64,000 nt of DNA from assembly GCA_018433245.1 (NCBI GenBank), contig JAHDRN010000001.1, forward strand, positions 124,001 through 188,000, read 5' to 3'. Origin of the DNA: Candidatus Proruminimicrobium quisquiliarum. GTDB taxonomy: Bacteria > Elusimicrobiota > Endomicrobiia > Endomicrobiales > Endomicrobiaceae. The translations under genes were made by a program, and so were the position numbers. Below are positions 1 through 64,000 of the stretch, one piece after another (within the stretch, counting starts at the first letter, position 1; every line of letters begins with the position of its first letter). The notes under the pieces were generated by a model. It was not told the origin of the DNA, made no database searches, and worked only from the letters and a program-made list of their open reading frames with translations.

Positions 1-2
1 CT

Positions 3-815
3 TTTATTGCTATTTTACTTTTAATAAGCGCGTATCAAAAAATATCTTATTTTCCTAAACTTTCATTAATGTTTTATTTAGGGACTTATTTCTTCTATTA
101 CAATATGATTCTTAATCGGCAGATGATAGCAGTGGCTTTACTTTTATGGGTAATATATTTTTGGGATAAAAATAAAATATATAGTTTTGTACTTTTGCTT
201 TTCGGTTTTTTATTTCATCAAAGCATAATCGTTATTTTACCGTTCTTATTTATTTTTAGTTTCATTAAAAAAGGTAAAATTTTATTAGGTTTTTGTTTAA
301 TAACAGGTCTTTTAGCCGCATTATTTATAAACCCTCAAAGTATTATGAATTATATATTTAGCGGGGAAGAATCAATTGTTACAAACAGACTAATCGGATA
401 CATGGTAAAAGCTGAAGGCAGCAATTATTCAGTTGAGCTTTTTGAATATATTAAATTGGCAGTTATTCTTTGTATTATAATTCCTGTCTGGAAAAAACTA
501 TTTCAAGATTCCAAAACATCAGTTTGGCTATTTTTATATTGCATAGGTGCAATATTTTTACTGTGGAGTTCTAAGTTTGAAATCATGTTCCGTATTTTTA
601 TGTATTTTGATTTAAGTTTCACTATTTTAGTGCCTGCCGCTATAAGAATATATTTAAATAAAATAGCTTTAACCAAATCTCAAAAAAATTTTTCTATATT
701 ACTCGTTTACATTATGATTGGTATTATTGCTTTAATTTCTATTTTGCACCGTATTACAAATTTCGATCAAGGTTCATTTTTAGACTATAAATTTTATTTT
801 ATAGAGTATTTATGA
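3..815 (+). CDS. EpsG/Wzy-like polysaccharide polymerase, 5' partial
   Basis: The reading frame is open from the left edge, so the true start lies outside; about 270 residues are visible. The product is almost entirely hydrophobic, with roughly seven membrane spans. The segment NMILNRQMIA followed by further spans and an FHQS motif resembles the EpsG family, which polymerises or assembles exopolysaccharide repeat units at the inner membrane. The last codons overlap the start of the downstream glycosyltransferase (ATGA overlap), so the two are probably translationally coupled. The glycosyltransferase, pyruvyl transferase and flippase downstream support a Wzx/Wzy-type pathway. Family-level assignment is reasonable; substrate is unknown. 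Confidence 0.7.
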   Translation, partial: FIAILLLISAYQKISYFPKLSLMFYLGTYFFYYNMILNRQMIAVALLLWVIYFWDKNKIYSFVLLLFGFLFHQSIIVILPFLFIFSFIKKGKILLGFCLITGLLAALFINPQSIMNYIFSGEESIVTNRLIGYMVKAEGSNYSVELFEYIKLAVILCIIIPVWKKLFQDSKTSVWLFLYCIGAIFLLWSSKFEIMFRIFMYFDLSFTILVPAAIRIYLNKIALTKSQKNFSILLVYIMIGIIALISILHRITNFDQGSFLDYKFYFIEYL

Positions 816-1684
816 TAACAGTTTTTACTTCAACTTTTAATCGTGGTTATAAATTACCGGAACTTTATAAAAGTTTGCAAAAACAAACCTATAAAAATTT
901 TGAATGGCTTATTATTGATGATGGCAGCACGGACAATACAGAACATCTTTTTAATAAATGGGGAAATGAAACTAATTTTTTCCGTATAACTTATATAAAA
1001 CAAAAAAATGGCGGTAAACATCGCGCAATAAACAAAGGTGTACAACTTGCAAAAGGTGAACTGTTTTTTATTGTCGATAGCGATGATTTTTTAGCTTCGT
1101 TTGCTTTACAACGAATACAAGAAGTTTACGAAACAATATCTGAAAATGAATTATTTGCCGGAGTATCCGGTATGAAAGCTTACCCTGACAACAAAAGGGT
1201 TGGAGGATCTTTACCGTTTAAACAAATAGATTGTTCTATGATAGATATACGGGCAAAATACCATATAAAAGGAGATATGGCAGAAATATTCAAAACTGAA
1301 ATCTTACGACAATATCCATTCCAAGAATTTGATGGCGAGAATTTTATTAGCGAAGGAGTAGTATGGAGTAAAATAGGTCAAAAATATCTTTTAAGGTATT
1401 TTTGCGATAACATTTATTTTTGTGAATATTTGCCTGATGGATTAACTCATTCAATTGCTAAAAGATTTAGACAAAACCCGCAAGGTTCAATGTACGCTTT
1501 TATGCAAATAATAAACAGTCCTAAACATGATATAAAAATAAAAATTAAAACGGCTGTAAAATATTGGAGGGCCGTTCCTTTTTACAAAGGGGAAAAAACA
1601 AAAGAAATGAAGCCTAAAATGTGGCAATATTTATTTTGGCCGTTTGGATTAATAATTTATTTTTATGATTTAATAAGGGAATAA
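812..1684 (+). CDS. Family 2 glycosyltransferase
   Basis: A GT-A fold glycosyltransferase of 290 residues that should transfer a sugar from a nucleotide donor to a growing lipid-linked repeat unit on the cytoplasmic face. The N-terminus has the GT2 pattern: VFTSTFNRG near residue 4, the donor-binding DDGS at 36-39, KNGGKHRAINKG around 65-76, and the metal-binding DSDD at 89-92. The C-terminal third is less conserved and has a hydrophobic patch before the end (LFWPFGLIIYFYDL), possibly membrane-associating. It overlaps the polymerase gene by 4 bases and is followed 2 bases later by a pyruvyl transferase gene. Sugar specificity cannot be read from sequence. Confidence 0.88.
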   Translation: MITVFTSTFNRGYKLPELYKSLQKQTYKNFEWLIIDDGSTDNTEHLFNKWGNETNFFRITYIKQKNGGKHRAINKGVQLAKGELFFIVDSDDFLASFALQRIQEVYETISENELFAGVSGMKAYPDNKRVGGSLPFKQIDCSMIDIRAKYHIKGDMAEIFKTEILRQYPFQEFDGENFISEGVVWSKIGQKYLLRYFCDNIYFCEYLPDGLTHSIAKRFRQNPQGSMYAFMQIINSPKHDIKIKIKTAVKYWRAVPFYKGEKTKEMKPKMWQYLFWPFGLIIYFYDLIRE

Positions 1685-1686
1685 TT

Positions 1687-2748
1687 ATGACAAAAAAAAT
1701 AGGTCTTTTAACTTTTCACAGAGCTAATAATTACGGTGCGGTAATGCAAGCTTATTCTTTAAAAATAAGTTTGCAAAAATTAGGAGCCGAAGCAAAAATA
1801 ATAAATTATTTATCACCTAAAATAGAGGAACAAAGGACTTTGAACTTTAATAAATTTAGTTTAAAAAAATTATTTAAAATACCTTTTAATTGCATATTAA
1901 ATAAACGATTTAGCTCTTTTAGAAAAATGTTTTTAACTGATACTCCGAAATATATAAAAAAAGATTTAGAAAAACTAACAGATTACTATGCCTTTATAAC
2001 AGGCAGTGATCAAGTTTTTAATCCTAGTGGTTCTAATTTTGATAGTGCTTATTTTCTCTCTTTTGCTAAAAAAAGTAAAAAATATTCTTATGCGGCAAGT
2101 TTTGGCAAATCTTTTTTATCGGATAAGGACAAAAAATTTATTGCCCCGCTTATAAAAGATTTTTCCGATTTATCTGTAAGGGAAAATATTGGAATTGAAA
2201 TTATAAGAAATCTTACAGGTCAAAAAAGTTCTGTTAATTTAGACCCTATATTTTTATTAAATAAGGAAGAGTGGACTAAAATTGCCAAACAAACGAAAGA
2301 AAAAGATTATATTTTAGTTTACCTTATGAATAATGATGGCAGAATTTTAAAATTTATTGATAAATTGGCACATGAGCTGAAACTTAAAATTATAATTATT
2401 ACGACAGTTGTAAAAGATTTTTTTACTTCTAAAAATACGATTATACCAAATCCGCAAGAATGGCTAGGTTATTTTATAAATGCAAAATATATAGTAACAA
2501 ATTCATTTCATGGAACTGCCTTTTCAATTAATTTTAACAAAAATTTTTTTGTTGACTTATTGTCGCCGCTGCCTGAAAATGTTAATTCCAGACTGGAAAA
2601 TATTTTAGATTTATTTAATTTAAAAGACAGGATTATTGATAATATTGGAAACGATTATGATACTCCTATTGATTATGAAGCCGTAAACAAAATACTTGGA
2701 ATTGAAAGAGAAAAGTCTATTAATTATCTTAAAGAAATAATTAAATAA
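1687..2748 (+). CDS. Polysaccharide pyruvyl transferase family protein
   Basis: A 353-residue member of the polysaccharide pyruvyl transferase family, which typically adds ketal-linked pyruvate from phosphoenolpyruvate to a sugar in a surface polysaccharide. Family features are GLLTFHRANNYGAVMQAYSL-type residues at the N-terminus (positions 6-25), TGSDQVFNP near residue 110, an SVRE motif near 175, and the NSFHGTAFSI block near 280. There is no signal peptide, which fits a cytoplasmic enzyme. It lies between the GT2 gene and the flippase gene with gaps of 1-2 bases, so all are probably one transcript. The FrhB-like gene two positions downstream is a frequent companion of this family. Confidence 0.85.
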   Translation: MTKKIGLLTFHRANNYGAVMQAYSLKISLQKLGAEAKIINYLSPKIEEQRTLNFNKFSLKKLFKIPFNCILNKRFSSFRKMFLTDTPKYIKKDLEKLTDYYAFITGSDQVFNPSGSNFDSAYFLSFAKKSKKYSYAASFGKSFLSDKDKKFIAPLIKDFSDLSVRENIGIEIIRNLTGQKSSVNLDPIFLLNKEEWTKIAKQTKEKDYILVYLMNNDGRILKFIDKLAHELKLKIIIITTVVKDFFTSKNTIIPNPQEWLGYFINAKYIVTNSFHGTAFSINFNKNFFVDLLSPLPENVNSRLENILDLFNLKDRIIDNIGNDYDTPIDYEAVNKILGIEREKSINYLKEIIK

Positions 2749-2749
2749 A

Positions 2750-4252
2750 ATGAGCAGAACTAAATTTTTTATAAATAATTCCATGGCAATGGCATTGCAA
2801 CAGATAGTTAATGTTGCAGTTGCTTTTATTATACCGAGATTCTTAATTACCGCTTATGGTTCTGAAATAAACGGGCTGATAGTTTCCCTTACACAATTTA
2901 TTTCATATTTTATCTTGGTAGAAGCCGGGATTTCCGGTGCGTCAATATATTCACTTTATAAACCGCTTGCCGATAAAAACATTTCTTCAATTAATTCTAT
3001 TTTATCTGCAAGTCGTAAATTTTACTTAAAATCCGGATATATTTTTCTTATTCTTATTACTATACTAGCTTTATCTTATCCATTATTTGTTAATGTTTTG
3101 TCTTTATCTAACTTTCAAATAGCAATTATAGTTTTTTGTATAGGCACTGCCGGAACTATGGATTTTTTTACATTGTCAAAATATCGTGTTCTTTTGACAG
3201 CAGACCAAAAAAGCTATGTTATATCTGTAGCCACAATAGTTTCAAGTATCATAAAAATTATTCTTGTAATCATTTTTGCATTGTATAAATTAGATATTGT
3301 ATGGCTGCAAATATTTCTTGTATTATCTGTTTTTTCACGTTCAATAATTTTGTTGATTTATACAAAGAGCCATTACAGTTATTTAAATTTTACGGTTAAA
3401 CCCGATTATGATGCTGTAAAAGACAGATGGAATGTTTTATATTTACAACTGCTTGGAAGTTCTCAAGTGGCCACTCCTATAGTAATAGCAACAATATTTA
3501 CTTCTCTTTACCAAGTCAGTGTTTACAGTATTTACAATATGATAATAGGCGGTATCGGCGGAATTCTTGGTATATTTATATCAGGATTAGCCGCTTCTTT
3601 TGGCGATGTAATAGCGAAAAATGAGATAAAAACATTGCAAAAATCTCACCAAGAATTTGAATTGTTTTATTACATGATTATTACAATTGTTTATTCTGCA
3701 GCTTTATTATTAGTTATCCCTTTTGTTCAACTTTATACAAAAGGCGTCAATGATGTAAATTATATAATTCCAACTTTAAGTTTTCTTTTTGTTTTTAACG
3801 GACTACTTTATAATATAAAAACTCCTCAGGGCATGTTGGTAATTGCCGCCGGAATGTATAAACAAACAAAATGGCAAAGTACGATACAGGCATTATTGAT
3901 TTTATTGATAGCTTTACCGCTGGCGCCATTTTTTGGACTTTACGGTATTTTGATAGGTTTAATATGCTCTAATATATATCGTGATATTGATTTATTGTTT
4001 TTTATTCCAAAATACGTTACAAAATTAAGTTATAAATTCACTTTAAAAAGAATTCTGCTTGTTTTATTTAACTTCTCAATTGCTGCTGTTGTATTTTTAT
4101 TTATTGAAATACAATGTGCATCTTTTACAGATTGGATTATTTATGCAACACTAATAACTTCCGTAATAACTATTTGGGTTTTATTAACCAATATCTTAAT
4201 AGATAAAAAAAATATCATAAATATTTATTTAAGAATAAAAAAATTAATTTAA
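2750..4252 (+). CDS. Polysaccharide flippase (Wzx/MATE-like)
   Basis: A 500-residue integral membrane protein with about 12-14 hydrophobic spans and no soluble domain. It starts SRTKFFINNSMAMALQQIVN, typical of Wzx-type oligosaccharide flippases of the MOP superfamily, which move undecaprenyl-linked repeat units across the inner membrane. It begins one base after the pyruvyl transferase gene and is followed by the FrhB-like gene after 13 bases. The genetic setting (polymerase, glycosyltransferase, pyruvyl transferase) supports the flippase role better than drug export. A good Shine-Dalgarno is not visible, and coupling to the upstream stop is likely. Confidence 0.85.
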   Translation: MSRTKFFINNSMAMALQQIVNVAVAFIIPRFLITAYGSEINGLIVSLTQFISYFILVEAGISGASIYSLYKPLADKNISSINSILSASRKFYLKSGYIFLILITILALSYPLFVNVLSLSNFQIAIIVFCIGTAGTMDFFTLSKYRVLLTADQKSYVISVATIVSSIIKIILVIIFALYKLDIVWLQIFLVLSVFSRSIILLIYTKSHYSYLNFTVKPDYDAVKDRWNVLYLQLLGSSQVATPIVIATIFTSLYQVSVYSIYNMIIGGIGGILGIFISGLAASFGDVIAKNEIKTLQKSHQEFELFYYMIITIVYSAALLLVIPFVQLYTKGVNDVNYIIPTLSFLFVFNGLLYNIKTPQGMLVIAAGMYKQTKWQSTIQALLILLIALPLAPFFGLYGILIGLICSNIYRDIDLLFFIPKYVTKLSYKFTLKRILLVLFNFSIAAVVFLFIEIQCASFTDWIIYATLITSVITIWVLLTNILIDKKNIINIYLRIKKLI

Positions 4253-4265
4253 AGGGTTTCTTCTT

Positions 4266-5414
4266 ATGATAGAAATAACAGATAAATCAAAGTGTTGCGG
4301 ATGCGGAGCCTGTTCTCAAATTTGCCAATTTGATGCGATTAAAATGCAGGAAGACGAAGAAGGTTTCTTGTATCCGACAGTTGATGAAAACAAATGCACG
4401 GAATGCGAACTTTGTTTAAAAATATGTCCGATTAATAATGATAACCCGAAAAATTATATCAGCAAGTGTTATGCCGCAATAAATAAAGATTCCAAAATAG
4501 TAAGTCTCAGCACATCTGCCGGGATGTTCAGTATTTTCGCCGAGCATATTTTAAAATTAAAAGGTGTCGTTTTCGGCGGAGTGTTTGATGAATATTTTAA
4601 TGTAAAACATTCATATGCCGAAAATATGGATGATTTGGACAAAATTAGACGTTCAAAATATGTTCAAAGCTACATAGGCGGTTCTTACAAACAGGCAAAA
4701 ACATTTTTGGATAACGGAAGATATGTATTATTTACCGGTACGCCGTGCCAGATAGCAGGGCTTAAAAATTATTTGCAAAAAGGCTATGAGAATCTTTATG
4801 TTTTGGATATTATATGCCACAGTGTACCGTCTCCGAGAGTTTGGAAAATGTTTCTGGAACAAAATTTTGAAATTTCAAAAATAGAAAAAATAAATTTTAG
4901 AGATAAATCTTTTGGCTGGGATAAATCATATTTAAAATTTTATTTTTCTGACGGAACAGTTTGCCCGTTACATAAGAAATCCGGGAAAGTCGAAAATCTT
5001 TCTTATTATAAAGGTTTTTTCTCTATGTTATACTCCCGTCCAAGCTGTCATGATTGTAAATTCAGAGGCGCTAAAAAGTACAGCGATATGACAATGGCCG
5101 ATTTCTGGGGAATAAAAAATGTTATCCCGGAAATGTATGATACAAAAGGAGTTTCGGTTTTAACTTTAAATTCTGAAAAAGGATATGAAATTTTTAAAGA
5201 AATAAAAAATAAGATCATTTATAAAGAGACAAATATAAAATATCTTGAACTATATAATCCTTGTTTGGTTAAATCATTATCTCCGCACCCTAAAAGACAA
5301 GATTTTTTTGACAGTTACCAAACTGAACCATTAAATGATTTAATTAACCGCCTGCTACATAAACCATTTCTTAAAAGATGTTTCAATTTTTTAAAAAATC
5401 GTCTAAGAAAATAA
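4266..5414 (+). CDS. FrhB-like iron-sulfur flavoprotein (F420 hydrogenase beta-subunit family)
   Basis: A 382-residue protein with a two-cluster ferredoxin domain at the N-terminus: C10-x2-C13-x2-C16-x3-C20 and C44-x2-C47-x2-C50-x3-C54 should bind two [4Fe-4S] clusters. The rest matches the FrhB/FdhB C-terminal family (FTGTPCQIAGLKNYL near 157-171, an ICHSVPSPRVW block, and a late DCKFRGAKKYSDMTMADFWG block), which carries flavin and moves electrons to or from a deazaflavin or related acceptor. Members encoded in polysaccharide clusters next to pyruvyl transferases are common, but their reaction is poorly defined; reduction of a sugar or donor is a guess. No gene for F420 synthesis is seen here. 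It is the last gene of the plus-strand cluster. Confidence 0.82.
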   Translation: MIEITDKSKCCGCGACSQICQFDAIKMQEDEEGFLYPTVDENKCTECELCLKICPINNDNPKNYISKCYAAINKDSKIVSLSTSAGMFSIFAEHILKLKGVVFGGVFDEYFNVKHSYAENMDDLDKIRRSKYVQSYIGGSYKQAKTFLDNGRYVLFTGTPCQIAGLKNYLQKGYENLYVLDIICHSVPSPRVWKMFLEQNFEISKIEKINFRDKSFGWDKSYLKFYFSDGTVCPLHKKSGKVENLSYYKGFFSMLYSRPSCHDCKFRGAKKYSDMTMADFWGIKNVIPEMYDTKGVSVLTLNSEKGYEIFKEIKNKIIYKETNIKYLELYNPCLVKSLSPHPKRQDFFDSYQTEPLNDLINRLLHKPFLKRCFNFLKNRLRK

Positions 5415-5486
5415 TAAATATTTAAATTTCAATTTAACAATATTATATCTTTTATAGTATAATGTTGTTTTCTAAATGCGTATATT

Positions 5487-5514
5487 TTGAAAATTATATT
5501 ATTTATGGTATAAT
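5487..5514 (+). promoter_or_regulatory. Promoter for HipB-like regulator
   Basis: TTGAAA at 5487-5492 and TATAAT at 5509-5514 are separated by 16 bases, about 40 bases upstream of the HTH gene. A second possible pair lies just upstream (TTAACA at 5434-5439, TATAAT at 5458-5463, spacing 18). The AT-rich context makes chance matches more likely, but the perfect -10 is convincing. Confidence 0.6.
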
Positions 5515-5554
5515 AAGTATATATATAAAATATATATTTTGAGAGGTATATATT

Positions 5555-5791
5555 ATGGAACTAGGCAAAGAAATGGCAAAATTAAGAAAAAATATGAAAC
5601 TTACACAGGTTGAATTATCAAAAAAAACAAAAGTTGGGTTAAGACTAATAAGGTATATTGAGCAAGGTGGTAAGAATTTTAGATATGATAAACTTGATGT
5701 ATTGTTAAATTTTTTTGGATTTCATTTAGAGATTGAAAAAAACGAACCAAAGATTCCATATAATGCAGAGCAATTAGAACTTAAACTATAG
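5555..5791 (+). CDS. HipB/XRE-type helix-turn-helix regulator, orphan
   Basis: A 78-residue single-domain DNA-binding protein. The helix-turn-helix spans roughly residues 5-60 (LRKNMKLTQVELSKKTKV, then LRLIRYIEQG), and the arrangement with a GKNFRYDKLDVLLNFFG segment resembles HipB/y4mF-type antitoxin repressors. A GAGAGG ribosome binding site lies 8 bases upstream of the ATG. No HipA-like kinase or other toxin gene is adjacent: upstream is the FrhB-like gene and downstream is the opposing Wzc-like gene. It may be a stand-alone repressor, possibly of the flanking polysaccharide genes, or the remnant of a toxin-antitoxin pair. It has its own promoter. Confidence 0.8.
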   Translation: MELGKEMAKLRKNMKLTQVELSKKTKVGLRLIRYIEQGGKNFRYDKLDVLLNFFGFHLEIEKNEPKIPYNAEQLELKL

Positions 5792-5817
5792 AAATCTATT
5801 TAAATTCTGTCATGTTT

Positions 5818-7524
5818 TTATTTATAGTAATGATAATTTTTATAATAACCGTATTTTCCGTAAGTCAGTCCTTCCTGTTTAAAATGAGAAATCACTGCTC
5901 CAAGTATCTTTATGTTGGCTTTCTGTAATTTATCAATTGCCAATTTTGAAAGTTTGGCATTGGTTTTATTATGTTTAACAACAAATACAGCTTTATTTAT
6001 AACATTACCCCATAACAATGTGTCACTGACAGGAACCACGGCAGGACAGTCAACTATAACATTATCGTAATTCTGTGAAGCCCATTTTATAAATTCAGAT
6101 AACATAGGAGTATTTAATAATTCCGAAGGGTTTGGCGGACGAAGACCGGAAGTCATAACAAATAAATTTTCAACTTCGGTTGATTGAATGTTGGAAGAAA
6201 AATCAGATTTGTCGCTGTCTTTATTCCAAATGTTGCTTAAACCCTTTTCAGTAGTTAACTTGAACATTTTATGCAACCGTGATCTTCTGAAATCTCCGTC
6301 AATAAGTAAAACTTTTTTCCCTATTTGCGCAATTGCAATTGCCAAGTTTGAGGCAAGATGTGTTTTGCCTTCTCCTTGGAGAGAACTGACTACAAGTATT
6401 GGTGTTTTTGGATCGTCCGATAATGTAAAATTTAACATAGTTCTTATATTTCGTATCTGTTCCGCCAATATATGATTGCCGTCTTTCAGCATACTTTCAT
6501 ACTCTTTTTTTGAACTATTTTTTAATTTTTCAAAAGGGACAAATCCCAAAAACGGTAAATGGAGTTCTCTTTCCAAATCTTCGGAATTTTTAATACTTTT
6601 GTCTATAAATTCCATAAAAAATACAATAATAAACGCAGTTAATAATCCGGCAAAAAAACCAATTGCTAAATTTATAAGCTTTCTCGGAATGTACGGTCTG
6701 TCAGGAGTTATTGCTTCATCAATAATTCTTATATTATTTCCTGAAAATTGTCCTGAAAGTTCTATTTTTAAACTTTGTATAATTCGTTTAGTTTCCGTGT
6801 CTATTTTCATTTTTATTGCATTTATTTGGTTTCTTACGGATATTACGGAAGGATGATTATCAGTATATTTTGCAGTTAAATTTGCATAATCGCCTTGCAA
6901 CGATATCTCTCTACTTTTTAAATTTTTAATAAAATCACTGTTTACAACCTGAGGCAGGGAATTAAGCAGTTCTAATTGTTGTTGGCTTTTTTCGGTGCTT
7001 TCCAATGCTTTTATAACATCTTGTGCCATAATAACACGGTTGCTTATATTGTCTGATACAAAAGTTGTGGCTAAAATATTGGCTATTTGTGCTGTAAGTT
7101 TTTTTTCATACGATGATATTTCTAAATTTACTAAACGGCTTCTTACTATAGGACTAATTTTTATTTTGTTTTTTAATTTTAACCAGCCGTTTGGATTTTT
7201 GAATTCTTCGTAATTGTCTAAATTTAATTTCTTATGAACTTTTTCCAAAAGGGTTCTTGATTCAAGCAGTTTATATTGCGTTCTGTAGTAATCTTCGTCA
7301 GTCGTCCATGAACCAAGAGAATTTGTTTCAATTTTTCCGGATTCTTCTCTGTCAATCATCATTAAAACAGAAGCTTTATAAACAGGCTGTATTAAAATAT
7401 TTGCGACAACAGCGCCGAAAATACCGATAATTGCTATCGTTGCTATAAGCCAAAAATGTTTTAAGATAACGGTCAGGTAATAAGAAAAATCCAAATTATT
7501 ATTATTGTTGGCATTGTCTGTCAT
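5818..7524 (-). CDS. Wzc-like polysaccharide co-polymerase / tyrosine autokinase
   Basis: A 568-residue fusion of a Wzz chain-length domain and a bacterial tyrosine (BY) kinase, acting at the inner membrane to control polysaccharide chain length and export. Membrane spans are at about 24-46 and 284-304, enclosing a periplasmic coiled region. The cytoplasmic kinase has Walker A SSLQGEGKTHL at 380-390, Walker A' VLLIDGDFRR at 405-414 and Walker B NVIVDCPAV at 488-496. The extreme C-terminus is a tyrosine cluster, with seven Tyr between 555 and 567, the usual autophosphorylation tail. It is transcribed after the Wza-like gene with a 15-base gap, and an AGAGGA ribosome binding site precedes the ATG. 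Confidence 0.92.
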   Translation of the reverse strand: MTDNANNNNNLDFSYYLTVILKHFWLIATIAIIGIFGAVVANILIQPVYKASVLMMIDREESGKIETNSLGSWTTDEDYYRTQYKLLESRTLLEKVHKKLNLDNYEEFKNPNGWLKLKNKIKISPIVRSRLVNLEISSYEKKLTAQIANILATTFVSDNISNRVIMAQDVIKALESTEKSQQQLELLNSLPQVVNSDFIKNLKSREISLQGDYANLTAKYTDNHPSVISVRNQINAIKMKIDTETKRIIQSLKIELSGQFSGNNIRIIDEAITPDRPYIPRKLINLAIGFFAGLLTAFIIVFFMEFIDKSIKNSEDLERELHLPFLGFVPFEKLKNSSKKEYESMLKDGNHILAEQIRNIRTMLNFTLSDDPKTPILVVSSLQGEGKTHLASNLAIAIAQIGKKVLLIDGDFRRSRLHKMFKLTTEKGLSNIWNKDSDKSDFSSNIQSTEVENLFVMTSGLRPPNPSELLNTPMLSEFIKWASQNYDNVIVDCPAVVPVSDTLLWGNVINKAVFVVKHNKTNAKLSKLAIDKLQKANIKILGAVISHFKQEGLTYGKYGYYKNYHYYK

Positions 7525-7539
7525 TTTATTCCTCTTATT

Positions 7540-8208
7540 TTAGAATATACTTTGCGGTACGAATACAACATCATTAGGCATAAGCGGAATATCAAGAGAT
7601 TTTTTACCTTGTTTTGTGATTTGAGATATATCTACTTCAATGCTTTTCTGGATTCCGTTTTCCATTCTTAAAACTTTTACTTTTGAAGTTGACGCAATAG
7701 GAGTAAATCCGCCGACTGAAGAAATTGCTTCAAGAACCGTAAGAGATTTGCCGGGCGGAATTGGTATGGCGGAAGGAGTTTTAACTTCGCCTAAAATATA
7801 AACTGTAGTGTTCCCGTATTCCTTAATTAATAATGAAACCTGAGGATTTTTTATGTATTTTTTTAGTTCATTTGAAAGTATTTCTTCCGCTTGTGCAACT
7901 GATTTTCCCGCTATTTTGATATTGCCGACTAAAGGAAAAGTTATTGTCCCGCTTCCCGATATTCTTAAAGTTCTGTCCATGCTGGTTTCCATAAAAACCT
8001 TTATATCAACCAAATCTCCGGATTGTAAAATGTAATCACCCGAGCTTTTCAATTGGGCTATATTGCTTTCAACCTGTTTTGATAAAGATTGATTGTAGCC
8101 GGCCGGAGCATCCGGTAAATCATTATTGTCATTTTTGACAACATTTTTTACGGATGAACATGAAAATAAAAAAGTAATAATAAATACAAAGTAAAAATGC
8201 TTTAACAT
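7540..8208 (-). CDS. Wza-like polysaccharide export lipoprotein
   Basis: A 222-residue outer-membrane polysaccharide export protein. The N-terminus is a lipoprotein signal peptide ending LFSC, with Cys17 as the predicted lipidation site. Residues about 55-135 form the Poly_export domain (YILQSGDLVDIKVF, then SGSGTITFPLVGNIKIAGKS), followed by an SLBB-type domain (VYILGEVKTPSAIPIPPG). It is shorter than E. coli Wza and lacks an obvious C-terminal amphipathic helix, so barrel closure may need a partner. Its position before the Wzc-like kinase is the standard pairing of outer- and inner-membrane export components. Confidence 0.9.
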   Translation of the reverse strand: MLKHFYFVFIITFLFSCSSVKNVVKNDNNDLPDAPAGYNQSLSKQVESNIAQLKSSGDYILQSGDLVDIKVFMETSMDRTLRISGSGTITFPLVGNIKIAGKSVAQAEEILSNELKKYIKNPQVSLLIKEYGNTTVYILGEVKTPSAIPIPPGKSLTVLEAISSVGGFTPIASTSKVKVLRMENGIQKSIEVDISQITKQGKKSLDIPLMPNDVVFVPQSIF

Positions 8209-8264
8209 ACTGCTTGATTATATAAAAAATAAATATTTTTGACAAACACGCTGTTTTTTCGGAA

Positions 8265-9875
8265 TTATCCGTTGAGTAATCCGTAAAGATATGAAAAATC
8301 CTTATTAAAAGGATATTTTTTTAAATTGGATACTGTTAACTCGTTTACTTTTTCCAAATACTCCTGTTTTTTTTCATTTGTAAATAAATTTGATCTTACA
8401 GCCTCACAATAAAAAAGCCCCAGAGAATAAGCATAACGCGGATTGTCGGATAAGCCGATAGCATATTCGTAATTTGTTATTTTATTTTCCAAAGATAATT
8501 TTTTTGCAAAAACAGTTGCTCTCCAGGCTATAGTATCTTTAACTGAAAAATAAACAGTTACAATAAATAATAAACAAAATATAATTTTTATAATTACCGG
8601 CAATTTATAATATTTAACTTCATATTTATAAAAAGTTGAAGATGAAAGTAATCCCAGCGTAATAAAAAATAACATGGCATTTGTCGGAATATGCAGGTGA
8701 AAATCAACTGTACATGAAACAGACATAGACAAAACAGCGCATAGAAGTGAGATAAATTTTATTTTTTTTGCAGTATCTAAAGTTTTAATTTTTTTAAGAA
8801 ATAAAAAAGCAGTAATTAATACCATCAGAAAAAACAATATTCCTGTCGGATAACCGATACCCACAAGTAATTCAAGCCAATCACTATGCAATCTTTTTGG
8901 ATATTGTTTAATTTCCATATTCAAATATCTGTTTACGGTCACAGAAAATGCACCTATTCCTACGCCCGTAGCCGGAAAATCTTTAAGGATGCCAAAACCG
9001 GCTTTATACAGGGATATTCTTGCCTGTTCTGAAAAATCCCCGGTATGGCGGTTAGTGAATTTATTTATTGCATCAATATTACCGTATAAACATAGAGAAG
9101 ATATCAAAAACAATAAGCAGACAATTAATAATTTTATAATTCGGACTTTGATATTTTTTGATAGAAACCAACCGGTTAAAAAGAGAAAAACAAATAATGA
9201 TATGAAAGTGCCGAGCATAGCGCCTCTGGAACGCGTAAATATTATTGAAAGTAACAATAAGAGGCATAATATTACAAGCAAAATATGTTTAAAATTTTTA
9301 TGTCCCAAAAACTTAGGCAAAATAAAAGCCAATGCGGTAAAAAATGATACGGATAAAAAAGAACCGGCATTATTTCTGTTTACAAATGAGCCAAAAGCAA
9401 AATTTATATTATTATCTAAAAAAAAGCGTACATATTCTCCGTTGGGGAAAGACGTCCCTATAATGGCAATTATAAGAGATGATAAAATTATAAATAATAA
9501 AATTTTATTTTGTTTTTCGGAACTTTCAAAATATTGCGTGATTATAAAAAAGAGCGCAAAATATACCACAAACATCATTAATTCCTGTAGTGTAAAAAAA
9601 GGACACACCGAGAAGGGGAAAAGCTGTCCCCTTTCCAAGATAGAATGATAATTAAGTGTTTGTATGACTGAAACGGTAATAAGCACAATAAAGATAGCAC
9701 TTATTACTATTGCAGGCCTTGTGAAAGCATAGGAAGATTTTTTTATTAACAACTTTAACAGAACAATGAATATTCCCGTTTGTAAAATCAAAAAAGCCCA
9801 AGGTTCCGTTCCTGCAAATGCCAAGGGAATAAAGAATATCAAAATAATTAACAGTATGTACGAAAAATTCGGCAT
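8265..9875 (-). CDS. O-antigen ligase / Wzy-C family membrane protein
   Basis: A 536-residue polytopic membrane protein with about 11-12 spans and a hydrophilic C-terminal tail. The Wzy_C/O-antigen-ligase signature is seen as TRSRGAMLG followed by the long periplasmic loop with GVGIGAFSVTVNRY and HSDWLELLVGIGYPTGI. Such proteins polymerise or ligate undecaprenyl-linked polysaccharide. The C-terminus (about 450-536) is helical and TPR-like (NPRYAYSLGLFYCEAVR). The gene leads the wza-wzc unit and has a promoter whose -10 box is only 5 bases from the ATG. Whether it acts as polymerase or ligase cannot be decided from sequence. Confidence 0.82.
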   Translation of the reverse strand: MPNFSYILLIILIFFIPLAFAGTEPWAFLILQTGIFIVLLKLLIKKSSYAFTRPAIVISAIFIVLITVSVIQTLNYHSILERGQLFPFSVCPFFTLQELMMFVVYFALFFIITQYFESSEKQNKILLFIILSSLIIAIIGTSFPNGEYVRFFLDNNINFAFGSFVNRNNAGSFLSVSFFTALAFILPKFLGHKNFKHILLVILCLLLLLSIIFTRSRGAMLGTFISLFVFLFLTGWFLSKNIKVRIIKLLIVCLLFLISSLCLYGNIDAINKFTNRHTGDFSEQARISLYKAGFGILKDFPATGVGIGAFSVTVNRYLNMEIKQYPKRLHSDWLELLVGIGYPTGILFFLMVLITAFLFLKKIKTLDTAKKIKFISLLCAVLSMSVSCTVDFHLHIPTNAMLFFITLGLLSSSTFYKYEVKYYKLPVIIKIIFCLLFIVTVYFSVKDTIAWRATVFAKKLSLENKITNYEYAIGLSDNPRYAYSLGLFYCEAVRSNLFTNEKKQEYLEKVNELTVSNLKKYPFNKDFSYLYGLLNG

Positions 9876-9880
9876 ACGGA

Positions 9881-9909
9881 ATTTTACAAATATTTTTTGA
9901 TAATAACAA
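9881..9909 (-). promoter_or_regulatory. Promoter for ligase-wza-wzc, predicted leaderless
   Basis: On the minus strand TTGTTA (9909-9904) and TAAAAT (9886-9881) are 17 bases apart. Only 5 bases separate the -10 from the ATG at 9875, so transcription should begin at or next to the start codon. No Shine-Dalgarno sequence is present. Confidence 0.5.
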
Positions 9910-9935
9910 CATAATTCATATTTGAAAAAATAAAT

Positions 9936-10769
9936 TTAATGAGAATATAAATTTTTAAGCAGTTTTATTTCTTCGGCATACCCGTCAATTTCATTGGGTG
10001 TTTCCAAATAAAAAGGCAAGTTATATAATGCCTTGTGGTTTATAACTTTCTCTATAGTTTTTATTCCCAAAAAACCCTGTCCTATTTTTTGATGTCTGTC
10101 TTTATGGCTTGAAAATTCATTCAGAGAATCATTTAAATGAATTGCTTTTAGATGTTTGAGCCCGATTACTTTATCAAATTCATTCAATACTTGATCAAGG
10201 TTGTTTATGATATCATATCCCGCATCATGAATATGGCATGTATCCAGGCAAATGCCCATTTTATTATTTAATTTTACTTTGTCTAATATTTGTTTTAATT
10301 CTTCAAAATTTCTTCCCACTTCACTGCCTTTGCCTGACATAGTTTCCAACAAAACTAAAGTGGTTTGATTTTGTTGCAAAATATCGTTTAATAAATCGGC
10401 TATATAGTTTATTCCGCGTTCTGCTCCCTGGCCCACATGGCTGCCGGGATGAAAGTTATACATATTGCCGGGAGTAAGTTCCAATCTGGATAAATCATCA
10501 ATAAAAATTATTCTTGCCAGATCCCTTACCGATTTGTCTGCGGAACACGGATTTAATGTATACGGGGCATGCGCCATTATTTTTTCAAAATTGTGTTTTT
10601 TTGCTAAATCTAAAAATAAACTCACATCTTCTTTGTCAATATCTTTTGCTTTAAATCCTCTTGGATTACGTGTAAAAAACTGAAATGTATTTGCACCTAT
10701 GCTCAACGCGGTTTTAAGCATATTTACATATCCGCCGGAGGAAGAAAGATGACAACCGATATTTAACAT
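9936..10769 (-). CDS. nfo: Endonuclease IV (AP endonuclease)
   Basis: A 277-residue TIM-barrel enzyme that cleaves the DNA backbone 5' to abasic sites in base excision repair and uses a trinuclear zinc site. Recognisable family blocks are [14 protein letters not shown] at the N-terminus, the metal-ligand segments [28 protein letters not shown] and KAIHLNDS, and [11 protein letters not shown] with a terminal LETP. Length matches the family (about 280). It overlaps the upstream alkD gene by 7 bases and has an AAGGAT ribosome binding site inside alkD, so it is translated as part of the ogt-alkD-nfo run. Confidence 0.95.
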
Positions 10770-11446
10770 TTTTTCATCCTTTTGATTATTTTTTTTGATT
10801 TTTCGCTGACTCTGTAAGATTCCGTTATTTTTTGCAAAGATTTATTAAAAGTAAAAGTATCAAGATTATTGTTTTTTAAATAGCGCATTGTTAATTCAGG
10901 ATATTTTATAAAAGCATTGGATATTGCCCATGCCGAAGCCATTTTTACATAATAACCTTCATGTTTTATTTTATCGATTTTTTCTAAAGTTTTGTTGATA
11001 TATCTGTCATTTAAAAAATAACACAACATCATTACTATCGCAAATCTGAGTTCAAATTCTTTTTTTGATTTTGAATACTTTTGTATAAAATTCCATACTG
11101 TATCTTGATATTTTTTTGTTATTTTCAGGCTGCTGCAAAAAATGTCACAAACGCTCCAATTGTCTATTTTTGGTACAAATTCGGATATGCAGTGTAAGGT
11201 TGTTTGAAGATCATTCTTTATAAATCCTATTAACATTGCCTGTATCATCAGCTCTTCATTATATTTTGGTTTAATTAACAGATATTTTTCTGATTCATTT
11301 GTTTTATATATTTCTTTTGCAATATTTCTGATAAGAGGAATTCTTACACCTAATATGTTATTTGTTCCGGGGCATAAAGACGAATGGAATTGTTTATATT
11401 TTTTATCTGCGGATTTTAATAATTTTTTAATTATTTTATTTTGCAT
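10763..11446 (-). CDS. AlkD-family DNA alkylation repair protein
   Basis: A 227-residue all-helical HEAT-like repeat protein of the DNA alkylation repair family (AlkC/AlkD), which excises bulky or charged N3/N7-alkylated bases without base flipping. Visible family blocks are [16 protein letters not shown] near residue 33, [15 protein letters not shown] near 95, and [17 protein letters not shown] in the C-terminal half. It overlaps ogt upstream by 16 bases and nfo downstream by 7 bases. Its product, an abasic site, is the substrate of the neighbouring endonuclease IV, which makes functional sense of the gene order. Confidence 0.88.
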
Positions 11447-11904
11447 TTTTCTAAATCCAATAAGTATTTTTTAATTTTTACCCCGCCCGAGTAGCCTCCG
11501 ATATTCCCGTTTTTTCTTATTACTCTGTGACATGGTATGAATATGGGGATAGGGTTACGGCTGTTTATCATTGCTACGGCTCTGGAATGAGAAGGTTTTG
11601 ATATTTTTTGCGCCAATTCCGAATATGAAATAGTTTTTCCGTAAGGAATTTTTGTTAATTCATTCAATACTAGTTTTGCATAAGCGCTTACGTTCGGATT
11701 AAATCTTAAATTAAATTTTTTTATTTTTCCGCTTAAATATAAATTCAGCCGGTTCCCTGCATATTTGAGAGTTTTTGATTCAAAAAACAGAAAATTTTTT
11801 ATATTGGCAGGTTTTTTGAAATATACGTTTGTAATTTCATTGTTTTGTTCTGCTATGAAAATTCTGCCTATAGGCGTTTGGTAGAAAAAAATGTTCTGAT
11901 CCAT
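11431..11904 (-). CDS. ogt: Methylated-DNA-protein cysteine methyltransferase
   Basis: A 157-residue suicidal methyltransferase that removes alkyl groups from O6-alkylguanine onto its own cysteine. The active-site motif PCHRV is at 124-128 (Cys125), preceded by the helix-turn-helix region with PYGKTISYSELAQKI and the Asn-rich NSRNPIP segment, and followed by GGYSGG. It lacks an Ada-type N-terminal regulatory domain, so it is the ogt-like form. It is 27 bases downstream of mreD and overlaps alkD. A weak TAATAT box lies 8 bases before the ATG, so a separate start for the repair genes is possible. Confidence 0.92.
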   Translation of the reverse strand: MDQNIFFYQTPIGRIFIAEQNNEITNVYFKKPANIKNFLFFESKTLKYAGNRLNLYLSGKIKKFNLRFNPNVSAYAKLVLNELTKIPYGKTISYSELAQKISKPSHSRAVAMINSRNPIPIFIPCHRVIRKNGNIGGYSGGVKIKKYLLDLEKCKIK

Positions 11905-11931
11905 TGTTTTATATATTACAAATTTTAAATT

Positions 11932-12438
11932 TTATTTGTAGAATTTAACGCTGTTTGAATGTTTTTTAAAAAAATTAAGTATTTTAAAAACAACTGGCGT
12001 AAGTATAAGGTTTACTATAAGATAAATAAAAAAATTTGAGTTAAGTTCAATTGATTTTTTTGCAAAATCATTCGGAATCAAAAGATACAACAAGATTAAA
12101 AGAAGATGAGTCGCAATAAGACATACTGACATTATAATAATTTGTGTGGCAATTTGATCTTTATTTAAATTTCGGTTAAATTTACCCGCTATATATCCCG
12201 CTATCGTAAGACTTAAAGCTCTGGTTCCGAAAATATCCGTAGATAAAATATCCCAGGATAATCCGTATAAAAAACCTGTAAGCTGTCCTTTCATTGCTCC
12301 TCTGTTTAAAGCCATGTATACTACGTACATTAAAATGAAATTTGGATAAATTGAATTGCAAACGAAGTATTTCGGTATTACAAACTGTATTATAAGAAGG
12401 ACTGCATACAATAAAAACATCAAAATAATATTTATCAT
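11932..12438 (-). CDS. mreD: Rod shape-determining membrane protein MreD
   Basis: A 168-residue integral membrane protein with five or six spans, the usual size for MreD, which links MreB/MreC to the RodA-PBP2 peptidoglycan synthase. The family segment with NRGAMKGQLTGFLYGLSWDI is visible around residues 45-65. The ATG follows directly after the mreC stop codon, which supports translational coupling. Identification rests on hydrophobicity pattern, length and the mreB-mreC-mreD order, which is near diagnostic. Confidence 0.88.
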   Translation of the reverse strand: MINIILMFLLYAVLLIIQFVIPKYFVCNSIYPNFILMYVVYMALNRGAMKGQLTGFLYGLSWDILSTDIFGTRALSLTIAGYIAGKFNRNLNKDQIATQIIIMSVCLIATHLLLILLYLLIPNDFAKKSIELNSNFFIYLIVNLILTPVVFKILNFFKKHSNSVKFYK

Positions 12439-13272
12439 TTATTTTGATTCCTCTGCCGGCATTATTACGGCAACTTCGTAAATTCTTTGTTTCTGCACAT
12501 ACGGCAATACCAAAATTTCGGCGTAATCGTCATAAGTAGTTTTTGTGATCTCCGAAATTTGCCCGATCGGAATATTGCTGCTGAAAACAGAACTTAGCGG
12601 TCCGGTTACAATTTCATCGTTTATATTTAATTTTGAAGATTGAGGAACGTGGAATAGTTTAAGATACCGCGAGTCGGTTCCTTCAATCAAGCAGTCAATA
12701 TCGGCGTTTTTAATTTGAACAGGTACGGCAAACAGAGAATTTGTTATCAATGCTATTTTTGCTGTTGAATCATAAACTTCCGCAGTTTTACCTATTACAC
12801 ACATTTTGTTGTCTCTCATTATTGTTACCACAGGCATATCTTTTTTTATACCGCAGTTTTGTCCTTTGTTTATAATGAGCCATTTATACCAGTGATCCGG
12901 TTCTCTGATTATAATGGTTGCGAATAATAATTTAGTTTTTTTCGGCGGCTGTAATAACAATAAGTTTTTTAATTTGATATTTTCTTCAAGAACCGACTGA
13001 TAATCGCGTAATTGTTCCGTTAATAATACGATTTGCTCTCGTAATATTATATTTTCCTGATAAACGCGGAAAATATTTGACATATTTGTTATAAATTTAT
13101 TTGAACTTGAAAATGAATTTGAAGTGAAATGTATTCCGGGTATTAAAAAATGATACGTTAAATTTCTTAAAATTGTGACAGGCTGTGAAATTCTTGCAAG
13201 AATTAACAACAACGATAACAATATAAGAATGAAAAAAACCTTATTGACTGCTTTATTATTGTTATTTTTCAT
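12439..13272 (-). CDS. mreC: Rod shape-determining protein MreC
   Basis: A 277-residue bitopic protein: N-terminal membrane span at about 11-30, then a coiled coil (about 70-105, LREQIVLLTEQLRDYQ), then the periplasmic beta-rich MreC domain with DHWYKWLIINKGQNCGIKKD and a late DEIVTGPLSSVF block. It organises the elongasome in the periplasm. It starts 12 bases after mreB, and its stop codon abuts mreD. Length and architecture are normal for the family. Confidence 0.94.
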   Translation of the reverse strand: MKNNNNKAVNKVFFILILLSLLLILARISQPVTILRNLTYHFLIPGIHFTSNSFSSSNKFITNMSNIFRVYQENIILREQIVLLTEQLRDYQSVLEENIKLKNLLLLQPPKKTKLLFATIIIREPDHWYKWLIINKGQNCGIKKDMPVVTIMRDNKMCVIGKTAEVYDSTAKIALITNSLFAVPVQIKNADIDCLIEGTDSRYLKLFHVPQSSKLNINDEIVTGPLSSVFSSNIPIGQISEITKTTYDDYAEILVLPYVQKQRIYEVAVIMPAEESK

Positions 13273-13284
13273 GATTGCCTGAAA

Positions 13285-14316
13285 CTAAATAAGATTTCGT
13301 TTTTCAGCCAATTTGATATTATCCAATTCTTCCAGATAAATACCGGTTCCTCGTACTACGCATGTTAAAGGATCATCGGCTATATTAATAGGCAATTCCG
13401 TTTCCTGAGCCAGCAGTTCCGGAAATCCTCTGAGAAGCGCGCCGCCGCCTGCCAAAACTATGCCTCTGTCAACCAGATCAGCGGCTAATTCCGCCGGCGT
13501 TTCCTCAAGAGTGTCTTTTATAACTTCAATAATTGTTTTTACCGGTTCTGATAAAGCGGATCTTACTTCTTCGGAGGTGACTAAAATTGTTTTGGGAAGC
13601 CCCGTAACCTGGTCTCTTCCTTTTACTTCCATTGTCAGTTCTTCGTCCATCGGAAAAACTGATCCGATTTCCATTTTAACTGCTTCCGCGGTATTTTCTC
13701 CGATGAGTAAATTATATTTTCTTCTGAAATATTGAACTATGGCTTCATCCATTTCATCACCGGCTACGTCTACCGCTTTTGAAACAACCATTCCGCCCAA
13801 AGAAATCACGGCCACGTCCGTAGTGCCGCCTCCGATGTCAACGATCATGCTGCCTTCCGGTTCCTGTATGGGAATACCTGCGCCGATTGCCGCGGCCATA
13901 GGCTCTTCTATAAGATAAACTTCTCTTGCACCTGCCTGCTCAGCAGATTCTTTTACCGCTCTTCTTTCAACTTCCGTTATTCCTGAAGGAATTCCTATTA
14001 CAATTCTTGGATGAAGAAGACTTTTAGATTTATTTATTTTTTTAATAAAGTAGCGTATCATTTTTTCTGTAGCCGCAAAATCAGCTATTACTCCGTTTCT
14101 GAGAGGACGTACTGCAACAATGTTTGCCGGAGTTTTACCGAGCATTCTTTTTGCCTCAGTCCCTATTGCGAGAACGTTTTTTGTATCTTTGTCCATTGCG
14201 ACGACAGAAGGTTCGGTTAAAACAACACCCTGTCCTTTTACATAAACTAATACTGCCGCAGTACCGAGATCAATTCCCATGTCGTTTGAAAACAATTTGA
14301 ATAACCAATTAAACAT
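13285..14316 (-). CDS. mreB: Rod shape-determining protein MreB
   Basis: A 343-residue actin homologue that forms filaments under the inner membrane and directs lateral wall synthesis. Actin-fold nucleotide motifs are clear: phosphate-1 DMGIDLGTA at 12-20, phosphate-2 [13 protein letters not shown] near 160, and the adenosine motif [13 protein letters not shown] near 288. The N-terminal MFNWLFKLF is an amphipathic membrane-binding segment. It is first in the mreBCD-ogt-alkD-nfo series; a TATAAT box lies on the minus strand at 14361-14356 and a GAAGAAGG ribosome binding site precedes the ATG. It indicates a rod-shaped or historically rod-shaped cell. Confidence 0.97.
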
Positions 14317-14421
14317 TTTATACCTTCTTCAAAATAATATTTATTGACTGTCGGAATTATACAAAATATTTATAAAAAAAGATATAAAGATGTTTTTTCG
14401 TTAAAAAGGGCTGATTTTAAA

Positions 14422-14450
14422 TTGACAAATTACTAATATTTTTGTATTCT
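14422..14450 (+). promoter_or_regulatory. tRNA-Thr promoter
   Basis: A perfect TTGACA at 14422-14427 and TATTCT at 14445-14450 are 17 bases apart. Predicted transcription starts near 14457, about 20 bases before the mature tRNA end. It may also drive the kinase gene downstream, since no better promoter lies between them. Confidence 0.6.
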
Positions 14451-14475
14451 TTCACAGATTCAGTATCAATGCAGT

Positions 14476-14548
14476 GCCGACGTAGCTCAGTTGGTAGAGC
14501 AACGGTTTTGTAAACCGTTGGTCGGAGGTTCAAGTCCTCTCGTCGGCT
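14476..14548 (+). tRNA. tRNA-Thr (UGU anticodon)
   Basis: A complete cloverleaf of 73 bases. The acceptor stem pairs GCCGACG (14476-14482) with CGTCGGC (14541-14547), with discriminator U. The D arm contains AGCTCAGTTGGTAGAGC. The anticodon stem ACGGT/ACCGT encloses loop TTTGTAA, giving anticodon TGT (Thr). The T arm GGAGGTTCAAGTCCTC has the standard TTCAA loop. The 3' CCA is not encoded, consistent with the CCA-adding-type gene at 31.8 kb. Confidence 0.97.
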
Positions 14549-14593
14549 GATGACTTTTCTTAAGGCTGTATAAAATTCTAAAAAAGTGAGCTT

Positions 14594-16150
14594 ATGAAAA
14601 AAAGAGTAAGTTTCAGCCTAGGTTTTAAGTTTACGATAGCCATATCGGTAGTTATAATTCTCACATCCGTAATATTAACATGGTTTTTTGTTAAGGGGCA
14701 GACGCTGCTTCTTAAAAGCTTTGTTGAAAACAGAGCCGTTATTTTGGCTCATTCCCTTGCGACATCAAGTGAATACGGCGTTCTTGCCCAGAGCAGAGAA
14801 TTCCTTTCGCATTTAACCAAAATCACCATAAAAGAAGAAGATGTTCTGTATGCCTTGATATATGACGATAAAGGCGACGTATTGTCCGATACGACCGTAT
14901 CAAACAGTTCTGTTTATAATTATTTGAACGATGCGGATAAAAAACAGTTTGATTTGACTTCGTTAAAAGAAAGCGGCACGCAAAAAAATATTATTTTTAT
15001 ACAGAACGTGGGCGAAATTATTGAAGTTATAGTTCCTATTTTATCATATGATTCATCAACCGGAATAAATCCCGGAGACGACGCTAACGTAGTAGGCGTA
15101 GTACGCGTAGGTCTTACGCTGGAAAGAATAAAATATCAGATTAAAGAAATTACAAAAAATATTCTTTTCTTGACGATAGTCGTTATTTTTGCCGGTATTA
15201 TTATATCGTCTTTTTTGATAAAAATACTGATAAAACCGATAGATTATTTAATGGTGGGAACAAATAAAATAGCAAACGGCGATTTAACCTATAGAATTCC
15301 GTTGATTTCCAGAGATGAATTCAGAAAACTCTCAATATCTTTTAATTCAATGGCCGCAGATATTGAAGTTAAAATAAAAGAATTAAACAAAGAAAAAAAA
15401 GAATTGTTGAATCTTAAAGTTGCTTTTGAAGAAAGAAGCCAGGAACTTGAAGAAACGCTGGATAAAGTTCAAAGCATACAGCAGGATCTTATACGTTCTG
15501 AAAAGTTTGCGACTGTAGGTCGTCTTGCTTCTTCTGTCGCGCACGAACTCAGAAATCCTCTGGCAAGCATTAAAAACATATCCTACTTTCTTTCAAAGCT
15601 CGGAGCTTTTGCGGATGATAAATCAAGACAGATGGTTGAAATGCTTTCATCCGAAGTTTTAAGGGCAAATAAAATCATTACCGAACTTCTAGATTACTCA
15701 AAAACAAGGAAATTGAGCAAATTTGAAATTGATATAAATACTTTTATTGAGAAGGCGGTACAAACTGTTACTTTTGCGGGAAATATAAAACTCGTTCTTA
15801 ATCTTGAATCGTTTAAAGCAATGATAGATCCTGACAGAATTACTCAGGTTCTTGTAAATTTGATTTCAAACGCCAGAGACGCGATGCCTCAAAACGGAGG
15901 GGTTATAACAGTCGCGGCTAAAAAAACAGATGATGATTCTTTTATTATATCGGTTGAGGATAATGCGTGCGGAATAGACCCGGAATCACTAAAGCGTATA
16001 TTTGAACCGTTGTTTACTACGAAGCTGAAAGGAATCGGTTTGGGACTTCCGATAGTAAAGGAAATTGTTGAGGCTCATAACGGACAAATTACGGTAGAAA
16101 GCACTATAAACGTCGGGACGGTATTTACAATTAAACTTCCCATATCTTAA
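14594..16150 (+). CDS. Membrane sensor histidine kinase
   Basis: A 518-residue kinase with a periplasmic sensor between membrane spans at about 12-34 and 189-210. A HAMP domain (about 205-258) leads into a coiled coil (260-305) and the HisKA domain with the phospho-acceptor His317 in VAHELRNPLAS. The ATPase domain has the N box near NLISNARDAM (422-431), G1 DNACG at 456-460, the F box around FEPLFTTK and G2 GIGLGLP at 480-486, all intact. It is followed 8 bases later by a receiver protein and then a second soluble kinase. The ligand is unknown; the sensor region resembles a dCache/PAS-like fold only loosely. Confidence 0.93.
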   Translation: MKKRVSFSLGFKFTIAISVVIILTSVILTWFFVKGQTLLLKSFVENRAVILAHSLATSSEYGVLAQSREFLSHLTKITIKEEDVLYALIYDDKGDVLSDTTVSNSSVYNYLNDADKKQFDLTSLKESGTQKNIIFIQNVGEIIEVIVPILSYDSSTGINPGDDANVVGVVRVGLTLERIKYQIKEITKNILFLTIVVIFAGIIISSFLIKILIKPIDYLMVGTNKIANGDLTYRIPLISRDEFRKLSISFNSMAADIEVKIKELNKEKKELLNLKVAFEERSQELEETLDKVQSIQQDLIRSEKFATVGRLASSVAHELRNPLASIKNISYFLSKLGAFADDKSRQMVEMLSSEVLRANKIITELLDYSKTRKLSKFEIDINTFIEKAVQTVTFAGNIKLVLNLESFKAMIDPDRITQVLVNLISNARDAMPQNGGVITVAAKKTDDDSFIISVEDNACGIDPESLKRIFEPLFTTKLKGIGLGLPIVKEIVEAHNGQITVESTINVGTVFTIKLPIS

Positions 16151-16158
16151 AGGAATGT

Positions 16159-17229
16159 ATGAAATCGGAAAAAATAAAAATATTGATAGTTGATGACGAA
16201 GACGCTTTAAGGTTTTCTTTGGCAAGCATCTTGGAATTGGAAGGCTATGAAGTTCAGTCGGCTTCGAACGGATTTGAGGCCGTTGAAATTGCCTCAAAAG
16301 AATCATTTGATATTCTGATTTCTGATATAAGAATGCCCGGAATGACAGGAACGGAAGCTTTTCAGAGAATCAGAAAAATACAGCCTAATATTATCGGCAT
16401 AATGATGACTGCTTACGCTTTAAACGACCTGATTACGCAGGCTTTAAACGCCGGAGCATTTACATGTTTGTCAAAACCTTTTGAAGTAGAAACGGTTTTG
16501 TCCACCATATCGGATGTTATATCAAGGCCTTTTGCCGTTGTTGTTGACGACGATGAACAATTGAATGCGAAGTTTCTTGCATACTTGAAAAACAGCGGAC
16601 TAAATGTTGCAACCGCTCAAAAAGATGTGGAGAAAATATCGTTTATGCTGAAACACAAACCTGATGTTCTTATATTCGGATTAGATGAAGATTTCAAAGC
16701 AAGCAAATTATTGTTTCAAAATTTAAAAGATTTGATAGGCACTGTTCCTAAAGTTATAGTTGTATATGACGAATCCGACGCCGGAAATATAGACGATATT
16801 AAAAAATTGGGAATAGCAAGTTTTGTTAAGAAACCTATCAACGTAAAGGATGTTTTCCTGTTTCTTGATAAAGATAAAAGGAAAATAAACGTGGCAATGA
16901 TTAATCTGAACGACGAAGAGTTTATAGAATTAAAAACTCTTTTGTTAAAAGAGGGATTTAATTTGTTTCAATACGGGACGGCAAATGATTTTTTTGACGA
17001 ATTAAAAGATTGTTTTTTTGATGCGGTTGTGATAAATACTCCCATTGAAAAAGATGTCGCTTCTTTTCATGATAAATTACAGCAGGAAATGCCGAATTTA
17101 GGCGCGATATACGTGCTTAATTCCAAGGCTGATATTGATACCGTCGCAAGAAAAGCGTGCTTTTATACCATAAAACCGCTGGATATTGATAAAGTAGTCA
17201 ATCTGATACATCAAATAACAAAAGAATAA
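16159..17229 (+). CDS. Response regulator with three tandem receiver-like domains
   Basis: A 356-residue protein with no recognisable output domain. Receiver 1 (about 6-120) is complete: acidic D12/D13, phospho-acceptor D56 in SDIRMP, T84 and K106. Receiver 2 (about 125-237) keeps an acidic DDD at 130-132 and a KKP lysine near 224-225, but the residue aligned with the phospho-acceptor is about G174 in LIFGLDED. Receiver 3 (about 242-354) keeps IKP (K339) but has N293 where the aspartate would be and lacks a full acidic pocket. Only the first is expected to be phosphorylated; the others may be binding or pseudo-receiver modules. It lies between two kinase genes. Confidence 0.88.
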   Translation: MKSEKIKILIVDDEDALRFSLASILELEGYEVQSASNGFEAVEIASKESFDILISDIRMPGMTGTEAFQRIRKIQPNIIGIMMTAYALNDLITQALNAGAFTCLSKPFEVETVLSTISDVISRPFAVVVDDDEQLNAKFLAYLKNSGLNVATAQKDVEKISFMLKHKPDVLIFGLDEDFKASKLLFQNLKDLIGTVPKVIVVYDESDAGNIDDIKKLGIASFVKKPINVKDVFLFLDKDKRKINVAMINLNDEEFIELKTLLLKEGFNLFQYGTANDFFDELKDCFFDAVVINTPIEKDVASFHDKLQQEMPNLGAIYVLNSKADIDTVARKACFYTIKPLDIDKVVNLIHQITKE

Positions 17230-17231
17230 GA

Positions 17232-17924
17232 ATGGAAGAAAAAAAATATACTCTTACCAAGAAAGAATTAAACGCGGAAAAATCCAAGGCAATAGGAAGA
17301 TTTGCCTCAATCGCATCCCATGATCTTAAAAATGTTTTGGGCAGTTTGCTGAATATGTCGTATTATTTTACAAAAGTCTTGAAAGTTGAAGGGGAAATGC
17401 CCAATAAAATGTTGGGCTTATTATCATCCGAAATTAAAAAATTGAATACTACCGTAACAGAACTTTTGGATATGACCAGAGTAAAACAGCTGACAAAAGA
17501 AAGCTGCGATTTATTTGACATAGTTACAAAATCAATAGAGAATTCAAAAGCGGAAGGAATAGATTTTGAGACGGATTTAATACATGTTAAAATACACGCC
17601 GATGTTTTGAGAATGACGCAGGTTTTTTCAAATATTATCAAAAACGCAAAAGACGCAATGCAAAACAAAGGAAAAATTTCGGTTAAAATGTTTTTGAATG
17701 AAAATTTTGCGGATGTCGTAATTACCGATGAAGGCATAGGCATGGATGAAGAAACTCTTGAAAATTGTTTTGACCCTTTATTTACTACAAAATCTACAAA
17801 AGCGGTCGGAATGGGTTTGACGGTTTCTTTACAGATTATTGAAATGCACGGCGGAAAAATAAGAATTGAAACTGAAAAAGGCAACGGCTGTTCCGTTTAC
17901 ATAACCCTTCCTGTCGTAAAATAA
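17232..17924 (+). CDS. Soluble histidine kinase, no sensor domain
   Basis: A 230-residue cytoplasmic kinase consisting only of a HisKA dimerisation domain and an ATPase domain. The H box is IASHDLKNVLGSL with His30; the N box is IIKNAKDAM, G1 DEGIGMD, the F box FDPLFTTK and G2 GMGLTVS. There is no membrane span, PAS or HAMP, so it must receive its signal through a partner, most likely the triple-receiver protein whose stop codon is 2 bases upstream. Its 3' end is 5 bases from the convergent tilS stop codon, with only an AT-rich stretch between them. Confidence 0.9.
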   Translation: MEEKKYTLTKKELNAEKSKAIGRFASIASHDLKNVLGSLLNMSYYFTKVLKVEGEMPNKMLGLLSSEIKKLNTTVTELLDMTRVKQLTKESCDLFDIVTKSIENSKAEGIDFETDLIHVKIHADVLRMTQVFSNIIKNAKDAMQNKGKISVKMFLNENFADVVITDEGIGMDEETLENCFDPLFTTKSTKAVGMGLTVSLQIIEMHGGKIRIETEKGNGCSVYITLPVVK

Positions 17925-17929
17925 AAAAA

Positions 17930-18901
17930 TTATTTTTTTATAAATGATATTTTGCTGCCGTTTTTTTTGACAATCCACTGTTTGTTGAGAATATAGGCGG
18001 CATCTTTATTAGAATATATCCATTTTATGATTCCGTTTATGTGGGTTGAATCTTTTTTAACCGGCATAATGTTTTTTAATATTCTGTGTTTTATAACATT
18101 GTCAGAATTTGAGAAAGATTTCAGATGTACGGTTATTTTATTTTTTGATATTTTTACATTTTTTAAAATAAAATTTGCCGTTTTTTTATCAAAATATGCG
18201 GTTTCCCTTGCAATTATTTTTGATAACTCAAAAAAATGTTCGTTTACAAGAGGATTTATTTTTTTTAGTTCCGGCAATATATTTAATCTTATTTTGTTTC
18301 TGGTATAGTCCTGCGAGAAATTAGACTTGTCCGTGCAAAATTTTAATTTTTGTTTTTTTGCGTACAATTCTATAAGGTCTCTTGAAACGGATAACAGCGG
18401 GCGTATTACGGAAATATTTTTATCTAATTTCCTTGAAACGGGGATTCCCGCAAGTCCTTCGCTGCCCGTGCCTCTTATGAGCCACATTAAAATTGTTTCT
18501 GCCTGATCGTTCATGTTATGAGCCGTTGCAATTTTACCGTATTTTTCGGTTTTTGCGATATGCGTGAGATTTAAATATCTTAACTGTCTGCCGGCTGTTT
18601 CAACGGATATATTGTTTTTTAAAGCAAAATTTTTTGTATCCAGATTTTTTGAAATAAACCTGATATTTCTGAGTTTTGAAAATTTTTCAACCAGTTTAGT
18701 CTCTTTTACGGATTCTTTTCTGAGATGATGATTAAAATTTACTACCGTCAGATCAATATCCATGCTTTTTTTTAATCTGTAAAAAAGATCGGCCATAACG
18801 ATTGAGTCCGCGCCTCCGGAAACGGCAAGAATTATTTTATCGCCGTTTGAGACCAGATTATTTTCTGTTATATGATTTTTAAAAATCTGCCATATTAACA
18901 T
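17930..18901 (-). CDS. tilS: tRNA(Ile)-lysidine synthase
   Basis: A 323-residue N-type ATP pyrophosphatase that attaches lysine to C34 of tRNA-Ile(CAU), changing it from Met to Ile decoding. The PP-loop ILAVSGGADSIVMADLF lies near the N-terminus, and HNMNDQAETILMWLIRG-type residues form the second family block. The protein lacks a long C-terminal substrate domain. The frame could begin at TTG 18922, but that codon lies in the promoter -10 region; ATG 18901 is preferred. The -10 box TATAAT (18919-18914) is 12 bases from this ATG and there is no Shine-Dalgarno, so the mRNA leader would be very short. Confidence 0.9.
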   Translation of the reverse strand: MLIWQIFKNHITENNLVSNGDKIILAVSGGADSIVMADLFYRLKKSMDIDLTVVNFNHHLRKESVKETKLVEKFSKLRNIRFISKNLDTKNFALKNNISVETAGRQLRYLNLTHIAKTEKYGKIATAHNMNDQAETILMWLIRGTGSEGLAGIPVSRKLDKNISVIRPLLSVSRDLIELYAKKQKLKFCTDKSNFSQDYTRNKIRLNILPELKKINPLVNEHFFELSKIIARETAYFDKKTANFILKNVKISKNKITVHLKSFSNSDNVIKHRILKNIMPVKKDSTHINGIIKWIYSNKDAAYILNKQWIVKKNGSKISFIKK

Positions 18902-18913
18902 AATTGTTATAAT

Positions 18914-18946
18914 ATTATACAATATACGCGATATTTTTGATATAAT
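18914..18946. promoter_or_regulatory. Divergent tilS / ilvN promoter region
   Basis: On the minus strand TATAAT (18919-18914) serves tilS, with only a weak -35. On the plus strand TATAAT at 18941-18946 is preceded by TG one base upstream (18938-18939), an extended -10, and should serve ilvN, whose GGAG ribosome binding site is at 18970-18973. The two -10 boxes are 21 bases apart, so the polymerases would compete. Confidence 0.5.
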
Positions 18947-18979
18947 GAACTGTATGATATTATATGTTTGGAGTTTTAA

Positions 18980-20492
<1,513 letters not shown>

Positions 20493-20493
<1 letters not shown>

Positions 20494-21449
20494 TGAAAAA
20501 AGTATTTCTGATAATCTTTGAGATAATGCTGATTGGAGCCTTATTAAGTGTTACGGTGTATTATTCAATAAATAAAATAATGAGTTCTTTCGTAAGCGAA
20601 AAAGGCGAAGTTATAGTTCCGGATCTGCAGGGGAAAAACCTTACAGACAGTTTGGAAGCTTTGTCACAGTCCAAATTGGCGTTACTCAAAGAAGGGTCAG
20701 AATTTAATCAGGATGTTCCGGCAGGTATAGTAATAAGGCAGTCTCCTCAGCCGGGAATGAATGTAAAAGAAGGAAAGACCGTAAGGGTTACGGTAAGTCA
20801 GGGCGGAGAAATAGTGTATGTTCCGAATTTAGTCGGAGAAACAATACGTTCGGCTACTATATCGTTACGGTCCGTAGGTTTGATTCTCGGAGAAGTTTTA
20901 AAAAAACCTTCCGTTAATTATGAAGAATCCGTAGTTTTGGAACAGGATCCCGTTTCGGGGTCAACGGTTGGCAAGGAAGAAACCGTAAATATTGTAGTTT
21001 CAAGCGGTAAACCGTCGGACGGCTCTTTTCTTATGGTTAACTGGGTCGGCAAATCGGCTGAAGAAGCAAAAAAATGGGCCGTTGATAACGGATTTCAGGT
21101 TGATGTTATGCCTGCAAAAACCAATCTTGCAAATCCGGGTGATGTATTTGAACAGTTACCGAAATTTGACAGTAAACTTTCACAGGACGTAAAAATTGTT
21201 TTTTATGTCGCTAACGAAAGAAGTTCCCTTATTCAGGAAGATAAAAAATTTACTTATACGGTTCCTTCTACCGGGAATACGAGCAAAAGAGTCAGGTTTA
21301 TATTAGCCGACGATCGAGGGGAAAAAGATATTTTTAATGGCGTCAGAAAACCGGGAACCGTAATAAATATACCGCTGAAAGTACAGGGTAAGGCAACCGT
21401 TAAAGTTTTTGTCAATAACGTTTCAACAGAAAACATAGAACTAAAATAA
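20493..21449 (+). CDS. PASTA-domain membrane protein without kinase
   Basis: A 318-residue protein with one N-terminal membrane span (about 5-27), three periplasmic PASTA repeats (about 40-103, 107-173, 178-245) and a beta-rich tail (about 250-318). PASTA domains bind muropeptides or beta-lactam-like ligands and normally hang from Ser/Thr kinases or class A/B PBPs; here no kinase or transpeptidase domain is present. The start codon overlaps the ilvC stop (TAATG), so it is coupled to ilvC. The downstream gene is rpe, recalling the kinase-rsgA-rpe order of other bacteria. Role is probably wall sensing or scaffolding; this is inference. Confidence 0.85.
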
Positions 21450-21558
21450 AATTGACGTTCAAAAGCATTATTGACTCCGGCATTTGCCTGCCGGTAAAGA
21501 ATCTTAAAGTTTTATATTAACAATCAATAATTTTTAATTGCATAAAAGAAAGGATTTT

Positions 21559-22215
21559 ATGAAAAAAGTGATGATAGCTCCGTCAATTTTGTCCGCTGAT
21601 TTTTCAAATCTGAGACAAGATATTGATATGGTTGAAAAAGCCGGCGCGGATTGGCTGCATATTGACGTTATGGACGGGCATTTTGTCCCGAATATAACAA
21701 TAGGGCCTCTTGTCGTAAAAAACATAAGAAAACACACCAAGTTGTTTTTTGACGTTCATTTAATGATTACAAATCCCGAAAAATATTGGAAAAGTTTTAA
21801 GATTGCCGGCGCAGATGCGATTGTTTTTCATCAGGAAGTCGCATGCGATAAAGTTCAATTGCTGAAAGAAATAAAAGAATCGGGATTAAAAGCCGGAATA
21901 TCAATAAAACCGAAGACTCCCGTTGAAACAATTTTAGAATTGCTGCCTTTTATTGATATAATATTGATAATGACGGTTGAACCGGGTTTCGGCGGACAGT
22001 CTTTTATGGACGAGCTTTTGCCGAAAATATCCGGTTTGCGTAAAATTATAGACGAAAATAAATATAATTGCCTGATTGAAGTGGACGGCGGAATAAATTT
22101 AGATACCGCAAAAAAATGTTTTAACGCGGGCGTTGACGTTTTAGTCAGCGGCAATTATATATTCGCGTCCGAAAATCCGGCAAAAATTTTACAGGATTTA
22201 AAATCAATAAGCTAA
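21559..22215 (+). CDS. rpe: Ribulose-phosphate 3-epimerase
   Basis: A 218-residue TIM-barrel metalloenzyme interconverting ribulose-5-phosphate and xylulose-5-phosphate in the pentose phosphate pathway. Family signatures are APSILSADFSNL at the N-terminus, HIDVMDGHFVPNITIGP near 33-50, DVHLMI, MTVEPGFGGQSF, and EVDGGI near the end. An in-frame TTG at 21538 exists, but ATG 21559 follows an AAGGA ribosome binding site at 5-6 bases and gives the normal N-terminus. Length is typical. It lies 109 bases after the PASTA gene and 3 bases before the transglycosylase gene. Confidence 0.96.
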   Translation: MKKVMIAPSILSADFSNLRQDIDMVEKAGADWLHIDVMDGHFVPNITIGPLVVKNIRKHTKLFFDVHLMITNPEKYWKSFKIAGADAIVFHQEVACDKVQLLKEIKESGLKAGISIKPKTPVETILELLPFIDIILIMTVEPGFGGQSFMDELLPKISGLRKIIDENKYNCLIEVDGGINLDTAKKCFNAGVDVLVSGNYIFASENPAKILQDLKSIS

Positions 22216-22218
22216 TTT

Positions 22219-23580
22219 ATGGCATATTTATCAAAAAATTTAACAATAATATTGTCTTTCCTCATACTTTTCAGCAATCCCGCATTTCCCAGCAGTGACG
22301 TAAAACAAGCCATAAATGAAGCCGAAGAAGTTATAGCCGCCGAATGCAAAGTTGATGACGATACAAAGCAAAAAATAATAGATGCGGATGAAAGTTTCCA
22401 GAAAGTGACGGAGGCCTATCATAACGGAGATTATGAGCTTACAAAAGAAGAATATAAAAAATTTCTTGAAAAATTGAAAAACATAGACATAGATTCGGAA
22501 ATGACGACGTTTTTACTGACGGATTTTGAAAATATTCTTATAAAATTGAAAAACATAAATAATATAGGATCATGTAAAAAAGATTTTAATAAAAACAGCA
22601 ATAAGAATGAAATATCAATGTCTTATAATCAGGAAATACTGGACAAATGGTTTAAAATATATACTACGGGAAAAAGCAAAGAAAGCGTAAGACTTGCTCT
22701 TCAAAGAAGCGGCAGATATATGGAGATGATAAAAAAAGTTTTGAAAGAATATGATTTGCCGGAACAGCTGAAGTATTTGCCGATAGTTGAAAGTTTATTC
22801 AATAACAGTACCGTATCAAGAGCAAAAGCAGTCGGATTGTGGCAGATAATGAGCCACAGAGGGAAATCATTAGGATTACAGATAAATTATTGGGTTGACG
22901 AGCGCAGAGACCCTGAAAAAGCAACGAGAGCCGCGGCCAAATATCTTAAAGAACTTTTTATTTTATTGAATGACTGGCAGCTGGCATTGGTTGCCTATAA
23001 CAGAGGAGAGTTCGGCATAATCAGAGATATGAAATTTTCAAACGCTTCAAGCGTTGAAGAAATGAAAGAGAGAAGCGCGACTCCCAAAGAAACCCAGAAT
23101 TATGTGCCTCAGTTTATAGTAGCTGTAAAGATAGCCGAAAATCCTGCAGAATACGGTTTTGAAAATCTTGATTATGAAACTCCATTGGAGTATGACACCG
23201 TTGTGCTTAATAAAGTTATTGATTTAAAAGTTGTGGCAAAATGCGCAAACACGACTGTTGAAACTATAAAGGTATTGAATCCTTCCATTATGGCATGGTG
23301 CACGCCTCACGGATATAACAATTTTGAATTAAAAATACCGGTCGGAACAAAAGATATATTTCTGGACAATATCGCAAAAGAAAAAGAATTAAATCCAAGC
23401 CCCGGATTTATAAAACATAAGGTTAAAAAAGGCGAGTGGCTTGAGTTAATAGCGCAAAAATATAAAACTTCCGTTAAGGAAATAAAAAATGACAATCCTA
23501 AATTAAAGAAGAAAAAACATATATATCCCGGGCAGATAATTGTGGTAAGGCCGGGCAGAAAGTATTATAACGGGAAATAA
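22219..23580 (+). CDS. Lytic transglycosylase with LysM (MltD-like)
   Basis: A 453-residue exported murein hydrolase. The N-terminus is a signal peptide (hydrophobic 6-22, ending around FPSS). The SLT domain (about 150-290) has the catalytic Glu in PIVESLFNN, then AKAVGLWQIM and ALVAYNRGE. A LysM domain closes the protein (about 408-448, VKKGEWLELIAQKYKTS then YPGQIIVV), and a weaker LysM-like segment lies near 325-375. It cleaves glycan strands to anhydromuropeptides in the periplasm. The ATG is 3 bases after rpe. The N-terminal 120 residues are helical and not typical of MltD; function there is unknown. Confidence 0.88.
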   Translation: MAYLSKNLTIILSFLILFSNPAFPSSDVKQAINEAEEVIAAECKVDDDTKQKIIDADESFQKVTEAYHNGDYELTKEEYKKFLEKLKNIDIDSEMTTFLLTDFENILIKLKNINNIGSCKKDFNKNSNKNEISMSYNQEILDKWFKIYTTGKSKESVRLALQRSGRYMEMIKKVLKEYDLPEQLKYLPIVESLFNNSTVSRAKAVGLWQIMSHRGKSLGLQINYWVDERRDPEKATRAAAKYLKELFILLNDWQLALVAYNRGEFGIIRDMKFSNASSVEEMKERSATPKETQNYVPQFIVAVKIAENPAEYGFENLDYETPLEYDTVVLNKVIDLKVVAKCANTTVETIKVLNPSIMAWCTPHGYNNFELKIPVGTKDIFLDNIAKEKELNPSPGFIKHKVKKGEWLELIAQKYKTSVKEIKNDNPKLKKKKHIYPGQIIVVRPGRKYYNGK

Positions 23581-23629
23581 TTTTTCTTTTATAAAATTTT
23601 GTAAAATTATATAATTTTTTTGAGGTTTT

Positions 23630-24724
23630 ATGAGAATAGTAATTAAAATAGGCACAAGCACTTTAACAGATAAATCCGGCAAACTCAACAATGAATATAT
23701 ATCCGTATTTGCAAAAGAGATCGCCGCAATTAAAAAACAAAAAAAAGTTGATATTATTATTGTGAGTTCCGGCGCCATAGGCGCGGGTCTGGGATATTTA
23801 AATCTTTCAAAAAGACCGTCTAATTTAAGGGAAAAACAGGCTCTTGCTTCCATAGGGCAGCCTATTATCATGCAGGCTTACAGACAGGCTTTTGAACCGC
23901 TCGGTACGGCTGTGGCCCAGATTCTTTTAACAAGATATGATTTTGACGACAGAGAAAGATACATTAACATAAGAAATTCAATAGCAGAACTGTTGAAAAA
24001 AAATATAGTTCCGGTTATAAACGAAAATGACTCAGTTGCCGTTCATGAAATAAATTTCGGCGATAATGACACGCTCAGCGCTCTTGTTGCTGTTGCGACT
24101 CAGTCTGATATGCTGTTTATACTGACGGATGTTGACGGATTATACGAGGGCATACCCGGGAAATCTGCAATTATCAAACAGATTAACAAAATAACGCCTG
24201 AAATTTTACAAATAGCGACGTCAGATTCGGGCAGCGGAAAGGGAACCGGCGGCATGCACACTAAACTTACCGCGGCGGAAATAGCCTCAAGTTCCGGAGT
24301 CAAAACTTTTATTACAAACGGTAAAAAATTGAATCTTATAATGGAAGCCGTTTCGGGGCAGTCTGTGGGAACCGAAATTTTACCGAATAAAGTTTTGAAG
24401 TCCAGAAAATCATGGATTGCTTTCGGCAAAAAAACATACGGGTCTGTTACGGTTGACGCAAATGCCGCAATCGCAATTACCGAAAAACATAAAAGTCTTC
24501 TTTCTTCGGGGATAATTTCAGTGTACGGCAATTTCAGAAGAGGCGATGCGGTTGCAATTTTTGATAAGAAAAATAAAAAGGAAATAGCAAGAGGTTTATC
24601 TAATTATGATTCCGAAAATTTATTGAAGATCATGGGAAAATCTTCGGATGAAATAAGAAAAAATTATCCTTATCTCAACTGCGAGGAAGCAGTTCATAAA
24701 GATAATCTGGTTATAATAAAATAA
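23630..24724 (+). CDS. proB: Glutamate 5-kinase
   Basis: A 364-residue enzyme phosphorylating glutamate at the gamma-carboxyl as the first step of proline synthesis. The amino-acid kinase domain (1-255) shows VIKIGTSTLTD, IVSSGAIGAGLGYL and INENDSVAV; the PUA domain follows (about 272-360). A GAGG ribosome binding site is 6 bases before the ATG, with AT-rich sequence upstream. The partner proA is not nearby; the next gene is a Nudix hydrolase after 4 bases. Length and domain layout match the ProB-PUA form. Confidence 0.95.
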   Translation: MRIVIKIGTSTLTDKSGKLNNEYISVFAKEIAAIKKQKKVDIIIVSSGAIGAGLGYLNLSKRPSNLREKQALASIGQPIIMQAYRQAFEPLGTAVAQILLTRYDFDDRERYINIRNSIAELLKKNIVPVINENDSVAVHEINFGDNDTLSALVAVATQSDMLFILTDVDGLYEGIPGKSAIIKQINKITPEILQIATSDSGSGKGTGGMHTKLTAAEIASSSGVKTFITNGKKLNLIMEAVSGQSVGTEILPNKVLKSRKSWIAFGKKTYGSVTVDANAAIAITEKHKSLLSSGIISVYGNFRRGDAVAIFDKKNKKEIARGLSNYDSENLLKIMGKSSDEIRKNYPYLNCEEAVHKDNLVIIK

Positions 24725-24728
24725 AATC

Positions 24729-25256
24729 ATGAAATTAACGGAAAAACTTTTTAAAAAACAATGTATTTATAAAGGCAAAGCGGTAGATATGCATAATGAC
24801 ATAGTCATATTGCCGAACAATGAAAAAGCCACAAGGGAATATCTCGGACATCCCGGAGCAGTTGCGGTTGTTCCGTTTATAAATAAAACGGATATCGTTT
24901 TTGTAAGACAGTTTAGATATCCCGTCAATGAAATAACTTATGAAATACCGGCGGGCAAACTTGATAAAAATGAAAAACCTTTAAAATGCGTTAACAGAGA
25001 ATTGGAGGAAGAAACGGGTTTTAAAGCGAAAAAAATTGAAAAACTTCTTTCTTTTTGGCCTACTCCCGCTTTTTCAAACGAAGTTTTGCATATTTATAAG
25101 GCGCTTGATTTGGTAAAGGGTAAAACTAATCCGGACGAAGACGAGTTTATAAATACGGTTATTGTTCCGTATAAAAAAGCGATTGAAATGATTAAAAAGG
25201 GTAAAATAAAAGATTCCAAAACAATTATAGCTTTAACATATCTGTCCGTATTATAA
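24729..25256 (+). CDS. Nudix hydrolase, ADP-ribose pyrophosphatase type
   Basis: A 175-residue Nudix protein that probably hydrolyses ADP-ribose or a related nucleotide sugar. The Nudix box is complete: G-x5-E-x7-REL-EEE-TGF starting at AGKLDKNE around residue 78. Upstream VVPFINKTDIVFVRQFRYPV and EIPAGK are characteristic of the ADP-ribose pyrophosphatase group (YjhB/NudF-like), as is the WPTPAFSNEVLHIY stretch afterwards. It begins 4 bases after proB and ends before the groESL promoters. Exact substrate is uncertain. Confidence 0.88.
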   Translation: MKLTEKLFKKQCIYKGKAVDMHNDIVILPNNEKATREYLGHPGAVAVVPFINKTDIVFVRQFRYPVNEITYEIPAGKLDKNEKPLKCVNRELEEETGFKAKKIEKLLSFWPTPAFSNEVLHIYKALDLVKGKTNPDEDEFINTVIVPYKKAIEMIKKGKIKDSKTIIALTYLSVL

Positions 25257-25282
25257 GCATTAATCGTGCAACAAAATAACTA

Positions 25283-25311
25283 TTGACAAATTTTTCAAAC
25301 TTGTTTATAAT
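25283..25311 (+). promoter_or_regulatory. groESL promoter P1
   Basis: A fully consensus promoter: TTGACA at 25283-25288 and TATAAT at 25306-25311, 17 bases apart. The last T of the -10 is also the first base of the first CIRCE operator, so repressor binding would block transcription initiation. Confidence 0.85.
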
Positions 25312-25337
25312 TAGCACCCAATAATCAAGAGTGCTTA
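25311..25337 (+). promoter_or_regulatory. CIRCE operator 1 (HrcA site)
   Basis: TTAGCACCC (25311-25319), nine bases, then GAGTGCTTA (25329-25337). Compared with the known CIRCE consensus TTAGCACTC-N9-GAGTGCTAA there are two mismatches in 18 positions and the exact spacer length. HrcA binding here would repress groES-groEL until heat shock. No hrcA gene lies in the window. Confidence 0.9.
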
Positions 25338-25344
25338 AAAAGAC

Positions 25345-25373
25345 TTGACAAAAATCCGGACTTAGTGTATAAT
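25345..25373 (+). promoter_or_regulatory. groESL promoter P2
   Basis: A second fully consensus promoter: TTGACA at 25345-25350 and TATAAT at 25368-25373, again 17 bases apart, exactly 62 bases downstream of P1. It relates to the second operator as P1 does to the first. Confidence 0.85.
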
Positions 25374-25399
25374 TAGCAATCAATTGGCGCGAGCGCCAA
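25373..25399 (+). promoter_or_regulatory. CIRCE-like operator 2, diverged
   Basis: TTAGCAATC (25373-25381), nine bases, then GAGCGCCAA (25391-25399): three mismatches in 18 to the CIRCE consensus, with the exact 9-base spacer and the same one-base overlap with TATAAT as operator 1. The right arm also belongs to a perfect short palindrome ATTGGCGC-GA-GCGCCAAT (25383-25400), which could fold in the mRNA leader from P2. Confidence 0.7.
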
Positions 25400-25440
25400 T
25401 AAAAAAATTACAAAAAGTAAAAAATAGGAGGAGTCGGAAA

Positions 25441-25728
25441 ATGAAAATCAGACCGTTGGGAGACAGAATCATTGTTAAAGTTGAAGAACCTAAGGAAAAG
25501 AAAGTCGGAGGAATTATTATTCCGGACACCGTGAAAGAAAAACCACAGGAAGGCGCTGTTGTAGCGGTAGGAAAAGGGAAAGTTGACAAAGACGGAAAAG
25601 TAATTGAGATGGATGTTAAAGTAGGAGACAAAGTTTTATACGGAAAATATGCCGGAACAGAAATCAAAATAGAAAATGTTGATTATTTGATAATGTCTCA
25701 GGAAGACGTATTGGGTATACTTGAATAA
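25441..25728 (+). CDS. groES: Co-chaperonin GroES
   Basis: A 95-residue co-chaperonin that caps the GroEL cavity. Family pattern [20 protein letters not shown] begins the protein, the mobile loop region is [19 protein letters not shown], and the C-terminal part has [16 protein letters not shown]. The frame is open further upstream, but AGGAGGA at 25426-25432 and the exact GroES N-terminus place the start at ATG 25441. It is expressed from the tandem promoters and is 37 bases before groEL. Confidence 0.98.
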
Positions 25729-25744
25729 TTTGGTTTTTAAATAA

Positions 25745-27400
<1,656 letters not shown>

Positions 27401-27431
27401 ACTTGTAAAGTTTAAAATAAACGTAACACAA

Positions 27432-27466
27432 AACAGCCCGTTTTTTATAAGACGGGCTGTTTTTTT
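27432..27466 (+). terminator. Terminator of groES-groEL
   Basis: AACAGCCCG (27432-27440) pairs with CGGGCTGTT (27453-27461) around a 12-base loop and runs into a T tract ending at 27466. This is a typical intrinsic terminator. Confidence 0.92.
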
Positions 27467-27525
27467 GTTGGCAAATAAATTGTATAATATCACAACGGCT
27501 GTAAATATGTTTTTACGGAGATAAA

Positions 27526-28593
27526 ATGAAGAAGATAAATAACATAAGAAAGAAAATAAACGTTATTGATAAAAAAGTTCTTCAGCTTCTTAATGAAAGG
27601 GCAAAAGAAACGGTAGAGATAGGGAAATTAAAAAATTCATCGGGAAAAGCGGTTTATGTTCCAAGCCGTGAAGCGGATATACTGAATTCTCTTTATAAAA
27701 CAAATAACGGGCCTTTGTCACGCGAACAGGTAAATAATATATTTAAAGAAATTATAAGTTCATGCAGAAGTCTGGAATCAAAAATAAGAATATCATATCT
27801 CGGGCCGCAGGGAACTTTTTCACATCAGGCGGCAGTAAAAAAATTCGGATTAAGTGCCGAATATATTCCGTGCGAGACCATAACCGACGTTATACTTGCC
27901 GTTGAAAAAAATACTGCCGATTTTGCGGTTATTCCGGTTGAAAATTCCACAGAAGGGTCAATCAATATGTCGCTTGATATGCTTGTTGATACAAATCTTA
28001 ATGTTGTAAGCGAAATTAATTTAAAAGTTCAGCAGTGTCTTTTATCAAAATATAAAATGTCTGATATAAAAACTGTTTATTCTCACCAGCAGCCTCTTGC
28101 GCAATGCGGAATGTGGCTGAGAAAAAATCTGCCTAACGCAAAAGTAGTTGCGGTTAATTCCACGGCTGAAGCTTCAATGCTTGCGTGTAAAAATAAAAAT
28201 TCAGCCGCAATAGCTTCCCAAGTTGCATCTGAAATTTATAATTTGGATATAATCGCCAAATCTATTGAAGACAGCAGAAACAACTGGACAAGATTTTTTG
28301 TTTTGGGAAATATCTTTACGTCACAGTCTAAAAAAGACAAAACAAGCATAATATTTACGATTAAAGATAAGGTAAGCACCCTTTATCATATACTTTCTAT
28401 TTTCAGCAAAGCGGGCGTCAATCTTACGAAAGTTGAGTCAAGACCGACAAAAAAAAGAGCATGGGAATACATATTTTTCATAGATTTTAACGGACATATA
28501 AACGATAAAAAAATAACAAAAGTTTTAGATAAAGTAAAAAATAACACTTTGTTTCTTAAAGTGCTTGGTTCTTATCCCCAGGCCGCTGACTGA
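27526..28593 (+). CDS. pheA: Bifunctional chorismate mutase / prephenate dehydratase
   Basis: A 355-residue P-protein making phenylpyruvate from chorismate. The AroQ-type chorismate mutase (1-85) starts with IRKKINVIDKKVLQLLNER. The dehydratase (about 88-270) has ISYLGPQGTFSHQAA, VIPVENSTEGSINM and the NNWTRFFVLG catalytic TRF motif. The ACT domain (about 280-355) retains the phenylalanine-binding VESRPTKKRAWEY segment, so feedback inhibition is expected. A CGGAG ribosome binding site precedes the ATG and a TATAAT box lies at 27483-27488 with a poor -35. hisC follows after 26 bases and could transaminate its product. Confidence 0.96.
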   Translation: MKKINNIRKKINVIDKKVLQLLNERAKETVEIGKLKNSSGKAVYVPSREADILNSLYKTNNGPLSREQVNNIFKEIISSCRSLESKIRISYLGPQGTFSHQAAVKKFGLSAEYIPCETITDVILAVEKNTADFAVIPVENSTEGSINMSLDMLVDTNLNVVSEINLKVQQCLLSKYKMSDIKTVYSHQQPLAQCGMWLRKNLPNAKVVAVNSTAEASMLACKNKNSAAIASQVASEIYNLDIIAKSIEDSRNNWTRFFVLGNIFTSQSKKDKTSIIFTIKDKVSTLYHILSIFSKAGVNLTKVESRPTKKRAWEYIFFIDFNGHINDKKITKVLDKVKNNTLFLKVLGSYPQAAD

Positions 28594-28619
28594 CAAAGCA
28601 TTGCAAAAAGGAGCAGCAA

Positions 28620-29750
28620 ATGGAAAATTTTAGTGTATGCAAACTTGTAAGGAAGAACTGCCTTGCGTTTGAGCCTTACGTAGCAGGAAAGCCGATTGAA
28701 ACCTTAAAACGGGAACTGGGATTAAAACATATAATTAAAATAGCTTCAAACGAAAATCCTCTCGGTCCTTCAAAAAAAGCTGTTGCGGCAATTAAGAATA
28801 TTGTCAAAAAAGTTTATTTTTATCCTGATTTTAATTCAACGGATCTTAAAAATGCCATAGCCTCTAAATTTAAAGTTAATTCAAAAACCGTTCTTGTCGG
28901 CGCGGGATCCGACGAACTTATAGAAATAATCGGAAAGCTTTTTTTTACGTCTTCCGACGAGATAGTTATTTCAAAACACGCTTTTGTAAGATATAAAATG
29001 GCAGTCCAGCTGATGGCTTCAAAAAGCGTGATAGTTCCCATGAAAGACGGGCTTACGCATGATTTGACAGCCATGCTTAAGGCATGCAATAAAAATACGA
29101 AAGCCGTGTTTATAGCAAACCCGAATAATCCCACAGGTACTTATGTCACGTCAAAAGAAATAGAATCTTTTTTGCAAAAACTTCCTAAAAATAAATACGG
29201 AATGAAACCTTTGGTTGTTATAGATGAAGCTTATTATGAATATGCAAGTTTCAAAAAAGATTATCCGCAGACTTTAAAATATCTTGCGAAAAATCCGAAT
29301 TTAATTGTTTTAAGAACATTTTCAAAAATTTATGCTCTTGCAGGCGCAAGAGTCGGATACGGCTTTACAAGCGAAGGCGTTGCAGATTATATTGAGAGAA
29401 TAAGACCTCCTTTTAACCTGAATATATTTGCGCAGGCAGGCGCCATAGCAAGTTTAAAGGATGACAGCCAGGTAAAAAGAAGTCTTTCACATATCCGCAA
29501 AGAAATGAAGTTTGTGACGGACGGTCTTAAAAAAATGAAAATTCCGTTCATAGATTCAGTCGCTAATTTTGTTTTGTTTTCTGTCGCTCCTTTAAGCGGA
29601 ACAGATATTTTTAAAAAGCTTTTAAGAGAAGGCGTAATAGTCAGGGCAATGGCTGAATACGACTTGGACGGATATATCAGAGTAACTATCGGAACCAGAG
29701 CCGAAAATCAGCTGTTTTTAAACAAACTTAAAAAAGTTCTCGGTAAATAA
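28620..29750 (+). CDS. hisC: Histidinol-phosphate / aromatic aminotransferase
   Basis: A 376-residue class I/II PLP-dependent aminotransferase. It shows IASNENPLGPSKKAVAAI, the substrate pocket IANPNNPTGTYV, IDEAYYEYA, and the PLP-binding lysine in LRTFSKIYALAGARVGYG. Sequence is closest to HisC (histidinol-phosphate aminotransferase), but no other histidine gene is adjacent; coupling with pheA suggests it also, or instead, makes phenylalanine or tyrosine. A GGAG ribosome binding site is 7-8 bases upstream. The downstream gene rsmD starts 5 bases after its stop. Confidence 0.9.
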   Translation: MENFSVCKLVRKNCLAFEPYVAGKPIETLKRELGLKHIIKIASNENPLGPSKKAVAAIKNIVKKVYFYPDFNSTDLKNAIASKFKVNSKTVLVGAGSDELIEIIGKLFFTSSDEIVISKHAFVRYKMAVQLMASKSVIVPMKDGLTHDLTAMLKACNKNTKAVFIANPNNPTGTYVTSKEIESFLQKLPKNKYGMKPLVVIDEAYYEYASFKKDYPQTLKYLAKNPNLIVLRTFSKIYALAGARVGYGFTSEGVADYIERIRPPFNLNIFAQAGAIASLKDDSQVKRSLSHIRKEMKFVTDGLKKMKIPFIDSVANFVLFSVAPLSGTDIFKKLLREGVIVRAMAEYDLDGYIRVTIGTRAENQLFLNKLKKVLGK

Positions 29751-29755
29751 GAAAT

Positions 29756-30319
29756 ATGCTTAAAATTATAGGCGGAACGGCAAGAGGAAGGCAGTTAAAA
29801 ACACTGCCTCATGACGATGCTTCAATAAGACCGATGCTCGGCATGATGAAAAAATCTGTTTTTGACATTATAACTCCAAAAATTCCGGGAAGTTTGTTTT
29901 TGGATTTATATGCAGGAGTCGGTTCTGTCGGCATTGAAGCCCTTTCAAGAGGAGCAGACAGAGTAGTTTTTGTAGAAATAAGCGATAAATCGATATCGCT
30001 TGTAAAACATAATTTAAATATGCTCGGATTTGAAAATAAAGCAGATATAGTAAAAAGCGACGTCTTAAAGAGTTTTCATAAAATACAGAATAAATACGAT
30101 ATAATATTTTTAGGGCCTCCCTACAAAGATATGGTTAAAAATGCTTTGGCTCTCACATATCCTACATTACAAAACATAGCTCTTTTTTCGCTTCTTAAAA
30201 ATGATGGCATCATAATTTCACAAAGACATATTAAAGAGCCTGTAAATCCTGTTGCGGGGCTTATAAATTTCAGAAACGAAAAGTACGGCGATACTATGAT
30301 TTCTTTTTATAAAATTTAA
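29756..30319 (+). CDS. rsmD: 16S rRNA (guanine966-N2)-methyltransferase family protein
   Basis: A 187-residue SAM-dependent methyltransferase of the RsmD family, which modifies G966 of 16S rRNA in assembled 30S subunits. The N-terminal KIIGGTARGRQLKTL and RPMLGMMKKSVFDII and the SAM motif LFLDLYAGVGSVGIEALSRG are typical. Motif IV, normally DPPY or NPPY, reads GPPY here with glycine at residue 120, an unusual change at a residue that positions the target amino group. Activity may be reduced or the true motif may be compensated. It begins 5 bases after hisC and ends 17 bases before the nuclease gene. Confidence 0.88.
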   Translation: MLKIIGGTARGRQLKTLPHDDASIRPMLGMMKKSVFDIITPKIPGSLFLDLYAGVGSVGIEALSRGADRVVFVEISDKSISLVKHNLNMLGFENKADIVKSDVLKSFHKIQNKYDIIFLGPPYKDMVKNALALTYPTLQNIALFSLLKNDGIIISQRHIKEPVNPVAGLINFRNEKYGDTMISFYKI

Positions 30320-30336
30320 CACACGGCGCTATCAAA

Positions 30337-31077
30337 ATGAGAGATAATACTTTTAAAATCAGCTATTCAAGAATAAACACCTATTTATTTTGTCCGCATA
30401 AATATAAAATGGTGTATATAGAAAATCAATACATCCCTCTTAATGCAGACATATCTTTCGGCCTTTCCGTTCACAGAATTTTAGAGCATTATTATAAGAC
30501 GGGAAGTTATACTTATGAATCTCTTTCTGACAGTTTTAATTTAAACTGGGAAAGTTCCGGATATCAGACGCCGCAGGATGTTTACGTGTATTATCTCAGA
30601 GCGCAAAAACTGCTTAAAGATTTTTGGGAAACTTTCGGCAGACACAAACCGAAAAACATTTTGACCGAAAAAAGATTTGAGGCCAATATAGGACAATATC
30701 AGTTTATAGGCATTATTGACAGAATAGACGAATATGAGGACGGCACAAGAGAGCTTGTTGATTATAAAACCCATAAGACGATGTGGTCTCAGCAGGCTGT
30801 AGACAACGATCTGCAGCTTAGTCTTTACTGCTATGCCTGTAAAACAGCGCTTGGTTTTGTGCCTGAAAAGATAGCAATATACTTTCTTTCACATAATACA
30901 AAAATATATACTCAAAGAGATGAAGATAAAATAAAGCAGGCCGTTGATTTATCATTAAACATATCGGACAAAATAACGGCGGAAGAATTTACACCGGATA
31001 TTTCAAAGTGTAAAATATGCGATTTTAGAAACAGCTGCATTCATTCGTCTGCAAAGGACAAAGAGGGGACCAAATGA
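30337..31077 (+). CDS. PD-(D/E)XK nuclease, Cas4/RecB-like with Fe-S cysteines
   Basis: A 246-residue single-domain nuclease. It begins SYSRINTYLFCPHKYKMVY and contains GLSVHRILEHYY (RecB motif I helix), GIIDRIDEYEDG and LVDYKTHK, which give the D...D-x-K catalytic set. The first Cys in FCPH together with CKICDFRNSC near the end forms a four-cysteine [4Fe-4S] staple as in Cas4 and AddB. There is no CRISPR array or cas gene nearby, and no helicase fused to it. It overlaps argB by 4 bases, so it is carried in a housekeeping operon. Function is likely 5'-3' exonuclease or repair, unproven. Confidence 0.85.
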   Translation: MRDNTFKISYSRINTYLFCPHKYKMVYIENQYIPLNADISFGLSVHRILEHYYKTGSYTYESLSDSFNLNWESSGYQTPQDVYVYYLRAQKLLKDFWETFGRHKPKNILTEKRFEANIGQYQFIGIIDRIDEYEDGTRELVDYKTHKTMWSQQAVDNDLQLSLYCYACKTALGFVPEKIAIYFLSHNTKIYTQRDEDKIKQAVDLSLNISDKITAEEFTPDISKCKICDFRNSCIHSSAKDKEGTK

Positions 31078-31823
31078 AAAAAGTTACCGTTGTTAAATTC
31101 GGCGGAAGCCTTACAAAAAATAAAGACGCGCAGAAAAAATTTATCAGAGAGCTTGCCGGTCTTTCAAAAAAAGAAAATATAATTCTTGTACACGGCGGCG
31201 GTCCTGAAATAAACATGCTTCTTGAAAAACTTTCAATAGAGTCAAAGTTTGTAAACGGACTCAGATACACCGATGAAAAAACTCTTGAAGTCGTTGAAAT
31301 GGCTTTAAGCGGAAAAGTAAACAAAATGCTTGCCGCAGAGCTTATCAGAAACGGAGTTTCAGCAGTCGGAATATCGGCTAAAGACGGTTCAACTGCAGTA
31401 TGTTCCGTTATGAAAAAACTGGGTTTTGTAGGAAATCCCGTTAAAATAAATAAGAAACTTCTTGAAGTTTTGATGAAAAACGGTTTTTTGCCGGTTGTAT
31501 CTTCTGTAGGAATTGATAAAAATGCAAATGCCGTTAATGTAAATGCCGATTCTCTTGCAACCGCAATAGCCGTTGCTTTTAAGGCTGAAAAACTGGTTTT
31601 TCTGACGGATGTTCCGGGAGTTCTTGACCTTGCCAAAAAAACAATAAAAGAAATTAAAATTAAAAATATAGACGGACTTATAAAAACAAACGTCATAACC
31701 GGCGGTATGATTCCTAAAATAAACGGCTGCAAATCAGCAGTTTTAAAAGGCGTAAAAAACGTATTTATAATAGACGGCGCAAGCGGCATAAAAAAGATGA
31801 AAGGAACAGTAATCAAAAAGTGA
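31074..31823 (+). CDS. argB: Acetylglutamate kinase
   Basis: A 249-residue amino-acid kinase that phosphorylates N-acetylglutamate, the second step of arginine synthesis. It shows VVKFGGSL at the N-terminus, LVHGGGPEINMLLEKL, an RYTDEKTLEVVEMAL segment and a late ITGGMIPKI region. It is shorter than common ArgB (about 290) by a reduced N-terminus and is probably the arginine-insensitive form, since the N-terminal helix used for arginine inhibition is absent. The ATG overlaps the upstream stop (ATGA) and the stop overlaps the next gene's GTG. No other arg gene is in the window. Confidence 0.93.
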   Translation: MKKVTVVKFGGSLTKNKDAQKKFIRELAGLSKKENIILVHGGGPEINMLLEKLSIESKFVNGLRYTDEKTLEVVEMALSGKVNKMLAAELIRNGVSAVGISAKDGSTAVCSVMKKLGFVGNPVKINKKLLEVLMKNGFLPVVSSVGIDKNANAVNVNADSLATAIAVAFKAEKLVFLTDVPGVLDLAKKTIKEIKIKNIDGLIKTNVITGGMIPKINGCKSAVLKGVKNVFIIDGASGIKKMKGTVIKK

Positions 31824-33067
31824 ATTTAAAAGAAAAAATTCCCAACGATTATAAAGATATAATCAATAAAATAACAAAAGCCGCTTCTTTGGGCGGATAT
31901 ACTGTTTATGCCGTAGGCGGTTTTGTAAGAGATATGGTAATGAACCGCATTCCGAACGATTTGGATATAATGGTTGAAAAAGAAAACGGAGGTATAGAAT
32001 TTTCAAAATTTCTTTCAAAAGGACTTAAAATTTCCGAACCCGTTATTTTTGAGAGATTCGGAACGGCAAAACTTTCAATAGACGGCAGAGAGATAGAATT
32101 TATAATGCCCAGAAAAGAATATTATGACGAGAACTCAAGAAATCCTGATACGGAAATAGGAAGTCTGATGCAGGACGCTTTGAGAAGAGATTTTACCGTA
32201 AACGCTCTTTTTTTACGTCTTAACGATATGGAACTTGTAGACTTGCTGAATAAAGGTTTAAAAGATATAGAAAATAAAATTATAAGAGTAACGGATTCCT
32301 CTGCGGCCGATATAATTTTCAGCCAGGATCCTTTAAGAATTTTAAGGGCAGTAAGGCAGAGCTGCCAACTCGGATTTAAAATTGAAGAACAGACTTACGC
32401 AAGCATGAAAAAAAACGCATTTCGTATTAAAATAGTTTCGCCTGAAAGAATCAGAGATGAAATAAACAAAATGCTTGAATGCCAAAATGTTTCTCAGACA
32501 TTTAAAATGCTTGATGAATTAAATCTTCTTGAATTTATTTTCCCGACTATAGAAAAAGAGAAATTCGTCCGGTATTTTTTTGAAAAGCTTCCGGAAAATA
32601 ATAAAACGGCGGTTATTCTTGCCTTTCTTCTGGGAAAAAAATCTGACAAAATTTTAACCGGTTTAAAATATCCAAAAGATTTTATTAAAACGATTGTTTC
32701 AGTTTCTGAAGGATATGAGTATTTAAAAGAACATAATGCGGAACTTACTGACAGCCAAATAAGAAAATTTGAAAAACGTTACAGAAACGTACTGCCTGTT
32801 ATAGCAGATTTATGCTTTTTATCCGACAAAAAACGTTTTGATGTTTTATTTAAAAAAATAAACGAAATGTCTTTGAAAAATGAGCTTATTCCCGAACGAG
32901 AAATGTTTAGCGGCGAGGAACTTATGGCTATCTTTAAAAAACCTTCGGGCAAATGGATAGCCGAAACCAAAATTTATGTTGAAGATCTGTTGTGCGATAA
33001 CCCGAAAATAACAAAAGAAGAGACGCTTAAAGAGATAAAATTACGGTTGAAAAAACAGAGCTTATAG
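31820..33067 (+). CDS. CCA tRNA nucleotidyltransferase / poly(A) polymerase family
   Basis: A 415-residue class II nucleotidyltransferase. The head domain has the GGFVRDMVM and NDLDIMV signatures (Gly-Gly and D-x-D, residues about 35-55), IEFIMPRKE and DALRRDFTVNALF, followed by DPLRILRAVRQSCQLGF in the neck domain. These match CCA-adding enzymes and the related poly(A) polymerase; the two cannot be separated by eye. The tRNA-Thr here lacks an encoded CCA, so a CCA-adding activity is needed. The start is GTG at 31820, overlapping the argB stop codon. There is no HD domain. Confidence 0.9.
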   Translation: MNLKEKIPNDYKDIINKITKAASLGGYTVYAVGGFVRDMVMNRIPNDLDIMVEKENGGIEFSKFLSKGLKISEPVIFERFGTAKLSIDGREIEFIMPRKEYYDENSRNPDTEIGSLMQDALRRDFTVNALFLRLNDMELVDLLNKGLKDIENKIIRVTDSSAADIIFSQDPLRILRAVRQSCQLGFKIEEQTYASMKKNAFRIKIVSPERIRDEINKMLECQNVSQTFKMLDELNLLEFIFPTIEKEKFVRYFFEKLPENNKTAVILAFLLGKKSDKILTGLKYPKDFIKTIVSVSEGYEYLKEHNAELTDSQIRKFEKRYRNVLPVIADLCFLSDKKRFDVLFKKINEMSLKNELIPEREMFSGEELMAIFKKPSGKWIAETKIYVEDLLCDNPKITKEETLKEIKLRLKKQSL

Positions 33068-33087
33068 TGCTATAATCAGGGGGTATT

Positions 33088-33288
33088 ATGAACGACGATG
33101 AAATAAACAATCAGCACCAACAGGATGACGGCGAACAGAAAAAACCCGAAAATTATGATGTAGCCGGTCTTCTTATCGGAGGAGGAGCAGGAATGCTTTT
33201 CGGTTTTACCGGAGTTATGGATTTTTTAATGAGCATAATCGCCGGAATGTTTTTAGGACTTGTGATCGGCACATTTATAAAAAAATAA
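33088..33288 (+). CDS. Small Gly-rich membrane protein, unknown
   Basis: A 66-residue protein with an acidic, Gln/Asn-rich N-terminal tail (1-24) and two closely spaced hydrophobic helices (about 27-45 and 47-64) containing GGGAG and small residues, ending in KK. It resembles glycine-zipper type membrane proteins in composition only. A GGGGG stretch 6 bases before the ATG provides a ribosome binding site. It sits 20 bases after the nucleotidyltransferase gene and 18 bases before the TPR gene, and may be part of either unit. No function can be assigned. Confidence 0.65.
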   Translation: MNDDEINNQHQQDDGEQKKPENYDVAGLLIGGGAGMLFGFTGVMDFLMSIIAGMFLGLVIGTFIKK

Positions 33289-33306
33289 AATTATCGGAGT
33301 AAAGTT

Positions 33307-36300
33307 TTGGCTATAGATTATAAAAAATATATTCAAACATTTGTGTTTAAGATAGTTGAAGATATAGAATTCCATCCGGAAAAATATCAGATCCAGTTTC
33401 AAAAAATTATTTCAAAATCGGAGCAAAAAGAACTTAAAAAATTAATATCGCAGTACTCTTCAAATATTTTATACAATCCCACAAACGCATCCGCCTATTA
33501 CAACAGAGGACTGGTTTATCACAAACAATCTTTATATAAACAGGCTTTAGAAGATTTTACAAAAGCGATAGAGCTTGATAAAAATTTCACGTTTGCTTAT
33601 ATAGCAAGAGGCGAAACTTACAGTTTACTTAAAAATTTTGATCTGGCAAATGCGGATTTTACAAAAGCCAATGAACTTAACCCTAAGAATTCAAGCGTAT
33701 ATACAAGTTTCGGAAATCTAAGCAGAATACAGAATGATTTTGAGAAAGCAGCGGATTATTATAACAAGGCCATAAAATTAAACGATTCAAACGAATCCGC
33801 TTTTTACGGCAGAGCCATGTCATACAGATCTTTGTTTAATTATAAAAAAGCCATAGAAGATTTTAACAGGGCGGTTGATCTTAACCCGAACGATAATTAT
33901 GCTTTTTCAAACAGGGCAGTTACTTACAGCAACATGGGAGACGTGGATAAAGCAATTGATGATTTTAACAAAGCTTTGGAACTTGAGCCTCAGGATATAT
34001 TTGCGTTAAACGGAAGAGGAATAGTATACAGAAAAAGGCTTGACGAAGAATCGGCCGAAAAAGATTTTAAATATGCGATTGAGCTTATGCCTGAGGACTC
34101 ATACGCTTATTACAATCTTGCCAATTTATACAGAGAACAGGGCAATGACGCCAAAGCTTTAAAATTATATTCGCAGGCTATAGAAATTAATTACCTGTTT
34201 GTTCTGCCTTATATAGCGAGAGCCGGAATGTTTATAACGCAGGAAAATGTTAAGAAAGCGGCTGAAGATATTTATCAGGTTATTGATATCATGCCGAACG
34301 GTTTTACAGCCTATATGATTGACGGTTTTATTAAATTTATGCAGGAAAATTACGAAGGAGCGTTTGCAAGTTTTAAAAAAGCGGATGAATTGAGCGTAAC
34401 TGAAATTCCTGAAATAATTTATGCCTGCGGAATATGTTTTTACAAACAGGAAAAATACAAACAGGCCGAAGAATATTTTGATAAAGCTCTCGGATCGGGG
34501 TTTGACATTCCCGAATTATTATATACAAAAGGCGTATGTCTGCTTAAAGAAAATAAATACGAACAGGCAATTAATGATTTTACTTTGGTTTTAGATAAAA
34601 AAAAGACGTTTGCGGAAGCAAATTATAACAGAGCGCTTGCATTTATAAAAGTTGAAAAATTTAATAATGCCGTTGAAGATTTAAAAAAATGCATAGAACA
34701 AAAATATAATCTGTACGAGGCTCATTATTATTACGGTTTGTGTAATTTGAAACTTAAAATTTATGATAAGGCGCTGGCTAATTTTCAAACAGCCGTTAAA
34801 GGCGGTTTGAAAAATAACGATATTTTAACAAATAGGGCGTACGTCCTAAGCAAACTCGGACTGTATGAAAATGCGGTTGAAGATTATAACGAAGTTTTAT
34901 CATCGGACAGCGCAGATTTATCGGTTTATATTGATAAGGCAAAAGTGTTAATCAGCCTTCAGCGTAACGATCAGGCTTTACAAACCGTGGATTCCGTATT
35001 GCTAAAAGAATCATCAAATACGGACGCTGTTTTTTTGAAAGCAAAACTTAAATTTATTATGCAGGATTATCAGGAAGCCGCGGACTTATCGTCCAAATAT
35101 CTTGAGACCAATCCGAAAAATCTTGAAGTTTTATCAATACGCGCCGCATCGTATGAAAAATTTAACGAGCCGGAAAAGGCCCATGCCGATTATACGGAGA
35201 TGATTTCTGTTGAACCGAAAGATGTTAATTTATACGTTAAAAGAATAGCTTTATATGTGCGGATGGGGCGTTATGACGATGCTTTAGCCGATATTTCATT
35301 TGTTTTACAGACCGATGATCAATGCGTGGAAGCGCATTGCTATAAAGCGTTGATTAACAGAGAAAAAGGCGATTTTCTAAACGCTATAAAAAGTTACGAT
35401 AATGCTATCGCCGCGCTTGTCAAATCTCAAAAAATAAACGATATCAATATAAGTTTAATTGAATCAACGCAATATATTTTAAATTACGAAAATAAGTTAA
35501 AGCGGGAATCCGATAAAAAGATAAAAGCTGAAATTCAGAACGAAGACGTAAAATTTGAAAATAATAATCTTAAAAAAGATGTTTCGGATAATGAAGTAAA
35601 AGAAGAACGTATCGCACAGGATAATACGGCTGCCGATAATAAGAAATACGAATCAGTTGAAGTTTATGATAAAGAAATTTCAACGGGAAATATTAAAAAA
35701 TCCCAAGAAATAACATCTCCTGAAAATGAAATCAAAAATCCCGAACCGGAAACAAAACAGCAGGAACAGACGCCTGTATCCGCGCCTGATAATTTTGAAA
35801 ATACTCAACAGTCCGATAACGCCGCTGCAAACGACGAAAATAACTGGCAGGTATACGAGAAAAGAGCAAAATTGCATTTTTCTGAAGGAAATTTCAAAGA
35901 GGCTGCCGATGATTACGCCTCTGCCGGCAAACTTTTCGGCGGCGACAACATTGATTTATTGAACGGAGAAGCGGATTCTTTATACGGATTAAAAGATTAC
36001 AGGGGAGCATTGAGAGTTTATCATCAGATTATAAAAAAAGATCCCGTTAATTTTGACGTTACTTTAAAAATAGCGTTTATTTATGAGATTCTCGGAGAAG
36101 AAAAAAAGTATTTTGAATATATAACCGAAGCGGCGGAATTAAAACCCGGCAGTAAACAGGCCAATCTTTCAAAGGCCGGTTATCTTATCAAGCAATCAAA
36201 ATACGAAGAGGCGCACGATTTAATTAAAAATTTGATGATGTTAAATCCCGATGATGACGTTAAATTTGTTTTTGCGTCAATATTATTCAATATGGGCGAA

Positions 36301-37293
36301 TACGCAAAATGCATAGAAGTAATGCTGCAAATAAGCAGTAACGATAAAAAACAGGAAAAACTATTTTATTATTATCTGGGCGTAAGTTATTTTGAAGTGC
36401 AGAATTATGAAAAAGCTAATCTGAATCTGGAAAAGGCCGCCGAGGCCGATCCCGAAAACAAAAAAACATATTATTATATGGCTCAGTCTCTTTTTGATTA
36501 TGCCAGATATTATGAAGATGACAATAAAGATTATTATTTAAAAGCGTTGGAAAATCTGAAAAAGGCCCAAGATGTTTCAAACGATTATAAATATGTATGG
36601 CTCAGGGCAAAAATATATGCGAAATTAAATGATTATCAGAATGCTTCTCTTGATTTTGAAACCGCGGTAAAAATGAATCCTTCCGACCAGAATCTGCTTT
36701 CGGATAAATTAAAATTTGTTAAAGAGGACGTTAAAGTTCCTGAAATCCCTGAAAAATCCGTAAAAGTTGAAAATGACCGCGATATTCTTGCCGAACAGAA
36801 AACGGTTGCAAAACCGGAACAGAAAAAAATTGATTTACTCGGTTCAAACGTGCTTTTAAACAGAGGCAATATTAATTTTAAAAATAACAAATATCAGGAA
36901 GCTTTGGAAGATTTTTCAAAAGCGATTGATTTAAATTCTTCAAATTCGCAGATTTATCTCGCAAGAGCCGGCGTTTATCTTGTTTTAAAAGACATTGCGC
37001 TTGCGCTTGAAGATTTAAATAAGGCTTTGGAGCTTTCTCCGGATTCTAATATTATTAATTGCAAAATAGCCGACGTATACTCCATTCAGAATAATTATGA
37101 AAAAGCTGAACATTATTATAAAAAATCAATAGAACTAAAACCTAAAAGCGCGCTTGCGTATTTGGGATACGCCCAATTATGCGAAAAACACAACCGCAAA
37201 GAAAAAGCCATTGAAAATTATTCAGCCGCCGCAAAACTTGACATTAAAGTGGCAAAAGAATGTAATTCAAAAATTGCCCAGTTAAAAACATGA
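33307..37293 (+). CDS. Giant TPR-repeat protein, unknown
   Basis: A 1328-residue protein made almost entirely of tetratricopeptide repeats. The first array covers about 45-725 (many copies of the pattern with NRG, A..DF.KAIEL and Y...G), an acidic linker follows (about 728-848, rich in Glu, Lys and Asn), a second array covers 849-1135, a second linker 1138-1178, and a third array 1180-1320. There is no signal peptide, membrane span or catalytic domain. The start is TTG at 33307, supported by GGAG at 33296-33299. Its stop overlaps the ankyrin gene start by 4 bases. It is probably a cytoplasmic scaffold for the neighbouring sensors. Confidence 0.85.
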   Translation: MAIDYKKYIQTFVFKIVEDIEFHPEKYQIQFQKIISKSEQKELKKLISQYSSNILYNPTNASAYYNRGLVYHKQSLYKQALEDFTKAIELDKNFTFAYIARGETYSLLKNFDLANADFTKANELNPKNSSVYTSFGNLSRIQNDFEKAADYYNKAIKLNDSNESAFYGRAMSYRSLFNYKKAIEDFNRAVDLNPNDNYAFSNRAVTYSNMGDVDKAIDDFNKALELEPQDIFALNGRGIVYRKRLDEESAEKDFKYAIELMPEDSYAYYNLANLYREQGNDAKALKLYSQAIEINYLFVLPYIARAGMFITQENVKKAAEDIYQVIDIMPNGFTAYMIDGFIKFMQENYEGAFASFKKADELSVTEIPEIIYACGICFYKQEKYKQAEEYFDKALGSGFDIPELLYTKGVCLLKENKYEQAINDFTLVLDKKKTFAEANYNRALAFIKVEKFNNAVEDLKKCIEQKYNLYEAHYYYGLCNLKLKIYDKALANFQTAVKGGLKNNDILTNRAYVLSKLGLYENAVEDYNEVLSSDSADLSVYIDKAKVLISLQRNDQALQTVDSVLLKESSNTDAVFLKAKLKFIMQDYQEAADLSSKYLETNPKNLEVLSIRAASYEKFNEPEKAHADYTEMISVEPKDVNLYVKRIALYVRMGRYDDALADISFVLQTDDQCVEAHCYKALINREKGDFLNAIKSYDNAIAALVKSQKINDINISLIESTQYILNYENKLKRESDKKIKAEIQNEDVKFENNNLKKDVSDNEVKEERIAQDNTAADNKKYESVEVYDKEISTGNIKKSQEITSPENEIKNPEPETKQQEQTPVSAPDNFENTQQSDNAAANDENNWQVYEKRAKLHFSEGNFKEAADDYASAGKLFGGDNIDLLNGEADSLYGLKDYRGALRVYHQIIKKDPVNFDVTLKIAFIYEILGEEKKYFEYITEAAELKPGSKQANLSKAGYLIKQSKYEEAHDLIKNLMMLNPDDDVKFVFASILFNMGEYAKCIEVMLQISSNDKKQEKLFYYYLGVSYFEVQNYEKANLNLEKAAEADPENKKTYYYMAQSLFDYARYYEDDNKDYYLKALENLKKAQDVSNDYKYVWLRAKIYAKLNDYQNASLDFETAVKMNPSDQNLLSDKLKFVKEDVKVPEIPEKSVKVENDRDILAEQKTVAKPEQKKIDLLGSNVLLNRGNINFKNNKYQEALEDFSKAIDLNSSNSQIYLARAGVYLVLKDIALALEDLNKALELSPDSNIINCKIADVYSIQNNYEKAEHYYKKSIELKPKSALAYLGYAQLCEKHNRKEKAIENYSAAAKLDIKVAKECNSKIAQLKT

Positions 37294-38633
37294 AAATAAT
37301 ATACGTTGTATTTTTTACATTTTTTATTTCATTAAATTTGATTGCGCAAAATGCGTTAAGTTTCGGTTATTCAAAAGATACTCTTATAGAAGCGGCTAAA
37401 AACGCCGATTACGACCTTCTCGTAAAATGCATTAGGACAAAAATCAATCCGGACTCTAAAGATCAAAACGATAATTCCGCTTTGATACTTGCCATAAATA
37501 AAGGATTTGCAAAAGGAGCGGAATTATTAATTAAAAACGGAGCAAACGTAAACGTTTCTTACAGCAGAGGCGGAATGAATTCTCTTATGCTTGCCATAAA
37601 TAAAAATATGGAATCAACAGCCGAACTTCTTATGGATTATGGAGCTGATTTTAATTCGCATTTGAACAGCAACGGATTAACGCCTCTTATGATGGCGTCT
37701 GAAAAAGGCATGACAGAACTTGTCAAATACATGATAAGATACGGCGTAAATATAAACGCAAAGACAAATGACGGAATTACGGCTTCCACGTTGGCTATGC
37801 GGGCCGGTAATTTTGAAATTGTAAAAATTTTAAATAAGGCAGGCGCCGTTCCGGGTACTTTAACAGAAGCCGTAATCACGTCCGATATACGTTTGGCGTC
37901 AAAATTTATAGGATACGGCGCGGATATAAACGAAAAGAGCGCTTTTGACAAAACACCCGTTGCAATTGCTTTTGACCACGGTAATTTTGATATGGCTTTT
38001 CTTCTTCTTTCTCATAAGGCGGATGTTAATATTGCTGATTCAAGCAATATGACTCCGCTTATGTCGGCCTGTTTATCAAATAACATAGAACTTGTGAAAC
38101 TTGCTTTAATTAATAACGCGGATGTTAATATTCAGGATATAAACGGAGTTTCTGCTTTAATGTATGCGGTTTATAAATCAAACGAAAAAATTGTTGAAGA
38201 ATTAATTAAAAACGGGGCAAACGTAAATGTTGTTGATAATAATAACGTAACCCCTCTTGCCGTAGCCGTTAATAAAAGGAACGTTAAAATTGCGGATATG
38301 CTGATAAAAAAAGGCGCTTATATTAACGAAAAACAGAATAACAACGACAGATATCTTAATATGGCGGTTAACGTAAATGATATTCAGATGGTTTTATTTT
38401 TAATCAGTAAAGGAGCCAGAGTTAACGCAAGAGACGCGGACGGCGTTACGCCTCTTATGATCGCAAGTTCAAAAGGTTATTACGATATAGTTAAAATATT
38501 AATAAAAAATAAAGCGAAAGCAAGAATTAAAGATAATAAAGGACTGACTGCGTTGGATTATGCAAGAAACAGCGGGAATTTGGAATTAATTAAATTCCTT
38601 GAATACGTGTTAAACGTTATAGAGAATAAATAA
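37290..38633 (+). CDS. Secreted ankyrin-repeat protein
   Basis: A 447-residue protein with a signal peptide (hydrophobic 3-19, probable cleavage near IAQ-NA) followed by about twelve ankyrin repeats (approximately 30-440; repeated G.TPLM.A...G and LI..GA.VN patterns). Ankyrin arrays bind partner proteins; export implies a periplasmic or secreted location, distinct from the cytoplasmic TPR protein encoded upstream. The start codon overlaps the TPR stop (ATGA). It could act in host interaction or envelope assembly; both are guesses. No catalytic residues are visible. Confidence 0.85.
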   Translation: MKIIYVVFFTFFISLNLIAQNALSFGYSKDTLIEAAKNADYDLLVKCIRTKINPDSKDQNDNSALILAINKGFAKGAELLIKNGANVNVSYSRGGMNSLMLAINKNMESTAELLMDYGADFNSHLNSNGLTPLMMASEKGMTELVKYMIRYGVNINAKTNDGITASTLAMRAGNFEIVKILNKAGAVPGTLTEAVITSDIRLASKFIGYGADINEKSAFDKTPVAIAFDHGNFDMAFLLLSHKADVNIADSSNMTPLMSACLSNNIELVKLALINNADVNIQDINGVSALMYAVYKSNEKIVEELIKNGANVNVVDNNNVTPLAVAVNKRNVKIADMLIKKGAYINEKQNNNDRYLNMAVNVNDIQMVLFLISKGARVNARDADGVTPLMIASSKGYYDIVKILIKNKAKARIKDNKGLTALDYARNSGNLELIKFLEYVLNVIENK

Positions 38634-38634
38634 A

Positions 38635-39090
38635 ATGACAAAAAATATAATTGAAAAAATATTTAAAGACGCAGACGTAATAAATGACGTAAAATTTTTA
38701 AAAAATTTGGATTTTTTTAAAAATTTCGGTGATAAACAGTTAAACAGGGTTACTCAAATAATATACAAAAAAAATTATATGAAAGGGGAAGTTTTGTATA
38801 ACTGCGGAGAAGAAGCGAAAATGTTTTTTATTTTGAAATACGGTAAGACCGAACTCGACTGCGCGGGAAAAAATATAAGCGTGCAGTCCGGAAAGTTCAT
38901 AAATTCGGATAATATTTCAACTCATCAGTTTTATACGGCTCAGGCAAGAGCATCCGAAGATAGTTTTGTTTATATAGTATACAAGCAGGAATTTGAAGAG
39001 TTGTTTGCAAAAAGGACCATAAATTTCGATACGTTAAAAAAATTATTTGAAAAGGTAAGAAATGTTTTCAAAAAACAGTCCCGTAACTAA
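38635..39090 (+). CDS. Cyclic-nucleotide-binding-fold protein, degenerate
   Basis: A 151-residue protein with the beta-barrel pattern of the cNMP-binding domain (KNLDFFKNFGDKQLNRV, YMKGEVLYNCGEEAKMFFIL), ending in helices. The phosphate-binding cassette normally holds G-E-x-A/S and a conserved Arg; here the corresponding segment (GKFINSDNISTHQFY) has neither the Glu nor that Arg, so cAMP or cGMP binding is doubtful. No helix-turn-helix follows. It starts 1 base after the ankyrin stop and overlaps the permease gene by 29 bases, so it is translationally coupled and probably works with the permease or TPR protein. Confidence 0.75.
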   Translation: MTKNIIEKIFKDADVINDVKFLKNLDFFKNFGDKQLNRVTQIIYKKNYMKGEVLYNCGEEAKMFFILKYGKTELDCAGKNISVQSGKFINSDNISTHQFYTAQARASEDSFVYIVYKQEFEELFAKRTINFDTLKKLFEKVRNVFKKQSRN

Positions 39091-40126
39091 AAATTTTATT
39101 ATCATGCTTATTATTACAGCCTCGGCATTGTTTTTTTTATATTTATGCAGGGCTATTCTGTTTCCTTTTATAATATCCGTTTTTTTGGCCTACCTGTTTT
39201 CGCCGCTTGTAAATAAAATAATGCTTTTTGGTCTTAAAAGATGGGTTGCTGTTGTAATTTTAACTTTAATTTTTGCCGCAGTTGTCGCAGTAACGGTTAT
39301 AAAAATAGCGCCGATTATCTACGGGGAAATAAATGTGCTTGCCGATAATTTCCCGTCATATTCGGAGAAAGTAAAAGATTTTACCTCTTCTTTAAGCGTT
39401 AAAATATCGGGATATGTTCCTGTTGACAACCAAAATTATATAGTTGAAAAAATAAAAGAACAGTCGGGTGAAATAGCCGCAAAAGCCGTAAATGAAGTAA
39501 CATATCTTGTAAAAAAACTCTTTTCTTTTATTTATGTCATAGTCTTTTTGCCGGTTCTTACTTTTTTTATGCTTCTAGAATTTGATAATATAAAAAAGTT
39601 TATAATAGATATAGTGCCGGCAAAATATACCGAAACCGTAATATCTGTTTACTATGAGGCAAGTTCTGTTTTGTCAAAATATATAAGAGGACAGATTATA
39701 GAAGTTATATTTGTCGGGACATTAACCGTAGCCGGTCTTAGCATCTTGGGCGTAAATTATGCTTTCATTATAGGTATAATTGCCGGACTGTTTAATTTAG
39801 TTCCTTATCTCGGGCCTCTTTCCGGATTAATAATGGGGGTAACCGTAACTGCGATACAGTTTCAGTCTTTAGCGATGGTTTTAAAAGTAGTAATACTATT
39901 TTTTATAATACAGCAGACGGATAATCATATAATACAGCCTGTCGTTATAGGAAAAACCGTAAATTTAAGTCCTGTCGCTATGATTTTTGCTCTTGTGGCA
40001 GGAGCTGAAATATTCGGTATTTTAGGCATGATATTTGCGGTTCCGGTTGTGGCTTTAATTAAAAATTTAATTTTAATATTTATCAAGAGATACAAGAGGA
40101 CGGGGGCTTATGGAAAATCATGTTGA
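39062..40126 (+). CDS. AI-2E / PerM family membrane transporter
   Basis: A 354-residue member of the UPF0118/AI-2E exporter-like family with about eight spans: two at the N-terminus, a large hydrophilic loop (about 65-150) and a C-terminal bundle. The family blocks PFIISVFLAYLFSPLVNKI and an IIQPVVIGKTVNLSP stretch are present. Family members are linked to export of quorum signals, Na+/H+ exchange and other solutes, so the substrate is not certain. It begins inside the cNMP gene with an AAGG ribosome binding site and overlaps glgB by 17 bases, making a fully coupled cluster. Confidence 0.85.
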   Translation: MFSKNSPVTKNFIIMLIITASALFFLYLCRAILFPFIISVFLAYLFSPLVNKIMLFGLKRWVAVVILTLIFAAVVAVTVIKIAPIIYGEINVLADNFPSYSEKVKDFTSSLSVKISGYVPVDNQNYIVEKIKEQSGEIAAKAVNEVTYLVKKLFSFIYVIVFLPVLTFFMLLEFDNIKKFIIDIVPAKYTETVISVYYEASSVLSKYIRGQIIEVIFVGTLTVAGLSILGVNYAFIIGIIAGLFNLVPYLGPLSGLIMGVTVTAIQFQSLAMVLKVVILFFIIQQTDNHIIQPVVIGKTVNLSPVAMIFALVAGAEIFGILGMIFAVPVVALIKNLILIFIKRYKRTGAYGKSC

Positions 40127-42023
40127 GGCTTATTCGCTTTTCAGCCAGCAGGACATTTATCTTTTTAAAGAAGGCAGTTTGTTTAAACTTTACGAACGCC
40201 TCGGATCGCATCAGATAAATTATAAGGACAGAGACGGAGTTTATTTTGCCGTATGGGCGCCAAACGCCAAACATGTGTCCGTAATAGGCGATTTCAATTA
40301 CTGGGATAAATGGACGCATCCTCTTAATGCGCGCGGCGACGGTTCAGGGATATGGGAAGGTTTTATACCTTATATGAAACAGGGCGATACGTATAAATAT
40401 TTTATAATGTCTCATCATAATAATTATTCCGTTGAAAAGGCCGATCCTCTTGCGTTTCACTGTGAAACGCCTCAGAAAACAGGCTCAAAAGTTTGGAACA
40501 TTGACTATGAATGGAATGATGATAAATGGATGAAAATAAGATATAAAAACAACAGCCATAAAGCTCCCATGTCTATTTATGAAATGCATCTTGGGTCATG
40601 GCGCAGAAAACCCGAAGAAAATAACAGAATGCTTTCCTATAGGGAAATAGCAGACCAGCTTAAGGATTACTGTGTTGAAATGAATTTTACCCACGTTGAA
40701 CTGATGCCGATAATGGAGCATCCGTTTTATGCTTCATGGGGTTATCAGACCACAGGATATTTTGCTCCGACAAGCAGATACGGCACTCCTCAGGATCTTA
40801 TGTATATGATAGACGTTCTTCATCAGGCAGGTATCGGAGTAATAATGGACTGGGTTCCGTCTCATTTTCCTACCGATATGCACGGACTTTCTTTTTTTGA
40901 CGGTACGCATTTATACGAACATGCCGATCAAAGGAAAGGATTTCATCCGGACTGGAAAAGCGCCATATTTAATTACGGAAGAAACGAAGTAAAATGTTTT
41001 CTTATATCTTCTGCTTTATTTTGGCTTGAAAAATACCATATAGACGGCATAAGAGTAGACGCCGTAGCTTCAATGCTTTATCTTGATTATTCAAGAAAAG
41101 ACGGTGAATGGCTGCCTAACAAATACGGCGGGAAAGAAAATATAGAAGCGATAGATTTCTTAAAGAGATTAAATCACGTAGTTTATGAAAATCATAACGA
41201 CGTTCAAATGATAGCCGAAGAATCAACGGCGTGGCCTATGGTTTCAAAGCCTACTTATCTCGGTGGGCTTGGATTCGGTTTTAAATGGAATATGGGCTGG
41301 ATGAACGATACCTTAAGATATTTTAAAACAGACCCGGTTTTTAGAAAATATAACCATACAAATCTTACTTTCAGTCTGCTTTATGCTTTCAGCGAACAGT
41401 TTATGCTTCCTTTTTCACACGACGAAGTAACGCAGGGAAAGGGTTCTTTAGTCGGCAAAATGCCGGGCGACGAATGGCAGCGCTTTGCTAATTTAAGACT
41501 GCTTATAGGTTATATGTATGGACATCCCGGCAAGAAACTTTTGTTTATGGGTTCAGAATTCGGGCAGGTAAGAGAATGGATGCATGATGAAAGCCTTGAA
41601 TGGCATGTTTTGCAATTCTGGCAGCATTCAGGAATGCAGAACTGGGTAAAAGACGTAAACCGCGTTTATAAAAATGAAAAGGCCCTTTTTGAAGACGATA
41701 ACAGCTGGTCAGGTTTTGAATGGGTAGACTGCAACGATACAGATAACAGCGTTTTGAGTTTTTTAAGAAAATCGCCGTCTACGGGCGAAGTTATATTGTG
41801 CGTTTTAAATTTCAATCCTGTCCCTAAACATAATTATAAAGTCGGAGTTACAAAAGGCGGAAAATGGCAGGAACTTTTGAACAGCGATTCGTCAGTTTAT
41901 TTCGGAAGCAATATGGGCAATTTGGGGCAAGTTGAAGCTTACGAATATTCAACGCATGCAAAACCATATACGATTGAAGTAACTCTTCCTCCTTTAAGTG
42001 CCGTATATTTTAAACATAAATAA
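40110..42023 (+). CDS. glgB: 1,4-alpha-glucan branching enzyme
   Basis: A 637-residue GH13 enzyme introducing alpha-1,6 branches in glycogen. The N-terminal CBM48-like domain (about 30-120) contains VYFAVWAPNAKHVSVIGDF; the catalytic barrel has the nucleophile Asp in IDGIRVDAVASMLYLDY, the acid/base Glu in MIAEESTAWP and Asp in PFSHDEVTQGKGSL. Length is close to the short GlgB form. It overlaps the permease gene and is last in its operon, ahead of a strong terminator. Other glycogen genes (glgA, glgC, glgP) are not in the window. Confidence 0.96.
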   Translation: MENHVEAYSLFSQQDIYLFKEGSLFKLYERLGSHQINYKDRDGVYFAVWAPNAKHVSVIGDFNYWDKWTHPLNARGDGSGIWEGFIPYMKQGDTYKYFIMSHHNNYSVEKADPLAFHCETPQKTGSKVWNIDYEWNDDKWMKIRYKNNSHKAPMSIYEMHLGSWRRKPEENNRMLSYREIADQLKDYCVEMNFTHVELMPIMEHPFYASWGYQTTGYFAPTSRYGTPQDLMYMIDVLHQAGIGVIMDWVPSHFPTDMHGLSFFDGTHLYEHADQRKGFHPDWKSAIFNYGRNEVKCFLISSALFWLEKYHIDGIRVDAVASMLYLDYSRKDGEWLPNKYGGKENIEAIDFLKRLNHVVYENHNDVQMIAEESTAWPMVSKPTYLGGLGFGFKWNMGWMNDTLRYFKTDPVFRKYNHTNLTFSLLYAFSEQFMLPFSHDEVTQGKGSLVGKMPGDEWQRFANLRLLIGYMYGHPGKKLLFMGSEFGQVREWMHDESLEWHVLQFWQHSGMQNWVKDVNRVYKNEKALFEDDNSWSGFEWVDCNDTDNSVLSFLRKSPSTGEVILCVLNFNPVPKHNYKVGVTKGGKWQELLNSDSSVYFGSNMGNLGQVEAYEYSTHAKPYTIEVTLPPLSAVYFKHK

Positions 42024-42036
42024 AATAAATCATATA

Positions 42037-42067
42037 AGCGCCCGTTTTAAAACGGGCGCTTTTTTTG
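42037..42067 (+). terminator. Terminator after glgB
   Basis: A perfect 24-base palindrome: AGCGCCCGTTTT (42037-42048) and AAAACGGGCGCT (42049-42060), followed by a T tract to 42066. Intrinsic terminator closing the TPR-glgB cluster. Confidence 0.94.
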
Positions 42068-42068
42068 T

Positions 42069-42097
42069 TTGAAAATTCAAGTCTTTTTTGGTAAAAT
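42069..42097 (+). promoter_or_regulatory. alaS promoter, predicted leaderless
   Basis: TTGAAA (42069-42074) and TAAAAT (42092-42097) are 17 bases apart. Only 8 bases separate the -10 from ATG 42106, so the transcript would start within a base or two of the codon. No Shine-Dalgarno is visible. Confidence 0.6.
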
Positions 42098-42105
42098 CTT
42101 CCATT

Positions 42106-44742
42106 ATGAATACACAATCATCAAACATAAGGAAAACTTTTTTGGACTTTTTTGAAAAAAAAGGTTCGCAGATTGTATCATCAGATTCTCTCGTTCCGAC
42201 GGGAGATAAATCTCTTCTTTTTACTTCGGCAGGGATGGTTCAGTTTAAAAAACATTTTTTGGGACAGAGTAAAGACAAATTTACAAAAGCGGCTACTTCG
42301 CAGAAATGCTTCAGAACATCTGACATAGAGCAGGTCGGAATCACAAACAGACATCTTACTTTTTTTGAAATGCTCGGAAATTTTTCGTTCGGAGACTATT
42401 TTAAAAATGAAGCCATAATTTGGGCGTGGGATTTTCTGACAAACATTATGCAGCTTCCTAAAGATAAGCTGTATATAACTATTTATAAAGACGATGAAGA
42501 AGCCGGCGAAATATGGAAGAAGATAATACCTGCTTCAAAAATAATAAAAATGGGCGACGATACTAATTTTTGGAATATGGGCCCGACAGGACCGTGCGGA
42601 CCGTGTTCCGAAATATTGATAGATTTGGGACCTGAAATGAGCTGCGGAAAGCCGGACTGCGGTCCGTGGTGCAGCTGTAACAGATATCTTGAAATTTGGA
42701 ATCTTGTTTTTACGCAGTTTGACAGACAGCAAGACGGCAGTTTAAAGCCGCTTCCTAGAAAAAATATAGATACCGGTATGGGACTTGAAAGACTTGTAGC
42801 CGTGGCAAACGGGAAGAAAAACGTTTTTGAAACAGATTTGTTTGTTCCGATAATGGAAGAATCGGCCGAGATTTTAAAAGTAAAGATGAATGATAATCTT
42901 GCAAAATTGAGAATGATCGCCGATCATTCAAGAGCGGTTACGTTTTTGATATCCGACGGAATACTTCCTTCAAACGAAGGAAGAGGCTACGTATTAAGAA
43001 GAATTTTAAGAAGAGCATTAAGACAGGGAGTCGTATTCGGCAAGAACGAACCGTTTATTTATAAGCTTGTAGACAGCGTAAATAAAATAATGGAACCTGC
43101 TTATCCGGAACTTTCACAGAGACTTGATAATATAAAGACGATGGTTAAAGTTGAAGAGGAAAAATTTCTTGAAACTTTAAGCACGGGTACCGATATATTA
43201 AACGGCATCATAAACGAATATGAAAACAAAAAAATAAAAATAATTAACGGAAGCGACGTTTTCAAACTTTACGATACTTACGGATTTCCTCAGGAACTTA
43301 CAAAAGAAATAGTTCAGGAAAAAGGCCTTACGATAGACGAAGAAGGTTTTATTGAAGAAAAGAAAAAGGCTCAGGAAAAATCAAGAAGCGCATGGGCAGG
43401 ATCGGGCGAAAAAGATATAACTTTTTATTCGATACTTCACAAAGAATTCGGAGATACGGGTTTTAAAGGATATAATCAGGATAATCTGGAAGTAAAGGTT
43501 TTAGCGATACTTAAAGACGATAAAAGAGCAGATTCTCTTTCAAAAGGGGAAACAGGCGAAATTATTCTTGACGCTACTCCTTTTTACGCAGAATCGGGCG
43601 GACAGGTTGCCGATAACGGAAGTCTTTCAAATAATGATAATGTCCGGATTACGGTATCAGAAGTTTCAAAACCCATAGGAAGTCTTTTCGTTCATAAAGT
43701 CACGGTTGAAAACGGAAGCGTTAAAGCCGGAGATATTTTAACGGCTTCAATAAATACGTGCAAAAGAATTCAGACTGCAAGACATCATACCGCTACTCAT
43801 CTGCTTCAAAAAGCGCTGAGAACCGTTCTCGGTTCGCATGTTGCTCAGGCAGGTTCTCTTGTGTCGGAAGATATTTTGAGGTTTGACTTCAGCCATTTTA
43901 AAGCTTTAACGAAAGACGAACTTGTTTTAGTTGAAAAAACGGTAAATTCAAGTATAAGAAAGAATTTCAAAGTTTCAATTGAAGAAATGTCAATGGATCA
44001 GGCAAGGCAAAAGGGAGCGACTGCGCTTTTTGGAGAAAAATACGGAGACACGGTAAGAGCTGTTACTGTCGGATGCGATATGGAAACTTATTCAATGGAA
44101 CTTTGCGGCGGAACGCATGTTAAAAGAACAGGCGATATAGGCGCTTTTAAGATAATATCCGAAACATCAATCGGAAGCGGAGTAAGAAGAATTGAAGCTG
44201 TTGCCGGAAGAGCCGCCGATAAATATTTCAGCGAGCTTGAAGAAAATTTTGAAGCTATAGCGTCAAAATTAAAAACCTCTGCAAAATCAGTTAATGCTTC
44301 AATAGATAAGCTTATTGAAGAAGTTAAAAAATACGAATCGGAAAATGCAGCCTTAAAAAGTAAACTGATAGCCGGGGAAATAGACGAATATATAAAAAAT
44401 GCAAAAGATATAAACGGAGTAAAAACGGTCGCGTTTGACGTAAAAGGAATTGATGTAAAATCACTGAGAGAAATGTCAGATAAACTCAGAGAGAAACTTC
44501 CGTCTTCAGTTGCCGTAATAGTTTCGGTTACAGACGATAAAGTTTCTTTTATAGTTTCAATTGACCAGACGCTTGTCAAAAAAGGATATCACGCGGGCAA
44601 AATAGCGAAAGCTTTTGCTGCAAAGATAGAAGGTTCGGGCGGCGGCAAACCTGATTTTGCGCAAGGCGGCGGGAAGAATATATCCAAAGCCGTTGAAATC
44701 ATAAAAAATACGGAGGAATTGGCTCAGGTTTTAAAAGTCTGA
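42106..44742 (+). CDS. alaS: Alanyl-tRNA synthetase
   Basis: An 878-residue class II synthetase charging tRNA-Ala. The catalytic domain has RKTFLDFFEKKG, VPTGDKSLLFTSAGMVQFK and the synthetase motif 2 area; the editing domain has the zinc-binding HHTATHL and CGGTH motifs; the C-Ala domain is coiled (about 720-780) and ends EIIKNTEELAQVLK-type helices. A TTG at 42088 would extend the frame but lies between the promoter -35 and -10, so ATG 42106 is preferred. All key residues are present and length is normal. Confidence 0.97.
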   Translation: MNTQSSNIRKTFLDFFEKKGSQIVSSDSLVPTGDKSLLFTSAGMVQFKKHFLGQSKDKFTKAATSQKCFRTSDIEQVGITNRHLTFFEMLGNFSFGDYFKNEAIIWAWDFLTNIMQLPKDKLYITIYKDDEEAGEIWKKIIPASKIIKMGDDTNFWNMGPTGPCGPCSEILIDLGPEMSCGKPDCGPWCSCNRYLEIWNLVFTQFDRQQDGSLKPLPRKNIDTGMGLERLVAVANGKKNVFETDLFVPIMEESAEILKVKMNDNLAKLRMIADHSRAVTFLISDGILPSNEGRGYVLRRILRRALRQGVVFGKNEPFIYKLVDSVNKIMEPAYPELSQRLDNIKTMVKVEEEKFLETLSTGTDILNGIINEYENKKIKIINGSDVFKLYDTYGFPQELTKEIVQEKGLTIDEEGFIEEKKKAQEKSRSAWAGSGEKDITFYSILHKEFGDTGFKGYNQDNLEVKVLAILKDDKRADSLSKGETGEIILDATPFYAESGGQVADNGSLSNNDNVRITVSEVSKPIGSLFVHKVTVENGSVKAGDILTASINTCKRIQTARHHTATHLLQKALRTVLGSHVAQAGSLVSEDILRFDFSHFKALTKDELVLVEKTVNSSIRKNFKVSIEEMSMDQARQKGATALFGEKYGDTVRAVTVGCDMETYSMELCGGTHVKRTGDIGAFKIISETSIGSGVRRIEAVAGRAADKYFSELEENFEAIASKLKTSAKSVNASIDKLIEEVKKYESENAALKSKLIAGEIDEYIKNAKDINGVKTVAFDVKGIDVKSLREMSDKLREKLPSSVAVIVSVTDDKVSFIVSIDQTLVKKGYHAGKIAKAFAAKIEGSGGGKPDFAQGGGKNISKAVEIIKNTEELAQVLKV

Positions 44743-44753
44743 GTTAAGCGAAA

Positions 44754-45293
44754 ATGACTAAAAAATTACTGTCATTATCTGCCATAGGCAAAGACCAGAC
44801 GGGAATAGTAAGTTCAATTTCGGAAGTTTTGTTTGAAATGGGATGCAATATAGAAAATTCCACGATGACTCTTTTATCGGGTCAGTTTGCCATGATTCTT
44901 TTGATAGCATATCCGAAAACAGCCGACGTTTCAAAAATAAAATCAAAACTTAAAGCCGTATTTAATAATCTGGGACTTCATTCTTCGGTAAACGAAATAG
45001 ACGACAATACTAAAAATATCAAAACTTACGGCGATTATGTAATATCTCTTTATGGCGCCGATAAGCCCGGCATAGTTTACAATATAAGCAAATATCTTTC
45101 AGATAATAATGTGAATATAACCGACGTTCAGACTTCCGTAGTAGGCGTAAAAGATAAAGTATATATAATGCTTATCGAAATACAGCTGCCGTCCGGTTTT
45201 AAGATAGAAAATCTAAAATCAGCCATGAAAGATTTGGCAGCCAAAATTATGGTTGACATTTCAATTAATCAGGCCGATACTTCAGAGATATAA
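44754..45293 (+). CDS. Tandem ACT-domain protein (GcvR-like)
   Basis: A 179-residue protein with two ACT domains: residues 4-85 (LSLSAIGKDQTGIVSSISEVLFEMGCNIENS-type pattern) and 92-175 (GDYVISLYGADKPGIVYNISKYL, then NVNITDVQTSVV). This is the arrangement of glycine-cleavage transcriptional repressor (GcvR)-like proteins, which bind an amino acid and modulate a partner. There is no DNA-binding domain. It lies 11 bases after alaS and 2 bases before def, so ligand sensing may connect to translation; this is inference. Confidence 0.85.
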   Translation: MTKKLLSLSAIGKDQTGIVSSISEVLFEMGCNIENSTMTLLSGQFAMILLIAYPKTADVSKIKSKLKAVFNNLGLHSSVNEIDDNTKNIKTYGDYVISLYGADKPGIVYNISKYLSDNNVNITDVQTSVVGVKDKVYIMLIEIQLPSGFKIENLKSAMKDLAAKIMVDISINQADTSEI

Positions 45294-45295
45294 AA

Positions 45296-45790
45296 GTGGC
45301 TATTTTAAGAATTTTAACGATTCCCGATCCTGTTTTAAAACAGATATCGGCGCCTGTTGAAATGATAAGCCCTCAGGTTGTCAATCTTATAAAAGATATG
45401 CAGGAAACTATGACGTCGTCTAATTTTTGCGTGGGGATAGCGGCTCCTCAAATCGGAGTATTATCAAGAATAATAGTCGTAGACGTTTCTCTTAACCCTA
45501 AACCGCACAGAAATAACGGGCTTCTTGTAATGATAAATCCGCAAATAACTTATTCATCGGGAAAACTTAAATCAAGAGAAGGCTGTTTGAGCGTACCCGA
45601 ATTTACGGGAAATGTTTCAAGAAAAGATAAAATTACGGTTGAATATCTTGATATAAGCGGCAAAAAACAGGCTCTTAATACAAGCGGGTTTGAATCAATA
45701 GTAATCCAGCATGAAATAGACCATCTTGACGGCATAGTTTTTCTTGACAAGGTATCGTCTTTAAAAACTGATATTTTTAAACGCGTTTAA
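45296..45790 (+). CDS. def: Peptide deformylase
   Basis: A 164-residue metalloenzyme removing the formyl group from N-terminal methionine of nascent proteins. All three catalytic motifs are present: GIAAPQIG (motif 1), REGCLSVP (motif 2, metal-ligand Cys) and QHEIDHLDG (motif 3, two His and Glu). The start is GTG at 45296, giving MAILRILTIPDPVLKQ, which matches family N-termini. It follows the ACT gene by 2 bases. The region after its stop holds the gap promoter. Confidence 0.96.
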   Translation: MAILRILTIPDPVLKQISAPVEMISPQVVNLIKDMQETMTSSNFCVGIAAPQIGVLSRIIVVDVSLNPKPHRNNGLLVMINPQITYSSGKLKSREGCLSVPEFTGNVSRKDKITVEYLDISGKKQALNTSGFESIVIQHEIDHLDGIVFLDKVSSLKTDIFKRV

Positions 45791-45803
45791 TCCGCGGGTT
45801 TGT

Positions 45804-45835
45804 TTGACAATAATTACATATTTTTATAGTATAAA
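45804..45835 (+). promoter_or_regulatory. Candidate gap promoter
   Basis: TTGACA at 45804-45809. Two possible -10 boxes follow: TATAGT (45825-45830, spacing 15) or TATAAA (45830-45835, spacing 20); neither spacing is ideal. The leader runs about 50 bases to a GGAGGA ribosome binding site just before the gap ATG. Confidence 0.45.
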
Positions 45836-45889
45836 TAGAAATTTATCTAATAAACAGGTAAAAAATATAAATAATCGGAGGACACAAAA

Positions 45890-46906
45890 ATGGCAGTTAA
45901 AGTTGCAATTAATGGTTTTGGTCGTATCGGCCGTCTCGCATTCAGACAGATGTTCGGCGCAAAGGGATATGAAGTCGTTGCTATCAACGATTTGACAAGC
46001 CCTAAGATGTTGGCTCACTTACTCAAGTATGATTCAGCTCAGGGAAGATATGCTTTGGCAGACAAAGTTCAGTCTACCGATAATTCAATCATAGTTGACG
46101 GAAAAGAAATTATAATCTACAAAGAAAAAGACGCAAACGCTCTTCCTTGGGGAAAGCTTGGCGTAGACGTAGTTCTTGAATGTACCGGATTTTACGTATC
46201 TAAAGAAAAATCACAGGCTCATATAAATGCCGGCGCAAAGAAAGTCGTTATATCGGCTCCTGCAGGAACAGATCTTCCTACGGTAGTATTTAACGTAAAC
46301 CACAAAACTTTGAAACCTTCAGACAATATAATATCTGCGGCTTCTTGTACTACAAACTGCTTGGCTCCTATGGCAAAAGCTCTTAACGACTTTGCTCCTA
46401 TACAGACAGGTATCATGACAACAGTTCATGCTTATACGGGAGACCAGATGACTCTTGACGGACCTCATCCTAAAGGCGATTTGAGAAGAGCAAGAGCGGC
46501 AGCGGCAAACATAGTTCCTAATTCAACAGGCGCGGCAAAGGCAATAGGTCTTGTTATTCCTGAATTGAATAAGAAACTTATCGGTTCTGCACAGAGAGTT
46601 CCTACAATTACAGGTTCTACAACAATATTGATTGCAGTTGTAAAAGGAAAAGATATTACGAAAGAAGCTGTCAACGAAGCAATGAAAAAAGCTTCAGATG
46701 AATCTTTCGGTTATACCGAAGAAGAACTTGTTTCTTCAGACGTTATCGGCATAAACTTTGGTTCTTTGTTCGATGCAACTCAGACAATGGTTATAAAAAT
46801 TGACGACGATACATATCAGGTTCAGGTTGTTTCTTGGTACGATAACGAAAACAGCTATACAAGCCAGATGGTTCGCACAATTAAGTATTTTGCAGAATTG
46901 GCATAA
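45890..46906 (+). CDS. gap: Glyceraldehyde-3-phosphate dehydrogenase
   Basis: A 338-residue type I GAPDH carrying out the oxidative step of glycolysis. The NAD-binding start [16 protein letters not shown] and the aspartate in INDLT indicate NAD specificity. The catalytic cysteine lies in [12 protein letters not shown], the histidine in HAYTGDQ, and phosphate-site residues near [20 protein letters not shown] clear GGAGGA is 9 bases upstream of the ATG. The gene has its own promoter after def and a terminator 38 bases downstream, before pgk. Confidence 0.98.
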
Positions 46907-46943
46907 TAAAATGTCTTTTCTGAAAAAATAAGTTATTTTGAAT

Positions 46944-46976
46944 CGGGTCCGGCTTTTATTCCGGACCCGGTTTTTT
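46944..46976 (+). terminator. Terminator between gap and pgk
   Basis: CGGGTCCGG (46944-46952) pairs with CCGGACCCG (46961-46969), 8-base loop, followed by GTTTTTT to 46976. Only 31 bases then remain before the pgk ATG, too few for an obvious new promoter, so this may act as a partial terminator that sets the gap:pgk ratio. Confidence 0.9.
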
Positions 46977-47007
46977 ATAAATCCGCAAAAAACAGTAAGG
47001 AGAAATC

Positions 47008-48252
47008 ATGAAAAAAACTATAAAAGATTTACAGCTTGCAGGGAAAAAAGTTTTGGTCAGAGTAGATTATAACGTTCCTCTTGACGCAAATTTGAACATA
47101 ACAAACGATAAAAGGATAGTTGCGACTATGCCTACGATAAAGTATCTTCTTGAACAGAAGGCTGCCATAATACTTATGGCTCATTTGGGAAGGCCTAAAG
47201 GAAAAACAGTTGATACGATGAGCTTAAAGCCTGTTGTCAACAGACTTCAGGAGCTTACGGGCGTAACGGTTAAATTTGCTTCAAACTGTATCGGCGAAGA
47301 AGCCGAAAAAGCCGCTGCGGAACTTAAATCGGGTGAAATTCTTCTGCTTGAAAATTTGAGATTTCATCCTGAAGAAGAAGGCAAAAATGCAAACGGCGAA
47401 AAAGATAAAGAAGCGATGCTCGGTTTTGCAAAGAAACTTGCGTCACTCGGCGATGTTTTTGTTCAGGAAGCTTTCGGAACTGTTCACAGAGCGCATGCTT
47501 CAACAGCCGGAATAGTAAAATATATTAACGAAGCGGGAGCAGGATTTTTAGTTGAAAAAGAATTGAAATTCTTGGGCGACGCTTTGAATAATCCGGTAAA
47601 ACCTTTTCTTGCTATTTTGGGCGGAGCAAAAGTTTCCGATAAAATTAACGTTATAGAAAATCTTTTGAGTAAAGTTGACGCTATAATAATCGGCGGAGCG
47701 ATGGCATACACGTTTTTAAAAGCACAGGGCATAGAAACCGGAACTTCTCTTGTTGAAGACGATAAACTTGATCTTGCAAAAGAACTTCTTAAAAAAGCAA
47801 AAGATAAAGGAGTTAATTTTCTTCTTCCTTTGGATCATGTTATTGCCGACAAAGTTGATTTTGCTACAAAAAGCGTTCCTGCGGGAGCAACAGTTAAAAA
47901 TACCGTTTCAACGTCTATAGAAGCAGGTTTTATGGGAGTAGACGTAGGACCTAAGACGATTGCAGAATTTTCACAGGTTGTAAAAAGCGCAAAGACAATC
48001 GTATGGAACGGACCTCTTGGCATATTTGAAATAGACCGGTTCTCAAAAGGAACTGTTGAAATAGCCAAACTTGTAGCCGAAGCAACGGGCAACGGAGCAG
48101 TTTCTGTAGTCGGCGGCGGCGATTCAGTTTCTGCCGTAAAAAAAGCCGGAGTAGATAAACAGATTTCTCATATTTCAACCGGCGGCGGAGCTTCACTCGA
48201 ATTTTTGGAAGGAAAAGAACTTCCCGGAATTGCGGCTCTTCCCGAGAAATAA
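47008..48252 (+). CDS. pgk: Phosphoglycerate kinase
   Basis: A 414-residue glycolytic kinase making ATP from 1,3-bisphosphoglycerate. It shows VLVRVDYNVPLD, ILMAHLGRPKG (substrate His and Arg), LLENLRFHPEEE, and the nucleotide-binding VVGGGDSVSAVKKAG with GGGASLEFLEGK at the end. AAGGAG lies 7 bases before the ATG. It is separated from gap by the terminator described at 46944 and has no visible promoter of its own. Length is normal. Confidence 0.97.
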   Translation: MKKTIKDLQLAGKKVLVRVDYNVPLDANLNITNDKRIVATMPTIKYLLEQKAAIILMAHLGRPKGKTVDTMSLKPVVNRLQELTGVTVKFASNCIGEEAEKAAAELKSGEILLLENLRFHPEEEGKNANGEKDKEAMLGFAKKLASLGDVFVQEAFGTVHRAHASTAGIVKYINEAGAGFLVEKELKFLGDALNNPVKPFLAILGGAKVSDKINVIENLLSKVDAIIIGGAMAYTFLKAQGIETGTSLVEDDKLDLAKELLKKAKDKGVNFLLPLDHVIADKVDFATKSVPAGATVKNTVSTSIEAGFMGVDVGPKTIAEFSQVVKSAKTIVWNGPLGIFEIDRFSKGTVEIAKLVAEATGNGAVSVVGGGDSVSAVKKAGVDKQISHISTGGGASLEFLEGKELPGIAALPEK

Positions 48253-48279
48253 ATTTTTGTAAAATTTTAAAAAAACAAA

Positions 48280-48308
48280 ACACGGGGTTTTTTACCCCGT
48301 GTTTTTTT
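48280..48308 (+). terminator. Terminator after pgk
   Basis: ACACGGGGT (48280-48288) pairs with ACCCCGTGT (48294-48302) across a 5-base loop of T residues, then a T tract to 48308. Ends the gap-pgk unit. Confidence 0.92.
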
Positions 48309-48337
48309 ATGTTACAGTCTGAAAATAATTTTTTTTA

Positions 48338-48366
48338 TTGTAAAATGTCTCAATTTTCAATATAAT
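48338..48366 (+). promoter_or_regulatory. lpxB promoter, short leader
   Basis: TTGTAA (48338-48343) and TATAAT (48361-48366), spacing 17. ATG 48379 is 12 bases after the -10, giving a predicted leader of only about 6 bases and no Shine-Dalgarno. An upstream ATG at 48370 is followed directly by a stop codon and is not used. Confidence 0.55.
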
Positions 48367-48378
48367 CTTATGTAAATT

Positions 48379-49461
48379 ATGGAACAAAAATCACAGAATA
48401 TTTTTATTTCCGCAGGCGATATATCCGGCGACATTCATGCCGGAAATCTTGTTAAATCAATTAAAAAAAATAATCCCGCAAATATTGTTTTTGCCGTCGG
48501 AGGAAATCAGCTTAAACTTAATTCGGATTTTTTTGTGGAAGATCTGGTCAATATAGACGCTTTCGGTTTTGTAATTATAAAGCAGATTTGTTTTTTGAAA
48601 AAAGTTTTAAATAAAATTAAAAAATGTTTTATTGAAAATAAAATAAATAAAATTATTCTGGTTGATTATTACGGGTTTAACATAAATGTTGCAAAGCTTG
48701 CCCGTTCAATGAACATTCCTGTTTATTATTACGTCTGTCCGCAGATTTGGGCTTCAAGAAGAGGGAGAATTAAAAATATAGCAAAGTATGTAAAGACGGT
48801 GTATCCGATACTTCCTTTTGAAAAAGAAATATATGAAAAAGAAAATATAAAAGCCGTTTTTGAAGGTAATCCGCTGATAGATATTGTTCCTGAACCTAAA
48901 CATGAAAAAATTACGGGCAATAAAATAAAAATAGGACTTTTTGCGGGCAGCAGAAAAAGTGTAATTAAAAGGCATGTCCCGATAATTATAGACGCCGTAA
49001 AAATTTTAAAGAATAAAGTTAATGCGGAATTTACTTTATTTACGCTTGAAAAGCTTGATTACAAACTTCCTGAACATATATCCGTTGTTTACGGCAATGA
49101 TTTTGAAAAAAGAAAAGAAATGGACATAGTTATAAATCCTTCCGGAACGGTAAGTCTTGAAAATGCGTTAATGGGAATTCCCATGGTTGTTATGTATAAA
49201 TTATCATGGCTTAACGGAATAATAATAAAAATGCTGGCTACCGTTAAATATGTCGCGATTGTAAACATTTTTGCCGGAAGAGAAATAGTTCCGGAATATC
49301 TTCTTGAAAACGCAACGCCTGAAAAAATAGCCGGCGGCGTTATAAATATGCTGCATCCTGAAATATACGAAAAAACAAAAAATGAGCTTCTTAAATTCAG
49401 AGACATACTCGGCAAACCGGGCGTATCTGACAGAGTAGCGCAAAATATACTTGGAGATTAA
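48379..49461 (+). CDS. lpxB: Lipid-A-disaccharide synthase
   Basis: A 360-residue GT19 enzyme that joins UDP-diacylglucosamine and lipid X in lipid A synthesis on the inner membrane. The N-terminus ISAGDISGDIHAGNLVKS matches the family motif AGExSGD with Asp in place of Glu. Later family blocks include VYYYVCPQIWASRRGRIK and a GLFAGSRKSVIKRH stretch, then NPSGTVSLENALMG and PMVVMYKLSWLNG. Its presence shows the organism makes a lipid A-type outer membrane. It is first in an operon with msbA, with 2 bases between them. Confidence 0.94.
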   Translation: MEQKSQNIFISAGDISGDIHAGNLVKSIKKNNPANIVFAVGGNQLKLNSDFFVEDLVNIDAFGFVIIKQICFLKKVLNKIKKCFIENKINKIILVDYYGFNINVAKLARSMNIPVYYYVCPQIWASRRGRIKNIAKYVKTVYPILPFEKEIYEKENIKAVFEGNPLIDIVPEPKHEKITGNKIKIGLFAGSRKSVIKRHVPIIIDAVKILKNKVNAEFTLFTLEKLDYKLPEHISVVYGNDFEKRKEMDIVINPSGTVSLENALMGIPMVVMYKLSWLNGIIIKMLATVKYVAIVNIFAGREIVPEYLLENATPEKIAGGVINMLHPEIYEKTKNELLKFRDILGKPGVSDRVAQNILGD

Positions 49462-49463
49462 TA

Positions 49464-51248
49464 ATGAATTATAAAAGAGCAATAGCTTATATAAAACCTT
49501 ACAAAGTAAGATTTGCCTGGGCAATGGTTTGCATGTGCGTTTTTGCGCTTATGACAAGCGCGTATATGCTTTTGATAAAACTTCTTTTTGACAGAATTCT
49601 TTCAAATAATCCTCCTGCCGACAACGGGGCTATAGATAAAGTATTAAATTTTACGGGGCTTTCCGGATGGCTGAATACGTCGGATAAAATGGATATGCTC
49701 CTTATAATTATAATTTTAATTCCGATAGTATTTGCCATAAAAGGTCTTGCCGATTACGGCAAGAATTATCTTTTAAATTATATAGGACAAAATATCATAA
49801 GGCTTTTGAGAGACCAGCTTTACGGCAAACTTATACAGCTTTCTCATGATTTTTATGTCAGAAATTCAAGTTCAAAAATAATGTCCCGAGTAACAAATGA
49901 TATCAACGCTCTTTATACAGCGGTCTTAAAGGTTCCATCCTGTCTTATTAAAGACGGGCTTACAGTTATTGCAATGATATGTCTTTTATTTTATCTGCAT
50001 TGGAAATTTGCTCTTATAGGCGTAGTGATAGTTCCTCTTATAATACTTCCTCTGGTACAATTTGCAAGAAAAATGAGAAAGGCTTCCAAAGAAGGCCAGA
50101 TTCAGATGGCCGAGATTTATTCGTCGCTGCAAGAAATGCTCAGCGGTTTTTCGGTAATAAAAGCTTTTTCTCAGGAAGACCATGAAAAGAAAAAATTTAA
50201 AAAAGATAATGACGCTTATTATCACATACAGCAGAGACTGTTGAGAGTTGAGGCAAGATCGAGTCCCATAATGGAAGCGCTTGGTTCAATAGTAGCTGCA
50301 ATTGTGTTGTGGTTCGGAGGCAGAGAAGTTTTAAGCGGACAGTGGGCGCCCGGCGCTTTCGTCGCGTTTTTCGGCGCATTATTTTCAATTTATCAGCCTC
50401 TTAAAAGTTTTGCCCAGCTTAATTCTACAATACAGCAGGCGATTACCGCCTCTGAGAGAATTTTTGAAATTCTTGATGAAAAGCCTACTATATTTGATAA
50501 ACAAGGCTCCGAGGAACTTCCTAAATTTTCCAATAAAATAGAATATAAAAATGTTTCTTTTGATTATGGAGTAGGCAAACAAATACTAAACAACGTAAAC
50601 GTAACAATTCCTGCCGGAAAAACATTTGCATTTGTGGGAGCATCCGGTTCAGGCAAAACGACGGTAGCGAATCTTCTTTTAAGATTTTATGATGTAAAAG
50701 GCGGAGAAATTTTGATAGACGGGAAAAATATAAGAGATGTTAAACTTAATTCATTGAGAGCACAGATAGGCGTCGTTTCACAGGATGTTTTGCTTTTTAA
50801 CGAAACCGTCAGATATAATATTTCATACGCTAAAATGGATGCGACGGATGAAGAAATAGAAACCGTGGCAAAAGCCGCAAACGCGCATAATTTTATATCT
50901 AAAATGCCGGATAAATACAATACGGTCGTCGGAGAAAGAGGGATGAAACTGTCCGGAGGGGAAAAACAGAGAATAGCGATAGCAAGGGCTATGCTTAAAA
51001 ACCCTCCTATTTTGATACTTGACGAGGCGACTTCCGCTTTGGATACGGAATCTGAAAAACTTGTGCAGGAAGCCATTGAAAACCTGATGAAAAACAGAAC
51101 AGTAATATTAATAGCCCACAGGCTGACGACGGTTAAAAATGCCGATCAGATAATAGTTATAGACAAAGGAAATATCGCAGAAACGGGAACCCATGAGGAA
51201 CTTTTGGCTAAAAACGGCATATATACTAAATTGCACGATATGCAGTAA
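49464..51248 (+). CDS. MsbA-type ABC exporter (lipid A flippase)
   Basis: A 594-residue half-transporter with a six-span type I exporter domain (1-320) fused to an ATPase domain. The ATPase has Walker A VGASGSGKTTVANLL, Q loop VSQDVLLFN, signature KLSGGEKQR and Walker B ILILDEATSALD, with the H loop in LIAHRL. The position directly after lpxB favours a role as MsbA moving lipid A-core to the periplasmic leaflet. Drug exporters of the same family cannot be excluded by sequence alone. The next gene is a PorV-like protein. Confidence 0.9.
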   Translation: MNYKRAIAYIKPYKVRFAWAMVCMCVFALMTSAYMLLIKLLFDRILSNNPPADNGAIDKVLNFTGLSGWLNTSDKMDMLLIIIILIPIVFAIKGLADYGKNYLLNYIGQNIIRLLRDQLYGKLIQLSHDFYVRNSSSKIMSRVTNDINALYTAVLKVPSCLIKDGLTVIAMICLLFYLHWKFALIGVVIVPLIILPLVQFARKMRKASKEGQIQMAEIYSSLQEMLSGFSVIKAFSQEDHEKKKFKKDNDAYYHIQQRLLRVEARSSPIMEALGSIVAAIVLWFGGREVLSGQWAPGAFVAFFGALFSIYQPLKSFAQLNSTIQQAITASERIFEILDEKPTIFDKQGSEELPKFSNKIEYKNVSFDYGVGKQILNNVNVTIPAGKTFAFVGASGSGKTTVANLLLRFYDVKGGEILIDGKNIRDVKLNSLRAQIGVVSQDVLLFNETVRYNISYAKMDATDEEIETVAKAANAHNFISKMPDKYNTVVGERGMKLSGGEKQRIAIARAMLKNPPILILDEATSALDTESEKLVQEAIENLMKNRTVILIAHRLTTVKNADQIIVIDKGNIAETGTHEELLAKNGIYTKLHDMQ

Positions 51249-51264
51249 GAAACGGAGATGAAAT

Positions 51265-52254
51265 ATGTTTAAAAAGAATTTAAACGCTTGTCTGATTGTT
51301 TTTGTTTTTACGGTATGTCTTTATGCAAAACAGCCTCCTACAAATTTTAACAGTTATGACGCGATGCCCGTAAGCGCAAGAAGCATAGCAATGGGAGGAG
51401 CAGGAGTAGCTCTCATAAACAGCATAGACAACGTTTTTTTAAATCCGGCAGGTCTTGCTTATGGAAGGAGCGAGTCTATACAGGTTGAGGCTTTAGTTTC
51501 AATAACAAGAAAATCAGAGATAGACAGAGCAATTTTAGATTCTGTTGAACCTGTAAATCTAGGTTTTAATTCTTTCGTTGTTTTACAGCAGCAGGGTGCA
51601 ATATCATGGAGAACTCTTGCTTCAAACGTGAGATATTCAAGCGGTACAAATTACTGGTCAAGACAGAACGAAGATATAAAAGCTGTTACGATATCAGCAT
51701 CGCAAAAGGATGATAAAAAAAATTATGCCACAGGAATCAGCCTGTCTTATCTTTACGGTAACATTGCGGAAGCCTCTGTAACAGACGGAATTCCCTTTGC
51801 CCAAACGTCCTCAGGAAACGGTTTTACCGTAGATGTCGGTTTTACTGCTCCTTTAAACCGCAATATGACTTTCGGTATTAATTTTGAAAATATTATCGGT
51901 TTTATGTGGTGGACTCACTATAACAGCGAGCAGCTTCCTTTCGGAATAAGAACCGGGTTAGGATATACGACAGGCGGTTTTACTATGCTTGCCGATCTTG
52001 ACAAAAAATTTTACAGATTCGGAAATGCCGACGACACAATTTACAGAGTCGGTCTTGAACAATACCTGACAAGAGTTCTTGCTTTAAGAGTAGGCGCACA
52101 GGGACCTTCTTTTTCAAATGAAGATAAAATGAAGTATACTTACGGTTTTGAATTGAATATTTCGTCATTTACTCTTTCAGTGGCCAATGAAAATTATAAA
52201 ATTAATAATGAGAATGTTTCAAAATATATTTTATCGTTGAAAACTTTTATTTAA
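51265..52254 (+). CDS. PorV/FadL-like outer-membrane beta-barrel protein
   Basis: A 329-residue exported protein with a signal peptide (hydrophobic 9-20, cleavage near LYAKQ) followed by the pattern AMPVSARSIAMGGAGVALINS and DNVFLNPAGLAYG, which marks the PorV/UPF0164 family of outer-membrane barrels related to FadL. The rest is a series of alternating beta strands, ending with a phenylalanine-containing strand. A GGAGATG ribosome binding site overlaps the intergenic region, 16 bases after msbA. The function in this lineage is unknown; type IX secretion is not implied without partner genes. Confidence 0.78.
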   Translation: MFKKNLNACLIVFVFTVCLYAKQPPTNFNSYDAMPVSARSIAMGGAGVALINSIDNVFLNPAGLAYGRSESIQVEALVSITRKSEIDRAILDSVEPVNLGFNSFVVLQQQGAISWRTLASNVRYSSGTNYWSRQNEDIKAVTISASQKDDKKNYATGISLSYLYGNIAEASVTDGIPFAQTSSGNGFTVDVGFTAPLNRNMTFGINFENIIGFMWWTHYNSEQLPFGIRTGLGYTTGGFTMLADLDKKFYRFGNADDTIYRVGLEQYLTRVLALRVGAQGPSFSNEDKMKYTYGFELNISSFTLSVANENYKINNENVSKYILSLKTFI

Positions 52255-52256
52255 AA

Positions 52257-53702
52257 ATGATAGAAAAACTGAAAAGAGCAATATCGGAATACATGCCTGA
52301 AGCGGATTTCAATCTGCTTGAAAAAGCCTTTACTTTTGCCTCAAATGCTCATTTCTGCCAGACAAGAGCCACAGGCGAACCTTATGTAAACCACTGTTTT
52401 GAAGTCGCAATGATACTTACTGAGCTCAGACTTGATGTTTCCACAATATGCGCCGCTTTGCTGCACGACATAATTGAAGATACTCTTGTCGTAAGAGAAG
52501 AACTTAAAGAAGAATTCGGAGAGGAAATAACGGCTCTTATAGAGGGTGTTACAAAAATCAACAAATATAAATATGAAGACCAGCTTACGGCTCAGGCGGA
52601 AAATTGGCGTAAAATGCTTTTGGCTGTCGTTAAAGATACAAGAGTCATTATAATTAAACTTGCAGACAGGCTTCATAATATGAGAACTATAAAATACCTG
52701 ACGCCTGATAAACAGAAAAAAATTGCTCAGGAAACTCTTACACTGTATACTCCGTTTGCGCACAGACTGGGCATTTATATGTGGAAGGGAGAGCTTGAAG
52801 ATTTGACTTTTGAAATTCTTGAACCTGAAAAATATAACGAAATCAGAATAAAATGGCAGCTGAGATCCGAAAACAATATGAAAAATCTTGCCAACGTAGA
52901 AAGCCAGATAAATGAAAAACTCGGCTCTGCCGAAATTCCGTTCAGAATACTTGCAAGACCTAAAAATCTTTACGGCATATATAAAAAAATGCAGCGTCAG
53001 GAAAAACCTTTTTCATCTATACAGGATTTATTCGGCATGAGAATTATTACCGATACCGAAGAGCACTGCTATCAGATTTTAAGCATAGTGCAGTCTGAAT
53101 TTGAAATAGTTGAAAATTCATTTACCGATTATATAGCCGTGCCGAAAAATAATATGTACCAGTCAATACATACTACCGTAGTCGGAGATAACGGAATTAT
53201 AGTTGAAGTCCAGATAAGAACGGAAGATATGCATAAAAGAGCTGAATACGGCATAGCGGCGCATTGGCGCTATAAAGAAAGTTTTGACAAAAAAAACGCC
53301 GCAACGTCAAAAACTGTGGATACGGAAAGTCATTTGGAATTTATTAAGCATATTCTTGAATCAAAAGATTCCGATGAGTTCTTGACTGCCATAAAAACGG
53401 AATGTAATTTTGAACAGATATATGTTGCAACGCCTAAGGGAAGAGTAATAAAACTGCCTGAGGGCTCTACCGCGCTTGATTTTGCTTATGCCGTGCACAG
53501 CGATATAGGCGATACGTGCATGGGTGTAAAAGTGGACGGCAAAATAGTGTCGCTTGATTATAAATTAACTACGGGGCAGACCTGCGAAGTATTGACGAGA
53601 AAAAATATAAAACCGACGGAACATTGGCTTGATATAGTAGTTACCGCTCAGGCAAAATCAAGGATACGTAAATATTTACGTGAAAATAAAAATAAAAGAT
53701 GA
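52257..53702 (+). CDS. RelA/SpoT-family (p)ppGpp synthetase/hydrolase, short form
   Basis: A 481-residue bifunctional-looking enzyme. The hydrolase domain retains H-D (70-71) and E-D (74-75) in LLHDIIEDT plus KLADRLHNMRT. The synthetase domain has RPKNLYGIYKKM, SIQDLFGMRII, KNNMYQSIHTTV and VEVQIRT, all intact. A TGS domain (about 395-460) follows. The protein stops shortly after TGS and lacks the helical, zinc-finger and C-terminal ACT domains found in full-length RelA/SpoT (about 700-750), which sense ribosomes and regulate the switch. It is encoded 2 bases after the PorV-like gene, in an envelope operon. Confidence 0.92.
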   Translation: MIEKLKRAISEYMPEADFNLLEKAFTFASNAHFCQTRATGEPYVNHCFEVAMILTELRLDVSTICAALLHDIIEDTLVVREELKEEFGEEITALIEGVTKINKYKYEDQLTAQAENWRKMLLAVVKDTRVIIIKLADRLHNMRTIKYLTPDKQKKIAQETLTLYTPFAHRLGIYMWKGELEDLTFEILEPEKYNEIRIKWQLRSENNMKNLANVESQINEKLGSAEIPFRILARPKNLYGIYKKMQRQEKPFSSIQDLFGMRIITDTEEHCYQILSIVQSEFEIVENSFTDYIAVPKNNMYQSIHTTVVGDNGIIVEVQIRTEDMHKRAEYGIAAHWRYKESFDKKNAATSKTVDTESHLEFIKHILESKDSDEFLTAIKTECNFEQIYVATPKGRVIKLPEGSTALDFAYAVHSDIGDTCMGVKVDGKIVSLDYKLTTGQTCEVLTRKNIKPTEHWLDIVVTAQAKSRIRKYLRENKNKR

Positions 53703-53744
53703 GAACTTTGCTCACCTTTTATTTTTAAATACTTTTCGGATAAA

Positions 53745-53936
53745 TTATATAGCTTTCTGGACTTTTCCTGAACGAATGCAAGAAGTACATACGTACTCTT
53801 TCGTTTTTTTGCCTTCAACTATGATTCTTAACTGTTGCAGATTCGGTCTGAACAATCTCTTGGAAGCTTTGTTTGAATGGCTTATAGTATTTCCCGAAGA
53901 AGAACCTTTGCCGCATACGTAACATTTGTAAGACAT
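53745..53936 (-). CDS. rpmB: 50S ribosomal protein L28
   Basis: A 63-residue L28 with the pattern [10 protein letters not shown] and [19 protein letters not shown] and a four-cysteine zinc ribbon: CxxC at 5-8 and CxxC near 50-53. The start has a GGGGGTG ribosome binding site on the minus strand. It is an isolated gene, convergent with the RelA/SpoT gene (42 bases apart). Normal length for the C+ (zinc-binding) form. Confidence 0.96.
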
Positions 53937-54011
53937 TTTAGAACACCCCCGTAATATATAGCTAACAAATATACAAAATTATTCTTTTTTTTTCAATTGT
54001 TTTATTTATAA

Positions 54012-54045
54012 ATAAAAAACGGACGGATTTTAAATCCGTCCGTTT
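54012..54045 (-). terminator. Terminator of the small outer-membrane protein gene
   Basis: AAACGGACGGATTT (54017-54030) and AAATCCGTCCGTTT (54032-54045) form a 14-bp hairpin with a one-base loop; on the minus strand it is followed by T residues (54019-54012). It ends the gene at 54063 before rpmB. A T tract on the plus side (54051-54058) makes it look bidirectional. Confidence 0.88.
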
Positions 54046-54062
54046 GAGATTTTTTTTGTTTT

Positions 54063-54578
54063 TTAAAAATAAAATCTTACGCCTGCCTGCGGAATCCAAC
54101 TTGCAAAAATTCCGAACTGATTGTTGTCTTTCTGCGAAATATAAGACATATCAATTTCCGTAAGAAGAGACAGAGAAGGCAGAAGATAATATTCTGCGCC
54201 GAATCCTCCGCATAATCTAAAAAAAGATGAAGATTCTCCCGCTACGCTTGTGCTTCCGAAATTAAGTCCGGCAAGCCAGTAGATATCAAGACTTTTTACG
54301 CTTACCATTTTGCCTAAAATTTTACCGCCGAGCAAAAAAGTATTATTAGACTGGCCGTTAGTGCTGCTGTTTTGGAATCCGAGAGTAAAATCGGCTCCCA
54401 AAGTGTCGTTAAACCACACTCTGCCGGCAGCCTGAGAGACTGCTATATCGTTATTGTTGTTATTGATAATTAACTGGGAATAACCTAATCCGAATTTTAC
54501 GTTCTCTTTTTTTTCAGCACCGAAAGATAAACCGGCAGCTAAAAACAATCCTGCAATTATAAGCGCTGCTTTTTTCAT
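54063..54578 (-). CDS. Small outer-membrane beta-barrel protein
   Basis: A 171-residue exported protein: signal peptide MKKAALIIAGLFLAAGLSFGAEKK with cleavage near FGA, then alternating beta strands consistent with an eight-stranded OmpA/OmpW-like barrel, closing with GVRFYF whose terminal Phe is the usual outer-membrane insertion signal. A strong AAAGGAGAA ribosome binding site is 4 bases before the ATG. It is probably structural or a minor porin; no specific substrate can be inferred. It has its own terminator. Confidence 0.8.
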   Translation of the reverse strand: MKKAALIIAGLFLAAGLSFGAEKKENVKFGLGYSQLIINNNNNDIAVSQAAGRVWFNDTLGADFTLGFQNSSTNGQSNNTFLLGGKILGKMVSVKSLDIYWLAGLNFGSTSVAGESSSFFRLCGGFGAEYYLLPSLSLLTEIDMSYISQKDNNQFGIFASWIPQAGVRFYF

Positions 54579-54605
54579 GACATTCTCCTTTCCATTTAAT
54601 GAATT

Positions 54606-55097
54606 TTATTTTTTTTGGCTTATATTTAAATCTGGCGTTTCCATAGTTTCATAAGATATATTTGCTTCGTCAAAAAGTTTTTTATAAGAATTATCGGGAT
54701 ATTCCAGACACATTACGAATTTTTTTATACCTGCGTTTGTCAGCATTTTTGCGCACAATATACAAGGCGAATGTGTACAGTATATCGTTGCGCCTTTTAT
54801 ATTGATTCCGTGTGTTCCGGCCTGAATTATTGCGTTTTGTTCGGCATGTATAGCGCGGCATATTTCATGTCTTGTGCCTGACGGGATATTCATCTCGTTT
54901 CTTAAACATCCAAGCTCAAGGCAGTCTTTAGTGCCTGAAGCCGCTCCGTTATAACCTGTAGTAAGAATGCGTTTATCTCTTACTATAACCGCTCCTACAT
55001 GGTGTCTGATGCATGTTGATCTTTCAGCGACAAGCCATGCCAATTTCATAAAATATTGGTTCCAGTCAGGTCTTGCATATTTTTGATTTTCATTCAT
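54606..55097 (-). CDS. dCMP / cytidine deaminase family protein
   Basis: A 163-residue zinc-dependent deaminase, most like dCMP deaminase, which makes dUMP for thymidylate synthesis. The zinc motif HAEQNAIIQA with the later SPCILCAKML (C-x2-C) is complete, and the allosteric-type insert with TTGYNGAASGTKDCLELGC matches dCMP deaminases. A TTG at 55136 would extend the frame, but it lies in the promoter; ATG 55097 is preferred. The predicted promoter gives a leader of about 3 bases. Confidence 0.88.
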   Translation of the reverse strand: MNENQKYARPDWNQYFMKLAWLVAERSTCIRHHVGAVIVRDKRILTTGYNGAASGTKDCLELGCLRNEMNIPSGTRHEICRAIHAEQNAIIQAGTHGINIKGATIYCTHSPCILCAKMLTNAGIKKFVMCLEYPDNSYKKLFDEANISYETMETPDLNISQKK

Positions 55098-55106
55098 AGC
55101 ACAGCA

Positions 55107-55136
55107 ATTAAACAAAATATGATATATTCTTGTCAA
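55107..55136 (-). promoter_or_regulatory. dCMP deaminase promoter, predicted leaderless
   Basis: On the minus strand TTGACA (55136-55131) and TTTAAT (55112-55107), spacing 18. The -10 is 9 bases from ATG 55097, so transcription starts about 3 bases before the codon. The -35 overlaps the divergent promoter of the GH94 gene. Confidence 0.55.
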
Positions 55137-55158
55137 ATAAGTGCGATTTTCGTATAAT
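55130..55158 (+). promoter_or_regulatory. GH94 gene promoter
   Basis: TTGTCA (55130-55135) and TATAAT (55153-55158), spacing 17. The bases 55130-55136 read TTGTCAA on this strand and TTGACAA on the other, so the two divergent promoters share one -35 region. A CGGAGA ribosome binding site precedes the ATG at 55196. Confidence 0.65.
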
Positions 55159-55195
55159 CAGTTGTATAAAATAAGCTTTATCGGAGATATAAAAA

Positions 55196-57871
55196 ATGGG
55201 TAAAAATTTATGGCGTTACGATGAAAAGGGCCGGTGCGTTGTAAACGATGCGAGAAATTTGAAACAGCCGTTAATCCACATGCTTGCAAATTGTCCGAAA
55301 TATTTTTCAATATGCGATAATTTTTTAAGAGGATTCAGCGGATTTGACTATACCAGAATGTTCGGCGAATTTGACGGACCTAATTTTCCGAAAGGAAACG
55401 CAAGATTTTTGTGGCTGAGAGAAGAAAATAAGACGTGGCTTGTAAACAATTATGATTTAACAGATACCGAAACTAAAAATCCTAAATATGAAATGGGACT
55501 CGGATATGTAACTTTTTCAGGAACTTCCGAAAAGATGAAATTGTCCGTTTCGGCCACTGTTTTTGTGCCTCTTGAAGAGATGACCGAATTATGGATGGTT
55601 GAAATAAAAAATAATTCAAGTAATGCAAAAACAGTTGATTTTATACCGGCTGTTCCTATATTCGGCGGCAACAGAGCTTATGTCGAATACCACAGAGACG
55701 TCGTAAGACTTTACAACAAAAGCGAAATAAATAAAAGCATAAAGATATTGCCGGGTCTTGAATGGATAGAAGGTTCAACAGGTCCCAGCGATATATGTTA
55801 TTTTATGAGCGCGGAAACTGAAAAAGGCAGAAAAGGCGATAGATTTTATTCTGACAGAGAAACTTTTCTCGGTCCTAACGGAATGTGGTTGAAACCTGAA
55901 TCAATTTTAAAAAATATTGCTCCGCAAAAACAGTGTTACGGTAAAGAGGCGGTCGGAGCCGTTGAATTTAAAAAGATTACGATACCTGCCGGCAAAAGCG
56001 TAAAGTTTGTAGTTGTTAACGGAATAACTTTTTACGGAAGCAAGGACGCCGATAAAATTATCAAAAAATATTCTTACAAAAAAGCTCAAAAGGCTTTTGA
56101 AGATTTAAATGCCTATTGGCAGGAAAGATGCAGCAGAGTAAGAATCACTACAGGAAACAGCGATTTTAATGTTTTATGGAATACATGGTGGTGCTATCAG
56201 CTTTCAATGAGATACTGGTTTGGAAATACTGCCCATCCACAGACGGATTACGGTTCGGATTTTGCAGGCTGGAGAGATTTCTGGCAGGATATGATGGCTG
56301 CTACTGTGATTGATCCTAAAGGCCTTGAGGAAAGAACTTTAAAAACTCTTGAGGGTATCAGACTTGACGGTACAAACGCTACGAGATTTTTTGCAAGAAC
56401 AAAAGAATTCGGAAGCGACGAAGTGCACGGTTTATGGTGCGATCATCCTTACTGGACGGCTCAAACAGTTATGATACTTGCAAATTTTTTGGGAGATCCG
56501 AAATTTTTGTTCAGAGAAGGAATAGGTTATTTTAAAGACGCTTATCAGGACAGAGGAGAAACAAAAAATCAGGATTGGAAGAAAGGTTATATTGAGTCGC
56601 AGAAAACTTTAAACGGTAAAAAACATACCGGTACGGTATTAGAGCATTTATTGGTTCAGATTATGACTATGTTTTATGACGTAGGAAAAAATAATCTTTT
56701 AAAACAAAAAAGAGCCGACTGGAACGATGCCGTTGATCAGGTAAAAGGCGAAAACGTTACGTTTACTTTTGCAGTAGCGCAGAACTGCAACGAAGTCGCA
56801 AATCTTCTTGAAAAGATATCAAAAGATTTAAATATCGGCGAAATTGAAGTTTTTGAAGAATTTACGCTTCTTATTGAAAACTGGAAAGACGGATTAAAGG
56901 ATATCCCCGCATCAGCCAGACAGGCAAAACTTAGAAGATATCTTGATAAAGTAAATACCGCGGTAAGCGGCAAAAAAGTAAAAATAAAAATGGAAAAAAT
57001 ACTCAAAGATTTAAGGGCAAAAGCGCAGCTTTCAATAGATAATGCAAACAAAAAAGCATGGAACGGATATTATTATTCAGGCTATATATTTGACGACGGC
57101 AAACCGGTTGATACGATATTTAATAAATCGGCTCTTTCAAAAAAGAATCCTACATCCGATGATTTTGAGATGATGCTTATGCCTCAGACATGGTCTCTGG
57201 TATCGGGCGGAGCAGATAAAATAAAAGCCGCTTCAAAAGTAATTGATTCGGCGTTTAAATATCTTTTTGACAAAGAAGTCGGAGCGATGAAACTTAATTA
57301 TCCTGCATATACAAAATTTGACAAGACTATAGGCAGAATAACCGGTTTTGCTCCGGGAACGAAAGAAAACAACGCCATATTTTCTCATGCAAATCTTTTC
57401 TTTGTATGGGCTCTTATAAAAAGAGGAATGCCTGATGAAGCTTATAAGGTTTTCTCAGGAATAAATCCTTTAAATCACGAGCATGAAATTATAAGAACCG
57501 GCCCCTGGATACCGGAATACTATGTTTCTTCCGACAATCCGAACATAGCAGGACGCGGAGAATATCCCGTTTTAACCGGTTCATGCGCATGGACGAGATA
57601 TGCTTTTCAGAACTTCTTTTTCGGAGTAAGGGGATTGATAGACGGACTTCTTATTGATCCAAGACTTCCGGCAGTAAAAGAATTTAAAGAAAGTTCTCTT
57701 GAAATAAAATTCAGAGGAGCTTTGTACAAAATTAAATTTCATAATTCTTCATTAAAGAAAAATACTTTTGCAAAAACAATAACAGTTGACGGCAAAGAAA
57801 ATGAAGGCAATATAATAAAGCCTTTTAAATCCGGAACTCATATTGTTGAAGTGTTTTTAGACGTTAAATAA
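55196..57871 (+). CDS. GH94-family glycoside phosphorylase
   Basis: An 891-residue protein of the GH94 family, whose members reversibly phosphorolyse beta-linked disaccharides or glucans (cellobiose, chitobiose, laminaribiose) with release of sugar-1-phosphate. It has the N-terminal beta-sandwich (about 1-290), the catalytic (alpha/alpha)6 barrel with GWRDFWQD (358-365), CDHPYW (415-420) containing the likely acid Asp, and DWND (508-511), then the typical YPVLTGSCAWTRY and DPRLPAV end. No signal peptide, so it is cytoplasmic. An insert of mixed helices (about 515-650) separates DWND from the rest of the barrel. Substrate cannot be told from sequence. Confidence 0.85.
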   Translation: MGKNLWRYDEKGRCVVNDARNLKQPLIHMLANCPKYFSICDNFLRGFSGFDYTRMFGEFDGPNFPKGNARFLWLREENKTWLVNNYDLTDTETKNPKYEMGLGYVTFSGTSEKMKLSVSATVFVPLEEMTELWMVEIKNNSSNAKTVDFIPAVPIFGGNRAYVEYHRDVVRLYNKSEINKSIKILPGLEWIEGSTGPSDICYFMSAETEKGRKGDRFYSDRETFLGPNGMWLKPESILKNIAPQKQCYGKEAVGAVEFKKITIPAGKSVKFVVVNGITFYGSKDADKIIKKYSYKKAQKAFEDLNAYWQERCSRVRITTGNSDFNVLWNTWWCYQLSMRYWFGNTAHPQTDYGSDFAGWRDFWQDMMAATVIDPKGLEERTLKTLEGIRLDGTNATRFFARTKEFGSDEVHGLWCDHPYWTAQTVMILANFLGDPKFLFREGIGYFKDAYQDRGETKNQDWKKGYIESQKTLNGKKHTGTVLEHLLVQIMTMFYDVGKNNLLKQKRADWNDAVDQVKGENVTFTFAVAQNCNEVANLLEKISKDLNIGEIEVFEEFTLLIENWKDGLKDIPASARQAKLRRYLDKVNTAVSGKKVKIKMEKILKDLRAKAQLSIDNANKKAWNGYYYSGYIFDDGKPVDTIFNKSALSKKNPTSDDFEMMLMPQTWSLVSGGADKIKAASKVIDSAFKYLFDKEVGAMKLNYPAYTKFDKTIGRITGFAPGTKENNAIFSHANLFFVWALIKRGMPDEAYKVFSGINPLNHEHEIIRTGPWIPEYYVSSDNPNIAGRGEYPVLTGSCAWTRYAFQNFFFGVRGLIDGLLIDPRLPAVKEFKESSLEIKFRGALYKIKFHNSSLKKNTFAKTITVDGKENEGNIIKPFKSGTHIVEVFLDVK

Positions 57872-57885
57872 AATCGGAGCTGTTT

Positions 57886-58434
57886 ATGATAAAGAAAATT
57901 GCCTTAAGTTTAGCGTTTTTATTGTGTTTTATGTCTTCTGTTTTTGCCAGAATTCCGATTCAAATAGAGTCTTTTGTAAAAGGTGTGGATATAACAGGCC
58001 CTGATAAAGAAAAAAAGAGATTTTTTGATATTGAATCAATACCTAATATTCTTTATTCGTCAAATATTGCCGCTTACGGCGGCGTAGTAAATTTATCTGT
58101 GTTCGGAGCTGATATAATTTTAAAAAATTCACAATGTATTTATATTTCAAAAGATCCTATTTCAAAAGGCATCAGAATTTCTAAAATTGAAAATTCAATA
58201 GATTGTCCTGTTATAGTCGATTTGCCGGTTATAATATCAATAGGTGAAGCAATGACGATTTTGTTAGATTATAATTCCGTAATTTCATTTAAACAAAAAG
58301 ACGACAATGTTTACGAATTCAACGTTGTTTTCGGCAGAGTTAACGTTAAGCAGAACGGACAAAATAAACAGCTTAGTGAAGGCGAAAAGTTTGAATATGA
58401 GATTGTCCAAGGAGATAATGAGAATGCCATTTAA
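57886..58434 (+). CDS. Exported FecR-like protein, unknown
   Basis: A 182-residue protein with an N-terminal signal peptide (hydrophobic 5-20, cleavage near VFARI) and a beta-rich body. The C-terminal part (VNVKQNGQNKQLSEGEKFEY) resembles the FecR domain, which binds or signals in the periplasm, but the family match is weak. A CGGAG ribosome binding site lies upstream, 14 bases after the GH94 gene. Its end overlaps rfbC by 11 bases. A periplasmic structural role is possible; no enzyme residues are seen. Confidence 0.6.
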   Translation: MIKKIALSLAFLLCFMSSVFARIPIQIESFVKGVDITGPDKEKKRFFDIESIPNILYSSNIAAYGGVVNLSVFGADIILKNSQCIYISKDPISKGIRISKIENSIDCPVIVDLPVIISIGEAMTILLDYNSVISFKQKDDNVYEFNVVFGRVNVKQNGQNKQLSEGEKFEYEIVQGDNENAI

Positions 58435-59005
58435 ATTTACAAAACTGCCTATTGAAGACGTGATACAAATTGAACCTGTAAGATTTAAGGATGATAGAGG
58501 TTTTTTTGAAGAAGTTTTTAAAATTTCAGATTTTAAAAATTTCGGGATGGACATAAATATTAAACAAATTAATTTTTCGCATTCCGCAAAAGGAGTTTTA
58601 AGAGGACTGCATTATCAGCTTGCTCCGTTTGTGCAGTCAAAACTTGTAAGAGTTATTTCAGGAGCCATATATGACGTTGCGGTTGATTTAAGAATTGGTT
58701 CTCCAACGTTCGGCAAATGGGTCGGAGCCATACTGGATTCGTCGGGTAAAAGCATGCTTTTTATTCCGGAAGGTTTTGCCCACGGTTTTGAAGTTTTATC
58801 CGACACGGTTGATTTTGAATATTATTGTTCAAATATTTATGCCCCTGAGTATGAAAGAGGCATAAAATACGATGATTCTTTTCTGAACATAACATGGAAC
58901 ACGGTTAAACCGAAGCTTTCTCAAAAAGATCTTTTATATCCGGATTTTGAAAATGCCGAACATAATTTTGAATATAAAATATCAAATAAAGAGGTGTTTA
59001 AATGA
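58424..59005 (+). CDS. rfbC: dTDP-4-dehydrorhamnose 3,5-epimerase
   Basis: A 193-residue cupin-type epimerase in dTDP-L-rhamnose synthesis. Family blocks are DRGFFEEVFKISDF, FSHSAKGVLRGLHYQ (catalytic His), VRVISGAIYDVAVDLR and LFIPEGFAHGFEVLSD. The frame is open upstream, but GGAG at 58411-58414 lies 9 bases before ATG 58424, giving the normal family N-terminus. It overlaps the FecR-like gene by 11 bases and the next rfbD by 4 bases. RfbA and RfbB genes are not in this window. Confidence 0.93.
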   Translation: MPFKFTKLPIEDVIQIEPVRFKDDRGFFEEVFKISDFKNFGMDINIKQINFSHSAKGVLRGLHYQLAPFVQSKLVRVISGAIYDVAVDLRIGSPTFGKWVGAILDSSGKSMLFIPEGFAHGFEVLSDTVDFEYYCSNIYAPEYERGIKYDDSFLNITWNTVKPKLSQKDLLYPDFENAEHNFEYKISNKEVFK

Positions 59006-59862
59006 GAGTTCTGATAGCTGGTTATCCGGGGCAGTTGGCCAAAGCTATTATAGCCGAGTTGATAAGAAATAATATAGTTTTTTTGGCTCCTCCTCATTAC
59101 GATTTTGACATAACCAACAATTACCAAATAAACAATATGATATCGTCATTTAAACCGGATGTTATAATCAACTGCGCCGCTTATAACAGCGTTGAACATG
59201 CCGAAGAAGATATGGAGAAAGCGATAAACGTTAATTATAAGGCTGTAGAATATCTGGTAAGAGAAGCCGAAAATAATAAAATAAAACTTGTGCATTTCAG
59301 CACGGATTATGTTTTTGACGGCTCAAAAAATTCTTTATATGTTGAAACCGATAAACCCAATCCTTTAAATTTATACGGGAAAAGTAAACTTGCCGGAGAA
59401 AACGAAGTTCTGTCTTATGATAACAGTCTTGTTTTCAGGCTCAGCTGGGTAATAGGATACGGCAGAAATAATTTCTTATATAAATTTACGAATTGGATAA
59501 CAGATAAACAAATCGTAAAAGTTTCAAACGACGAAATATCGGTGCCTACTTTTACTTTTGATGTCGCAAAATATGTTTTGATGTCGCTTGATAAGGGATT
59601 GACGGGATTATATCATCTTAACAATTCCGGTAAGGCATCTCGGTATGAACTTGCAAGCAAATATGCAAAAATAATGGGATTTACGAATGAAATTATACCG
59701 GTTCCGATGGCGGCTTTTGAAGTTCCTGTAAGAAGGCCTCTTTTTACCGCGATGTCAAATAAAAAAATATCCGATGCATTGGGAGTAAGTATTCCGGATT
59801 GGGAAGATTCTCTCAGAATTTACTGTAATGCGCTTAAAGGCAATGCTGATTTAATAAGATGA
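59002..59862 (+). CDS. rfbD: dTDP-4-dehydrorhamnose reductase, paralogue 1
   Basis: A 286-residue NAD(P)-dependent short-chain-type reductase that finishes dTDP-L-rhamnose. The Rossmann start is VLIAGYPGQLAKA (GxxGQL), followed by NCAAYNSVEHAEED, the catalytic STDYVFDG and YGKSKLAGE (Tyr and Lys). The substrate region has RLSWVIGYG. The start overlaps the rfbC stop (ATGA). It is about 70 percent identical by eye to the second copy at 60414, and both keep all catalytic residues. A phosphoribosyltransferase gene lies between them. Confidence 0.92.
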   Translation: MRVLIAGYPGQLAKAIIAELIRNNIVFLAPPHYDFDITNNYQINNMISSFKPDVIINCAAYNSVEHAEEDMEKAINVNYKAVEYLVREAENNKIKLVHFSTDYVFDGSKNSLYVETDKPNPLNLYGKSKLAGENEVLSYDNSLVFRLSWVIGYGRNNFLYKFTNWITDKQIVKVSNDEISVPTFTFDVAKYVLMSLDKGLTGLYHLNNSGKASRYELASKYAKIMGFTNEIIPVPMAAFEVPVRRPLFTAMSNKKISDALGVSIPDWEDSLRIYCNALKGNADLIR

Positions 59863-60380
59863 ACCCGAAAAAAAGCAATATTAAAAAGTTTTTTTATGCC
59901 GAACTTTTCAATCAGGATTGTTCGTCTTCTTTCTGCTCTTATATGAAAAATTTAAAATCAGACGATAAAAAATTATATGAAAAGGCGTTGAAACTTGCCT
60001 GTAAAATTGAGCCTTTCAAAAATAATTTTGACGTTATTGCGAGCGTTCCAAAATATGATAATGTATTTCCGGAAGAAACAAATTATTCTCAAAAAACAGC
60101 CGAAATAATTTCTTCAAAATTAAATATTCCTTACGAAAAAAATATAATTTCAAAAATAAAATATACAAGAAAATTAAGGACGATCCCGGGAAATGAAAGG
60201 TTCTCCGAGATAGATTCTGCTTTTAAGATAAATAAACCGCTCTATAAGAGAATATGTGTTGTCGACGACGTTTATTCTTCCGGAGCGACTATGGCGGAAA
60301 TAGTCAAAACATTTAATAAAAGCGGGATAACTGAAATATATGTCGCCGTGCTTGTTGTACAGTCGGAAAATAAATTATAA
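59859..60380 (+). CDS. ComF-like phosphoribosyltransferase
   Basis: A 173-residue type I phosphoribosyltransferase. The PRPP-binding loop VVDDVYSSGATMAE is complete near residues 130-143. Other parts (DVIASVPKYDN near 60, LRTIPGNERF) are like ComF/amidophosphoribosyl-type proteins, but the N-terminal zinc finger typical of ComF is absent. It overlaps the first rfbD by 4 bases and ends 33 bases before the second. ComF homologues are linked to DNA uptake; whether this applies here is unknown. Confidence 0.78.
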   Translation: MNPKKSNIKKFFYAELFNQDCSSSFCSYMKNLKSDDKKLYEKALKLACKIEPFKNNFDVIASVPKYDNVFPEETNYSQKTAEIISSKLNIPYEKNIISKIKYTRKLRTIPGNERFSEIDSAFKINKPLYKRICVVDDVYSSGATMAEIVKTFNKSGITEIYVAVLVVQSENKL

Positions 60381-60413
60381 CAAATCGTATTTTTTTTATT
60401 GTAAGAGGGGGAA

Positions 60414-61277
60414 ATGATGAAAGTTGTTATTGCCGGAGCTTCGGGACAGCTTGCAAAATCTTTTATGTATGAGTTTAATAAAAGAAAAATTGAATTTATT
60501 GCTCCGCCTGAAGAAGAATTTGACATAACAAATTATTATAAAATTAATAAATTTATCGCTCCGTTCAGACCGGACCTTATAATAAACTGCGCGGCTTACA
60601 ATAATGTTGAACTGGCTGAACAAAATACAACTCAGGCAATAGACGTTAATTATAAAGGAGTAAGAAATCTTGTCAAAATATCGCAGTTATATAACATAAA
60701 ACTTGTTCATTTCAGTACGGATTATGTTTTTGACGGAATGAAAAATTCCCCTTACGTTGAAACAGATACTCCGGATCCTTTAAATTTATACGGAAAAAGC
60801 AAACTGGCCGGCGAAAATGAGGTTATGCCGTATGATAACAGTCTTGTTTTCAGGCTTAGCTGGGTAATAGGATACGGCAAAAGCAACTTTCTTTATAAAT
60901 TAACAAATTGGATACAAAATAATGATTCTATAATGGTCTCAAATGATGAGATATCTGTGCCGACGTTTACTTTTGATATCGTAAAATACGTTTTAATGGC
61001 GCTTGATAAAAAACTTACCGGCTTATACCATCTTACAAATTCAGGAAAAGCGTCAAGATATGAACTTGCCGTTAAATACGTAAAACTGATGGGCTTTACA
61101 AATGAGATTATTCCTGTTCCTATGGCAACGTTTAAAACTAACGTCAAAAGACCGCTTGTTACGGTTATGTCAAATAAAAAAATATCTGAAATTTTAGGCG
61201 TGAATATCCCATGCTGGGAAGAGTCTCTTAAAATTTACTGTAATGCTGTTAGGAGTAATCCGGACTTGAGATTCTAA
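60414..61277 (+). CDS. rfbD: dTDP-4-dehydrorhamnose reductase, paralogue 2
   Basis: A 287-residue second copy of RfbD. Motifs GASGQLAKS, NCAAYNNVELAEQN, STDYVFDG and YGKSKLAGE are intact, so it should be active. Differences from the first copy are spread through the protein, consistent with an old duplication rather than a recent one. A GGGGG ribosome binding site precedes the ATG. The gene ends 215 bases before the convergent AddB-like gene. Confidence 0.9.
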   Translation: MMKVVIAGASGQLAKSFMYEFNKRKIEFIAPPEEEFDITNYYKINKFIAPFRPDLIINCAAYNNVELAEQNTTQAIDVNYKGVRNLVKISQLYNIKLVHFSTDYVFDGMKNSPYVETDTPDPLNLYGKSKLAGENEVMPYDNSLVFRLSWVIGYGKSNFLYKLTNWIQNNDSIMVSNDEISVPTFTFDIVKYVLMALDKKLTGLYHLTNSGKASRYELAVKYVKLMGFTNEIIPVPMATFKTNVKRPLVTVMSNKKISEILGVNIPCWEESLKIYCNAVRSNPDLRF

Positions 61278-61492
61278 ATTATAGCGACCGTAATATTTTG
61301 GCTGCAGTTTTGTAATTTTCAAGTTCATTTACCGCTTACGTCTAATGTAAACTTCACTTTAAAATTACTTCACTTCGCACAAAATCTTGCTAGTCTGAAC
61401 GACATGACAAAAATTGCAGTCGCAAAATACTTCAGTTCGTTTCAAATCTTAAATTCTAACGGCAACTTCTGTAATATAATCAAAAGTATCAA
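61278..61492. repeat. Noncoding gap with imperfect direct and inverted repeats
   Basis: No gene is seen here between two convergent genes. A roughly 27-base unit at 61361-61387 recurs imperfectly at 61424-61450 (shared core TACTTCA-N-TTCG and AAATCTT). Bases near 61291-61314 and 61414-61429 form an imperfect inverted pair around TATTTTG and CTGCAG-like words. No clear hairpin terminator is visible. It may be a degraded small repeat element. Confidence 0.45.
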
Positions 61493-64000
61493 TTATCTGC
61501 AGAGATAGAAATACGGGCAGGTCTCGCATCTTACTTTGTCGTACGGTTCTGATTTAAAAGGAATATCGCTGTTAATTTCAGAAATAATATATTTTAAATT
61601 ATCAATGCAGATGTCGTAAATGAATTGCCTGTCTTCATGCGTCATGCCGGTGTCAAATAAATATATTTTATTACAGTCTCTTACGGAGTAAAGAATACAG
61701 TTGTCTATTGTTTTGCCGGGATTTTTTTCTTCATAAACGAATTTATATACGGGAAGCTGGAAAGATTTTATATTTTTCTGTATAAATTCTCTTCTGTCGC
61801 CGGTTATTTCATTGCTTAATTTTGATTTTAAAGGTTTTTCAATGCTTCCCGTTTTATAGTCAATTATATAAAGCGATCCGTTATTGTTTCTGTCTATTCT
61901 GTCAATTTTTAATTTAAGATTATAGATTACGCCGTTTATTTCTATTTTTGAAATAAATTTTGATTCGGCTTCAATAATTTCTTTGAAATCGCGTTTTGTT
62001 TCATTTTCATAAAAATCGCATAATCTTTTTTTAATAAGTTTTTTTAATAAAAAAATCTTTCCGGTTTCATGCTGTTTGAAAAAAGTTTCAAGTTTCCTGT
62101 CTAAAATTTTTTGATATTCCGAAAACGTATTTGTCGTTAATTCGTCTTTGTTTAAGCCTTTATGAAATGTTTCTTCCAGAAATTCATGTATAAAGTTGCC
62201 GATATCAAGCCTTTCGTAATTTTGTTCAAAATCCGCCTGTTCTGAAAGCTGTAAAATATATTTAAAATAAAATTGCAGTTTGCATCTTAAATAGGTATCT
62301 ATGCTTGTGGGTGAATAACTGAAATGTTTTAAAAAATCTTTAATTCTATCCGTTTTAGAAAATTCCTGCTTATTGTTTAATGCCGTTTTGTTTGATAAAA
62401 CCGCTTTTGTCACATTTGCGACTTTAAGCGATTTCTTTTCAGACTGTTCTTTCCATACAAGTTCTTCTATAAATCTGCTCCTGCCGTTCTTTTCGTCATC
62501 GGGATATATCAGCGTGACGTTTTCGGCGGATGCTATCAAACTCATAAAATTGTATTTTTGTATGTCAGTTTCTCTGCTTAGATAGCCTATTCCCAGAGAA
62601 TTCATAATGTCTTTTGGTATTAAAGGATTTGTTTCTTTAATGCTTGGCATAAATGAATCAGACATTGACAAGACGTAAACATTCTTAAAACTGAGACCTC
62701 TTGCCTCCATTGTTCCAAGAATCTGCAAACCTTTCAGCGGACTTCCTATAAGTGAAATATTTCCCTTTAAAAGAATTTCTTCCAATATATAAAATATTTC
62801 ATATTGTTCAAATTTTTCATTCGTGCAGACTGCTTTTTCAAACTGTCCGGCTATATCATAAAGTATATTAACGGCTCCTAAATTAAAAGGATATGTGTGT
62901 ATAAGGCTTTTTTCAACGATGTTGTTTGCGATATGTTTAATATAGCTGCCGGTGTCTGCCATATTAGAAAGCTTTTCGGGTCTGTAAAAAAATAAATCAA
63001 AGATCTCATCCAAAATTTCTTTTACTCTTTTTGCGGTAACAGGCTGCCAATATAAAGTTACGGTGCGCGAAATATCGTTTTGAAGTTTTATATTATTTTT
63101 TATGTCGTCTAAATTTATGAATATATAGTCTTTAAATTCAGCTTCCTCATTGAATCTGTCAAAATGCCGCATTATACTATGAACGATAATTCTTGTCACG
63201 CTCGGGTTTCCGATAAATCTCATATTTTTGGCAAGAGGATTTGCCAATACCGAGATGATGTCTTTAATATAATACTTGTTGTTCTTTTTGTTTTTTTGCG
63301 CCTGAAGAACCGCGCTTATTAAAGAAAAAACCGTAGTCTTTTTGGCAGGATATCCGACCGCCACGTTAATATCTCTGACAATGCTGTATATCTGGCTCAT
63401 TACCGAAGGAAGTATTGAATTATCAGGAACAATAACGACAGTATCTTTTATGTCATTTTGATCAATTTTGCTTAAAAGATTTTTTGCAAGGCATGCCTGG
63501 GATTCTCCGTCATAAGCGCAGTAAAAATTTATATTACTGCTAATTTTTTCTTCGTTTGTATTTTTGTAAACAGTTTCATTAAAATCTTTATATATTTTAT
63601 CTATAGAGCTCCAATTGTCCTTTGAGCCTTTTATTATAATATCAAGTTTATTTTCATCATATATTTTTTTGAACATATCCGTTTCGGATTTATTTAAATA
63701 ATAAGGATTAAACAAAATAACGCTCTTATATTCTTTTAGATAATCGTTTATTTTTGAATCTGCCAAAAGATACGAATAGCCTCTTGTCGTCTTTTTGACT
63801 GAAAGCATATATTTGTGAAATTCCTGCCTTATAAAAGACAGATTTTTCAGCAGCTCATTTATGTTTTTAGGCAGATCGTATCCTATATCGGCGTTTAATT
63901 GTATATTCAGTAATTTGTCATTTTGTATTTTTTCTATATCAAGCGCTTCAATGAAGGCAAGAATTTCGGAACTCCACTGAAAAAACTCCGCAAAAGAAGT
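61493..64000 (-). CDS. AddB/RexB-like nuclease-helicase, 5' partial
   Basis: The frame stays open to the right edge, so the visible 835 residues are the C-terminal part. The C-terminal 270 residues are a PD-(D/E)XK nuclease: SPTSIDTYLRCKLQFYFKY, GNFIHEFLEETFH, LKIDRIDRN and IIDYKTGS, with the Cys of YLRC and RCETCPYFYLC forming a probable [4Fe-4S] site. The upstream part matches the inactive-helicase fold of AddB (EARGLSFKNVYVLSMSDSFMP, TLIYPDDEKNGRSRFIEE). AddAB/RexAB process double-strand breaks for RecA; an addA gene is not in the window. ATG 63808 is not the real start, since conserved-looking sequence continues upstream. Confidence 0.82.
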   Translation of the reverse strand, partial: TSFAEFFQWSSEILAFIEALDIEKIQNDKLLNIQLNADIGYDLPKNINELLKNLSFIRQEFHKYMLSVKKTTRGYSYLLADSKINDYLKEYKSVILFNPYYLNKSETDMFKKIYDENKLDIIIKGSKDNWSSIDKIYKDFNETVYKNTNEEKISSNINFYCAYDGESQACLAKNLLSKIDQNDIKDTVVIVPDNSILPSVMSQIYSIVRDINVAVGYPAKKTTVFSLISAVLQAQKNKKNNKYYIKDIISVLANPLAKNMRFIGNPSVTRIIVHSIMRHFDRFNEEAEFKDYIFINLDDIKNNIKLQNDISRTVTLYWQPVTAKRVKEILDEIFDLFFYRPEKLSNMADTGSYIKHIANNIVEKSLIHTYPFNLGAVNILYDIAGQFEKAVCTNEKFEQYEIFYILEEILLKGNISLIGSPLKGLQILGTMEARGLSFKNVYVLSMSDSFMPSIKETNPLIPKDIMNSLGIGYLSRETDIQKYNFMSLIASAENVTLIYPDDEKNGRSRFIEELVWKEQSEKKSLKVANVTKAVLSNKTALNNKQEFSKTDRIKDFLKHFSYSPTSIDTYLRCKLQFYFKYILQLSEQADFEQNYERLDIGNFIHEFLEETFHKGLNKDELTTNTFSEYQKILDRKLETFFKQHETGKIFLLKKLIKKRLCDFYENETKRDFKEIIEAESKFISKIEINGVIYNLKLKIDRIDRNNNGSLYIIDYKTGSIEKPLKSKLSNEITGDRREFIQKNIKSFQLPVYKFVYEEKNPGKTIDNCILYSVRDCNKIYLFDTGMTHEDRQFIYDICIDNLKYIISEINSDIPFKSEPYDKVRCETCPYFYLCR

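Follow-up and report, generated by a model that had tools for sequence, protein, structure and literature searches.

Two HrcA-type promoter-operator modules very probably control the groES-groEL operon (groESL) of Candidatus Proruminimicrobium quisquiliarum, making it a class I heat-shock operon; HrcA binding and the transcription start sites are deduced here from the DNA. Each module combines a perfect TTGACA-N17-TATAAT promoter with a predicted CIRCE operator. The sister species retains both, and the remaining CIRCE sites of the genome likewise belong to chaperone loci.

Two promoter-operator modules precede groES-groEL

We analyzed a 64-kb stretch of the genome (the window; 64,000 nucleotides), in which the features of the groESL locus are as follows.

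25283..25311, + strand: promoter P1, TTGACA-N17-TATAAT (TTGACA 25283-25288, N17, TATAAT 25306-25311), kept in the sister species
25311..25337, + strand: operator 1, predicted CIRCE, TTAGCACCC-N9-GAGTGCTTA, 2 mismatches of 18
25345..25373, + strand: promoter P2, TTGACA-N17-TATAAT (TTGACA 25345-25350, N17, TATAAT 25368-25373), kept in the sister species
25373..25399, + strand: operator 2, predicted CIRCE, TTAGCAATC-N9-GAGCGCCAA, 3 mismatches of 18
25383..25400, + strand: inner palindrome of operator 2, ATTGGCGC-GA-GCGCCAAT, perfect; could fold into a hairpin close to the P2 transcript's 5′ end
25426..25431, + strand: groES Shine-Dalgarno AGGAGG, read off the sequence
25441..25728, + strand: groES (Cpn10), Pfam PF00166, 120 bits
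25766..27400, + strand: groEL (Cpn60), Pfam PF00118, 271 bits
27430..27463, + strand: intrinsic terminator-like hairpin 3′ of groEL, 15 pairs with a T tail

The preliminary description of this locus, a pair of perfect promoters 62 bp apart from start to start, proved exact to the base. At both P1 and P2, the last T of the -10 box is indeed the first T of the CIRCE operator, and the reported N9 geometry and mismatch counts (two and three) both hold, as does the perfect palindrome within operator 2. Pfam matches identified the downstream genes as those of Cpn10 and Cpn60, in agreement with their earlier assignment as groES and groEL. Across both strands of the window, two perfect N17 promoters were observed against 0.03 expected. 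Operators 1 and 2 are the only CIRCE sites with at most three mismatches in the 64-kb window, and no such site occurred in 100 shuffles of the sequence.

Both modules are maintained in the sister species

A comparison with related genomes had been proposed for this region. The sister species (G001), the only other genome of the genus compared, retains both groESL promoter-operator modules, with both promoters, both operators, and identical 62-bp spacing; its P1 spacer comprises 18 bases rather than the 17 of the host genome (G000). Between the two species, 150 of 186 aligned columns upstream of groES are identical (81%), whereas only 60 of 95 groES third codon positions are (63%), which indicates that the upstream region is under constraint. 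The preservation of promoters, operators, and spacing despite this third-position divergence further suggests that both modules are maintained.

These results bear directly on chance resemblance within an AT-rich intergenic region, which is almost certainly not the explanation. The region is AT-rich, and its weaker promoter-like sites occur at the level of shuffled sequence; however, the shuffles yielded no CIRCE site, the expected number of perfect promoters is far below that observed, and conservation of the arrangement in G001 refutes this reading.

HrcA and the CIRCE regulon of the genome

The whole 1.94-Mb genome contains a single hrcA gene (one PF01628 match, 190 bits), and all genomic CIRCE sites with at most three mismatches are located at chaperone loci. 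Beyond groESL, two sites precede hrcA-grpE and one an hsp20 operon with genes for three Hsp20-like proteins; the last is at the start of clpB, a gene identified by reading its translation. An inverted repeat near a promoter, hrcA in the genome, and chaperone targets, three features of an HrcA/CIRCE regulon, were all found for groESL. Together, the single hrcA gene and the distribution of the remaining CIRCE sites argue for ordinary HrcA/CIRCE control of this operon.

Two CIRCE sites, spaced 52 bp, flank the hrcA-grpE promoter itself (L036; G000:C31:104480-104558, minus strand). The upstream site merges with the -35 box (GTGCTTGACA), the downstream site covers the -10 box, and their spacing is conserved in G001 (L173).

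Operator 2 and its inner palindrome

The two operators have changed at different rates. Operator 1 differs between G000 and G001 at two positions, both 9-bp arms being identical, and operator 2 at six, three of them in the arms; in G001, operator 2 carries two mismatches to the CIRCE consensus. To evaluate these sites, we scored them with a half-site profile from which both species of the host genus had been left out; this profile leans to the consensus since its sites were mostly collected under a mismatch limit. Operator 1 scored 24.8 bits, operator 2 23.7 bits, and the clpB site 23.1 bits, compared with 26.7 bits for the median collected site; the highest score among 200,000 random sequences was 6.8 bits. 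Moreover, the GAGCGC of operator 2 is found in groES sites of several family members, single-site relatives included, and its GCCAA in other CIRCE sites of the same genome. The score and these shared motifs lead us to expect that operator 2 is bound by HrcA, perhaps slightly more weakly than operator 1. The earlier suggestion that operator 2 might have lost HrcA binding is disfavoured, its score falling between those of operator 1 and the clpB site. Counting against two working modules are the lower profile score and faster change of operator 2 relative to operator 1, and the single site with which most nearby genera manage.

The inner palindrome has a counterpart at the same place in G001, ATTAGCAT-GA-GTGCTAAT. 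Relative to that stem, two A-T pairs are replaced by G-C through double changes in G000 and one U-G pair by C-G. Each of these differences makes the G000 stem the stronger, and its predicted hairpin is more stable (-8.2 vs -4.9 kcal/mol). Under simple models applied to this one species pair, the probability that five random substitutions leave every pair intact and include two or more double changes is 0.022 if all are transitions and 0.003 for any substitution. Similar inner pairing is present in G018 and G003.

For the 66-nt P2 leader, the folding energy is -9.7 kcal/mol with a z-score of only -1.7, and no Rfam family was found in it. Among 68 CIRCE sites, inner palindromes were not significantly enriched (8 sites with at least six pairs, against a null mean of 3.3 and a null maximum of 10). 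The idea that the palindrome belongs to a repeat family or a mobile element was rejected, because its exact 16-mer occurs once in the genome and its other places carry three mismatches, in numbers not much above the control count.

The hairpin first proposed for the beginning of the P2 mRNA is possible: G001 retains the stem through compensatory changes, but the associated probabilities (approximately 0.003-0.02), the nonsignificant enrichment, and the leader z-score temper the case. Hairpin-templated mutation would, in addition, leave the same compensatory pattern without any function.

Two further interpretations build on this hairpin. According to the first, HrcA binding is no longer the main role of operator 2, which has been remodelled into an mRNA-protecting 5′ hairpin, leaving operator 1 as the sole repressor site. 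The strengthened inner stem, its greater predicted stability, and the weakening of the outer CIRCE dyad in G000 are in line with such remodelling, yet we regard it as very unlikely given the profile score of operator 2 and the recurrence of GAGCGC in single-site relatives and of GCCAA at other sites of the genome, besides the modest statistics above. The second, which we consider unlikely, assigns operator 2 a dual role, as an HrcA operator in DNA and, through its right arm and spacer, as a 5′ hairpin of the P2 RNA under selection. If this were true, induced groESL mRNA would be both derepressed and stabilised. A search of the open-access literature on CIRCE and mRNA stability found nothing relevant.

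groES control regions across the phylum

We compared the sequence ahead of groES in 53 genomes: 40 have a perfect promoter, and in 33 of these 40 the last T of the promoter also belongs to a CIRCE operator. With 33 of 53 groES loci organized in this way, the overlap of -10 box and CIRCE is the usual groES form among relatives and not special to the G000 locus. Among the genera nearest by groES sequence (g11, g9, and G004), a single promoter with a single operator prevails.

In other families of the phylum, two operators recur around one groES promoter, separated by 64 bp in G102, 61 bp in G271, and 52-55 bp in several genomes of families f13 and f18. The groESL locus studied here resembles these Elusimicrobiota loci in its CIRCE-promoter-CIRCE order and in a spacing within their 52-64-bp range; unlike them, it has a consensus promoter ahead of operator 1. 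A different working unit would be a single pair of operators enclosing P2, a layout seen in many relatives, in which P1 plays a secondary part. That operator 1 of the paired loci lies just upstream of the -35 box without a consensus promoter ahead of it, and that a 52-bp operator pair precedes hrcA in the host genus, would fit this arrangement. However, P1 is perfect in G000 and G001 alike, and the AACTTGTT spacer it carries is also that of the single groES promoter in g9 and g11, so we judge a bracketing unit with a secondary P1 distinctly unlikely and retain two complete modules as the preferred reading.

Further doubled or extended sites were observed in the phylum. Paired CIRCE sites (L191-L214, L036, L167, and other pairs) are mostly spaced 52-55, 61-64, or 72 bp apart, with one at 59 bp, classes that would fit helical phasing. 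In three genomes (L016, L023, and L027 in G041, G040, and G038, respectively), a second CIRCE-like palindrome, AAAAATTAGCACTTGTAAATAACGAGTGCTAATTTTTTT in G041, lies 84-131 bp upstream of the groES CIRCE; it follows the upstream gene beside runs of A and T, lacks a consensus promoter, and could double as an intrinsic terminator. At L049 (G003), the region from 72 to about 28 bases upstream of groES (TTAGCATTCGTTAGCAATGAGTGCTAATAAACAACGAGTGCTAA) contains four overlapping HrcA-like half-sites.

Origin of the second module

The promoter spacer of groES in g9 and g11 ends in AACTTGTTA, as does that of P1 in G001, and the P1 spacer of G000, one base shorter, has the same AAACTTGTT when read by eye. 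P1 is therefore the shared, and probably the older, promoter, and P2 and operator 2 are the addition.

In two g9 species (G034 and G024; L012 and L013), the whole groES promoter-CIRCE module is present in tandem, 112 and 116 bp apart, and the copies include bases ahead of the -35 box. A test of similarity between the tandem modules outside the motifs was matched by 0 of 2,000 shuffles in these species, and such clear copies indicate that tandem duplication of this module happens in the family. The same test between P1 and P2 gave p=0.0175 in G000 and p=0.011 in G001. The earlier proposal of tandem duplication followed by divergence is thus plausible in light of the family cases, but P1-P2 similarity itself shows it weakly; P2 and operator 2 are an extra module of the genus, probably a tandem duplicate.

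Proposed working of the control region

In characterised systems, HrcA positioned over the -10 and start region of a promoter blocks polymerase, and stress lowers HrcA activity. At groESL, the housekeeping sigma factor would start transcription at the two consensus promoters, P1 and P2, and HrcA on each CIRCE, overlapping the -10 box and start region, would block polymerase. By analogy with known systems, heat or misfolded protein would lower HrcA activity and open both P1 and P2, and two consensus promoters should yield high output once derepressed. Operator 1, 62 bp or about six helical turns upstream of operator 2, would be expected to lie on the same DNA face. Since operator 1 is thereby also upstream of P2, the two operators may jointly repress P2.

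Relation to known systems and significance

The groESL locus shares with the HrcA/CIRCE-controlled groESL operons of Bacillus subtilis and lactic acid bacteria the consensus TTAGCACTC-N9-GAGTGCTAA, groESL and hrcA-grpE as targets, sigma70-type promoters, and the presence of hrcA. In Lactobacillus plantarum groESL, CIRCE begins four bases past the transcription start (PMC1676014), whereas in G000 the operator begins with the final T of the -10 box. Precedents also exist for a chaperone control region with two operators: the Lactococcus lactis dnaK promoter is overlapped by two CIRCE elements (PMC1676014), and L. plantarum hrcA has two CIRCE elements (PMC3842655). The G000 locus differs from both: it lies before groESL, and a separate consensus promoter accompanies each operator. 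Open-access literature on HrcA in Elusimicrobia yielded nothing.

Overall, the groESL arrangement is a local variant of a familiar heat-shock switch, the principle of which is known. It shows that classical HrcA/CIRCE control operates in a phylum most of whose members are uncultured, that promoter and operator overlap there with great regularity, and that one or the other is repeatedly doubled at groESL. Such loci offer useful material for comparing how chaperonin expression is tuned by the number and spacing of operators.
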